Assembly: GCA_030040425.1 (NCBI GenBank)
Contig: JASHTS010000204.1
Location: forward strand, 1-42,637
Reading direction: 5' to 3'
Source of the DNA: Acidobacteriaceae bacterium
Lineage (GTDB): Bacteria > Acidobacteriota > Terriglobia > Terriglobales > Acidobacteriaceae
DNA length: 42,637 nucleotides
The notes under the pieces were generated by a model. It was given only the letters and a program-made list of their open reading frames with translations. It was not told where the DNA came from and did not search any database. Position numbers and translations under genes: made by a program. Positions 1 to 42,637 of this stretch are shown here, in pieces; position 1 is the stretch's first letter, and each line of letters opens with the position of its first letter.

Positions 1-374
1 TCGGCGACGGCGAGGATGGCGCCGAGATTGTCGCTGGGATGGCCCCACTCGGCGGCGAGGAAGGTGTCGTTGAAGTCGAGCCAGCGAATGAGGGCGCCGA
101 TGTTGAAGGCAGCTTGCACCGGATCGAGAACGAAATCGGTCCCGGGAACGCGCGCGCCGTTGGGAACTGTGGTCCCGGGAACGATAGGGCCGAGGAGATT
201 GGTACAGGCGGGATAGTCGAGTGCTTCCAGGCCGCAGCCGAGCGTGTCGATGAGGCAGAAGCGCGCGGTGGAATAAGCGAGGTCGGAGTCGATTGCGTAG
301 TTGAGCGCGTAGTCGGCAATGTCGGTAAGGACGGAGTCGGGGGTGGGGCGGGAGGTGCTGGGGTGAGCGGACAT
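1..374 (-). CDS. prpD: 2-methylcitrate dehydratase PrpD, N-terminal part (cut by window edge)
   Basis: Reading the minus strand from the ATG at 374 gives an open frame of 124 codons running off the left edge. The family-typical segment [19 protein letters not shown] is present, along with [15 protein letters not shown] near residues 33-47; both are hallmarks of MmgE/PrpD proteins. By family knowledge the enzyme dehydrates 2-methylcitrate to 2-methyl-cis-aconitate in the cytoplasmic methylcitrate cycle, which burns propionyl-CoA. It lies downstream of prpC (gap 145 bases) and, further up, prpB on the same strand, which supports the assignment. A TAAAAT hexamer at 406-411 on the minus strand could be its own -10 box. 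About three quarters of the protein is outside the window. Confidence 0.9.
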
Positions 375-519
375 GCGAGTTTTGGCAGATGCTGTCTCGT
401 CTTCGATTTTAGATCGCGGAGCCGAGGGAATGAGTCATGTCCGTGCTTTCCGAGGTTAGGCGCAAGAACAAAAGCGCGCCGAACCTGGGGCACCCAGAGT
501 CACGCGGACGGGAGAGATT

Positions 520-1680
520 CTACGTCCGTTGGTTGAGGGGGATGAAGCGCAGGTTTTCAGGGCCGACGTAGTTGGCTGAGGGTCGAATGATCTTGCCGTC
601 CTGGCGCTGCTCGATGACGTGGGCGCTCCAACCGGCGGTGCGGGCGAGGACGAAGAGTGGCGTGAAAAGATCGATGGGTATCTGCATAAGGTGATAGGCG
701 ACGGCGGAGTACCAGTCGAGGTTGGGAAACATCTTCTTCGCCCGTTGCATGGTGGTCTCGATGCGTTCGGCAACCGCGTAGAGGCGCCGGCCTTCGGGCG
801 TGGTGGCCAGCGAGCGGGCCGATGCGCGGATGATCGCGTTGCGCGGATCGGCGATGGTGTAGACGGGATGGCCGAAGCCGATGATGACTTCGCGGTTTTC
901 GACGCGGCGAAGGATGTCGGACTCGGCTTCGTCGGGCGAGGCGTAGCGCTGCTGAATGGCGAGGGCGACTTCGTTCGCACCGCCGTGCTTAGGGCCCTTG
1001 AGCGCGCCGATGGCGCCGGTGATAGAGGAATAAAGATCGGAGCCGGTGCCGGCGATCACGCGCGCGGTGAAAGTAGAGGCGTTGAATTCGTGCTCCGCGT
1101 AGAGGATGAGCGAGGCCTGCATGGCCGCGATCCATTCCTTCGAGGGCGCGGCGCCGTGGAGGAGATGGAGAAAGTGCTCGGCGATGGAGTCACCGCCCGC
1201 TTCGACGTCAATACGCTTGCCCCCACTGCGCGCGAACTGGTACCAGTAGACGAGCATCGACGGGAGCGTTGCGAGCAGAGCGTCGGCGATCGAGCGCGCG
1301 CCGGATTCGTTGTGGTCCTCGGCCTCGGGCTTGAGGCAGCCGAGCACGGAGACGCCGGTGCGGAACACGTCCATGGGATGCGCAGAGGCGGGGAGGAGTT
1401 CAAGCGCGGACTTAAGCTGCGCGGGAAGCCCGCGCAGGGAGCGCAGACGCGCCTTGTAGGCGGCGAGTTGGGCACTCGTGGGCAGAGCGCCATAGATGAG
1501 CAGGTGGGCAACTTCTTCAAACTCGCAGTGCGCGGCGAGGTCGGCGATGTCGTAGCCGCGATAATGAAGGTCGTTGCCGCTCTGGCCCACGGTGCAGATG
1601 GCGGTGTTGCCTGCGGCCGTGCCGGAGAGCGCAACAGATTTTTTGGGGCGAAATGCAGCGGAAACTTCAGCCGGGTTCAT
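520..1680 (-). CDS. prpC: 2-methylcitrate synthase / citrate synthase family protein
   Basis: A 386-residue citrate-synthase-fold enzyme. The catalytic elements are visible: GPKHGGANE (first His), GFGHPVY (second His) and FPNLDWYSA (Asp), and the C-terminus has the family's RPSANYVGP. Citrate synthase and 2-methylcitrate synthase are hard to separate by motif. The neighbours prpB and prpD point to condensation of propionyl-CoA with oxaloacetate. I chose the ATG at 1680 because AGGAG lies five bases upstream on the minus strand; an ATG seven codons further up (1701) has no such site and would place that AGGAG inside the gene. The gene could also serve as, or double with, the TCA-cycle enzyme. 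Confidence 0.9.
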
Positions 1681-1819
1681 CGCAACTCCTGAGACATTCA
1701 ACGTAATGGACGCGGAGCGAAAGTGGCAAGCGCTGGCGGATGAGGCGAAAATGGCCGTGGCGGCTGAAAGCCGCGGAATCGGGCGCCCTCATCCAAAGAG
1801 GCAAGCGAGGCACGGGCCG

Positions 1820-3280
1820 ATGCACAGGTACTTCGGCGAGGTTTGGATCACGCGGCTGCTGGTGCAGCGGGGAATGGCGGCCATGTACCTTGTCGCCTTT
1901 TTGAACGTGGCCCTCGAGTTCAAGCCGCTGCTGGGCGAGCGCGGGCTGCTGCCGGTGCCCGAGTACACGCGCAGGCTGCGTTTTTGGAATGCGCCGGGAA
2001 TTTTCAGCTGGAAGTACTCCGACCGTGGATTGGATGCCGTGGCGTGTGCGGGGCTGCTGCTTTCAGGGTGCGCGGTCCTCGGGGTGACCGAGATGGGGTC
2101 GTGGTGGGCCAGCGTGGCAGCATGGCTGGCACTCTGGGCGCTCTATCTCTCCGTAGTCAACGTGGGGCAGCGGTTTTATGGGTTCGGGTGGGAGTCGATG
2201 CTGCTCGAGGCGGGATTCTTCACGGCGTTTTTGGGGCCTATGCGGATGGAGCCTTCGATCCTGCCGCTGCTGATCTTGCGCTGGATGCTCTTTCGCACCG
2301 AGGTGGGCGCGGGATTGATCAAGCTGCGCCACGACCCCTGCTGGCGCAACCTCACGTGCCTCTACTACCACTACGAAACGCAGCCGCTGCCCAATCCGCT
2401 GAGTTGGTGGTTCCATCGTCTGCCCAGGGCGCTGCACCGCTTTGCCGTCATGGTGAGTCACGTGGTGCAGGTGGGGGCGCCCTTCGCGCTCTTTGCGCCG
2501 CAGCCGGTGGCGGCCGCAGCGGCGGCGTTGATCATCGTGCATCAGCTTTGGCTGATCGTGAGCGGAAACTACTCCTGGCTGAACTGGCTGACGGCCGTGC
2601 TGGGCATCGCCGGATTGAGCGATGGCATGCTGCGATGGGCGATTCCCCTGGCGCAGCCCACATTGCTGGTGCGGCCGCAGACGCTCGAGATCGTCCTGTG
2701 GGTCGTCACGGCGGGCACGGTGCTCCTGAGCGTGCAGCCGGCGCTCAATCTCATCTCCCGCGAGCAGGCGATGAACCGCAACTACAACCCCTTCCACCTG
2801 GTGAGCAGCTATGGTGCGTTCGGGCGCGTGGGCCGGGAGCGGTACGAGATTGTCCTCGAAGGGACGAGCGATCGCGTGGTGACGGCGGCGACGGAATGGA
2901 AAGAATATGGGTTCAAGGGCAAACCCGGTGATGTGCGGCGCATTCCGCCGCAGGTGGCGCCGTATCATCTGCGGCTGGATTGGCTGGTTTGGTTCCTGCC
3001 GTTCTCGGTGGTGGTCTCGAGCAGCGGAATTCGTGTGCCCGGGCACCCGGTGTGGTTTCTGCGCCTCATGAAGAAGCTGCTCGAGGGCGATCGCGCGGTG
3101 CTGGGGCTGATGGGGAAGAATCCATTCAGGGATGCACCGCCGGCCAGAATGCGCGCGCTGTTTTACCAGTACCGGTTCACCACAGGCGAAGAGCGGCGCG
3201 CCACGAGAGCGTGGTGGTCGCGGCGGTTGCTGGGCGTGTATCTCGAGCCGGTGGGGCTGGAGGCAATGCGGGATCTCTAG
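1820..3280 (+). CDS. lipase maturation factor (LMF1-like) family membrane protein
   Basis: About 486 residues with many hydrophobic helices in the first 300 residues, followed by a soluble C-terminal domain. The segment from MHRYFGEVWITRLLVQRG through LLGERGLLPVPEY, the helix with FYGFGWESMLLEAGF, the stretch RTEVGAGLIKLRHDPCW and the aromatic CLYYHYETQPLPNP match what I know of the LMF1 family. Eukaryotic LMF1 folds lipases in the ER; the bacterial members have no established function. Start: ATG 1820 has GAGG nine bases upstream; an in-frame ATG at 1706 would add 38 unremarkable residues and has no ribosome site. It sits on the opposite strand between prpC and prpB, and its stop is seven bases from the end of prpB (convergent). 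Confidence 0.82.
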   Translation: MHRYFGEVWITRLLVQRGMAAMYLVAFLNVALEFKPLLGERGLLPVPEYTRRLRFWNAPGIFSWKYSDRGLDAVACAGLLLSGCAVLGVTEMGSWWASVAAWLALWALYLSVVNVGQRFYGFGWESMLLEAGFFTAFLGPMRMEPSILPLLILRWMLFRTEVGAGLIKLRHDPCWRNLTCLYYHYETQPLPNPLSWWFHRLPRALHRFAVMVSHVVQVGAPFALFAPQPVAAAAAALIIVHQLWLIVSGNYSWLNWLTAVLGIAGLSDGMLRWAIPLAQPTLLVRPQTLEIVLWVVTAGTVLLSVQPALNLISREQAMNRNYNPFHLVSSYGAFGRVGRERYEIVLEGTSDRVVTAATEWKEYGFKGKPGDVRRIPPQVAPYHLRLDWLVWFLPFSVVVSSSGIRVPGHPVWFLRLMKKLLEGDRAVLGLMGKNPFRDAPPARMRALFYQYRFTTGEERRATRAWWSRRLLGVYLEPVGLEAMRDL

Positions 3281-3287
3281 CAATGGT

Positions 3288-4199
3288 TCAGCGATTCTGC
3301 GGCTTTTGCTTTGCGAATAACTCGTCCAGCTTTTCTTCGTAGCCGTGGTAATCGAGAAATTTGTAAAGCTCTTCGCGCGTTTGCATGAGCGGCAGCAGAT
3401 CTTTCTGTGTGCCCTCGGCGCGGATGGTCTCATAAACCTTGAGCGCCGCCGCGTTCATCGCTCGATAAGCGGCGCAGCAGTAAAGGACGATGTCGACGCC
3501 GACCTGGGCAAGCTCATCGCGCGTCCAGAGCGGCGTCCGGCCGAACTCGGTGATGTTGGCCAGGATGGGCACACCGACGGCGCGCTTGAATTCGGCGTAC
3601 TGGCCGAGTTCGGTGACGGCTTCGGCGAAGAGCATGTCGGCGCCGGCGCTTACGTAGGCGCGGGCGCGGTCGATGGCCGCCGCGAGGCCTTCGACGGCGA
3701 GGGCATCGGTGCGGGCCATGATCACAAAGGCCGGATCGGCGCCGTTTCTGGCGTCGACGGCGGCCACGATGCGATCGACCATCTCTTCTTTCGGAACCAA
3801 TTCTTTACCCGGGCGATGGCCGCAGCGTTTCTGGCCCACCTGGTCTTCGATGTGCACGGCGGCGCCGCCGGCCTTGATGAGCGAGCGGATGGCGCGGGCG
3901 ATCGAGAACGCGCCGCCGAAGCCGGTGTCGATATCGACGAGCAGCGGGAGGGATGAAGCGTCAGCAATGCGGCGGACATCGATGAGAACGTCGTCGAGAG
4001 TGCTGATGCCGAGATCGGGAAGGCCGAGGGAATTGGCGGCCAGGCCGCCGCCCGAGAGATAGAGCACGCGGAAACCAGCAGCCTGCGCCAGGCGCGCGGT
4101 ATAGGCGTTGATGGCCCCGGCCACCTGGAGCGGCTTTTCCTGGGCGAGCGCGGCGCGGAAGCGAGCTCCGGGGGTCGCGGTCTGAGGAGGCTTTGTCAT
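3288..4199 (-). CDS. prpB: 2-methylisocitrate lyase PrpB
   Basis: A 303-residue member of the isocitrate lyase/PEP mutase superfamily. KRCGHRPGK (around residue 130) is the active-site loop with the catalytic Cys, and DIDTGFG is the Mg-binding strand. The LFAEAV and NITEFG segments fit methylisocitrate lyase. The reaction splits 2-methylisocitrate to pyruvate and succinate, the last step of the methylcitrate cycle. The ATG at 4199 is preceded by GAAGAAGAG. It is the first prp gene in the direction of transcription, but prpC starts only 1.6 kb later, beyond the LMF-like gene. A single prpBCD transcript would therefore have to run antisense through that gene. A TATCAT hexamer about 15 bases upstream of the start could be a -10 box. 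Confidence 0.93.
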
Positions 4200-4339
4200 G
4201 CTCTTCTTCGCCGCATGATAGCAGGCTCGTCACATTTTTATCCGCGAATGCGGGGTGCAGTGCGACAATCAACGGGTCGAGAATCGACGGTACGGGGCCG
4301 CGCGATTTCTGAGATGGCCGCCGTGCGAAGGAGAAAGGC

Positions 4340-4924
4340 ATGACGAGACGAGTGTTTTGGCGAGTCGCTTGTGCACAAATATTGCCGTGTGCGGGGCTGC
4401 TCGCGCTGTGCGCCGCGGGCGTGATGGCGCAGCAGCAACCGAAGAAGCCGCCGCTCAGCCCGCCGGAGACGGCTTCGGCGACCATTGGCGGAAAGTCCAT
4501 CACCATTACTTACAGCTCGCCGCGGGTGCGCGGGCGCGCGGGAAAGATCTTCACCAAGGATGGGCTGATCAGCCACGATCCGCATTATCCAGTGTGGCGC
4601 GCGGGCGCGAACTCCGCCACTACGCTCAAAACGGACGGCGATCTGACCATCGGGGACCTGGATGTTCCCGCCGGGACGTACACGCTGTTTGTGGACATCT
4701 CCGACCCCGCCAACTGGACACTGATTGTGAACAAGAAGACGGGCGAGTGGGGACTGGCGTATGACGGGACGCAGGATCTGGGCAAAACACCCATGACCAT
4801 GTCGACGCCCCCGAGCCTTGTGGAGGACTTGACCTATACGATTAGCGACGACGGCGGCGACAAGGGCACGCTGACGCTGGCCTGGGAGAACGTGAGTGCG
4901 AGCGTGCCGATCACGGTGCATTGA
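4340..4924 (+). CDS. DUF2911 family secreted protein
   Basis: A 194-residue protein with a signal peptide (about residues 1-31, ending AAGVMAQ) and a single DUF2911 domain. Recognisable parts are the SITITYSSPRVRGRAGKIF strand, the VWRAGANSATT motif and PAGTYTLFVDIS. DUF2911 proteins are common in Bacteroidetes and Acidobacteria; their role is unknown. The ATG at 4340 follows GGAGAAAGGC. The gene is transcribed divergently from prpB with a 140-base gap. No enzyme function is proposed. Confidence 0.85.
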   Translation: MTRRVFWRVACAQILPCAGLLALCAAGVMAQQQPKKPPLSPPETASATIGGKSITITYSSPRVRGRAGKIFTKDGLISHDPHYPVWRAGANSATTLKTDGDLTIGDLDVPAGTYTLFVDISDPANWTLIVNKKTGEWGLAYDGTQDLGKTPMTMSTPPSLVEDLTYTISDDGGDKGTLTLAWENVSASVPITVH

Positions 4925-4978
4925 TGTGCATTGATCTTTAGGCTGGTCTTCGAAGAATACCGCAGATCCCCCGGCATT

Positions 4979-5002
4979 GTCCGCTCGCCCCGGCGAGCGG
5001 AC
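4979..5002. repeat. 24-base near-perfect palindrome
   Basis: Eleven-base arms (4979-4989 and 4992-5002, GTCCGCTCGCC against its complement) meet around two bases. It lies 55 bases after the DUF2911 gene and could act as a transcript-end hairpin, but no T-run follows. The rest of the gap up to 5144 holds only a TAGAAT hexamer at 5101-5106 that may serve the next gene. Confidence 0.5.
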
Positions 5003-5144
5003 TTCGCCGAGCATGACAGCGGCCTTTCGATTCCAAGTGGATGGATTCCGGCGAAATGCGGATAAAGGCCTTAAGAGGGCGCGAAGGGCTGCTCTCCCGG
5101 TAGAATAGATTAAAGAGAATTTTTCTGCCGAGAGGGATAAAGAG

Positions 5145-5510
5145 TTGCCGCTGTACCCCTATCGCTGCACGCAGTGCGGCCATCGATTCGAGAAAATCCA
5201 GAGCTTCAGCGCCGCGCCGGTGAAGGTATGCCCGCAGTGCGGCGGCGCGGTGGAACGCGTTTTGACCGCGCCAGGACTGCAGTTCAAAGGCGCGGGCTGG
5301 TACGTGAACGACTACGCGCCAAAGAGCAGCTCGTCCGGCGGAGACAGCGCCCCCGGCGAAAAGAAGCCGGAGGCGAAGACCGAATCCAAGACCGAGGCAA
5401 AAACGGAGACGAAGACGGCCTCGGGAGGCGAGTCGAGCGGGGCGAGTTCGAGCGCGACTGGCTCGACCCCTTCCGCTCCGGCTGCAAAACCGAGCTCGAC
5501 GACGAGCTGA
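5145..5510 (+). CDS. FmdB-type zinc-ribbon protein
   Basis: A 121-residue protein starting with TTG at 5145 (GAGGG eight bases upstream). The first 40 residues are a putative regulatory zinc ribbon of the FmdB/CxxC_CxxC_SSSS family: Cys8-x2-Cys11 and Cys29-x2-Cys32. The conserved end of that domain follows (RVLTAPGLQFKGAGWYVNDY). The rest, from about residue 60, is low-complexity, rich in Lys/Thr/Glu then Ser/Ala, with TEAKTETK-like repetition. The family is often next to stress or amidase genes, but its molecular role is not known. The start MPLYPYRC matches homologues, so the rare start codon is trustworthy. Confidence 0.85.
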   Translation: MPLYPYRCTQCGHRFEKIQSFSAAPVKVCPQCGGAVERVLTAPGLQFKGAGWYVNDYAPKSSSSGGDSAPGEKKPEAKTESKTEAKTETKTASGGESSGASSSATGSTPSAPAAKPSSTTS

Positions 5511-5577
5511 GCGAGAGCGCCCGAGCCCGGGCGTAATCGATTTCTCGCGCGCAAGGCCCGAATCTTCTGCGCCGTCC

Positions 5578-5602
5578 TAGAATGGTGGAGACTTTCGTCT
5601 CC
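5578..5602 (+). promoter_or_regulatory. -10-like box and leader hairpin of the symporter gene
   Basis: TAGAAT at 5578-5583 is a good -10 hexamer. Four bases later a hairpin with six-base arms (5587-5592, 5597-5602, loop TTTC) begins, and the start codon follows at 5614. The predicted transcript would begin at about the 5' side of this hairpin. No convincing -35 box was found. Confidence 0.35.
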
Positions 5603-5613
5603 GGGGCTCCGCA

Positions 5614-7068
5614 ATGAAATCCAACCTTACACCGGAAGCGCAGACCGAGCGCAAACGGCCGCGGGTGGGCCGCTCCTCCCAGGGGCAAATGGTCCGCCTC
5701 GTTCTGGCCGCAGCCGCCGGTGTGTTCTTCGCCGCCGGCGTAATGGCCGGCGTTCATCGCCCGCATGGGCAGATTGGCCTCATCCTCCGCTGGATAGGGC
5801 TTGCGGCATTTTTCCCGTTTATTGTGCGCAGACCATCGCTGCTCAAGTGGACGTTTTTCGCGATGGCAGTGGGCGCAGAGCTGGGTCTTGATGCTCCGGC
5901 TTTCGCCGCGCAGACGCGCTTCCCCGCCGACATCTTCCTTCGCCTGATCCGCATGATTGTGGCGCCGCTGATTTTTGGCGGACTGGTAACCGGAATCGCC
6001 GGCCACGGCGAGCTTCACGCGAGCAGCAAGAATGCGTCCGCCGGAAATTTGCGCGGCGTGGGCCGCGTTGCCGTCAAGGCGCTGGTGTTTTTTGAGGTGG
6101 TCACGACGATCGGCCTGCTTCTTGGCGCGCTGGCCATCCACATCTCGCGCGCCGGCGTGGGCGTAGCGCTGCCTGCCGGCGCCGCGCCGGCATCGGCGGC
6201 CGTGCATACCGGCTGGCAGGAAATTTTGCTCAACGCATTTCCTGAGAACATTGCCCAGGCAGTCGCGCAAAACCAGATTCTCCAGGTCGCCGTCTTCTCG
6301 GTGCTCTTCGGTGTAGCGCTGGCCTTGCTGCCCGAGCCGCGCCGTCGGCCGCTGGCGAACGTGCTGCAGGCGCTGACCGAAACCATGTTCAGCATGACGC
6401 GGATCGTGATGTATATGGCTCCGCTTGCGGCGGGAGCCGCCCTGGCCTACGCCGTGGGCAGCATGGGATTGTCGACGCTGCTGCCCCTTGCGAAACTGGT
6501 CGCGACCTACTATGCGGCGCTGGCTGCCTTCGTGGTGCTGGCGCTGGCGCCGGTCGTGTTCATCGCGCGCATCCCGCTGCGGCGGTTTGTGGCGGCCGTG
6601 GCCGAACCGGCGGCCATCGGGTTCGCAACCACGACCTCCGAGGCCGCGTTGCCGCTAGCCATGGAGCGCATGGAAGAGTTCGGGGTGCCGCGATGGATTG
6701 TCTCCTTTGTAATTCCCACCGGCTACAGCTTCAATATGACGGGATCGAGCCTGTACCTTTCGATGGCGGCCCTTTTCGCCACACAGGCCGCAGGCATGCA
6801 CCTCACGGCCGGCGAGCAGGTGGCCATGCTGGCCACGCTGGTGCTGACCAGCAAAGGCGTGGCCGGCGTACCGCGCGCGGTGTTTGTCATCCTGATGGGC
6901 ACGGCGGCCTCATTTCATATTCCCACCGCGGCGATCCTGATCATTCTCGGCGTAGACACGCTGATGGACATGGGCCGCACCGCGATGAACGTCATCGGCA
7001 ATTGCCTGGCGTGCGCGGTCGTGGCGCGGTGGGAGGGCGACCTTCAGGAAACAGGAATCGGGGATTAG
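5614..7068 (+). CDS. dicarboxylate/amino acid:cation symporter (DAACS, DctA/GltP family)
   Basis: A 484-residue multi-pass transporter. The HP1 serine-rich motif appears as TTTSEAALPLAM (closer to DctA than to GltPh). TM7 reads NMTGSSLY (N374-M375-T376-G377) and TM8 reads GVDTLMDMGRTAMNVIGN (D448, D452, R455, N459, N463). In GltPh numbering the TM8 Asp390, Asp394, Arg397 and Asn401 are kept. The TM7 Asp312 is Thr and the TM8 Asp405 is Asn; both are sodium-site residues in the archaeal structures. I infer uptake of a dicarboxylate or acidic amino acid with altered, perhaps proton-based, coupling. The N-terminus carries a 25-residue hydrophilic extension. The last residues (QETGIGD) are encoded by a 7-base repeat array. 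Confidence 0.85.
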   Translation: MKSNLTPEAQTERKRPRVGRSSQGQMVRLVLAAAAGVFFAAGVMAGVHRPHGQIGLILRWIGLAAFFPFIVRRPSLLKWTFFAMAVGAELGLDAPAFAAQTRFPADIFLRLIRMIVAPLIFGGLVTGIAGHGELHASSKNASAGNLRGVGRVAVKALVFFEVVTTIGLLLGALAIHISRAGVGVALPAGAAPASAAVHTGWQEILLNAFPENIAQAVAQNQILQVAVFSVLFGVALALLPEPRRRPLANVLQALTETMFSMTRIVMYMAPLAAGAALAYAVGSMGLSTLLPLAKLVATYYAALAAFVVLALAPVVFIARIPLRRFVAAVAEPAAIGFATTTSEAALPLAMERMEEFGVPRWIVSFVIPTGYSFNMTGSSLYLSMAALFATQAAGMHLTAGEQVAMLATLVLTSKGVAGVPRAVFVILMGTAASFHIPTAAILIILGVDTLMDMGRTAMNVIGNCLACAVVARWEGDLQETGIGD

Positions 7069-7084
7069 AGACCAGGGGACGGAA
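7043..7084. repeat. degenerate 7-base tandem array (6 units) spanning the symporter stop codon
   Basis: Units TTCAGGA, AACAGGA, ATCGGGG, ATTAGAG, ACCAGGG, GACGGAA follow in register. The fourth contains the TAG stop of the symporter gene. On the other strand the units read like the CCCTG-type arrays at 10293 and 22819. Confidence 0.6.
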
Positions 7085-7113
7085 CGATTCGAACGTTGAG
7101 ATAATGGACAGAC

Positions 7114-9576
7114 ATGTCCCTGCTTGATCCCATTTCGATGCCGGTGGAGCACGCCGATCTTGCAGCGCTCGAGTGGGAGCCGCTGCTCAGGCTGGTTGCC
7201 AGGTTTGCGGTTTCGCCGGTCGGCCGCGCGGGGATTCTCGCGCTTGTTCCCTCGACAGACGAAGCCTGGATTGCGACGCAGCATGCGCTCACGAGCGAAA
7301 TGCGTCTCTTGCTTGAGGAGCAAGTATCCATTGCGCTGGGCGGATTGCTCGATCCCACGGAATTGGCGGCGAAGGCGCGGATTCCCGATGCTGCTCTCGA
7401 GGCGGCGGATCTGCAAGCCGTGGCCCGACTGGCGCGCGATGGCTACGCCTGGGCCGCGCTGTTGCGCGAGCCGCCATCGCGCGTGGCGGGCAAACTGGAG
7501 AGTCTCAGCAAGCTTTCGGCAACCCTGAATCAAAATCAGAATCTGCGCACGCTCGCGGAAACGATCGAGCGGACAATTCAGCACGACGGGTCGATCGCCG
7601 ACGACGCGTCGCCGGAGCTCAGGCGCATCCGGCGGGAGCAGGAGCGGCAAAAGCGGGCGATCGAAGAGAGTCTGCGGACGGCGCTCAGAAAGCTGGCCAG
7701 CGAGGGCTCAACGCAGGATGACGTGATCACCATCCGCGGCGAGCGCTTCGTGATCCCGGTGCGCACGGAGATGAAGCGGCGGGTGAGCGGCGTGGTGCAC
7801 GGAGCGAGCTCGTCGGGGCAGACGGTATATGTGGAGCCGCTCGAAACCATTGACCAGAACAACGAGCTGGTGCGGTTGATCGAAGAGGAGCAGGCTGAGA
7901 TTCACCGGATCTTTGTGGCGCTGACGCGCCAGGTAGGCGCGCTGGCCGAGGCGCTCATGGAGGGAGCGCGAGTGCTGGCCACGGTGGACGGCATGCAGGC
8001 GCGGGCGCGCTTTGCGCGCGCCTACCAATGCGTGGAGCCAACCTTTGGAGAAAGCCTGCGGCTCGAGGACGCCCGGCATCCGCTGCTCGAGAAGAGATTG
8101 CGCGAGACTGGCGGCAACATTGTTCCGCTGGTCCTGGAGCTCACCGCCGACGAGCGGCAGCTTGTGATCAGCGGGCCGAACGCAGGCGGCAAGACGGTGG
8201 CCCTGAAGACGGCGGCGCTGCTGGCGATGATGGCGCAGGCGGGTTTGCCCGTGCCGGCTGCGGCGGCGGAGTTTCCCGTGTTCACCACGTTCCTGGCCGA
8301 TATTGGCGATGTGCAGTCGATCGAGGCGGCGCTGTCGACGTTCTCTGCTCACATTACCAACCTCGACCGGCTGGCGCGGCTCGCCGGTGCGCGCTCGCTT
8401 GTCCTGCTCGATGAGCTGGGTTCGGCCACCGATCCCGAAGAGGGTGCGGCGCTGGCCGTGGCGGTGGCGGAGTTCTTTCTCGAAGCACGGGCGTGGACGC
8501 TGATCTCGACGCATCACACCTCGCTCAAGGTGTATGCGGCCAACACCCCCGGCGTGCGCAACGCGGCCGAAGGCATGGAGGAGACAACGCTGGCGCCGAA
8601 TTACAAATTGGTGCCGGGCGTGCCGGGCGCTTCGGCGGGCGTCCAGACCGCGGAGCGGCTGGGATTGCGCAAAGAAATTGTTGCTGCCGCGCGTAAGCGG
8701 CTGGGCACGCAGCAAACGGACGTGGCCCGGTTCCTCGACAAATTGCATCGCGAGCTGGCGGAGCTCGAAGAAGACAAAAAGAAAGCGCGGGAGCAGCAGT
8801 ACGCGCTGAACCAGGAGCGCAAGAAGCTGGAGCGCGAGGGCGATGTGGAGATGCGCAACCGCGTGCGCGAACTCGAACAGAAGCTGGCTTCGCTGCTCAA
8901 GGACTTTGAGTTCCAGATGCGGGAGAACGTGCGCGCCATCGAGGACCGCGCGGCCCAGCAGAAGCTCTCCAAAGATGCCGAGCGGCGCATCAACCGGCTC
9001 CGGCGCGAGTTCCAGGAGAGTTTCAACCAGACCGTCGTGGCGCACCGGACGGGCGCGGACGCGGGCGATGCGCACGCGCAACCCCACGTGTTGAAGCACA
9101 TTGCGCCCGGCGACAAGGTGCTGCTGAAGTCGATGAATAAGGTAGCCGTGGTGCAGCGGGAGGTTGAGAAGGACCTTTTCGAAGTGGCGCTGGGGCCGAT
9201 TAAGATGCGGGTGAAGCGTGACGAGTGCTCCGCACTTCCGGGTTCTGGAGGACAAAAAGCCGATCCGCTCAGCGCCGCGCGGCTGCATAAGAACGTTCAT
9301 GTTTCGGTGACGGGCGCGAACACAGACGACCTGCGCACGGAGATCAACCTGATCGGGCGGACCGTGGATGAGGCGCGCGAGGAGTTGGAGAAGTATCTGG
9401 ACCGCGCATTTCTCGCGGGTCTGGAACGCGTGCGGGTGATTCATGGTCACGGCGCGGGCGTGTTGCGGCGCGGGGTGCGGGAGTTTTTGAGGGGCCATCC
9501 GCACGTGGCGGGCATTGAAGAGGCGGCGCAGAACGAGGGCGGCATGGGCGCCACGATGGTGGAGCTGCGGCAGTAG
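7114..9576 (+). CDS. mutS2: MutS2 family ATPase/endonuclease
   Basis: An 820-residue MutS2. Walker A is GPNAGGKT at residues 354-361, and Walker B is LVLLDE at 429-434 followed by GSATDPEEGAAL. A long coiled-coil rich in Lys/Glu covers about residues 530-650. A KOW-like segment (PGDKVLLKSMNKVAVV) precedes a C-terminal Smr domain, which has the INLIGRTVDEA and HGHGAGVLRRGVREFL motifs. By family knowledge MutS2 is not a mismatch-repair protein; roles in suppressing recombination and in rescuing collided ribosomes have been described. The Smr front motif usually reads LDLRG; here it is INLIG, which may affect nuclease activity. The start ATG at 7114 has only a weak purine stretch upstream. The gap to the symporter is 45 bases. 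Confidence 0.95.
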   Translation: MSLLDPISMPVEHADLAALEWEPLLRLVARFAVSPVGRAGILALVPSTDEAWIATQHALTSEMRLLLEEQVSIALGGLLDPTELAAKARIPDAALEAADLQAVARLARDGYAWAALLREPPSRVAGKLESLSKLSATLNQNQNLRTLAETIERTIQHDGSIADDASPELRRIRREQERQKRAIEESLRTALRKLASEGSTQDDVITIRGERFVIPVRTEMKRRVSGVVHGASSSGQTVYVEPLETIDQNNELVRLIEEEQAEIHRIFVALTRQVGALAEALMEGARVLATVDGMQARARFARAYQCVEPTFGESLRLEDARHPLLEKRLRETGGNIVPLVLELTADERQLVISGPNAGGKTVALKTAALLAMMAQAGLPVPAAAAEFPVFTTFLADIGDVQSIEAALSTFSAHITNLDRLARLAGARSLVLLDELGSATDPEEGAALAVAVAEFFLEARAWTLISTHHTSLKVYAANTPGVRNAAEGMEETTLAPNYKLVPGVPGASAGVQTAERLGLRKEIVAAARKRLGTQQTDVARFLDKLHRELAELEEDKKKAREQQYALNQERKKLEREGDVEMRNRVRELEQKLASLLKDFEFQMRENVRAIEDRAAQQKLSKDAERRINRLRREFQESFNQTVVAHRTGADAGDAHAQPHVLKHIAPGDKVLLKSMNKVAVVQREVEKDLFEVALGPIKMRVKRDECSALPGSGGQKADPLSAARLHKNVHVSVTGANTDDLRTEINLIGRTVDEAREELEKYLDRAFLAGLERVRVIHGHGAGVLRRGVREFLRGHPHVAGIEEAAQNEGGMGATMVELRQ

Positions 9577-9639
9577 AGGGCGATCTGCCGGCTGTCCGTT
9601 CCCAGCTGGTTGCCGTATGCCTAAGCGTAGGATGGAGCG

Positions 9640-10236
9640 ATGGAGTCAGACGATGAGCGCACGGAGAGCGAACAGCCTCCGTTGGGCGATATTCCGGCGC
9701 TCCCGGCCATCGAGCCCTCGCGTTCCGGCTGGCTGGGCCGCCGACGGCGGATGATGGTGCTGGTCGTCGCGGCGATCGGGCTCACTACCCTGTTCGCTCC
9801 TCTCATCCGGACGGACTCGCCTGTCCTTGGCAGGACGCAATGGTCGCCGCTTCAAATCGCCATCGATCTCGAGGAGGGCACACTCCCTCCCTGTTCCGGC
9901 GGAACGTTCTCAACCTGCGGGGACCCGCGAACGAGGGCGGTGTTTCTGATTCTCGACGCGGTTCTCGGATTTGGGTCCATGTATGCCCTGCTCTTTCTGA
10001 TTGCGGCCGCGGCCCTTGTCTTTCCGCGGAGAAACCTGGTGGGCATGGCAGCAATGCTCGGAATGGCCCCGCTCTATGTGGAAGCGAGGAGGCACAACTA
10101 CCCCGGCGTTCAGGATTTCCTCTACGGCGACCCGTTCGCCGGGCCTCGGGCACATGCCGGAGCGCTGGAGCTGATTTTTCTGGAAGTGTTTGCGCTTTTG
10201 CTTTGGATTGCGGTAACCAAGGCGCTGGATTACTAG
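9640..10236 (+). CDS. hypothetical membrane protein
   Basis: A 198-residue protein that I do not recognise. After a charged, acidic N-terminus (MESDDERTESEQPP) there is an RRRR patch and a helix at about residues 37-57. A presumably external loop follows with two cysteines (PPCSGGTFSTCGD). Three more hydrophobic segments lie at about 98-126, 130-145 and 172-195. The ATG follows GGAG at the right distance and a TAGGAT hexamer at 9629-9634. It is 63 bases after mutS2 and ends before the clpB terminator. The paired cysteines could form a disulfide in the periplasmic loop. Confidence 0.65.
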   Translation: MESDDERTESEQPPLGDIPALPAIEPSRSGWLGRRRRMMVLVVAAIGLTTLFAPLIRTDSPVLGRTQWSPLQIAIDLEEGTLPPCSGGTFSTCGDPRTRAVFLILDAVLGFGSMYALLFLIAAAALVFPRRNLVGMAAMLGMAPLYVEARRHNYPGVQDFLYGDPFAGPRAHAGALELIFLEVFALLLWIAVTKALDY

Positions 10237-10245
10237 GATAACCCG

Positions 10246-10281
10246 CAAAAGCAAAACAAAAGGCTCCGCGTTGGCGGAGCC
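10246..10281 (-). terminator. intrinsic terminator of clpB
   Basis: A perfect eight-base-pair stem (10262-10269 with 10274-10281, loop GTTG) is followed on the minus strand by TTTTGTTTTGCTTTT. On the plus strand only CGTTT follows, so it may also weakly end the upstream membrane-protein transcript. Confidence 0.75.
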
Positions 10282-10292
10282 CGTTTACTGAT

Positions 10293-10320
10293 CCCTGACA
10301 CCTGAACCCTGACCCCTGTT
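10293..10320. repeat. 7-base tandem array (4 units) at the clpB 3' end
   Basis: CCCTGAC, ACCTGAA, CCCTGAC, CCCTGTT run in register and stop one base before the clpB stop codon. They fill the space between that stop and the terminator hairpin. Confidence 0.65.
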
Positions 10321-10321
10321 A

Positions 10322-12946
10322 CTACGCCATGGCTTCGCGGCCCATGGGCTCGAAGGTCAGATGATTTGAGTTGCGGTCGGCGCCGATGCGCACGTGCGCG
10401 CCGTGCAGGATTTCGCCGTCGAGAATCTTGATGGCGAGCGGGTCCTGGATCATGCGCTGCAGCGCGCGCTTGAGCGGACGGGCGCCGTAAGCCGCGTCGG
10501 AACCGGAGGCCAGGATGAGCTGGCGCGCCGGCTCGGTGAGCTCGAGCGAAATCTGGCGATCTTCGAGGAGCTTGCGAATCTCGTTCATGCGCAACTCGAG
10601 GATGGCGTTCATCTGCGCGTGACCCAGCGGGCGGAAGATGACGATGTCATCGACGCGGTTCAAAAACTCCGGCCGGAAATGCTCGCGCAGTGTGCGCATC
10701 ACGCTCTCGCGCGCCATGTCGAAATCGTGCTCCGTCTTCAGCGCTTCGCCGGCGAGAAAGGCCGCACCCAGGTTCGAGGTCATGATGAGCACGGTGTTTT
10801 TGAAGTCCACCGTGCGACCTTTGGAGTCCGTCAGCCGGCCATCGTCCATCACCTGCAGCAAAATGTTGAAGACGTCAGGGTGAGCCTTCTCGATCTCGTC
10901 GAAGAGAATCACCGCGTAGGGACGGCGGCGCACAGCCTCCGTAAGCTGGCCGCCTTCGTCGTAGCCCACGTAGCCCGGAGGCGCGCCGATGAGACGTGCG
11001 ACGGCATGCTTCTCCATGTACTCGCTCATGTCGATGCGGACCATGGCCTGCTCGTCATCGAAGAGAAACTCGGCGAGGGCGCGCGCGGTCTCCGTTTTGC
11101 CCACTCCCGTTGGTCCAAGGAAAATAAAAGAGCCGATGGGGCGCTTGGGATCGCTCAAACCGGCGCGGGAGCGGCGGATGGCGTTGGCAACGACGGTGAG
11201 AGCCGCGTCCTGGCCGACCACGCGCTCCTTGAGGCGCTGCTCCATCTGCACCAGCTTTTTCACCTCGCCTTCGAGCATGCGGCTGACGGGAATACCGGTC
11301 CATTTGCTGACGATTTTGGCCACGTCTTCTTCGTCGACCTCTTCCTTGAGCATGCGCACGGCCGCGTTGGCGCCGTCCTGCGCGGCGTTCAGTTGCTTGA
11401 GCTCGCGCTCGAGTTTGGGCAGCTCACCATATTGGATCTGCGCGGCGCGCTCAAGCTGCCCCTTGCGGGTTTGCTCCTCCGCTTCGAAACGCAGGGCCTC
11501 AATCTTCTTCTTGGTTTCGGAAATGCGGGCGATTGCGTCGCGTTCCTTCGTCCAGCGGGCGCGGAGAGCCGTCGCCTGCTCCCGGACCGCGGCGACTTCG
11601 CGCTCCACTTCTTCGAGGCGCTCCTTGCTGTTCTTGTCCGACTCGCGCTTGAGGGCGGCGCGCTCGATCTCGAGCGACGTGGCCTGGCGCTCCAGCTGGT
11701 CGATCTCCGTGGGCACGGAGCCGATCTGGATAGCGAGCGAAGCGGCCGCTTCGTCGACGAGGTCGATCGCCTTGTCGGGCAGAAAGCGGTCGGAGATGTA
11801 GCGGTGCGAGAGCGTGGCTGCGGCCACAATGGCTGCATCCTTGATCCGCACGTTGTGGTGCGCCTCGTAGCGTTCCTTGAGCCCGCGCAAAATCGCAATC
11901 GTGTCTTCGACGTTGGGCTCGCCGACGTAGACGATCTGGAAGCGGCGCTCGAGGGCCGCGTCTTTCTCGATGTACTTGCGGTACTCGTTCAGCGTGGTGG
12001 CGCCGATGGCGCGCAGCTCACCACGGGCAAGGGCGGGCTTGAGCATGTTGCTGGCGTCGATGGCGCCTTCCGCGGCGCCGGCGCCGACGAGCGTATGCAG
12101 CTCATCGATAAACAAAACAATCTGCCCATTGGACTCTTCGATCTCTTTCAGCACGGCCTTGAGACGGTCTTCGAACTCGCCGCGATATTTGGCGCCGGCA
12201 AGCATCGAGCCGAGATCGAGCGAGATGACCCGTTTGTCGCGCAGGCTCTCCGGCACGTCGCCGGAGACGATGCGCCGGGCAAGGCCTTCAACGATGGCGG
12301 TTTTGCCCACGCCAGGCTCACCAATAAGGACAGGATTATTCTTCGTCCGGCGGCTCAGCACCTGCACCACGCGGCGAATCTCCTCGTCGCGGCCGATAAC
12401 CGGATCGAGCTTCCCGCGGCGGGCGAGATCGGTGAGATCTTTGGCATATTTTTCGAGCGCCTGGAATTTGCCTTCGGGGTTCTGGTCGGTCACGCGCTGC
12501 GAGCCGCGCACGGCCGTGAGCGCCTGCAGAATTGCTTCGTGCGAGGCGCCGAGGGCGGTGAGGGCTGCATTCGCGGGATCGTTCTTCTGCCGCGCGACGC
12601 CCAGCAACAAATGTTCAGTGGAAACGTACTCGTCCTTGAAGTTCGAGGCTTCGCGGAAGGCCTGATCGAGAACCTTGTTGAGCGCCTGGCTCAGACCAGG
12701 CTGGCCGGCGCCGCCGGAGACGCGCGGAAGTTTCTCCTCGATCTGGTGCAGGTCGTTTTCGAGGCGCTCCGTAGGCACACCAATTTTTTCGAGCACTGCG
12801 GGGATGACGCCCTCGCGGTCTTCGACCAGCGCGAGCAAAAGATGCACCGGCTGCATCTCGGCGTTGCCGAGCTCGGCGGCGCGGTTGCGCGCCTGCTCAA
12901 TCGCCTGCTGCGATTTGACCGTGAATTTGTCCCAGCGAATGGCCAT
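10322..12946 (-). CDS. clpB: ATP-dependent chaperone ClpB
   Basis: An 874-residue Hsp100 disaggregase of normal length. The order is Clp N domain (about 1-150), first AAA module with GEPGVGKT (about 205), middle coiled-coil domain (about 410-530), second AAA module with GPTGVGKT (about 605) and [13 protein letters not shown], and the C-terminal D2-small domain ending [10 protein letters not shown]. It works with DnaK to dissolve protein aggregates in the cytosol. The ATG at 12946 has AGGAG eight bases upstream, and that site is part of a 7-base repeat array (12953-12987). It lies downstream of hsp20 on the same strand with about 208 bases between, so co-induction is plausible. I found no CIRCE operator. 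Confidence 0.97.
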
Positions 12947-12952
12947 GAAAAC

Positions 12953-12987
12953 AGCTCCTAGCTCCTAGCCGCTAACTTCTAGCTTGA
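12953..12987. repeat. 7-base tandem array upstream of clpB
   Basis: Units AGCTCCT, AGCTCCT, AGCCGCT, AACTTCT, AGCTTGA. On the minus strand the first unit supplies the AGGAG used by clpB. The array is an imperfect inverted copy of the one at 13118-13152 (27 of 33 positions pair). Confidence 0.65.
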
Positions 12988-13055
12988 TCTTGCGAGGAGC
13001 CGGCGTCCAGTCGTTCTGAAATGATTTTGATTTATTCTTTGTTTCTGAAGCGAAC

Positions 13056-13086
13056 GCGCCGGGGATTTCTACTTTACCCCCGGCGC
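13056..13086. repeat. hairpin between hsp20 and clpB
   Basis: Nine-base arms GCGCCGGGG (13056-13064) and CCCCGGCGC (13078-13086) enclose 13 bases. It is nested inside the inverted arrays at 12953 and 13118. No T-run follows on either strand, so it may stabilise or attenuate an hsp20-clpB transcript rather than end it. Confidence 0.5.
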
Positions 13087-13117
13087 CTGAAATATGTTCG
13101 GCCAGCCAAAGCACGGA

Positions 13118-13152
13118 AAGCTAGAAGCTAGAGGCTAGCGGCTGGAAGCTGC
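13118..13152. repeat. 7-base tandem array at the hsp20 3' end
   Basis: Units AAGCTAG, AAGCTAG, AGGCTAG, CGGCTGG, AAGCTGC begin two bases beyond the hsp20 stop (13155-13157 on the minus strand). The partner array in opposite orientation lies 130 bases away. Confidence 0.65.
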
Positions 13153-13154
13153 TT

Positions 13155-13619
13155 TTACGCTGCCAGCTTGTTGCCCGCATTCACGCCCACGTTGACCTTG
13201 ATCTGCCGGGGCTGCGCCTCGGGCTTCTTTTTGAGCTCGAGCTTGAGCACCCCAGCCGAGTAGCTGGCCGCCACGCTCTCCGTGTCCACGGTGTTCGGCA
13301 GAGTGAAGGCGCAATAGAAGCTGCCGTAGCGGCGCTCTACGCGATGGAAGTTCTCCTCCTTCTCTTCCTTTTCGAATTTGCGCTCGCCCTTGACTGTCAG
13401 GGTGTGGTTCTCGACGCTCACGTCCAGGTCCTTCTCCTCGATGCCGGGGACTTCGAGCTTGAGTACGACCTTCTTGTCGTCCTCGTAGATGTCGACGGCG
13501 GGAATAAAGCTGGCCGGGGTGAGGGCGCTCTCGCCGTCACTAAAGTCGCGGAAGAGCGAGTTGACGCGGTTCTGCAACACCGCCACTTCGCGGAATGGGT
13601 CCCAACGGGTGATTGCCAT
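13155..13619 (-). CDS. Hsp20/alpha-crystallin family small heat-shock protein
   Basis: A 154-residue small heat-shock protein. The N-terminal arm MAITRWDPFREVAVLQNRVNS is typical of the IbpA/HspA class. The alpha-crystallin domain covers about residues 40-140, with YEDDKKVVLKLEVPGIE and the conserved YGSFYCAFTLP strand, then the A-x-x-x-x-GVL-K-L motif (ASYSAGVLKLELKK). It holds unfolded proteins for ClpB/DnaK. Its start is well supported by AGGAGG seven bases upstream. The 190 bases upstream are strikingly AT-rich for this genome and hold the likely promoter. Neighbours: clpB downstream, the phosphatase operon upstream, all on the minus strand. Confidence 0.95.
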   Translation of the reverse strand: MAITRWDPFREVAVLQNRVNSLFRDFSDGESALTPASFIPAVDIYEDDKKVVLKLEVPGIEEKDLDVSVENHTLTVKGERKFEKEEKEENFHRVERRYGSFYCAFTLPNTVDTESVAASYSAGVLKLELKKKPEAQPRQIKVNVGVNAGNKLAA

Positions 13620-13701
13620 GATGAATTCCTCCTGGTGAATTCAAATTCATAGATCGGGCGGGAGCCTGACTCACCGCCGCTCAATCAATTTGATAAAACT
13701 A

Positions 13702-13740
13702 TAGCATATTTGATTCATAAAATATGAGTGTTTTATGCTA
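13702..13740 (-). promoter_or_regulatory. AT-rich dyad upstream of hsp20
   Basis: TAGCATA (13702-13708) and TATGCTA (13734-13740) form a 7-base inverted repeat. An inner pair, CATAAAA (13716-13722) and TTTTATG (13731-13737), is offset from it. On the minus strand a TATAGT hexamer lies just downstream. The position fits an operator/promoter for hsp20. It is not a CIRCE or HAIR consensus. Confidence 0.4.
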
Positions 13741-13807
13741 ATAGATTGAGAATCATCCATAACTCATTTGTTTTCTGTATGGAATAGCAAGCGCCTTTTA
13801 GGCGGCC

Positions 13808-15787
13808 TCAGGCCTGCACTTGGTCCGGCATGGCGAGTTCGAGCGCGCGACGCTGTCCGTCCGCCTCCGCGCGAATCACGGTCAGCACGGTGATGTCGTC
13901 CTCCTGGCCGTGGGCCTGCGCGGCGGCAGCGATGGTTTCGGCGGGTTGGGCGGAGATGTCGGCTGCGCGCTCGAAGCCGAAGAGCTCGCCGGCCTTGTTG
14001 CGGGCCTCGACCACGCCGTCCGAGAGGAAGGTGAGGCGGTCGCCGGGATCGAGGGACAACGTGAATTCGGTGTACGAAGTTCCAGGAACCACGCCCAGCG
14101 GGAGCCCGGAGCCGGACTTGCATTCGATGCCGTTGCGATACGGAGCAAGATGGCCGGCGTTGGCGAAGGTGAGCTGGCCGCCGTCGGAAAGATGCGCCAC
14201 GCTGCATGTGACAAACCCGCCGTCGGTAGTGGCCACCAGTTGTCCGTTCAGTCGCGCCAGGATCTCTGCCGGGCGAAGACTCTCTGCGGCGAGCGTGCGC
14301 AGTGCACCCACCACCAGCGTACCCAGCATGGCGGCCTTCAGCCCTTTGCCGCTCACGTCGCCAATGGCCAGCAGAACTGAGCCGTCGGGCTCTGGAAAAA
14401 CCTGGTAGAAGTCGCCGCCCACTTCGCTCGCGGCGAGATAGGCGGCCTCAAACTGGAAGTGCTGCGTGCGCGGAAGCTGCGCGGGCACCAGCTGGGCCTG
14501 CACGCTGTGCGCCGCTTCCATCTCGGCAGAGAGGCGCTCGTCGCGCTCGGCCGATTCCGCGAAGCGAAGCAGCAGAATGGCAGCCACGGCCAATTCGGCC
14601 AGCAGCATGAACACCTGGTTCCAGTTGATTGCAAACTCTGGACCGCGATAGAGCCAGAGGACCGGGGCAGATTTGATGATCGACATGTAATACAGGGAAG
14701 TGTAGGCGCCGGAAATCGCGGTCATGAGGGCGCTAAGTACGAACGGAACCAGCAAAAATTGAGCGTAGCGGCTACCGCGCCAGGCGAGCCTCACCAGGCG
14801 CGCGAAGACCAGAATGGCAAGGGCAAGTGAGATAAAGACCCAGGGCAGATTGGCCTCGGTGATGCTGATGGAACCGTATCGGGGCAGCCCAACGGGGATG
14901 GGCGCCAGCAATAACAAAATGATGCTCACGCGGAGCAGGTTATCGACAGGAATCCGGAGAAAGCGCCAGATGAAGAGCAGCCAGAAGATCAAGATGGCCG
15001 CTTCGAAACATGCCTCTGCGAAGACCCAGCCGTATGCGGGCAGTGGGCAAGTGCGGTAAAACCAGTACCCGAAGCTATAACAGGCATTCAGAAGAAGAAA
15101 CAGGGCTGCCCAGGCGTACTCGTCGGCGCGCCGGCGCAGAAGGAACAGCCCAAGGCTGAACATGCCGACGCAGCCGGAGACGGCGCCGACCAGCCAGATG
15201 GGAAGCTGGCCGATTGCGTACCGGAGGGTTTCGAGGTCGCGGAGGCTGGCAATGGCCCGCGCCGTTCCCACGCTCGGATTCGACGACAGGCCCGTAAAGA
15301 ACCCGCCCGAAGGCTCCTGCGGCTGCCAGACACGAATGGCAAGCAGGAAGGTTTTTCCGTTCAGGGCGCGCGGGAGCGCAACGGGGAAGACCAAAGGAGA
15401 GTAGCCCAGCCAAACGGGAACAGGACGCATCTTGCCGATGGTCCCCACGAGGCGGCCGTCGGCGTAGACTTCATCGGCGTTGCCTATCTCGTACAAACCC
15501 AGCGCCAAAGACGATCCTGTGGCCGGGAGTTTCAGCTTGATGCGGTACCACGCAAAACCGGAGTAATCCTTGTACCCCTGTGCAGGCCAGGATTTGTCGA
15601 GACGCAGGAGTGACCAATGGGAATCATCGAAGTTGGGCGCGGCCCACGCAGGATCATCGCCGGTGTGGAAACGCCAGGGCGATGCGATGGCGACCGGACC
15701 TCCTGCCGTGGAAACGTCAGCATACTGGCAAAGCGCGGCGGGGAGTGAGAGTAGGAAAAGAATCGTCACACAAAGAGCTCTAAGCAT
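13808..15787 (-). CDS. membrane SpoIIE/PP2C phosphatase, paralogue 1 (last gene of a four-gene array)
   Basis: A 659-residue protein. A signal peptide (MLRALCVTILFLLSLPAALC) is followed by an extracytoplasmic beta-sandwich-like domain with GDDPAWAAPNFDDSHW and YSGFAWYRIKL. About seven hydrophobic helices cover roughly 190-400. The cytoplasmic PP2C/SpoIIE phosphatase follows, with VGGDFYQV, GDVSGKGLKAAM, FLSDGVVEARN and the terminal QEDDITVLT. The Asp residues in these motifs are the metal ligands of the family. It probably dephosphorylates a partner-switching protein (Ser/Thr) in response to an external signal; the substrate is not known. The ATG at 15787 overlaps the end of paralogue 2 by eight bases (ATGCTTAG). 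I chose it over an upstream ATG because it begins the signal peptide and gives that coupling. Confidence 0.9.
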   Translation of the reverse strand: MLRALCVTILFLLSLPAALCQYADVSTAGGPVAIASPWRFHTGDDPAWAAPNFDDSHWSLLRLDKSWPAQGYKDYSGFAWYRIKLKLPATGSSLALGLYEIGNADEVYADGRLVGTIGKMRPVPVWLGYSPLVFPVALPRALNGKTFLLAIRVWQPQEPSGGFFTGLSSNPSVGTARAIASLRDLETLRYAIGQLPIWLVGAVSGCVGMFSLGLFLLRRRADEYAWAALFLLLNACYSFGYWFYRTCPLPAYGWVFAEACFEAAILIFWLLFIWRFLRIPVDNLLRVSIILLLLAPIPVGLPRYGSISITEANLPWVFISLALAILVFARLVRLAWRGSRYAQFLLVPFVLSALMTAISGAYTSLYYMSIIKSAPVLWLYRGPEFAINWNQVFMLLAELAVAAILLLRFAESAERDERLSAEMEAAHSVQAQLVPAQLPRTQHFQFEAAYLAASEVGGDFYQVFPEPDGSVLLAIGDVSGKGLKAAMLGTLVVGALRTLAAESLRPAEILARLNGQLVATTDGGFVTCSVAHLSDGGQLTFANAGHLAPYRNGIECKSGSGLPLGVVPGTSYTEFTLSLDPGDRLTFLSDGVVEARNKAGELFGFERAADISAQPAETIAAAAQAHGQEDDITVLTVIRAEADGQRRALELAMPDQVQA

Positions 15788-17723
15788 GCAGAACCTCGGC
15801 GGATGCGAGCGTGAGAGTAAGAACTGTGATGTCGTCTTCCTGGCCGAATGCTTGCGCAGCCTGGGCGATTTTGTCGGCGGGTTGTGTGCTGAGGTTGGCT
15901 GCGCGATCAAAGCCGAGGAGTTCGCCGCTTTTGTTCCGCGCTTCGACCACGCCGTCGGTGAGAAGAGTCAGCCGGGCGTGGGGGTGCAATGGAATGGCGG
16001 ATTCCGTATAAGCCGCGTCGGATCTCAGCCCCAGAGGAAGTCCATTGCCGATTAAGAGCTCCTCGCCGTTGAGATAGGGCGGGATGTGGCCGGCGTTGGC
16101 GGCCCTGATTGTGCCGTTAGGAGCGATGCACAGAACGAGACAGGTGGTGAAGCCTCCGCATTTCTGCGCGAGCATCTGCAGGTTCATGCCGTGCAGGATT
16201 TCGGCGGGGTTGCGGGTGCTCTGCGCCAGGGTGCGCAGCGCGCCCACAAGCAGGGAGACGGTCAGGGCCGCGGCCATGCCTTTTCCGCTGACGTCGCCGA
16301 TGACGACGAGGGCGCAGCCTCCGGGCGCGGCCAGGACCTGGAAAAAGTCCCCGCCGACCTCGCCGGCGGGCCGATAGGCGCTTTCCATCCGAATGCCGGG
16401 AATCTCGGGGATTTCGATTCCGACCAGCATCTGCTGCACGGAGCGCGCGGCTTCGAGTTCGGCGGCGGCGTGCGCCTGTTCACGGCTGACGCGCGTGAAG
16501 CGGAAGAACATGACAATCGCGATGGCCACGAGGAAAAGCAGGTTTCCCAGGTCGGAGATTTCAAGCGAAATGGGGCCGATGGGGAGGGGTTGAATGAATA
16601 TATTGAAGCGAGTCCAGCCGAAGTAGAAGGAAAGAAGACCCAGATTGAACAGCACCCCGGCGGCCGTAGGCAGCAGACTGGGAAGGATCAACCATCCCGC
16701 CTCGCGATTTCCGCGCCGGTACCACGCGATCAGAAGCGCGGGCAGCAGATACACGAGCGGCGCCGTCACCACGGTCTGCAGCAGGTCATAGGCATTCACT
16801 GAAAAATGCCCCAGCCAGACGGGCAGCACCAGCAGCAGTGGCAGAAGAATCACGCCCTCGTAGATTCGCCAGCCGCGCCCCACGCGCCGCTTGACGAAAC
16901 TGAGAGTGAACTCGAGCTCGGCGATGGCGATGGGATAAACCAACGGATCGGCGAGCAGGGTGTTGGCAGAGAGGGGCAGAACGCCGGCCTGCTGCAGGTG
17001 CCAGAGCAGATTCGATATGCCTGTGAGCAGAAGAAAGAGTCCGAGGAACAGGTAATCGCGCTCGGAGCGCTGGCCGATGTAAAGGGCCAGCGCGCCCAGG
17101 CCCGCCAGAATCAGCAGCAGGTTGATGGCGACCGAGGGAACCGCGGAATACATGCGATCGCTTTGGAGAGACTGAAGTTCATATTCGATGGCATCGTGAT
17201 CGCCCAGCGTGACTCCGATAAAAAGCGGAAGCTGGTAGGCGGCATAATCGGGCGTGGCGCGGGTGCGCAAGGCGAGATAGAAATCTCCCTGATCGTTGCT
17301 GAGCTCGAACTCACGTTCCGTAGGACGGCTGACGGCAAATTGGGACTTGATCTGCGCCCCCAGCATGCATTGCCCGTTGACGTACAGCTCGTAGGTGCCG
17401 TCGCCGCCGTCGATCAGAAAATGAACATTCTTGTGATCCGGTCCGACGCTCACGTGCTTGCGAAACCAGTGCCATCCCCGCTGTGCGGGACCCATGTCCT
17501 CGAGATCGACCGCCTGCCACGCACTGTCGTCGAAACCAGGGCTCGCCCACGCCAGGTTGTCGCCATCGTGCTCCACCCAGCCCTGATTCAACTCGATGAG
17601 CCCCGAGTCCCAACGAGTGATTTCAGCCGGCTTCTCGAGCGCGGTCTGCGCGCTGAGTGCGGCGGCCGCGGCGAGCCAAAGGGAAAGCGCGAGAACCAGC
17701 GCGAAGAGGCCCGGTTTATGCAT
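15780..17723 (-). CDS. membrane SpoIIE/PP2C phosphatase, paralogue 2
   Basis: A 647-residue protein with the same plan as its neighbours: signal peptide (MHKPGLFALVLALSLW...), external domain with GDNLAWASPGFDDSAW and WHWFRKHV, and YELYVNGQ in the same fold. Then come seven helices (about 190-400) and the SpoIIE domain with VGGDFFQVL, GDVSGKGMAAAL, LLTDGVVEARN and QEDDITVLT. All four acidic motifs are intact. Its start overlaps the end of paralogue 3 by eight bases (ATGCATAA), and its end overlaps paralogue 1. An upstream in-frame ATG at 17756 is less likely because it would put the signal peptide inside the protein. The phosphatase target is unknown. Confidence 0.9.
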   Translation of the reverse strand: MHKPGLFALVLALSLWLAAAAALSAQTALEKPAEITRWDSGLIELNQGWVEHDGDNLAWASPGFDDSAWQAVDLEDMGPAQRGWHWFRKHVSVGPDHKNVHFLIDGGDGTYELYVNGQCMLGAQIKSQFAVSRPTEREFELSNDQGDFYLALRTRATPDYAAYQLPLFIGVTLGDHDAIEYELQSLQSDRMYSAVPSVAINLLLILAGLGALALYIGQRSERDYLFLGLFLLLTGISNLLWHLQQAGVLPLSANTLLADPLVYPIAIAELEFTLSFVKRRVGRGWRIYEGVILLPLLLVLPVWLGHFSVNAYDLLQTVVTAPLVYLLPALLIAWYRRGNREAGWLILPSLLPTAAGVLFNLGLLSFYFGWTRFNIFIQPLPIGPISLEISDLGNLLFLVAIAIVMFFRFTRVSREQAHAAAELEAARSVQQMLVGIEIPEIPGIRMESAYRPAGEVGGDFFQVLAAPGGCALVVIGDVSGKGMAAALTVSLLVGALRTLAQSTRNPAEILHGMNLQMLAQKCGGFTTCLVLCIAPNGTIRAANAGHIPPYLNGEELLIGNGLPLGLRSDAAYTESAIPLHPHARLTLLTDGVVEARNKSGELLGFDRAANLSTQPADKIAQAAQAFGQEDDITVLTLTLASAEVLHA

Positions 17724-19635
17724 GCGCGGCTCCAAATTCGGCCGGGACCGGCGCAAAGGCCAGCGTCAGCACGGTGATGTCGTCCTCCTGGCCGAATTGT
17801 TGGGCCGCCTGCGCAATCTCGTCTGCTGATTTGCTGCTGATGTCTCGTGTGCGCTCGAAGCCGAAGAGCTGGCCGTGCTGGTTACGGGCTTCCACCACGC
17901 CGTCCGAGAGGAGGGTCAGGGTGTCACTGGGCGAAAGGCACACAGCGGATTCCGAATAATCCGCAGAGGCGGCAACTCCCAGCGGCAACCCCGGGCCGAG
18001 GTTGAGTTCCTCGCCATTGCGGTAAGGCGGCAGGTGGCCCGCATTGGCCAGCACCAGCTCGCCATGCCTCGTCACGTCAACGCAGAGGCAGGTGGCGAGA
18101 CCGCTGAGATGGTTTTCCCGGAACACGCGATTGAGGTTGGCGAGGAGGACCGCGGGGGGATCGGAATCGCGCGCAGAGGCCGCGCCCAGGATCAGTGTAG
18201 CGGCCATCGCCGCAGCCGCGCCCTTGCCGCTCACGTCACCCAACAACACCCGCTGGCGGCCATCGGGGAGAACACGGCAGAGATAGAAATCGCCGCCCAC
18301 CTCGCGCATGGGATGAAAGGCAACGTCGATGCGCAGGCCAGGCGCAGTTTCGACTCGCGCCGGGGCGAGCATTTGTTGGATTTCACCCGCCGCCTGCATC
18401 TCGCCGGCGAGCTCGGCACGTTCCCGCGCGGTACGCTGCTGTTCACGAAAAAGTAGGCCAAGCAAGGCAGCCGTCGCACACAGCGTAACCAGGGCCTGGA
18501 TCTCGTTTTTGGAGCTGACCCACCCCGAGAGCACCTCCAGGGCTGGGAAGAAATAGAGCATCATGATTGTCCCCCAGGCCATGCAGATGGCGGCGATCGG
18601 GATCATGCGCCGAGCAATGCGCTTCCAGGGCCAAAAGGCGACGAAAGCTCCTGTGTAGCTGAGTATGTGGCTGTAATTGCCTATCCCATCGGCTCGAAGG
18701 AACCCCATGGCGCCCTGAAGAGATAGGGACGAGGGCGCAGGAAGGAAGAGTCCCAATATCATCAGTAGGAGCCTCAGCGCGTAGAGACTGAACAGAAGCC
18801 AGAAGAAGAGGGGCATGCGCCGTCGCGCAACGGCGAATGGGAACCATACCTGACCCAAACCGGCTGCGAGCGCCGAAACGCTGCCGGAAAGCATGTCCAG
18901 CCAAACTGGTACACCTGCGAGTGCGGCCTGGCCGAAGAAGGTCACAAAGATTCCGGCCACTCCGATGCAGGCAACACTGAGAATCAGCAACTCCCTGCGG
19001 CTACGGTCGTAGACAAACAGGGCAAGCAGCATCAACCCGAAAATGGCGTTGACTCCGAAGATGACCAGGTTCTTGAAAGGCGTGGGGAGTTGACCCAAAA
19101 CGATATTGGAACGCCGCCAGTCCAGGATCTTCGTGTCCCCTGCGTCCATTGCAAGTGGAGAGGTTGGGAGGGGCCATGGCGCGCCCAACAGACGATAGGT
19201 AATCCGCAGCGCAATGGTCGCGGGCTCGTCCAGAATCTGCGCCGATGACAGCGGATAGGTCCGGATGACATTCACGCTGAAGTACCCGCTGCGCAGATCG
19301 CCCGCGCCGCCAACTTTATTGCCGTCGAGGTAAAGCGCGTAAGCACCGTAAAGGCTCACTTGCAGGGCAGCGTGCGGGTCGGTTCGGAGAGCGACCAGGT
19401 CGGTGTGACAGCGAATCCAAATATGGGCCTGGTCAGAATGCGGACGCCATTGCGTATACGGCTGCCAGCCGGACTCGTCCAGATTCGGCGTGGCCCAGGC
19501 CGGATTGTCTCCGGCGCGCCAGAAGCACTGCTGCGGCGAGACGGTGAGGACAGATTGGGCCAAAAGCGCGGCGGGAAGCATCGCGGGCGCGAGCAGGAAA
19601 AGCAACGGGAAAAACTTGCCGGCAGAAAGATTCAT
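17716..19635 (-). CDS. membrane SpoIIE/PP2C phosphatase, paralogue 3
   Basis: A 639-residue protein. A signal peptide (MNLSAGKFFPLLFLLAPAML...) is followed by an external domain with GDNPAWATPNLDESGW; here the central motif is DES instead of DDS. YALYLDGNKVGG lies in the same position as in the other copies. Seven helices are followed by the SpoIIE domain: VGGDFYLC, GDVSGKGAAAAM, LLSDGVVEARN, QEDDITVLT. The start is eight bases after the stop of paralogue 4 (GGAC in the gap). The N-terminal domain is the most divergent of the four (IWIRCHTDL replaces the usual WYRK), which suggests another ligand. The substrate is unknown. Confidence 0.9.
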   Translation of the reverse strand: MNLSAGKFFPLLFLLAPAMLPAALLAQSVLTVSPQQCFWRAGDNPAWATPNLDESGWQPYTQWRPHSDQAHIWIRCHTDLVALRTDPHAALQVSLYGAYALYLDGNKVGGAGDLRSGYFSVNVIRTYPLSSAQILDEPATIALRITYRLLGAPWPLPTSPLAMDAGDTKILDWRRSNIVLGQLPTPFKNLVIFGVNAIFGLMLLALFVYDRSRRELLILSVACIGVAGIFVTFFGQAALAGVPVWLDMLSGSVSALAAGLGQVWFPFAVARRRMPLFFWLLFSLYALRLLLMILGLFLPAPSSLSLQGAMGFLRADGIGNYSHILSYTGAFVAFWPWKRIARRMIPIAAICMAWGTIMMLYFFPALEVLSGWVSSKNEIQALVTLCATAALLGLLFREQQRTARERAELAGEMQAAGEIQQMLAPARVETAPGLRIDVAFHPMREVGGDFYLCRVLPDGRQRVLLGDVSGKGAAAAMAATLILGAASARDSDPPAVLLANLNRVFRENHLSGLATCLCVDVTRHGELVLANAGHLPPYRNGEELNLGPGLPLGVAASADYSESAVCLSPSDTLTLLSDGVVEARNQHGQLFGFERTRDISSKSADEIAQAAQQFGQEDDITVLTLAFAPVPAEFGAAHA

Positions 19636-19643
19636 CCCGGTCC

Positions 19644-21734
19644 TCAGGCCTCCGCAAAGACCGGGATGGTGAGCTCGGTGGTGGATTGCTGACCTTTGGC
19701 CAGGCGCGTGATGGTGAGCACGGTGATGTCGTCCTCCTGGCCGAAGCGGACGGCGGCCTCCGTGGCTTCTCCGGCGGCGGGACCGCGAGCGAAGAGGGCG
19801 TTGAGTCGCTCGAATCCGAAGATCTCGCCTGCGGGCGAGCGGGCCTCGAGCAGGCCGTCGGTGTAGAGAGCGAGGTGGTCGCCTGGCTCGAGCTGGTGGG
19901 CCGACTCCTGGAAGACGGCGTTGGGCGCCACGCCCAGCGGCAGCGCGCCGGGCAGGGAGAGCTCGCGGCGATTGAGGAACGGCGGCGGATGGCCGGCGCT
20001 GGCCACCACGCAGCGTCCGTCGTGCGAAAGCAGGACCACGACGCAGGTGGCGAAGCCGCCCTGCAGGCGGGCGAAGAGGCGCTGGTTGAGCTCCCCAAGC
20101 AGACGGGAGGGACGCGGATCGAAACTGGCCAGCGCGCGGATGGCGCCGACGATGAGGGAGACGGCCATGGCGGCGCGCAGCCCCTTGCCGCTGACGTCGC
20201 CGAGAACGATCAGCGTGGAGCGGGCGAAGGCGCCTTCAAGGGGGATGATCTGGAAGAAGTCGCCGCCCACCTCTTGCGCGGGCTTGTAGGCGCTGGTGAC
20301 GGCGTAACCGGGCAGCTCGGGGAGAATCTCCGGGATAAGCACCCGCTGCAGCTCGCGCGCACTCTTGAACTCCTGCTCCAGCAGGCCCTGGCGGACAGAG
20401 GTCTCCTGCATGTAGCGGTAGACGGCGTAGATGATAGCCAGCAGCAGCAGCGTATCCGTGATGGTTTGCACGGTGAAGGCGTTGCCGAGAACCAAAAAGA
20501 GCGGATGGTCGAGGCGCTGTCCAAGCGTCCAGTGGGTGTAGCGAGAACCCTGCGAGGAGGCGATACGGAAGACGAAGAGGAATTGCGTGAGGAATGCGGT
20601 GATGGCGACCAGCCAGCGCGCCGGCTCGAGGCGCTTACGCAGGCCGAAAGCGAGCAGCACCCAGGGAAAAAACTGGAGGGCGGTAAAGACAGCGGTGAGC
20701 GCGCCATCGACCGGCTGAACCCAGGAGGCGATCCATGGCTTGCTCCAATCGAACAAGGCAAGCGCGCCGTCGAGGGAAGTGGCAATCAGGCTGGTAATGG
20801 CGAGGAGGCGCGTGGTCCGGGCGAGACGGCGGTTGCCATCGAGATCAAGCAGATAGAGCAGGAGATACCAGAGGCCGATGTCCTGCAGGCTGCCCAGCGG
20901 CTGAATGGCGGCGAGTGCGACGTCGTGGGAGATGGGCAAACGCAAGCCAACCAGAAACATGTCCACGAAGGGCGCGCCGCAGAAGACGGCCATGGCCAGC
21001 AACAGGGGATGGGAGCGGTCGCGGAACCAGGCCAGCAAGCTGAGGAGCATGACCAGCGCATAAAGCGAGCGCATGGCGAAGTAATACTGACGACTCTGCA
21101 GCCACGTGTAATCGTCGCTGGTTTTGATGGACGCAAGGGTCTGAAGAGAACCGGCGAGAGGTGTGGCCGCAAATCCACCGAGGGAGTCGGGATCGAAGGA
21201 GATGAGAGGGGCCTTCCAAACGCGGACGGCGAGGATGCCGTAGCGCACCGGGCCGAGATGGACAATCTGCGGCGCCTGGGAGTACAGGTGAGAAGGGTGC
21301 GGCGGCATCGAGCCGTTGTGGCCCACAATCCGGCCGTTCCAGAAGACCTGGTAAACATCCTCGACGTGCTCGATGAGGAGGTAGAAATCGGGCGAGGCGC
21401 CGGGCGCAGGGGTGAGGCTCAAATGTTTGCGGTACCAGGCGTAGCCGACGTAGGCGGGATGGCCCTGCGCGCCCCAGGTGGTATCGGTGGTGATCTGCTC
21501 CCACCCGTTCTCACCCGTCGCATCGGGCGTCTGCGGGATGGCGTAAGCGGAGTTGTCGCCGAGGTGGAACTGCCAGGGACCGTCAAGCGGCGCTGCGCCT
21601 TTGCCCAGGCCATCGATTTGCAGGACCGGCGCTTGGAGCATGGCGGGCACGATTTGCGCAGTGACGATTCCAGGGACCAGAGGAAATAAAACGCAGACCA
21701 GTCCCACAAGCCTCAGAAAGCGGTGGGGAATCAT
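19644..21734 (-). CDS. membrane SpoIIE/PP2C phosphatase, paralogue 4 (first gene of the array)
   Basis: A 696-residue protein. The ATG at 21734 starts a signal peptide (MIPHRFLRLVGLVCVLFPLV...). The frame is open further upstream, but that part reads as low-grade sequence antisense to the exporter gene. The external domain has the related GDNSAYAIPQ...NGWEQI, GYAWYRKHLSL and VFWNGRIVG, with an insertion compared with the other copies. About seven helices lie at roughly 215-425. The SpoIIE domain has VGGDFFQII, GDVSGKGLRAAM, LYTDGLLEARS and QEDDITVLT. It leads the presumed operon, whose promoter must lie in the 151 bases shared with the divergent TauE gene. No clear Shine-Dalgarno is seen at its start. 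Confidence 0.88.
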   Translation of the reverse strand: MIPHRFLRLVGLVCVLFPLVPGIVTAQIVPAMLQAPVLQIDGLGKGAAPLDGPWQFHLGDNSAYAIPQTPDATGENGWEQITTDTTWGAQGHPAYVGYAWYRKHLSLTPAPGASPDFYLLIEHVEDVYQVFWNGRIVGHNGSMPPHPSHLYSQAPQIVHLGPVRYGILAVRVWKAPLISFDPDSLGGFAATPLAGSLQTLASIKTSDDYTWLQSRQYYFAMRSLYALVMLLSLLAWFRDRSHPLLLAMAVFCGAPFVDMFLVGLRLPISHDVALAAIQPLGSLQDIGLWYLLLYLLDLDGNRRLARTTRLLAITSLIATSLDGALALFDWSKPWIASWVQPVDGALTAVFTALQFFPWVLLAFGLRKRLEPARWLVAITAFLTQFLFVFRIASSQGSRYTHWTLGQRLDHPLFLVLGNAFTVQTITDTLLLLAIIYAVYRYMQETSVRQGLLEQEFKSARELQRVLIPEILPELPGYAVTSAYKPAQEVGGDFFQIIPLEGAFARSTLIVLGDVSGKGLRAAMAVSLIVGAIRALASFDPRPSRLLGELNQRLFARLQGGFATCVVVLLSHDGRCVVASAGHPPPFLNRRELSLPGALPLGVAPNAVFQESAHQLEPGDHLALYTDGLLEARSPAGEIFGFERLNALFARGPAAGEATEAAVRFGQEDDITVLTITRLAKGQQSTTELTIPVFAEA

Positions 21735-21871
21735 GCGATGAGGATACGACGCCGCTGGCGAATTCGGTAGAAGATTCTCAAGGGGTTCCGCTGAACGTCC
21801 TTTGACGCGGGATTGAAAGACGGAATGGGCACAACGATGGTGCGCAGTCCCCGGTTCGATAGCCCGGACTC

Positions 21872-21877
21872 TACAAT
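21872..21877 (+). promoter_or_regulatory. -10-like TACAAT directly before the TauE gene
   Basis: TACAAT is followed by GGGACCGA and the ATG at 21886. A transcript starting 6-7 bases after the hexamer would have almost no leader. No -35 match was found at 17 bases. Confidence 0.4.
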
Positions 21878-21885
21878 GGGACCGA

Positions 21886-22698
21886 ATGACACACGTGCAG
21901 GTTCTCTTCGCTGCTCCTTCGTTGCGATGGGTGTGGCTGGTGGCGGCCGCCTTTCTGGCCGGAGTGCTGAATGCCGTGGCCGGAGGCGGCTCGTTTCTTT
22001 CCTTTCCGGCGCTGCTGGGCATGAACATGCTGCCCGTGCAGGCAAACGCGACCAATACGGTTGCCATCTGGCCGGGACAACTGACGAGCGTGGCTGCCTA
22101 TCGCGACGATGTGCGCAGAAACCTGAGCTCCGCGTGGCTGATGGGGCTCGCCGGGCTGGCCGGCGGATCCGTGGGCGCGGTGGTGCTGCTGAGCACCCCG
22201 CAGAGGACCTTCATGCGCCTGGTGCCATGGCTGCTGCTGGGTGCGGCGTCGACGTTTGCGGTGAGCGGGCCGGTCTCACGCGCGCTCAAGCGGCTGCAAG
22301 TGAAGCGGGCCGAGCGTGCGGCCGAGGGCGAGGAGTTTGCGCCGCGGCGGCTGCCGCTGTTCGTGGTCGCGATGGTGGTGAGCTTTTACGTGGGTTACTT
22401 CGGCGCGGGTGCAGGTTTCGTCTTCATGACCGTGCTCGCGCTCTTCGGCTACCAGGACATCAACGTCATCAATGCGCTCAAAGTGGTGGCCAACATGCTC
22501 GCCAACGGAATTGCCTTCGTGATTTTCATCGCCGATGGGCAGGTGGTGTGGCGATACTGCCTGGCGGCCATGGGTGCAGCGGCCATCGGCGGCTACGCCT
22601 CGGCGAGCATGGCGCGGCGCGTGCCCCAGCCGGTGCTGCGCGGGCTTGTGGTGTTCATCGGCCTCGGGATGGCGGCGTGGTTTTTTGTAAGGCAGTGA
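21886..22698 (+). CDS. TauE/SafE family sulfite/organosulfonate exporter-like membrane protein
   Basis: A 270-residue polytopic protein of the TauE/SafE (UPF0721) family. The first half starts with the helix WVWLVAAAFLAGVLNAVAGGGSF, and the family's glycine-rich AGGGSFLSFPALL is clear. The second half repeats the fold with FYVGYFGAGAGFVFM. About eight helices in total. Family members export sulfite, sulfoacetate or similar anions; the substrate here cannot be read from sequence. It is divergent from the phosphatase operon. Its stop codon lies at the very start of a 7-base repeat array. Confidence 0.88.
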   Translation: MTHVQVLFAAPSLRWVWLVAAAFLAGVLNAVAGGGSFLSFPALLGMNMLPVQANATNTVAIWPGQLTSVAAYRDDVRRNLSSAWLMGLAGLAGGSVGAVVLLSTPQRTFMRLVPWLLLGAASTFAVSGPVSRALKRLQVKRAERAAEGEEFAPRRLPLFVVAMVVSFYVGYFGAGAGFVFMTVLALFGYQDINVINALKVVANMLANGIAFVIFIADGQVVWRYCLAAMGAAAIGGYASASMARRVPQPVLRGLVVFIGLGMAAWFFVRQ

Positions 22699-22785
22699 AC
22701 AGTCGTCAGTGTTCAGTGTTCAGTGTTTCCGTGGTCAGTGATCAGTAATTAGTGATTAGTGATTAGTTGTCACTGGTTAGAGAGT
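22697..22785. repeat. long 7-base tandem array after the TauE gene
   Basis: About eleven or twelve units such as TCAGTGT (three times), GTCAGTG, ATCAGTA, ATTAGTG (twice), ATTAGTT, GTCACTG, GTTAGAG. The first bases belong to the exporter's stop codon. It is the longest array in the window. Confidence 0.7.
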
Positions 22786-22818
22786 GGATGTAGATCGCGC
22801 GCTGTCGAATCGGCACTG

Positions 22819-22860
22819 CTCCCTATCCCCTATTCCCTGTTCCCTGTAAACTGTATCCAT
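22819..22860. repeat. 7-base tandem array abutting the DUF971 start
   Basis: Units CTCCCTA, TCCCCTA, TTCCCTG, TTCCCTG, TAAACTG, TATCCAT. The last overlaps the ATG at 22859, so the array takes the place of a normal ribosome binding site. Confidence 0.6.
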
Positions 22861-23314
22861 GACCCACGAGGGCATCCGCTTCGCGTCGAAGGAAGAACAG
22901 GCACGGGATGAGGCGCAGAACCGGCCGCTCGAGCGCACGGCGGTAATGCCCAACAAGGTGCGCGTGCTGCTGACCGAAGGCAAGGGGCTCGAGATCGACT
23001 GGCAGGATGGGCACAAAAGCGCCTGGAGCTTCGCGTGGCTGCGCGCCGCCTGCCCGTGCGCAACCTGCGTCGAAGAGAGGACGCTCGAGGGGCGCAAGCC
23101 GGGCGAGGCAAAAGCGAAGACGGCCGAGTTGCTGCCCCTCTATACGCCGCCGGCGAAGCCGAGAAGCGCACATGGGGTGGGGCGATACGCCATCCAGTTC
23201 AACTGGTCGGATGGGCACTCGGGCGGGATCTATTCGTGGGAGTATCTGCGGCGGATGTGCCAGTGCGGCGAGTGTACGCTCGACGCGATGGAAACCACCG
23301 GCAAGCTCCACTGA
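22859..23314 (+). CDS. DUF971 (gamma-butyrobetaine hydroxylase-like N-terminal domain) protein
   Basis: A 151-residue protein. The DUF971 domain covers about residues 33-145: LEIDWQDGHKSAWSFAWLRAACPCATC, then after a charged insertion YAIQFNWSDGHSGGIYSWEYLRRMCQCGEC. The two Cys clusters (CPCATC and CQCGEC) suggest metal or Fe-S binding; that is an inference. Stand-alone DUF971 proteins are widespread, and links to Fe-S protein maturation have been proposed. The first 30 residues are charged and not part of the domain; an in-frame ATG (MPNKVRV, about 22946) is an alternative start, as the ATG at 22859 lacks a Shine-Dalgarno. The gene converges on the permease with 34 bases between. Confidence 0.85.
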   Translation: MTHEGIRFASKEEQARDEAQNRPLERTAVMPNKVRVLLTEGKGLEIDWQDGHKSAWSFAWLRAACPCATCVEERTLEGRKPGEAKAKTAELLPLYTPPAKPRSAHGVGRYAIQFNWSDGHSGGIYSWEYLRRMCQCGECTLDAMETTGKLH

Positions 23315-23348
23315 ATCTCGTCCGAAAAAACCTCAGCGCGCGACCGCT

Positions 23349-25775
23349 TCACTCCTCCCGCAGCGTCCTGGCGGGCGCAATCCTCGCCACACGCAACGTC
23401 GGAAACACAGTCGCAACCAGGGCTGTCGTTCCCAGCACCCCCACGACCGCGAGAATCGTAAGCCCGTCGTACACACCCACTCCATAAAGCACGTCCCGCA
23501 ATACGCGCAGGACTCCGGAACATAAAGCCAGGCCCAGCATGAGTCCTATTGCAGCAGCGCGAACTCCCGGAGCTCCCACATGGATCATCGCCCGGTGCAC
23601 GGGCGAACCAAGGGCGATGCGAATGCCGATTTCGCGCGTCCTCTGGGCCACCACACTGGCGACCAGCGAAAAAATGCCCACGGCGCTCATCAGCAGCGCC
23701 AGCCCAGCCATTGCGCCCAGCAGCGCGACTTCGACCCGCTGCATCGCCAGCGTGCGCGCCAGCACATCGTTCATGCTGGAAAAGCCCGAAAAAGGCAGAC
23801 CCGGGTCGACGCTGGCCATGGCGAGCTGCATTTGCCCGGTCAATCCCTCCACCGGTCCCCGAGTGCGCACTATCCAGCTCGGCTGCATCCAGGTGTGGAT
23901 CAGAGAAAGCATCTGAGGATCGACTATCTGCGCCGCCGGAACATACATGGTCTCCTCTGTCTGCAGCGGAGCAATCGGGTTCAGTCCCGAAGAGAGCTGG
24001 ACGTCGCCCACCTCGCCGACAATGACCGTGCCCTTGTCGAGCGTCCGCCCAACAGGATTCGCGCCGTGATAGAACTTCTCGGCAAACGAGCGGTTGACGA
24101 TGGCGACACGCGGACTGGCGGGTCCATCCGAGCTCGTGAACACGCGCCCGGCAAAGAGCGGGATCTGGAGGACATGGAAATAGCCGGGCGTCACATAAAC
24201 TTCATCGGTGCCCGCCTCCTCACCCGCTTCCCTGCCGTCGGCCAGTGTCACCAGGTTATTCATGGTGCGTTCAAAAGGCAGCGTCAGTCCCGCAGCCGCG
24301 CTCTCTACACCGGGAATGCGCAGCATCGCCGTCGTACTTTCTTCCATCAGCTCATGGAATTTTGCGGGATCGCTGAAGCGCGCGTCATTGAGCGAGGCCT
24401 TCGCTGTCATTACACTCTGCGGATTAAACCCCGGAGGCAGCGTTTCCAGGTGCAGAAGGGTGCGCATTAGCAGCCCGGAACCCGCCAGCAGCACCACCGT
24501 GAGCGCCACCTCCGCCGCAATCAAAGTCTGCCGAAGGCGCAGGCGCTCGGTGCCGGCGGCGCTGCGGCTCGCGATCGCAGAGCGCAGATCGATTCTGCGC
24601 GTGGCAAGCGCCGGCAGCATTCCGAAGAGCAGGCTGGTAAAGACGGAAACCGCCAGCGTGAATGCGAGCACCCGGAGGTCAAGCCGCACCGCCGCAACCG
24701 GCAAAAACCGCAGGGGAAGCATCGAAAGCAAACCGCGCAGCGCCACAAAACCCACTCCCACGCCGGCCGCGCCGCCCACCAGGGCAAGCAGGAGATTTTC
24801 CACCCAGAGCTGCCGCTCGATCTGCCAGCGCGAGGCGCCAAGGGCCAGCCGCGTGGCGATCTCCGGCGTGCGCTTCAACATGCGCACCAGCGTCAGCCCC
24901 GCAAGATTGGCACAGGCAATCAGCAGAATCAGCCCTGCGGCGAGCATCAGCGCTATTGCCTTCGGGCGCAACGTGGCGGTCTCGCCTTGCTGCAGCGATC
25001 GAGAGTGGAATGACACCCTGGTCGCGTGGTTTTGATTGGCCAGCAATATCGCTTCGCCGGCCCAGGCGCGGTTGATCTCGGCATCGGCCTGCTGCCAGCT
25101 GGCGCCATCACGTAGCCGGGTAATGACGTCGAAATTGCTGCCTCCACCTTCCCCTAGTGTGCTGGGCTGGAGCGGCGTGTAGATATCGGCATTGGAGGGG
25201 GTCGTTGCCCCCTGCGGCAGGACGCCGACCACGGTATATAACTCGCCCCGCAGATGGATCGCCTGCCCCACGACATTGCGGTTGCTGCCAAAGACATCGC
25301 GCCACAGGCCGTAGCTGAGAATCGCGGCGTTGGGCCCATGCGGCGTATCCTCCTCTGCATCGAAAGCGCGGCCGGCCGCGAGGTGTATACCCAGTACGTC
25401 AAAGTAGCTTGCCGAGACGCGTGCGTCCTGTATATATGCGGCGCGGGTGCCGGCCTGAAGATTGACGCCCGCAACCGAGCCGGAGACCGCCGGGATGAGC
25501 GAAGGTACGTTGTCCCGCAGCAGCTCCCACTCCCGCCCATCGATGCCGTGTGGCCCGTCGTAAGGTCTTAGCCCTTCCTCATGCCGGAAGATTGTTCCCA
25601 AACGCTCGGGATGCGGATAGGGCAAGCTCTCGAGGATCAGCGCGTTCACAATCGAAAAGATAGCGGTGTTCGCCCCGATGGCCAGAGAAAGGGTGAAGAC
25701 GACGGCAGCGACGAATCCCGGATTGCGGCGCATCTGCCGGATGGCAAATTTCAGATCTTGCCCAATCGCCCGCAT
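23349..25775 (-). CDS. ADOP-type (acidobacterial duplicated orphan) MacB/FtsX permease
   Basis: About 808 residues. Two FtsX-type halves: an N-terminal helix (LSLAIGANTAIFSIVNALIL) with a MacB-like periplasmic domain (about 50-260), three helices (about 285-420), then a second unit with helix (about 440), periplasmic domain and three C-terminal helices ending VARIAPARTLREE. No ATPase gene lies nearby, which is the mark of the orphan permease family abundant in Acidobacteria. It is thought to be related to macrolide/lipoprotein exporters; its real role is unknown. The ATG at 25775 is preceded by GGAGGG nine bases upstream and begins the usual MRAIGQDLKFAIRQ. Further upstream the frame stays open without support. 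Confidence 0.9.
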   Translation of the reverse strand: MRAIGQDLKFAIRQMRRNPGFVAAVVFTLSLAIGANTAIFSIVNALILESLPYPHPERLGTIFRHEEGLRPYDGPHGIDGREWELLRDNVPSLIPAVSGSVAGVNLQAGTRAAYIQDARVSASYFDVLGIHLAAGRAFDAEEDTPHGPNAAILSYGLWRDVFGSNRNVVGQAIHLRGELYTVVGVLPQGATTPSNADIYTPLQPSTLGEGGGSNFDVITRLRDGASWQQADAEINRAWAGEAILLANQNHATRVSFHSRSLQQGETATLRPKAIALMLAAGLILLIACANLAGLTLVRMLKRTPEIATRLALGASRWQIERQLWVENLLLALVGGAAGVGVGFVALRGLLSMLPLRFLPVAAVRLDLRVLAFTLAVSVFTSLLFGMLPALATRRIDLRSAIASRSAAGTERLRLRQTLIAAEVALTVVLLAGSGLLMRTLLHLETLPPGFNPQSVMTAKASLNDARFSDPAKFHELMEESTTAMLRIPGVESAAAGLTLPFERTMNNLVTLADGREAGEEAGTDEVYVTPGYFHVLQIPLFAGRVFTSSDGPASPRVAIVNRSFAEKFYHGANPVGRTLDKGTVIVGEVGDVQLSSGLNPIAPLQTEETMYVPAAQIVDPQMLSLIHTWMQPSWIVRTRGPVEGLTGQMQLAMASVDPGLPFSGFSSMNDVLARTLAMQRVEVALLGAMAGLALLMSAVGIFSLVASVVAQRTREIGIRIALGSPVHRAMIHVGAPGVRAAAIGLMLGLALCSGVLRVLRDVLYGVGVYDGLTILAVVGVLGTTALVATVFPTLRVARIAPARTLREE

Positions 25776-25874
25776 AAGGGTCCACCCTCCATGTTCAGGA
25801 TCGCCGTGCCGTTCATTCGGACGGCTGACGGGGATACGAATACACACTGGCTCCGGTTCCGGAATGCATCGGAT

Positions 25875-26777
25875 TCAGAATCCCCGTGCGTGCAGATAGA
25901 ACACCACGCCGGACGCAAGGATGCAATACACGCCGAACCAGTGCCACTTGCCTGACTCGAGCCAGCTCGAAAGCCACTTGAGCGCGAGCAGCCCGGCGAA
26001 GAAAGCGCAGACGGTGCCGAGAAGGCTGGTGGCAATGGCGGCGTGGAGATGGATGTGCACGCCGCCTGAGGAGGAGGCGTGCGCGGCCCTCACCAGGCGC
26101 AGCGCTTCCACAAAGACCACGGGCGGCGTGAGGATGACAGCGAGCGCGAAGCTGAAGCGCTCGGCGGGTCCTTTGGCCGCGCCGGTGAGCATCCCGGTAG
26201 AAATCGTCGACCCGGAGCGGGAGAATCCGCGGAACGGCAGCGCGAGGCCTTGGATAAGGCCCATCCACCCGGCCTGCTTGAGCGTGAGCGTGCCTTCGAA
26301 GCCCGCGCGGGAGCGTCCGCTTGCGGAAGCGCGCGGCGCGGTTTTCTTCTCGAGAAGACCGGCGACAAGAATAAGGATGCCGGCGGCCAGCAGCGCGGGC
26401 GCGATGAGCTCAAGATGGCTGAACAAATCTTCGATCTGCGCCTTAGGCGCGCCGCGGAAAAGCGTCTTCTCGATGAGCTTCTTGAGCAGTTCGCCCACAA
26501 TGCCCGTGAGCAGCGTGGCCCAGACGGCAAGGATGGCGAAGCGGCGGAAGGCATCGCGCGTGGAGAAGTACACCTTCTTCCAGGTCTTCCAGAAATAGAC
26601 CAGCACGGCAAACATGGTTCCGGTGTGGAGCATGACCAGAAGCAGCGTCATCTGCGGCGCCGAAGGATCGAGGCCCATGAGTTTTTCCGCCACCACGACA
26701 TGCGCGGAGCTGGATATGGGCAGCAGCTCGGCGAAACCCTGGATGAGAGCGAGAACCACGACTTTCCAGATCGGCAT
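25875..26777 (-). CDS. uppP: undecaprenyl-diphosphatase UppP (BacA) family
   Basis: A 300-residue integral membrane phosphatase of normal length. The first signature reads QGFAELLPISSSAHV (residues 13-27), with E17, S22-S24 and H26. The second reads GFSRSGSTISTGM (from 184), with R187. In E. coli UppP the first signature is EGLTEFLPVSSTGH, so the first of the two Glu residues is Gln (Q13) here. The enzyme recycles the lipid carrier C55-PP for cell-wall synthesis and can give bacitracin resistance. The ATG at 26777 is preceded by GGAGCC, immediately after TACACT. A low-complexity basic loop lies at about 143-160. Because of the Glu/Gln change it could be a paralogue with reduced or altered activity. 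Confidence 0.9.
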   Translation of the reverse strand: MPIWKVVVLALIQGFAELLPISSSAHVVVAEKLMGLDPSAPQMTLLLVMLHTGTMFAVLVYFWKTWKKVYFSTRDAFRRFAILAVWATLLTGIVGELLKKLIEKTLFRGAPKAQIEDLFSHLELIAPALLAAGILILVAGLLEKKTAPRASASGRSRAGFEGTLTLKQAGWMGLIQGLALPFRGFSRSGSTISTGMLTGAAKGPAERFSFALAVILTPPVVFVEALRLVRAAHASSSGGVHIHLHAAIATSLLGTVCAFFAGLLALKWLSSWLESGKWHWFGVYCILASGVVFYLHARGF

Positions 26778-26789
26778 GGCTCCAGTGTA
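26778..26789 (-). promoter_or_regulatory. -10-like TACACT fused to the Shine-Dalgarno of uppP
   Basis: On the minus strand TACACT (26789-26784) is followed directly by GGAGCC and the ATG. The transcript start would fall within or right after the GGAG, so the mRNA may be leaderless or nearly so. Confidence 0.4.
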
Positions 26790-26897
26790 TCGTTCGAGTG
26801 GAGTGAGGGCTCCGGGCCCTTAGCCTCCCCACCCTTTGGCAAAAAGCGCGAAAGGATGGGGCAACAGCGATTGGAACCAAGACGGAGACGGTGAGCA

Positions 26898-27779
26898 ATG
26901 CGGATCGGGTTTCTGGGAATGGGAAAAATGGGCGTGCCCATGGCGCTGCGGTTGATTGCCGCCGGGTACGAGCTGGCGGTGTGGAACCGGACGGAGGGGC
27001 GCACGAAGCCGTTGATCCACGAGGGCGCCATTGCCGCAGCCACGCCGGCCGAGGCGGAGCTGGGCGCGGATGCCGTCATCACCATGCTCTTCGACGATGC
27101 AGCACATGAAGAAGTGTTGTTCGGCGCCAACGGACTGATGGATGCGCTCTCGCCCGGAGCGCTGCACATTGTGTGCAGCACCATCAGCGTGGCGTTGAGC
27201 GAGCGATTGACGGAAGAGCATGCGCGGCGCGGGATCGATTTTGTGGCCGCGCCGGTGTTCGGGCGGCCTGTGGTGGCGGAGCAGGGCAAGTTATGGATTG
27301 TGGTTGCGGGCGCGAAAAACGCAGTGGAGCGGGCGCGGCCGGCGCTCGAGCCCATGGCGCGCGGAATCTCGGTGGTGGGCCGCGAGCCCCGGCAGGCGCA
27401 CGCGGTGAAGCTGGGGGGAAATTTCTTGATCAGCGCCATGATTCACGCGCTGGGCGAGTCGTTCGTGTTTGCTGAAGCGCAGGGAATCGCAGTGGAGACG
27501 TTTTTCGAAACGGTGAACAATGCGCTGTTTCAATCTCCATTTTATGCAGCGTATGGAAAGGTAATGCTCCATCCGCCGAAGGAACCGGGAGCGACCATGA
27601 TGGTGGGCGCAAAAGACCTGCGCCTCCTGCGCGAGGCTGCAGCCGGACGCAGCACGCGGCTGAGCCTGGCCGATGCGATGGCGGAGATCTTTGCCGAGGC
27701 GCGAAAGGTTGGATTGGGCGAAGAGGATTGGGCGGTGGCGCAGTACAAAATGGCGCAGAGGCGCGGACGAGCGAGCTAG
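26898..27779 (+). CDS. NAD(P)-dependent oxidoreductase, 3-hydroxyisobutyrate dehydrogenase family
   Basis: A 293-residue beta-hydroxyacid dehydrogenase. It has the N-terminal Rossmann motif FLGMGKMGVPMALRL (residues 4-18), the substrate-loop region CSTISVALS, the F-x-x-APVFGRP motif, and the catalytic Lys in VKLGGNFL (about residue 171). The C-terminal helical domain ends with KVGLGEEDWAVAQY, much like plant glyoxylate/succinic semialdehyde reductases (GLYR). The probable reaction is NADPH-linked reduction of a small aldehyde or oxidation of 3-hydroxyisobutyrate; which one is not decided. It diverges from uppP with a 120-base gap. The ATG follows GGAGACGGTGAGCA. An 8-base repeat array starts right after its stop. 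Confidence 0.88.
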   Translation: MRIGFLGMGKMGVPMALRLIAAGYELAVWNRTEGRTKPLIHEGAIAAATPAEAELGADAVITMLFDDAAHEEVLFGANGLMDALSPGALHIVCSTISVALSERLTEEHARRGIDFVAAPVFGRPVVAEQGKLWIVVAGAKNAVERARPALEPMARGISVVGREPRQAHAVKLGGNFLISAMIHALGESFVFAEAQGIAVETFFETVNNALFQSPFYAAYGKVMLHPPKEPGATMMVGAKDLRLLREAAAGRSTRLSLADAMAEIFAEARKVGLGEEDWAVAQYKMAQRRGRAS

Positions 27780-27780
27780 G

Positions 27781-27812
27781 GAGTCAGCGAGTCGGCAAGT
27801 CAGCAAGTCAGC
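27781..27812. repeat. 8-base tandem array after the dehydrogenase gene
   Basis: GAGTCAGC, GAGTCGGC, AAGTCAGC, AAGTCAGC, starting one base after the stop codon. This is the only array with an 8-base period. A worn copy (CAGCGAGTCAGCAAG) lies at 32588-32602 after the second esterase gene. Confidence 0.65.
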
Positions 27813-27885
27813 GTGGTTGCCACCCTTCCGTTCGCCGGTCAGACGAAAAAGGCTGGGGCGATTAGAGCTGGTTGCATCAATGGCC

Positions 27886-27942
27886 TTGTAAAAGGGCACG
27901 GCTTTAGCCGGGCCGCAAAAGCCCCATAAACATTGGGGCTTT
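27886..27942. repeat. bipartite hairpin element (TTGTA-NN-AGGGC type)
   Basis: TTGTAAAAGGGC leads into a hairpin GGCACGGCT-TT-AGCCGGGCC (one mismatch). It is followed by a second hairpin with nine-base arms, AAAGCCCCA (27918-27926) and TGGGGCTTT (27934-27942). It matches the design of the elements at 42214 and 42377. The rest of the 310-base gap (27780-28089) holds the 8-base array and a promoter-like hexamer; I see no gene in it. Confidence 0.6.
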
Positions 27943-28074
27943 AGCTCCTGAGGTACGTTATCCTGAAGCTTGAGGCATTTCATGCCACCCACTCTGGGGA
28001 ATTTATGTCTGCCAACCGAACCGCAAGCGCGCAAATGATGGGGCAACGGCCTGCGGTATGGGGATGAGAGACTC

Positions 28075-28080
28075 TAGAAT
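28075..28080 (+). promoter_or_regulatory. -10-like TAGAAT before the esterase gene
   Basis: TAGAAT is followed by GAGGTTCCA and the ATG at 28090. The GAGG would be both the ribosome site and close to the transcript start. Confidence 0.4.
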
Positions 28081-28089
28081 GAGGTTCCA

Positions 28090-29823
28090 ATGCCCCGTCT
28101 CTCTGCGCTGAGTCCTTTTCTATTGACCACCTGGGTGTTGTTCGCCGCGGCCTGTCCGGGCTCATGTTTCGCACAGCGCATTGAAGTGACGGTGCCGGCG
28201 ACGGCGCCGCTGCACGGGCACCTGATCCTCGTATTCGCGAAGAACGCGAGCGAAGAGCCGCGCTTTCAGCTTGACGAAACGTACACGTCGGCCGAGGGGT
28301 TCGGCGTGGATGCGGACGGGCTCGCGCCGGGGCAGCCGTTTGTCATCGACGCGCGGACCTTCGGCTATCCGCGGCGGTCCTTAGACGATCTCGACGCCGG
28401 CGATTATTTTGTGCAGGCGGTCTTCAACGTGTACGAGGAATTTCATCTGGCCTCGGGCAGAACGGTGTGGCTGCCGCCGGAGAAGGGCGAAGGGCAGCGG
28501 TGGTATGAGAAGCCGGGAAATCCTTACGACAAACCGGCGAAGATTCATTTCGACCCCAGGGCGCAGCAGACGATCAAGCTCACGCTCAACGAAACGATTC
28601 CGCCCATTGAGGGAACGGACCGCGACCCGGAGGTGCTTGCACAAAAAGAGCCGGCGGCAAAATGGCTCAAGTATATGCACCTGCGCAGCGAGAAGCTGAG
28701 CGCGTTCTGGGGGCGCGACGTATATCTGGGCGCGTGGATTCTCCTGCCGGATGGATTCGACGAACATCCCGACGCGCATTATCCGGTAGTCGTCTACCAG
28801 GATCACTTCAATCCTGGGTTCCGGCCGTTGCCCTTCGTCACTTCGCAGCCTGATCCCAAGTCGCCGGGCTACCGGCGCGAGCAGGCCGGCTACCGGTTCT
28901 TTCAGGACTGGACGAGCGGCCGCCTGCCGCGCGTGATCCTGATTTATGTGCAGTGCGCGAACCCCTACTACGACGATTCGTACGACGTGGACTCGGCCAA
29001 TGTGGGCCCGTATGGGACCGCGATCAACGAGGAGTTGATTCCGGCCATCGAGAAGAAGTATCGCGGCATCGGGCAGGGATGGGCGCGGGCGACGTATGGC
29101 GGCTCGACAGGCGGATGGGAAGCTCTGGCCACGCAGGTGTTTTATCCCGATATGTACAACGGCGCCTATGTGGCTTGCCCTGACCCGGTGGATTTTCACG
29201 CCTACCAGAACATCGATCTCTATGACGACGCGAACGCGTTTGTGCGCAAGGGCGATTTCGGCGAAGTGCCGATCGCGGCCGATCGCAAGCCCGATGGGTC
29301 GATCATTGCGGAGACGAGCGCCGAGTTCGCCTATGAGCACGTGCTGGGGACTCGTGGACGCTCGACGGAGCAGTGGGCCATCTGGGACGCCGTGTTTTCA
29401 CCCGCCGGGGCGGATGGGTATCCGGCGCAGGCCATCGATCCGCTGACGGGCGCGATCGACAGGAACATCGTCGCCTACTGGCACGATCACTACGATCTCG
29501 CCGCCATCCTCGAGCGCGACTGGGGCACGCTGGGACCGAAGCTCGAAGGCAAGCTGCACTTTGCGGTGGGCGACGGGGATACTTATTTCCTGAACAACGC
29601 GATGCACCTGCTCCAAAAGCAGCTTGATGCGACCCGGAATCCGCATTCGGATGCGACGTTCCAGTACGGGCCGGGCATGCCGCACTGCTACACCGGGGGC
29701 CCCGTCGAGTACACCATGCAGGAGAACAACGCCGACTGGACGCAGCGGGTTCTTCCAGAGATGGTGAAGCACATGCTGGCCACGGCTCCGCCGGGCGCGG
29801 ATATTAAGTCGTGGCGATATTAA
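28090..29823 (+). CDS. secreted alpha/beta-hydrolase, putative esterase
   Basis: A 577-residue exported protein. A signal peptide (MPRLSALSPFLLTTWVLF..., to about residue 29, CFAQ) is followed by a beta-rich front domain (about 30-210). The hydrolase domain carries the nucleophile elbow YGGSTGGW with Ser339, and a likely catalytic His at 532 in GMPHCYTGG. Strand HYPVVVYQDHFNP and the PRVILIYVQCANPYYDDSY loop fit the esterase-D/Fes-like superfamily. The substrate is not evident; a cell-envelope or polymer ester is a reasonable guess. It stands alone, with a hairpin-rich gap in front and the small minus-strand gene behind (46 bases). Confidence 0.75.
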   Translation: MPRLSALSPFLLTTWVLFAAACPGSCFAQRIEVTVPATAPLHGHLILVFAKNASEEPRFQLDETYTSAEGFGVDADGLAPGQPFVIDARTFGYPRRSLDDLDAGDYFVQAVFNVYEEFHLASGRTVWLPPEKGEGQRWYEKPGNPYDKPAKIHFDPRAQQTIKLTLNETIPPIEGTDRDPEVLAQKEPAAKWLKYMHLRSEKLSAFWGRDVYLGAWILLPDGFDEHPDAHYPVVVYQDHFNPGFRPLPFVTSQPDPKSPGYRREQAGYRFFQDWTSGRLPRVILIYVQCANPYYDDSYDVDSANVGPYGTAINEELIPAIEKKYRGIGQGWARATYGGSTGGWEALATQVFYPDMYNGAYVACPDPVDFHAYQNIDLYDDANAFVRKGDFGEVPIAADRKPDGSIIAETSAEFAYEHVLGTRGRSTEQWAIWDAVFSPAGADGYPAQAIDPLTGAIDRNIVAYWHDHYDLAAILERDWGTLGPKLEGKLHFAVGDGDTYFLNNAMHLLQKQLDATRNPHSDATFQYGPGMPHCYTGGPVEYTMQENNADWTQRVLPEMVKHMLATAPPGADIKSWRY

Positions 29824-29869
29824 GGAAGGCGCCCAGTCCAAAAGCACCGAGGCGAAGCGGAGCGGCGAT

Positions 29870-30124
29870 TCAGCTGATGGCGGCGATCTGGGCTTCGATC
29901 TGCTTGAGCGCGTCTTCGAGCGCGGCGCGGCGGCCCGGGTTCGACGGCCTGCTCGAGAGGATTAACTCCCGCTGCAAATGGAGCGACTGCTTCTGGCGCT
30001 CGCGCGCGGCGCGTTCCTGGGATGCGACGCGCAACTGCTCGTCTTGAGAGAGCCCCAGAGCCGTACGATCGGAGGCGTCGGATCTTTGCTCTTCGACCGA
30101 TTTACTTTCCCATCCGCGGGCCAT
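29870..30124 (-). CDS. small conserved-looking protein, unknown function
   Basis: 84 residues from the ATG at 30124: MARGWESKSVEEQ at the N-terminus, then a basic helix-rich middle (RERQKQSLHLQRELILSS) and an end like a coiled coil (RRAALEDALKQIEAQIAAI). No domain that I can name; I believe similar short proteins starting MARGWESK occur in other Acidobacteria, but this is from memory. The start is supported by GAAGAT right before it and a TACAAT hexamer (30131-30136 on the minus strand) right before that. An in-frame start further upstream at 30205 would run through the promoter-like sequence. Confidence 0.65.
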   Translation of the reverse strand: MARGWESKSVEEQRSDASDRTALGLSQDEQLRVASQERAARERQKQSLHLQRELILSSRPSNPGRRAALEDALKQIEAQIAAIS

Positions 30125-30130
30125 ATCTTC

Positions 30131-30136
30131 ATTGTA
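30131..30136 (-). promoter_or_regulatory. -10-like TACAAT before the small gene
   Basis: On the minus strand TACAAT is followed by GAAGAT and ATG, a spacing of only six bases between hexamer and start codon. Confidence 0.4.
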
Positions 30137-30276
30137 CGCGGGGCCGGCCGCGTTGCGTCCCACAGGGTGACGGGTTGCGCCTCTGAAGGTCTTCCCGGAG
30201 GCCAAGGCCTCTTTTTGCTGTTGTGACCATCGACGTGCAGGCTGAGGCCTCTACCCTTCCGGACAGGAGACGGCGT

Positions 30277-31293
30277 ATGCGGGCATGGCAGATTACCAGG
30301 TTCGGGATCGAAGAGCTGCAACTGGCAGAACGGCCGGAGCCCGCGCTGCAAGCGGGAGAAGTGCGGGTGCGGGTGCGCGCAGTTTCCTTTAATTATCGCG
30401 ACCTGTTGGTGGTGACAGGGCGGTATAACCCGCGCATGGCGCTGCCGCGCATTCCCTGCTCCGATGGCGCAGGCGAAGTGCTGGAAGTCGGCGCGGGCGT
30501 AACACAGTGGAAACCCGGCGACCGCGTGGCCGGCATCTTCATGCAAAACTGGCTGGAGGGCGATCTGACGCCGGCAAAGAGCCGCGGCGCTCTGGGCGGG
30601 GATATCGACGGAATGCTGGCCGAGGAAGTGGTGCTGCGCGAGAGCGGGCTGGTGCGGATTCCCGGGCACCTGAGCTTTGCCGAAGCCTCCACGCTGCCCT
30701 GCGCGGCGGTGACGGCATGGAATGCCCTCAAGGCAGGCGACGTGAAGCCGGGCTCGACGGTGCTGATCCAGGGCACGGGCGGAGTTTCCATCTTTGCGCT
30801 GCAGTTTGCCAGGATGCGCGGCGCGCGCGTGCTGGGGATCTCGAGCAGTGACGAGAAGCTCGAGCGCGCGCAGAGGCTGGGACTCGCCGCCGGCCTGAAT
30901 TATCGCAATCACCCGGACTGGGAGCGTTGGGCCGCGGACGAAACCGGCGGCGCAGGCCGGGACACGGGTGTGGACCTGGTGGTGGAGGTGGGCGGCCCCG
31001 GGACGCTCGAGCGTTCGCTTAAGGCCATCCGCACGGGTGGAACGGTGGCGCAGATCGGGGTGTTGGCGCAGTCGGCGGAGCCGTTTCCCATTCCGCTCGT
31101 CCTGCACAAGATGGCGCGCCTCCAGGGAATCTACGTCGGCTCGCGCGCGGACTTTGTGGAGATGAATCGCGCTATCGAGCTCGCGCAGCTGCGACCGGTG
31201 TGCGAGGAGTTTGATTGGCAGGAGACGCACGCGGTGCTCAGGCGGATGGAGCGCGGCGGGCATTTCGGGAAGATGGTTGTCCGTGTCCAGTGA
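30277..31293 (+). CDS. zinc-independent MDR-superfamily oxidoreductase (quinone oxidoreductase-like)
   Basis: 338 residues. The GroES-like N-terminal half has VRAVSFNYRDLLVVTGRY, the quinone-reductase form of the motif with no zinc Cys. The Rossmann half has GTGGVSIFALQFARMRGA, VDLVVEVGGPGTL and QIGVLAQ. It probably reduces a quinone, enone or aldehyde with NADPH in the cytoplasm; the substrate is open. The ATG at 30277 (MRAWQITRFG) has AGGAGA seven bases upstream; a GTG at 30223 would add 18 residues without support. The stop codon is the first three bases of a 7-base repeat array that runs on into the gap. Confidence 0.88.
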   Translation: MRAWQITRFGIEELQLAERPEPALQAGEVRVRVRAVSFNYRDLLVVTGRYNPRMALPRIPCSDGAGEVLEVGAGVTQWKPGDRVAGIFMQNWLEGDLTPAKSRGALGGDIDGMLAEEVVLRESGLVRIPGHLSFAEASTLPCAAVTAWNALKAGDVKPGSTVLIQGTGGVSIFALQFARMRGARVLGISSSDEKLERAQRLGLAAGLNYRNHPDWERWAADETGGAGRDTGVDLVVEVGGPGTLERSLKAIRTGGTVAQIGVLAQSAEPFPIPLVLHKMARLQGIYVGSRADFVEMNRAIELAQLRPVCEEFDWQETHAVLRRMERGGHFGKMVVRVQ

Positions 31294-31325
31294 TCATTGG
31301 TCATTGGTCAGTGGCCAGTGAACAG
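31284..31325. repeat. 7-base tandem array spanning the oxidoreductase stop codon
   Basis: TGTCCAG, TGATCAT, TGGTCAT, TGGTCAG, TGGCCAG, TGAACAG in register. The first unit encodes the last residues and the second supplies the TGA stop (31291-31293). Shifted by one base it contains TTGGTCA twice. Confidence 0.65.
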
Positions 31326-31361
31326 AGATTCGATTGCAAGGGGAAAGCGAGGGATTTGCGT

Positions 31362-32564
31362 GTGCAATGGATGAAGCGAGGGGCGGCGTGGGCGTGCGTG
31401 GTTGCGAGCGCGGGGTTGATTGGGGCACAAGGGACGAGCGCGGCAAGCGCCGGCCAGGCGCAGAGCTCGAGCACCACCGGCACGGGGAGTTCCGCGCCGG
31501 CGCCGGTGCTGACAGCTGCGCAGCAGGTAGCCGCGCGGCCGACGCCGCCCACGCGCGATCCGCATGCGCCGGGATTTGTGCAGGCGACGGAGCTGCCGGA
31601 TGGACAAAATCCTCCGCCGGATGCGGACGGCAACTTCATCCTGGGACCCACGCACCCGCCCGCGCCGGAAGCAACCGTGCACGCGGGCGTACCCCACGGA
31701 ACCATCTACGAGTTCACGATGGAGTCGGCAGAGAGCAAGATCTATCCAGGGATTGCGCGCGATAAAGGGACCTTCGGCACGCCTGACCCGGAGAATCCCG
31801 CGAAGCTGATCGTGACCACGAGCCATCCCGCGCCTTACACGCGGCACGTCGAGGTGTATGTGCCCGCGCAGTACGTGGCGGGGGCTGAGGCGCCGTTTAT
31901 CGTAGGCGCCGACGGGCCGGACCGGCTGCTGTTCACGGTGCTCGACAACCTGATTGCGGAGAAAAAAGTGCCGGTGATGATCGCCATCTCCATCGGCAAC
32001 GGGAGCGGTGATGCACAGGGGAGTGAACGCGGCCTCGAATACGACACCATGAACGGCAAGTACGCGGAGTTTGTGGAGACGGAGGTACTGCCTCGGGTGG
32101 AGGCGAAAGCCGGCGTGAAGCTGACCAGCGATCCCGAGGGCCGTGCGGCCATGGGCGGCAGCAGCGGCGGAGCCTGCGCGTTCATCATGGCGTGGTATCA
32201 CCCCGAGTGGTACCACCGGGTGCTCAGCTACTCAGGAACATTCATCAATCAGCAATGGCCGTACAACCCGGCCGTGCCGCACGGCGCGTGGACGTTTCAC
32301 GAGCATCTGATTCTGGAAAGCGCGGCGAAGCCGATCCGCATCTGGATGGAAGTCGGCGATCGCGATCTGCTCAACCCCAACGTGATGCGCGACGGCATGC
32401 ACGACTGGGTGGAAGCGAACGAGCGCATGGCCTCAGTGCTTGCAGCCAAAGGCTACCACTACCAGTTTGTCTTTGCGCAGAACGCCGGCCATGTGGACCA
32501 CGGCGTGAAGCAGCAGACGCTGGCCGAGGCGCTCGAGTATCTATGGGCGGGGTATCCGCGGTGA
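31362..32564 (+). CDS. secreted esterase (Fes/CE1-like alpha/beta-hydrolase)
   Basis: 400 residues from a GTG at 31362 (GAGGGA seven bases upstream), or 397 from the ATG at 31371. A signal peptide is followed by an Ala/Ser/Thr/Pro-rich linker (to about residue 75). The hydrolase domain (about 105-395) reads HGTIYEFTMES and RHVEVYVPAQYV, then the nucleophile elbow GGSSGGAC (Ser about 267), an acid at GDRDLLN and a His in NAGHVDHG. This is the layout of enterochelin-esterase and CE1 feruloyl/acetyl-xylan esterases, so cleavage of a polysaccharide or siderophore ester outside the cytoplasm is likely. It is 68 bases after the oxidoreductase gene, with the repeat array between. Confidence 0.82.
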   Translation: MQWMKRGAAWACVVASAGLIGAQGTSAASAGQAQSSSTTGTGSSAPAPVLTAAQQVAARPTPPTRDPHAPGFVQATELPDGQNPPPDADGNFILGPTHPPAPEATVHAGVPHGTIYEFTMESAESKIYPGIARDKGTFGTPDPENPAKLIVTTSHPAPYTRHVEVYVPAQYVAGAEAPFIVGADGPDRLLFTVLDNLIAEKKVPVMIAISIGNGSGDAQGSERGLEYDTMNGKYAEFVETEVLPRVEAKAGVKLTSDPEGRAAMGGSSGGACAFIMAWYHPEWYHRVLSYSGTFINQQWPYNPAVPHGAWTFHEHLILESAAKPIRIWMEVGDRDLLNPNVMRDGMHDWVEANERMASVLAAKGYHYQFVFAQNAGHVDHGVKQQTLAEALEYLWAGYPR

Positions 32565-32780
32565 GCCTCGCAGCGAGCTTGCCCATCAGCGAGTCAGCAA
32601 GATAATGATACGGGTACCCCCGCCCCTCGCACTTGGGGACCGGGGAAACAACCGGCGACGAGCGAGACGGGCGGCAATCACAAATTAAGGCGAAGAAGCG
32701 GAACTCCCCGCGGTGTTGATAACAAATACTTCCCGCATTGCAGCGCGCTAAAGACACTCCACTCTGGGATCACCAACGGC

Positions 32781-34250
32781 CTAGACCGTGGCGTGGGTGA
32801 TGTTCTTCACAGGCGAGTGGCGGTGGACGCGGAGATTGTTCAACGCGTGGTTGATGAAACGGCGCTCGAAGCAGGCCGGCATCTGCATGAAGCGGCAACT
32901 GGCGACAACCTGATCGACAATGAACTTGGGCTGGTAAGCGGCCAGCTCGAGGGCTTTTTCTTCCGTGATCTTGTAGACAATCTCTTCAAAAACGTCGCGC
33001 GACAAGCTGAAGCCGTGCTTGGCGCACTCGATTTCGAAGATCTGACGGTAGGTTTCGACGCTGGGCGCGCCGACTTCGATCTTGTACGGAAGGCGGCGCA
33101 GAAAGGCGGGATCCATCAGGTCTTCGGGCTCCAGGTTGGTCGAGAAGATAATGAGCTCTTCGAAAGGAATGGAAAAGGATTTGCCGGTGTGGAGTTTCAG
33201 ATAGTCGACGCGGCCTTCGAGGGGCACGATCCAGCGATTGAGCAGGTTGGTGGGCGAGACGAGCTGGCGGCCGAAGTCATCGATGACGAAGCATCCGCCC
33301 AGAGCCTTGAGGTGCAGCGGCGCCTCGTAAAAATGGCCGAGAAGATCGTAGCGCAGGTCCAGCATGTCAAGCGTGAGCTCGCCGCCGGCGATGACGAAGG
33401 GCCTGCGGCAGGGGACCCAGCGGGCGTCGAAGACCTCGCGGCGGACCAGTGAGATGGCGTCGTCCTCGGTCACTTCGGCGCGGTCAAGGGCTATATGAAT
33501 GGAGGGGTCGAACATGCGGATAATCTGGCCCTCGACGCTGATGGAGTAGGGAACGTAGATGACGTCGTTGTAGACGTTGGCCAGGCAGTGCGCGACCGAG
33601 GTTTTGCCGTTGCCGGGAGGGCCGTAGAGCAGCATGGCGCGGCCGGAGTTGAGTGCGGGACCGCACTGCTCGATGAGCGCGTCCTCGAAGGTGAACTCGG
33701 CCGTGGCCTTGCGAATGCGATCGAAGGTGATCACTTCGTTGGTGAGCTTCTGCAGATTCACCTGGTAGGTGAACTCTTCAATGGTGACCGGAGCGGGGCC
33801 GGAGTAACCGACGCGGCTCAGGGCGTCGAGGGTCCAACGGCGGCCTTCCTCAGAGAACATGTAGCCGAGGTCGGCGAGGGTGCCAGTGTCGCGCGAGCCG
33901 AGCGTGATCAGCAGCTTTCGGTCGACGGCCATACGCACCAGGTCGAGCACGATGTGATAGGGCAGCTTGATGGCGTTGGCGAACTGGCGGACCGTCTCCA
34001 GGCGCTCGACGTAGATGAGTTTCAGCAGCAGGCCCATCAGCTCGGTGGCGTCCAGTCCGGTGGCGCCGATGTCAGCGGGCTCGGTGGGAAGACGATGCAG
34101 GAAGGCGTCGAGCGCAGACTGGCTCATGGCGCCGATGGCGACCAGGCACTCGCCCAGCCGGCCGCCATGCGTGGCCTGGTGCTCCAGCGCGCGGGTAACA
34201 TCGTCAACGGTGACCAGCTTGCCGCGGATCAGCAGATCGCCAAGTCGCAA
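32781..34250 (-). CDS. AAA-type ATPase with a GspE-N/MshEN-like front domain
   Basis: 489 residues from a TTG at 34250. The first 50 residues (LGDLLIRGKLVTVDDVTRAL...GRLGECLVAIGAMSQ) look like the GspE/MshEN N-terminal repeat of type II secretion and type IV pilus ATPases. A helical region (60-190) follows, then an AAA module: Walker A GPPGNGKT (210-217), Walker B FVIDDF (321-326, Asp-Asp instead of Asp-Glu), sensor-1 FSTN (369-372) and arginines R385-R386. I do not know a named family. AGGAGG lies 18 bases before the TTG but six bases before an in-frame ATT at 34262, which would give four more residues (MSSS). So the true start may be the rare AUU. A TAGAAT box sits at 34308-34313. Confidence 0.82.
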   Translation of the reverse strand: MRLGDLLIRGKLVTVDDVTRALEHQATHGGRLGECLVAIGAMSQSALDAFLHRLPTEPADIGATGLDATELMGLLLKLIYVERLETVRQFANAIKLPYHIVLDLVRMAVDRKLLITLGSRDTGTLADLGYMFSEEGRRWTLDALSRVGYSGPAPVTIEEFTYQVNLQKLTNEVITFDRIRKATAEFTFEDALIEQCGPALNSGRAMLLYGPPGNGKTSVAHCLANVYNDVIYVPYSISVEGQIIRMFDPSIHIALDRAEVTEDDAISLVRREVFDARWVPCRRPFVIAGGELTLDMLDLRYDLLGHFYEAPLHLKALGGCFVIDDFGRQLVSPTNLLNRWIVPLEGRVDYLKLHTGKSFSIPFEELIIFSTNLEPEDLMDPAFLRRLPYKIEVGAPSVETYRQIFEIECAKHGFSLSRDVFEEIVYKITEEKALELAAYQPKFIVDQVVASCRFMQMPACFERRFINHALNNLRVHRHSPVKNITHATV

Positions 34251-34307
34251 CGAAGAGGAAATAAAGCGCCTCCTTTCATCAATTTTTCAGTTTTGGACTG
34301 TTCTTCC

Positions 34308-34313
34308 ATTCTA
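34308..34313 (-). promoter_or_regulatory. -10-like TAGAAT of the AAA ATPase gene
   Basis: On the minus strand TAGAAT is followed by GGAAGAAC and, about 40 bases later, by AGGAGG and the start. It overlaps the decayed reading frame of the upstream remnant. Confidence 0.4.
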
Positions 34314-34594
34314 CGGCGGTTCCCTGAGTCCCAGAAGAAAATGCTCGATGACCGGCGCTGCGCGCGCGAGAGTCTCGCCAGTAAAAGTGTGATGGAGAGA
34401 CCGCGAGCGGTGGGGAAGAAATTCATGCTGCGTTCGAGGGCGCGGCCAGGAAAGGGAAAGCCTTCCAGCACGCTGAACGCCCCGGCCTCGAAACCGGGCA
34501 GAAGGGCATCGGCGGCCGGATTGCCGCAGAAGGCGTTGCCGGGTTCGATCCAAGCGACATGCAATCCGGTCTGTCCGAAGTTGACGCAGTCCAT
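34314..34594 (-). pseudogene. decayed N-terminal remnant of an aldo/keto reductase gene
   Basis: From the ATG at 34594 (AGGAGA upstream is kept) the frame reads MDCVNFGQTGLHV. This resembles the usual start MDYVNLGRTGLKVSR of bacterial aldo/keto reductases. About 50 residues later GRALERSMNFFPTA resembles the family's KRALELGINFFDTA. The conserved Asp (here Pro) and everything after it, including the catalytic Tyr and Lys, are missing, and the frame runs into the promoter of the AAA gene. I infer a deleted and drifting gene fragment. A chance likeness is possible, since only two short stretches match. Confidence 0.45.
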
Positions 34595-35491
34595 GGTTTC
34601 TCCTGCTCCGAATCTACGTCTGCGGTCAACGTTTGCCGCCAAGGTCTGCAATCGCGGTTCGGCCCCTCGAGCGCGCGCATCCGCGCCGCGAGCGGAGAAC
34701 CATTTCAGCCGGATGAGGCGGGGTAAAGAAGCGGAAGGTGGAAGAGCCGGAACAATCGAGAAACCTTGCAACGCAAGAGAACCGAGGAAAAGCGAAGCAG
34801 AAGTGCTACCAGCCTTACAGAAAAAAGCTTACCGGAAGGCGATTGCGCGGTCACTACAACTTTTGTTGCGTGGAGATTGCCGAAGGGCGGGAGTAAAAAC
34901 TGAGAAGAGAGCGAGATAGGGCACGTAAGACGCGGACCGGAGGCGGGTCGGAGCCCGGCGGCGTGCCCAGCTGGGAGCGTCAGGTGCGGCGGGACGGCTA
35001 CAGTGAGCCGGGTTGCACGGCAAGTGCATGGATTATGCGGGGTTTGTCGGTCTTCTTTTGGCGCCGCGCGCCATCGGTTCCCCAGTGATTCTATTCACCG
35101 TTGAAGCGTAACCCAAGGGGCAAATCAGCGCCGGGAGAGACAACTTTTCGCGCCGTCGATGGGTCTAAAATGGCATTTGAAGGAAGTGTGTGTGCACAAA
35201 CAGGCTGAAATGTCCGCGTAGCTTGGGAATGACCGGAGCCGGCGATGAGGCGTCCAACGAGACGGCAGCACCAGAAGAGCCGGCACAGCCGAACTGGAGC
35301 GTTTGACGAAAGGATGTGAAGTTTCCGCTCGCAGTCTGGTTGCCCCTCCACGAGGGCTGCGCGCCGGCATTGATGCGGGTGGCTTTACACTCTGTCATTT
35401 CTTAAATCGCCCTGGAAGACAGGAAGGCAGCGGACGCATTTTGAACCAGTGTGCGCAATCGGCGAAGCCGCGAAAGCGCGGCTTGGGATTC
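34595..35491. other. gene-poor stretch, nothing recognised
   Basis: Nearly 900 bases with no convincing gene on either strand. Open frames are short, lack ribosome sites and have unnatural composition. A TAAAAT hexamer at 35166-35171 on the plus strand could start a long leader towards the protease gene. The 34595-35000 part may hold more remains of the aldo/keto reductase region, but I could not align anything. Confidence 0.5.
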
Positions 35492-35575
35492 CGGTCGACT
35501 CGTGGATCGGCTCGTCTATCGACGCGTGGAATTGCGCTTGGATCTGCGCGTGGATCTGCGCGTGGATCTGCGCAT
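35492..35575. repeat. 12-base degenerate tandem repeat before the protease gene
   Basis: Seven units in register: CGGTCGACTCGT, GGATCGGCTCGT, CTATCGACGCGT, GGAATTGCGCTT, GGATCTGCGCGT, GGATCTGCGCGT, GGATCTGCGCAT. The last three are nearly identical, the first four drifted. The array ends six bases before the ATG at 35582. Confidence 0.7.
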
Positions 35576-35581
35576 AAGTCA

Positions 35582-37906
35582 ATGCATCGGGATACGGAAC
35601 CGGCCTTCTTCCGTATCGCCGGACGCGCGGCGCGCGCATTGGCGGTCATCGCGGCTCCGGCGGCGATGGCGCTCGCAGGCTGCGGCGGCGGCGCCAAGAC
35701 CACATTACCGAACGGCAATTCAGTCGCCAGCTCGAGCGGAAACTTCTCCATCACCCCGGCGGTTCTCGCCATCGATACCAACTGCACCGGCTGCAACACC
35801 ACCAACAGCTCGGGATCGGCCGTAGAGCAATTCTCGGCCACACTCTCGAGCGGCGGCGCAGCCAATGTGAGCTGGTCCGTGAGCGGCGGCGACAACCTGG
35901 CCGGCGCAGGAAGCATTACTTCAGGTGGACTCTATACCCCACCGGGCTATCTGAGCGCGGACAGCGTGAAGGTGACGGTCACGGCGGCGCTGACTTCGGA
36001 TGCCAGTGACAAGGCAACAGCAACGGTGACGGTAACGCCCGGATTCAATCAGCCTCTGGCGCCGGAGAACGCCGCCTTGGGCACGAACGGGACGCTGACC
36101 ATCACGGGGTACATCTCCGAGGCAGGCGGTACGGACGGCATTAACTTCGCGCTCTCGAGTACGGCCACAGGCTCGAGCGGCGGCCAGGGAACGCTGGGCA
36201 CACCGACCTGCACGCGCGGAGCGCAGACGTTCACCTATTGCTCGGTGGCGTATACGGCGCCAAGCACGCTGACCGCAACGGCGGCGACCTATGTGGTGGC
36301 GACCGTGGGCACTTCGTCCTCGCAGACCGCGGCGGAGATACTGCTGAATACGGAGGGTGTAGACAGCAATCCTTCTTTGCATCAGACGCAACTGGCCACG
36401 CCGGTCGACTTGGGCAGCTCCGGCGGCAGCGACAACGACTACGACACCACCACGGTGAGCGGGCAGCAGCAGATCTCCTACTGTTGCGGCGGGACGCTGG
36501 GGGCGCTGATCCAGAACTCGGCCGGAACGCAGTATCTGCTCAGCTGCAACCACGTGCTGGCGCGCAGCGACCAGGCGAGCCTGGGCGAGGAGATCGTCCA
36601 GCCGGGGCTGATTGACGCGAACTGCACCCCTTTGAGCGACGGCGGCACGGAAACGCTGGTAGGCACGCTTACCGGCTTCGTGAAGCTCGATTCGACGTCG
36701 ACGAACGTGGATGCGGCGATTGCCAAGGTGGAGTCGGGCGCGGTGAGCCCGAGCGGCGACATCCTGGAACTGGGAACCAAACAGGCTGACGGCACGCTGG
36801 CGGCCGCACCTCCGGGCGTTACATGCACCATTGCTTCCCCGGGTACGACTTGCACGGCCGGAAAAGGTGAAACCATCACCAACTTCAGCTCCGCGCCCGC
36901 TGTGGCGAAGAGCGGACGGACGACCGGCCTTACCTGCGCCTCCACCATCGGTGTGGATACGACCATCTCGGTTCCCTATTACACCAACTGCGCGGAGACC
37001 AACCCCTACTACACAAAGACCTATGAAAATCAGCTCGTGATCACAGGCGACCAGTTCAGCGACGCAGGCGATTCGGGCTCGCTGGTGGTGGACGCGAGCA
37101 ATGCAGAACCGGTGGGGCTCTTCTTTGCCGGCGGACTCAATACCGACAACGTCGACGTGGGCATCGCTAACCCGGTCTCCGAAGTGCTGAGCGAACTGGG
37201 ATCGCAGATGGGCGCCACCTACACGTTTGTGGGCGCCACCGACCATGCGGTGAGCTGCCTGAACTATGGCGATGCGACGGCAACGGCGGCGCAGGCGCGC
37301 ACCCTGTCGGCGGATGAAGCGGCCCGCGCCGACTCTGCCTTGAACGCGGCGCAGGCACTGGTCAATCCTTCGGCGGGCATTCTGGGCGTATCCACGGGCA
37401 AAAGCAGCGACCGCTCGGGCGAAGGCGCGGTGCTGGTGTACGTGGACCAGAACACGAACGCGACGGTTCCGCAGACGGTTGGCGGCGTGCGCACGGTGGT
37501 GATCCCGACCACGGCGCAGGCAGTAAATGCCGGCACAGCGCCGCGGACGCCTGCGCAGGTGCCGCTGACGGCCGCGTTGCTAAAGCAGGCCATGGCCACG
37601 AAGCAACAGATCACGCCGGGGCTGCTCAAGCGGAATCCGGCTTTCTTTGGCGTAGGCGTGGGCCAGAGCCTCGACAATCCTAAAGAGGCGGCGCTGGTGA
37701 TCTTTGTGGACCGGCGGGAGGTTCCGGCTAAACTGCCGCAGACCATCAGCGGACTGCGCGCGCGCTACATCATCATGGACCGGCTGCACGTGACGCGCTC
37801 CTACGCAGCCGGACTGGCTACCCACAGCCGCTGCATGAGCCATGCGGTCCGCCCGGATGCGGATCCGTTCCATCTGAAAAGAGCCGAGAAGCTCGACTTG
37901 TTCTAG
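35582..37906 (+). CDS. lipoprotein trypsin-like (S1 family) protease with duplicated C-terminal module
   Basis: 774 residues. The signal ends in a lipobox (MALAGC, about residue 35), so the protein is likely lipid-anchored. An Ig-like/BIG-type Ser/Thr-rich region (about 45-230) precedes the protease. The triad can be placed: His324 in SCNHVLA, Asp377 in NVDAAIAK, Ser498 in GDSGSLV. After about residue 580 two related modules follow: GILGVSTGKSS...GAVLVYVDQ...VPQTVGGVRT, and FFGVGVGQSLDN...AALVIFVDR...LPQTISGLRAR. These are a tandem duplication. The family resembles bacterial homologues of plant NAL1 proteases. The ATG at 35582 was chosen for the signal peptide; the frame is open upstream (to 35303) through the 12-base repeat, and the ribosome site is weak. 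Confidence 0.82.
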   Translation: MHRDTEPAFFRIAGRAARALAVIAAPAAMALAGCGGGAKTTLPNGNSVASSSGNFSITPAVLAIDTNCTGCNTTNSSGSAVEQFSATLSSGGAANVSWSVSGGDNLAGAGSITSGGLYTPPGYLSADSVKVTVTAALTSDASDKATATVTVTPGFNQPLAPENAALGTNGTLTITGYISEAGGTDGINFALSSTATGSSGGQGTLGTPTCTRGAQTFTYCSVAYTAPSTLTATAATYVVATVGTSSSQTAAEILLNTEGVDSNPSLHQTQLATPVDLGSSGGSDNDYDTTTVSGQQQISYCCGGTLGALIQNSAGTQYLLSCNHVLARSDQASLGEEIVQPGLIDANCTPLSDGGTETLVGTLTGFVKLDSTSTNVDAAIAKVESGAVSPSGDILELGTKQADGTLAAAPPGVTCTIASPGTTCTAGKGETITNFSSAPAVAKSGRTTGLTCASTIGVDTTISVPYYTNCAETNPYYTKTYENQLVITGDQFSDAGDSGSLVVDASNAEPVGLFFAGGLNTDNVDVGIANPVSEVLSELGSQMGATYTFVGATDHAVSCLNYGDATATAAQARTLSADEAARADSALNAAQALVNPSAGILGVSTGKSSDRSGEGAVLVYVDQNTNATVPQTVGGVRTVVIPTTAQAVNAGTAPRTPAQVPLTAALLKQAMATKQQITPGLLKRNPAFFGVGVGQSLDNPKEAALVIFVDRREVPAKLPQTISGLRARYIIMDRLHVTRSYAAGLATHSRCMSHAVRPDADPFHLKRAEKLDLF

Positions 37907-38021
37907 GAGGCGCGAACGGGATCGCGCTTACACGCCTGTTTCCCGGGCCTGAAGGCAGCAAGTCTCTGTACGCTTGCTCCGGCGCCCCGAAGGTTGCTGC
38001 TCCCTCCCAGAGGCTGCCGAA

Positions 38022-40220
38022 TCAGTCGACCGGGCGGGCCTTTCCGTTCCTGATCGATTCGTCGATAATGGACCGGATCTTTTCGCGGTTCTCCTTGGCA
38101 GCCTGGCCCATCTGCTCGCCGAGCGCGCCCATCTGCTGGCCGTATTTGCTCATCTCTTCGCTCCACTTGCTCCAATCTCCGGAATTCCAGTTGACCTTGA
38201 CTTCGGAAGCGATGAGCTTGCTCTGAATTTCGCTCAGGCGGCGCTGGATTTCCTGCAGTTGCTCTCGGGTGGCGGTATCGCCCTGGGAGGATTTGAGGCT
38301 GGCGACGGCGGCGTCGAGCTGGGCCACGGCGGCAGAAAGATCGGGCTTGGGAAGGTTCTGCGCGGCTTCGCGCTGCTTGCGGGCCTGCTCGCGCAACTGC
38401 TCGCCGGCGCCGCGCTCCTGCTCGCGCAGGTCGCGCATCTGTTTGCGCAGATCGTCGAGTCGGGGTTGCATGGACTCGATCTGGCCCACGATAGCCGGAT
38501 CGTCGATGACGTACGACTTGCCGTCCTGCCGGAACCAGAAGAAGTGGCCGTGCGCGAGCTTGCGCGCTTTGTCGATCTCGTCGGAAAAATCATCCTGCGA
38601 CATGCCGAAGTAGCGCGGCGATGTGCCGGGATCGCCCACGAGAGCGCAGGCTTCTTCACAGGCGCCGAAGTACCCGTGATCGAAAACGGCGAGCGCCGCC
38701 ATGTTGACGGGCGAAATATCGATCTTGGGAATCTCGATGCGGGGAATGTTGATGGGCGGGATGGTAATCGGCGGGATCTGAACGGCGGGAATCGGCGGAA
38801 CGGGAGTGCCTGGCGCAGTCGCGTCTTGGCCGGGAGCGGAGGGATCCGGCGGCGCAGGCGCAGCGGGAGCAGCCGCAGGCGACGGCGGTGCGGCGGGTAT
38901 CGGCTCGGAAGCAGGCTGCGGAGGAACGGGCGCCTGCTGGCTCGAATCATTCACCTGGTCCTGATTGGGGTGAGACTGGCCCGTCACGGCAGATTGAGCA
39001 GGGGATTGCGCCGGGGCTGGGTCTTGGGCGGGCGGTGGCGTGGCATGTTGTGCCTGCGCGGCCTGAAGAGCGGCGCCGGCTCGCGGAGCCTCGGCGGCGT
39101 GCGCGCGCACCAGAACGGTGGAGGCGAGGAGGGCTGCGGGGACGAGAAGCAGGGCGGCAAGCGCGCGGCGGCTTCGCCCGAAGCATGCGCGAAACGCCGC
39201 GTCATTCAATAGGCGCTCAATGCGCGCGGAGAGATTGTGTGCGTGGGCCATGGCAACTCCTGTGATGGGTGGGCGTGGGAGGGCGGCGAACTCGAGAAGA
39301 AGTTGCGCGTAATCGGATGGGGTGGAGGCCGCATCAACGGCGGCCCGATCGCTGATCGCCTCGCCTAGCTCAGAGAGCTTGCGCTTGAGCCACCAGCCGA
39401 GAGGGCTGAACCAGATGAGAGCGGCGTAGAGTCCGGCGAGCAGTTGCAGATAGAAATCGCGCTGGCGAACGTGGGAGCACTCGTGCGCCAGAACTACGCG
39501 CAGTTTTTCCGCGTCCCAGGAGGCGAAATCGGCGGGGAGCACGATGCCCGATCCGACATTGACCGGCGAAGCGACGCGCGCCGAGGCCCGCACGGGAATG
39601 GCCTGATCGTTGGCGAAGGGGATTTTAGCCGGCCGGGCGTACAGCCAAAGACGCAGCGACGTAACCAGGCCAAGGAACAGGCGGAGCAGAAGAGCCACGG
39701 AGACGATGAGATAGAACGCCCAGACGATGGAAAGCGGCGAAAAGGCTGCGCGGATTGCGGGGCGCAACGTCGGGGAAGCGGAGGCCGGCGCGGCGGCGCG
39801 CGCTTTTTCCGCGGCAACGCTCATTGGCGGGTCGAATGCCTGGGTGGAAATCGCAGGCGCAGAGAGGGGTTCGGGATCGCTCTGCGCGGAATGCGGCGCA
39901 TCGAGATGCGAAGCGGCGAATGCAAGATTGGATGAAGACGCGATATCGGACAGGGGCGCAGAGACTGGACGCGCGGCGGGAGACGCAGGCACGGCCTTCG
40001 GCCACCCAAGCGCGGGCAGCCGGAGCTCGGCCCATGCGGGTAGCGGCACGCGCATGAGCAGCGGCATGGTGAGAGCGAGGATCAGGACCAGTCCCCACGC
40101 GGTCTTCTGAACGGGTACATTGCGCACGCGCAGCAGGCGCAGGCCGATCCAGAGAACGAGAGCAGCGAAGAGCGCGCGGGCCGCGGATTCAAGCAGCATG
40201 GGAGCGGCGGCTGAGATCAT
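38022..40220 (-). CDS. M56 (BlaR1/MecR1-type) membrane metallopeptidase with novel C-terminal sensor
   Basis: 732 residues. Two N-terminal helices (about 10-60), a Pro/Ala-rich loop, two more helices (about 165-195), and then the M56 zinc site HECSH (residues 246-250) with the downstream ELGEAISDRAAVD. Another helix lies near 345-362. The periplasmic C-terminus has a long Pro/Ala/Gln linker (370-470), pentapeptide-like repeats ending in IP (PITIP, PINIP, RIEIP; about 475-505), and a domain with GHFFWFRQDGKSYVIDDP. A long Arg/Gln/Glu coiled coil follows (595-730). There is no penicillin-binding domain, so the signal is not a beta-lactam. It overlaps blaI by four bases (ATGA), so the protease and repressor are coupled. 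Confidence 0.87.
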   Translation of the reverse strand: MISAAAPMLLESAARALFAALVLWIGLRLLRVRNVPVQKTAWGLVLILALTMPLLMRVPLPAWAELRLPALGWPKAVPASPAARPVSAPLSDIASSSNLAFAASHLDAPHSAQSDPEPLSAPAISTQAFDPPMSVAAEKARAAAPASASPTLRPAIRAAFSPLSIVWAFYLIVSVALLLRLFLGLVTSLRLWLYARPAKIPFANDQAIPVRASARVASPVNVGSGIVLPADFASWDAEKLRVVLAHECSHVRQRDFYLQLLAGLYAALIWFSPLGWWLKRKLSELGEAISDRAAVDAASTPSDYAQLLLEFAALPRPPITGVAMAHAHNLSARIERLLNDAAFRACFGRSRRALAALLLVPAALLASTVLVRAHAAEAPRAGAALQAAQAQHATPPPAQDPAPAQSPAQSAVTGQSHPNQDQVNDSSQQAPVPPQPASEPIPAAPPSPAAAPAAPAPPDPSAPGQDATAPGTPVPPIPAVQIPPITIPPINIPRIEIPKIDISPVNMAALAVFDHGYFGACEEACALVGDPGTSPRYFGMSQDDFSDEIDKARKLAHGHFFWFRQDGKSYVIDDPAIVGQIESMQPRLDDLRKQMRDLREQERGAGEQLREQARKQREAAQNLPKPDLSAAVAQLDAAVASLKSSQGDTATREQLQEIQRRLSEIQSKLIASEVKVNWNSGDWSKWSEEMSKYGQQMGALGEQMGQAAKENREKIRSIIDESIRNGKARPVD

Positions 40221-40651
40221 GACCTGGCCTCCTTCCGGGCACCGGCGGCCGGTTTGGGGTTGGCGATTTTGGCGGCGGCGATGCGCTCGGCGAGACGTTG
40301 CAGCTCAGCGCGGCCAAGAACCTTGGAATCGACCATGCCCACGAGCAGGGCTTCGACGGAGCCCTCACAGAACCAGTCGACAATGCGCTTGACGGCGCGG
40401 CCGGCCACGCGCTGGCGCGATTCGACCGGGCGATAAAAGAAGGTGCGGCTTTCGACGGAGTGCGTGAGGTAGCCTTTTTCCTCGAGGCGGCGCAGGACGG
40501 TGCGGATGGTCGAATCCTTGAGGGGACGGCCGAGCTGCTCGCGCACCCGCTCGGCGGTCACCGTGCCCAGGCGCCAGACAATGAGCAGGATGCTGCGCTC
40601 GAGTTCGCCCAGTTCTGCGGGATCGTGATCGGGGGTAGTGTTACTCGTCAT
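40217..40651 (-). CDS. BlaI/MecI/CopY family transcriptional repressor
   Basis: A 144-residue winged-helix repressor. The DNA-binding domain has LGELERSILLIVWRLG, TVTAERVREQL and the recognition helix DSTIRTVLRRLEEKGYLTH. RTFFYRPVESRQ and the C-terminal dimer helices follow, with VDWFCEGSVEALLVGMV. By family knowledge it represses its own operon until the M56 partner is activated and it is cleaved. The ATG at 40651 is inside a pair of 10-base direct repeats, probably the operator. The frame stays open upstream to 40729 but would cross the promoter. Confidence 0.9.
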   Translation of the reverse strand: MTSNTTPDHDPAELGELERSILLIVWRLGTVTAERVREQLGRPLKDSTIRTVLRRLEEKGYLTHSVESRTFFYRPVESRQRVAGRAVKRIVDWFCEGSVEALLVGMVDSKVLGRAELQRLAERIAAAKIANPKPAAGARKEARS

Positions 40652-40660
40652 AGTGTTACT
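40636..40660 (-). promoter_or_regulatory. likely BlaI operator: 10-base direct repeats over the start codon
   Basis: TAGTGTTACT occurs at 40636-40645 and 40651-40660 (15-base spacing), spanning the ATG of blaI. Just beyond lies TTACTGACTGTAG (40656-40668), which resembles the TACA/TGTA half sites of BlaI-type operators. Confidence 0.5.
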
Positions 40661-40735
40661 GACTGTAGCACACAGAAAGGGTGAGCCGTCAAGTGGAAAT
40701 TCTTTTTTGAACTGTTGCCGGAACGGCAAACGTTG

Positions 40736-41482
40736 CTACGGAAGCGGTTGCGTACGCGATGGTTGCAGATGCTCCGGGACGCGGACCGGGGGGTGGGTTT
40801 GCGGCAGGTCGCGAAGAATGCCCTTGCCCTTGGTCAGCCAGGCGACGCCGAAGGCGGCCAGGGCGAGCGTCTCGCACCAGAAGAGCGCGGGACTGGGCCT
40901 GCGCCTTTCCAGTGCCGCACCGAGCGTGAGGATGACGACCAGCGCGATGCAGAGGACCATGACCAGGCCGCAGAGGCCGTAGATTCGGTTGCGATGACGC
41001 TTGCGGCGCGTGAGCAGGTGGTCGGGCGCGGAGCGGCGGAAGAGAAAGATGCAGAAGTAGGCAAGCACCAGGAACATGAGCGCAGCGAAGAGCGTGTGAA
41101 TGTAGCCGTCGCGGATGTCGAGCGGGGTCAGATGCGTGCCGCGCGGATTGAACGAGGGGAAGAAGGCAACGCCGAAGGTGAACAGGCCGGCGAGGTAGCC
41201 GGTGATCTCGTCCTGCACGTCGTAGCCGCGCGAGCAGGCAAGGAAGGCGGCGATGGCGCAGAGGCTGCCGACGAGGTAATCGTGCATGGAGGTGTAGTAG
41301 TAGTCGCTGATGGAGCGCTCCAGCAGCGGGTGCGGCAGGGCGTGGCCGGGACCGAGAAGCGAAGAGAGAATGGAGCCGGAGGCAAGCGCGAGGGGAAGGG
41401 TGAGCGCGATAAGGCCCACGGCCCGGCGCATGGAGTAGTAAGACAGGACCGCGGGGTTCCGGGATGCAGTGCGCGGAGACAA
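40736..41482 (-). CDS. polytopic membrane protein, unknown family
   Basis: About 248 residues from a TTG at 41482, chosen because GGAGG lies six bases upstream. The ATG at 41431 (MRRAVGLIALT) is the alternative and has no ribosome site. Six hydrophobic segments are seen. Between the first two is the conserved-looking motif SISDYYYTSMHDYLVGSLC, then RGYDVQDEITGYLAGLFTFG and a loop HLTPLDIRDGYIHTLFAA with two His. Proteins with this YYYT-x-M-x-D motif occur in many bacteria but I do not know a function. The C-terminal 30 residues are Pro-rich and charged. It ends 84 bases before blaI's start, on the same strand. Confidence 0.68.
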   Translation of the reverse strand: MSPRTASRNPAVLSYYSMRRAVGLIALTLPLALASGSILSSLLGPGHALPHPLLERSISDYYYTSMHDYLVGSLCAIAAFLACSRGYDVQDEITGYLAGLFTFGVAFFPSFNPRGTHLTPLDIRDGYIHTLFAALMFLVLAYFCIFLFRRSAPDHLLTRRKRHRNRIYGLCGLVMVLCIALVVILTLGAALERRRPSPALFWCETLALAAFGVAWLTKGKGILRDLPQTHPPVRVPEHLQPSRTQPLP

Positions 41483-41595
41483 CGGGGCCCTCCGGAGCGT
41501 GAAGCGGTGGAAGGAAGAAGGATAACGCAGAGGGCCCGCGCAGTCCCACCCTGGCCGCAAAAACACGAACGCGGCGAGGGTGAGACACCCGAAAC

Positions 41596-42084
41596 TCAAG
41601 GGATAGCGTAGAAGAGGTAGTCGGCCGAGTAGGGCGAGCGCGTTTCCTGGCCTTTGTGGGCCGCGTCGCAGCCGGTGGAAGGAGCCTTGCCGCCCTTTGT
41701 ATTGAGGCGCTGGATGAAGGCGACCTTTTGCATCAGTCCGTCGCCAAGGTGGTCTTTGGCCTGGACAAGAAGCCAGGGTATGGAATCGGGATCGGGAGTT
41801 GCGTTGGCGATGGCCTTGCCGGTGACGCGGCTCGAATCGAAGTACTCCCAGGTGGGGCCGGCGAAGTGCGTGCCCACCTGCTCCGCGATGCTGTTGAAGA
41901 GTTTTGCATCGGGATGTGAGAGCATCCAGGCTGTGCCGTCACAGAGGTAGACCTGGTCGCCGATGGCGTAAAGCTGAAGCAGTAGCGTGGCGTCGGCCGG
42001 CGGGTTCAGGTTGTCGGGGACGGCCGCGGGTTGCGCGGCGCAGCAGACAGCGAGTGAAAGGAACAGAGCGGGAGTGAATCGCAT
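41596..42084 (-). CDS. DUF3455 family secreted protein
   Basis: 162 residues. A signal peptide (MRFTPALFLSLAVCCAAQPA) is followed by the DUF3455 domain. Recognisable parts are PADATLLLQLYAIGDQVYLCDG near the front, GTHFAGPTWEYFDSSRVTGK in the middle, WLLVQAKDH, and IQRLNTKGGKAP with the later Cys of STGCDAAHKGQETRSPYSADYLFY at the end. The role is unknown; fungal and bacterial members are secreted. The ATG at 42084 has no Shine-Dalgarno. It ends about 110 bases before the membrane-protein gene on the same strand. Confidence 0.82.
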   Translation of the reverse strand: MRFTPALFLSLAVCCAAQPAAVPDNLNPPADATLLLQLYAIGDQVYLCDGTAWMLSHPDAKLFNSIAEQVGTHFAGPTWEYFDSSRVTGKAIANATPDPDSIPWLLVQAKDHLGDGLMQKVAFIQRLNTKGGKAPSTGCDAAHKGQETRSPYSADYLFYAIP

Positions 42085-42135
42085 GGAGATAAGTTTGGCA
42101 TGGATGGCGCGAACTAAGGTGAGGGTTCGTGCTTA

Positions 42136-42161
42136 CCCCGGTCTCAAAAGCGAGACCGGGG
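42136..42161. repeat. hairpin CCCCGGTCTC / GAGACCGGGG
   Basis: Perfect ten-base arms (42136-42145, 42152-42161) around AAAAGC. It is the first of several hairpins in the block between the DUF3455 gene and ftsK. Confidence 0.55.
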
Positions 42162-42213
42162 CACCCCGGCTTCCGGCGTGGGACGCCCTGGGAACGAACC
42201 CCGGTGTATTGTT

Positions 42214-42407
42214 TTGTATCAGGGCGTGAGTTTACTCACGCCGCTGAGGCTTCTTTTGAGGAACGGGCTTCAGCCCCTGCCATGGCAAGTCCAGTTCGGC
42301 ACGAATCGCAAGAAGGCACGTTCAAATTCAGGAGGGCCGCAGGGGCTGAAGCCCGGATTCTCTAAGATCGCTTGGCGGCGCGGCTGAAAGCCGCGCCCTG
42401 ATACAAA
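42214..42407. repeat. inverted pair of TTGTATCAGGGC hairpin elements
   Basis: TTGTATCAGGGCG (42214-42226) and its complement (42394-42406) form the outer arms. Just inside each is a hairpin: GGCGTGAGT-TT-ACTCACGCC (42223-42242) and GGCGCGGCT-GAA-AGCCGCGCC (42377-42397). Further in, a 17-base perfect inverted repeat (42264-42280 and 42339-42355, CGGGCTTCAGCCCCTGC) frames 58 bases. The 397-base gap 42085-42481 otherwise holds only the hairpin at 42136 and a 7-base stem at 42435-42459; no gene is seen. Confidence 0.65.
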
Positions 42408-42481
42408 TCCGGAACCGCGAGTCGTGCTCTCCCATGCCCCAGAACCGGGTAATGGGGCACCCACTTTCGTGCTCGGGTCCC

Positions 42482-42637
42482 TTATTCGCTCATGGCGGAG
42501 ACTTCGTGCAGCCAGTGGGGCGCTTTCAACAGCTCGCGGGGCCGGGAGCCGTCGGCGGGACCAACGAGGCCGTCGCGCTCCATCAAGTCGATCAAGTGCG
42601 CGGCGCGGCCGTAGCCGATGCGCAGGCGCCGCTGCAG
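42482..42637 (-). CDS. ftsK: DNA translocase FtsK, C-terminal end (cut by window edge)
   Basis: The minus strand from the right edge encodes 51 residues ending at a TAA (42482-42484). [20 protein letters not shown] and [15 protein letters not shown] are the signature of the FtsK gamma winged-helix domain, which reads KOPS/SRS DNA sites during chromosome segregation. Nothing of the motor domain is in the window. A weak hairpin (42435-42459) lies downstream without a T-run. Confidence 0.9.

Follow-up and report, generated by a model that had tools for sequence, protein, structure and literature searches.

Introduction

Bacterial partner switches are usually pictured with one or two phosphatases. 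SiaABCD of Pseudomonas aeruginosa has one phosphatase with another input region and a diguanylate cyclase as its output, and we know of no tandem receptor array in it. Its membrane phosphatase, kinase and STAS-like switch are described as responding to carbon availability (PMC7647112). In the general stress system of Bacillus subtilis, RsbU/RsbP-RsbW-RsbV, a PPM phosphatase acts on a STAS protein against a GHKL kinase, and a linker controls the phosphatase dimer (PMC12143880). The 7TMR-DISM receptors of Anantharaman and Aravind have an ectodomain and seven transmembrane (TM) helices, to which exchangeable signalling modules are attached inside the cell. In chemoreceptor sets, diverse inputs with a conserved output domain feed one CheA and few downstream proteins.

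The window, that is, the whole 42,637-nucleotide stretch of DNA analysed here, from a soil-type bacterium of the Acidobacteriaceae, contains four co-oriented genes, A to D, on the minus strand (13808-21734). Each encodes a signal peptide, a GH2-type sugar-binding beta-sandwich, a 7TM region, a helical linker and an intact PPM phosphatase of the SpoIIE/RsbU type. The array resembles the Bacillus system in that a linker-controlled PPM phosphatase probably acts on a STAS protein and a GHKL kinase works against it. It differs in its membrane 7TM input, its sugar-binding-like ectodomain, its four to ten tandem paralogs and a partner module encoded in trans, and no SigB-type sigma factor was found. 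With SiaABCD it shares the scheme of membrane phosphatase, kinase and STAS-like switch. The likeness to chemoreceptor sets is a functional analogy only, as proteins and chemistry are unrelated. No papers on such receptor arrays were found in the literature covered, which included few subscription journals.

Anatomy of the array

Gene A (19644-21734, 696 aa; subfamily A), the first gene of the array, is followed on the minus strand by B (17716-19635, 639 aa; subfamily B), C (15780-17723, 647 aa; subfamily C) and D (13808-15787, 659 aa; subfamily D). The common architecture proposed in an earlier note was confirmed by gene calls, Pfam and a structure model of D, and the junctions were as it had claimed: an 8-nt gap separates A from B, and each of the other two neighbouring pairs overlaps by 8 nt. 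The B/C overlap ATGCATAA (17716-17723, minus strand) fits the family junction motif CATGC[GAT]TA[AG]; the C/D overlap is ATGCTTAG (15780-15787, minus strand). The identical, exact 8-nt overlap is present at 35 of 55 junctions in arrays of the lineage. A/B is the sole junction of this array without an overlap, and its 8-nt gap lies inside a strong hairpin (19633-19668, minus strand) in which the start codon ATG of gene B is base-paired. As a special signal this hairpin was rejected: the pairing is real but, with a z of -1.15, ordinary for the base composition. A scan for consensus sigma-70 promoters gave 0 matches against 1.5 expected by chance, the consensus being uninformative for this phylum, and terminator-like sites were more numerous than in shuffles, none of them decisive. 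The four genes are presumably co-transcribed.

Ectodomain, membrane region and linker

The AlphaFold model of D consists of a signal helix, a beta ectodomain (15260-15691, minus strand; residues 33-176; pLDDT 90) and seven TM helices (14558-15232, minus strand; residues 186-410), with TM7 predicted to be continuous with a long linker helix (14468-14557, minus strand; residues 411-440) that runs into the PPM domain. Hydropathy found 5-6 TM segments behind the signal peptide in A-D, so that the claim of about seven helices in each protein holds as a model for D only. The profile 7TMR-DISM_7TM (PF07695) was matched by 4 of 25 family members (best E 1.2e-6) and not by A-D themselves.

Since a fold search with full-length D was swamped by the phosphatase domain, the ectodomain was folded and searched separately. 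It adopts the GH2 N-terminal jelly-roll fold (PF02837), and GH2 domains dominated its matches, among them the beta-glucuronidase 6ed1 (Z 16.0 over 138 residues, rmsd 2.5, Foldseek E 1.2e-10). On the Pfam GH2_N profile all four proteins stay under the cut-off (A scores 21.1 against 28), while GH2_N or BetaGal domains were matched at E<=0.01 by 15 of 53 family ectodomains (best 2e-8). The same 53 ectodomains gave no Pfam match to DISMED1 or DISMED2, only GH2_N and BetaGal domains, which may set the array apart from described 7TMR-DISM receptors. Sugar binding thus rests on the fold and on weak Pfam matches; the predicted ligand is likely a glycan or oligosaccharide, specific to each paralog.

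Phosphatase domain

PF07228 (SpoIIE) scores of A-D were 142, 114, 129 and 138 bits against a cut-off of 25. Across A-D no acidic residue of the motifs GGDF, GDVSGKG, DG and EDDIT varies, as the earlier note had held, and there is almost no variation in the family alignment, where D459, D590, D630 and D631 occur in 121 of 121 members and D477 in 120 (numbering of D, whose PPM domain spans 13868-14467 on the minus strand, residues 441-640). The best fold match of this domain was the RsbU domain of Rv1364c (Z 25.8), followed by the PP2C domain of SiaA (Z 24.3).

Identity within A-D was 24% in the ectodomain, 15% in the 7TM region and 50% in the PPM domain. Docking loops are specificity elements of PPM phosphatases (PMC11418112). 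The corresponding regions are 44-52% identical within A-D, as conserved as the remaining phosphatase domain. The probable substrate of A-D is a phosphorylated STAS protein. Compared with the cytosolic phosphatase of the conserved module described below, the 7TM family has shorter loops, and receptor and cytosolic phosphatases may therefore bind the STAS protein differently or differ in substrate.

Recurrence and evolution of the array

Tandem arrays recur in the acidobacterial lineage, the longest with ten genes. The array is thus not unique to this genome and its arrangement is not due to chance, because it is found in many genomes; the architecture, which had been called rare, is common in this lineage. 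At the locus itself, D ends 188 nt before the start (13619) of hsp20 (13155-13619, minus strand), with clpB (10322-12946, minus strand) beyond, and a divergent TauE/SafE permease gene (21886-22698, plus strand) lies on the other side. The order tauE, phosphatase genes, hsp20-clpB is conserved with one to five phosphatase genes (L065, L079, L092, L094 and L102), hsp20 also ends L068, and subfamily A adjoins tauE in L079 and L092 too. Neighbouring genes were rejected as hints to the ligand: elsewhere some receptors lie next to GH8, GH127 or PfkB genes, but the neighbourhood is otherwise mixed.

In the tree A-D fall into four separate, supported old subfamilies with about 30% identity, each conserved in several species, which rules out a recent tandem duplication of one gene. 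The sister of gene C was a gene of L117 with 52% identity; this gene lies 2 kb from a module of cytosolic SpoIIE phosphatase, rsbW and STAS genes and shares an 8-nt overlap with a GH8 gene. A gene of the D clade, L050, follows such a module.

Exchange or homogenisation of the phosphatase half, with the break at the linker, has taken place in many arrays, whose sensor halves stay diverse. Recent homogenisation of this kind was not seen within A-D, where PPM identity is 47-56%, with a weak hint for C only.

A partner module in trans

The absence of a STAS or anti-sigma partner, claimed for this locus, holds inside the window but not for the genome. A genome-wide search found a cytosolic phosphatase, RsbW and STAS together on contig C196, and a second RsbW-STAS pair on C284. 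Genomes carry one conserved STAS/RsbW module and 1-15 receptors, the 7TM counts being lower bounds obtained with a single profile. The C196-type STAS was present in 18 of 19 genus genomes in one copy (two in two genomes; one match partial), and these 18 are exactly the genomes with a 7TM receptor. Genome G011 and all 12 sister-family genomes have neither. Among 141 genomes of the class, 15 had both, 1 and 3 had one of the two alone, and 122 had neither (Fisher P 2e-16, uncorrected for phylogeny). G104 has a receptor but lacks the STAS, and G172 has the STAS but lacks a receptor.

Genetic linkage of receptor and module was found in relatives and not in the window. In 12 of the 15 genomes with both, including the single-receptor genomes, the STAS gene is no more than about 4 kb away from a receptor gene, and its family occurs at 6 of 77 receptor loci against about 0.26 expected. 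L151 and L150 carry cytosolic SpoIIE, rsbW, STAS and receptor in this order on one strand, with STAS and receptor overlapping by 4 nt in L150. The arrays L049 and L072 have the C196-type STAS directly at their flank, and both types of RsbW-STAS pair occur together in L153.

Discussion

We favour, as reasonably probable, the explanation that A-D form a sensor bank in which diversified, probably carbohydrate-sensing receptors converge on one STAS partner switch. The earlier proposal that several co-made sensors act on one target gains support from the single module facing 1-15 receptors, from co-occurrence and adjacency, and from docking-loop conservation. Each receptor would sit in the inner membrane with its GH2-type jelly roll outside; the seven helices and a coiled-coil linker would relay ligand binding to a dimer of PPM phosphatases. 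The probable common substrate of all four is the phospho-STAS encoded in the C196 module, whose RsbW-like protein would be the antagonist kinase, and several external cues would be summed on one switch. Ligand class, substrate identity and the role of the free STAS protein are what we infer. Convergence on one STAS is weakened by the second pair on C284, by the exceptions G104 and G172, and by the shorter docking loops of the 7TM family.

It is also conceivable, though improbable, that the receptors differ in their phospho-protein substrates, each acting on another STAS, and that the array is a chromosomal by-product of duplication. Larger genus genomes have up to 14 STAS proteins, receptor number follows RsbW number (rho 0.65), and the C284 pair may offer a second partner. 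Such insulation fits poorly with docking-loop regions no less conserved within the array than the remaining PPM domain, phosphatase halves repeatedly homogenised between paralogs whose sensors differ, or a single STAS family that tracks the receptor across genomes.

We regard it as quite unlikely that the receptors belong to the same regulon or operon as the chaperones and serve the general or heat stress response. The distance of 188 bases to hsp20-clpB given in the earlier note is correct, the genes are co-oriented, and the adjacency is kept in at least five other genomes. However, conserved gene order by itself is no proof of co-regulation, the spacers measure 80-190 nt, many arrays and single receptors elsewhere have no hsp20, and no dedicated SigB/F/G sigma factor scored over the cut-off in this 75%-complete genome. 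The switch may have another kind of output. Least probable of all is that the copies are redundant or partly decayed duplicates without distinct function, as copy numbers of 1 to 5 at the same locus and a fused double-phosphatase ORF in a relative (L049 1665-4070) might suggest, since the catalytic acids are all intact and four old subfamilies have each been kept in several species.

Within the favoured convergence on one STAS switch, genes would have been duplicated in tandem with the 8-nt coupled junction preserved, their sensors would have diverged afterwards, and recombination within arrays would swap or homogenise the phosphatase half. A more tentative extension, which we hold with less than even confidence, is that arrays are recombining cassette banks: sensor halves may diversify towards different glycans, and continual exchange of phosphatase halves at the coiled-coil linker may keep all the receptors, possibly in mixed dimers, fitted to a single STAS switch. 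If true, such a bank would be the phosphatase counterpart of chemoreceptor fan-in.

A single switch apparently takes input from as many as fifteen diverged membrane receptors, and many of these stand in tandem arrays with up to ten members. If this is true, the family would provide a natural set for learning how many phosphatases can fit one substrate and how bacterial 7TM receptors signal through a linker, and it would give insight into possible sensing of plant and microbial glycans by acidobacteria in soil.

Organization and conservation of the receptor array

The four receptor genes A to D occupy the whole interval 13808-21734 in one shared orientation, on the minus strand, and encode proteins of 696, 639, 647 and 659 aa, respectively. 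All four have a SpoIIE-type PPM phosphatase domain above the Pfam cut-off with complete catalytic acids. A and B are separated by an 8-nt gap, and the B/C and C/D junctions are 8-nt overlaps each. The tandem SpoIIE phosphatases described in the earlier note were borne out, as was the 188-nt spacer between the array and hsp20. An inverted repeat, CATCCCGGTC...GACCGGGATG (19633-19668), covers the stop codon of A and pairs with the start codon of B; at this sole array junction without an overlap, coupling may be by a hairpin instead. The AT-rich spacer upstream of hsp20 (13620-13760; contig GC 63%) probably carries the hsp20 promoter.

A scan of the genome collection found 77 receptor loci, and the relatives of the window receptors were from Acidobacteriota, most of them Acidobacteriaceae. 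The order tauE (TauE/SafE permease), receptors, hsp20, clpB is kept with one (locus L079), two (L102), three (L065 and L094), four (window) or five receptors (L092), and L068 ends in four receptors and hsp20. An A-type receptor adjoins tauE in the window, L079 and L092. The hsp20-clpB adjacency is conserved, and the link to stress control proposed from it in the earlier note is a possible meaning. The four window receptors fell into four distinct supported groups in a 72-receptor tree, and each group included receptors of other species. Fresh amplification is thereby ruled out, and on this phylogenetic ground the window array is an old repertoire.

Arrays and phosphatase exchange in other genomes

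Three or more consecutive receptor genes were present in at least 14 of the 77 loci. The largest array had ten consecutive SpoIIE genes, at intervals of about 1.9-2.05 kb with a single shorter one, and another had seven; one 4.8-Mb genome had arrays of five, four and three among 29 SpoIIE matches in total. The overlap was exactly 8 nt in 35 of 55 close junctions, nearly all CATGC[GAT]TA[AG], and 4 nt in 12, counts biased towards overlaps because start codons were picked close to the upstream stop. The common junction form suggests, from sequence, that a coupled junction was duplicated together with the receptor unit; separate convergence on a coupling overlap may be an alternative source. An 801-aa ORF at L049:1665-4070 (G016/G033 C39:3048-4043) has one sensor part followed by two successive SpoIIE domains, as expected from unequal exchange within an array.

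Among 52 receptors from arrays of at least three, the closest phosphatase domain belonged to a same-array member in 14 and the closest sensor part in one. At residues 421-440, which is the linker, the DNA identity of six same-array pairs climbed from around 0.4 to roughly 0.7-0.9. Silent sites concurred with exchange in most pairs tested. Receptor L060_2 and its sensor ortholog L072_3 had 74% of four-fold sites in common in the sensor part and 43% in the phosphatase, whereas the values for L060_2 and its array neighbour L060_1 were 27% and 64%. The pair L068_0/L068_3 lacked the silent-site pattern, and its exchange may be older. A clear ortholog of the sensor part was available for 34 array members, and in 15 of these the phosphatase was nearer to an array paralog. 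Slow phosphatase evolution as the sole cause fails to account for the reversals in closest relative between the two halves. Clear recent exchange was not seen among A to D.

Association with a partner switch

No STAS or RsbW gene lies within the window, as the earlier note stated, but the genome-wide search found two RsbW/STAS pairs. The window genome (4.56 Mb, 75% complete, with the window as contig C293) has RsbW then STAS on contig C284, and cytosolic phosphatase, RsbW and STAS on C196. Of the two, the STAS on C196 is the stronger candidate for the partner. It was found in 18 of 19 genomes of the genus, in one of them as a partial hit, and these 18 are also the ones with the receptor; G011 (96% complete) has neither, and both are absent from all 12 sister-family genomes. 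Of 141 genomes sampled evenly across the class, 15 had both receptor and C196-type STAS, one the receptor alone (G104) and three the STAS alone (G064, G076 and G172; Fisher P 2e-16, with no correction for common descent).

The STAS gene was at most about 4 kb from a receptor in 12 of the 15 genomes with both, and single-receptor genomes had it within about 4 kb of that receptor. In L151, cytosolic phosphatase, RsbW, STAS and receptor follow one another in that order on the same strand, with an 11-nt gap, and in L150 the STAS gene has a 4-nt overlap with the receptor gene. Such a cytosolic phosphatase-RsbW-STAS module adjoins L117, nearest kin of gene C, and L050 of the D clade, and a C196-family STAS flanks two arrays (L049 and L072). 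Two proteins of 227-233 aa with an N-terminal STAS domain are encoded between switch module and receptor (L117:7964-9452). C284-like and C196-like RsbW-STAS pairs lie side by side near a receptor in L153 (8610-10752), which suggests one larger network.

Protein architecture and proposed function

The AlphaFold model of D has a signal helix, a beta ectodomain and seven TM helices, the last of which continues as a linker into the phosphatase. In structure, the phosphatase domain was closest to the Rv1364c RsbU domain (Z 25.8), followed by SiaA (Z 24.3). Modelled alone, along with 52 relatives, the D ectodomain (pLDDT 90) matched a beta-glucuronidase (Foldseek E 1e-10, Z 16.0), and the ectodomains of many relatives had matches to Pfam models for GH2_N or the beta-galactosidase jelly roll. 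By predicted fold it is a GH2-type sugar-binding jelly roll. The 7TM part matched 7TMR-DISM_7TM in 4 of 25 relatives. Within the window array, identity reached 50% for the phosphatase, against 24% for the ectodomain and 15% for the 7TM part.

Some relatives have other neighbours. A subfamily C receptor has an 8-nt overlap with a GH8 glycosyl hydrolase gene (L117:9932-13184), and a GH127 gene lies about 12 nt past a receptor in L098; both are possible ligand clues. In Occallatibacter savannae (L085:11987-13156), a receptor phosphatase gene is followed by one for a histidine kinase whose N-terminal domain (ETR1_N) resembles that of ethylene receptors.

PPM phosphatases of the RsbU type are switched via linker-driven dimerisation (PMC12143880), and their choice of substrate depends on three variable loops (PMC11418112). 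The loop regions of A to D are alike to the same degree as the remaining phosphatase domain, which fits a single substrate. A complication for this simple view is that the receptor loops are shorter than those of the cytosolic phosphatase in the same module, and the two may therefore dock differently. No SigB/F/G-type sigma factor was above the cut-off in the 75%-complete window genome; the SiaABCD pathway demonstrates that a partner switch can feed c-di-GMP rather than a sigma factor (PMC7647112). The array phenomenon is real, recurrent and functionally interpretable. Its best reading is a bank of diverged receptors, encoded in tandem, that all serve a single partner switch; the ligands, the substrate and co-transcription are what we infer.
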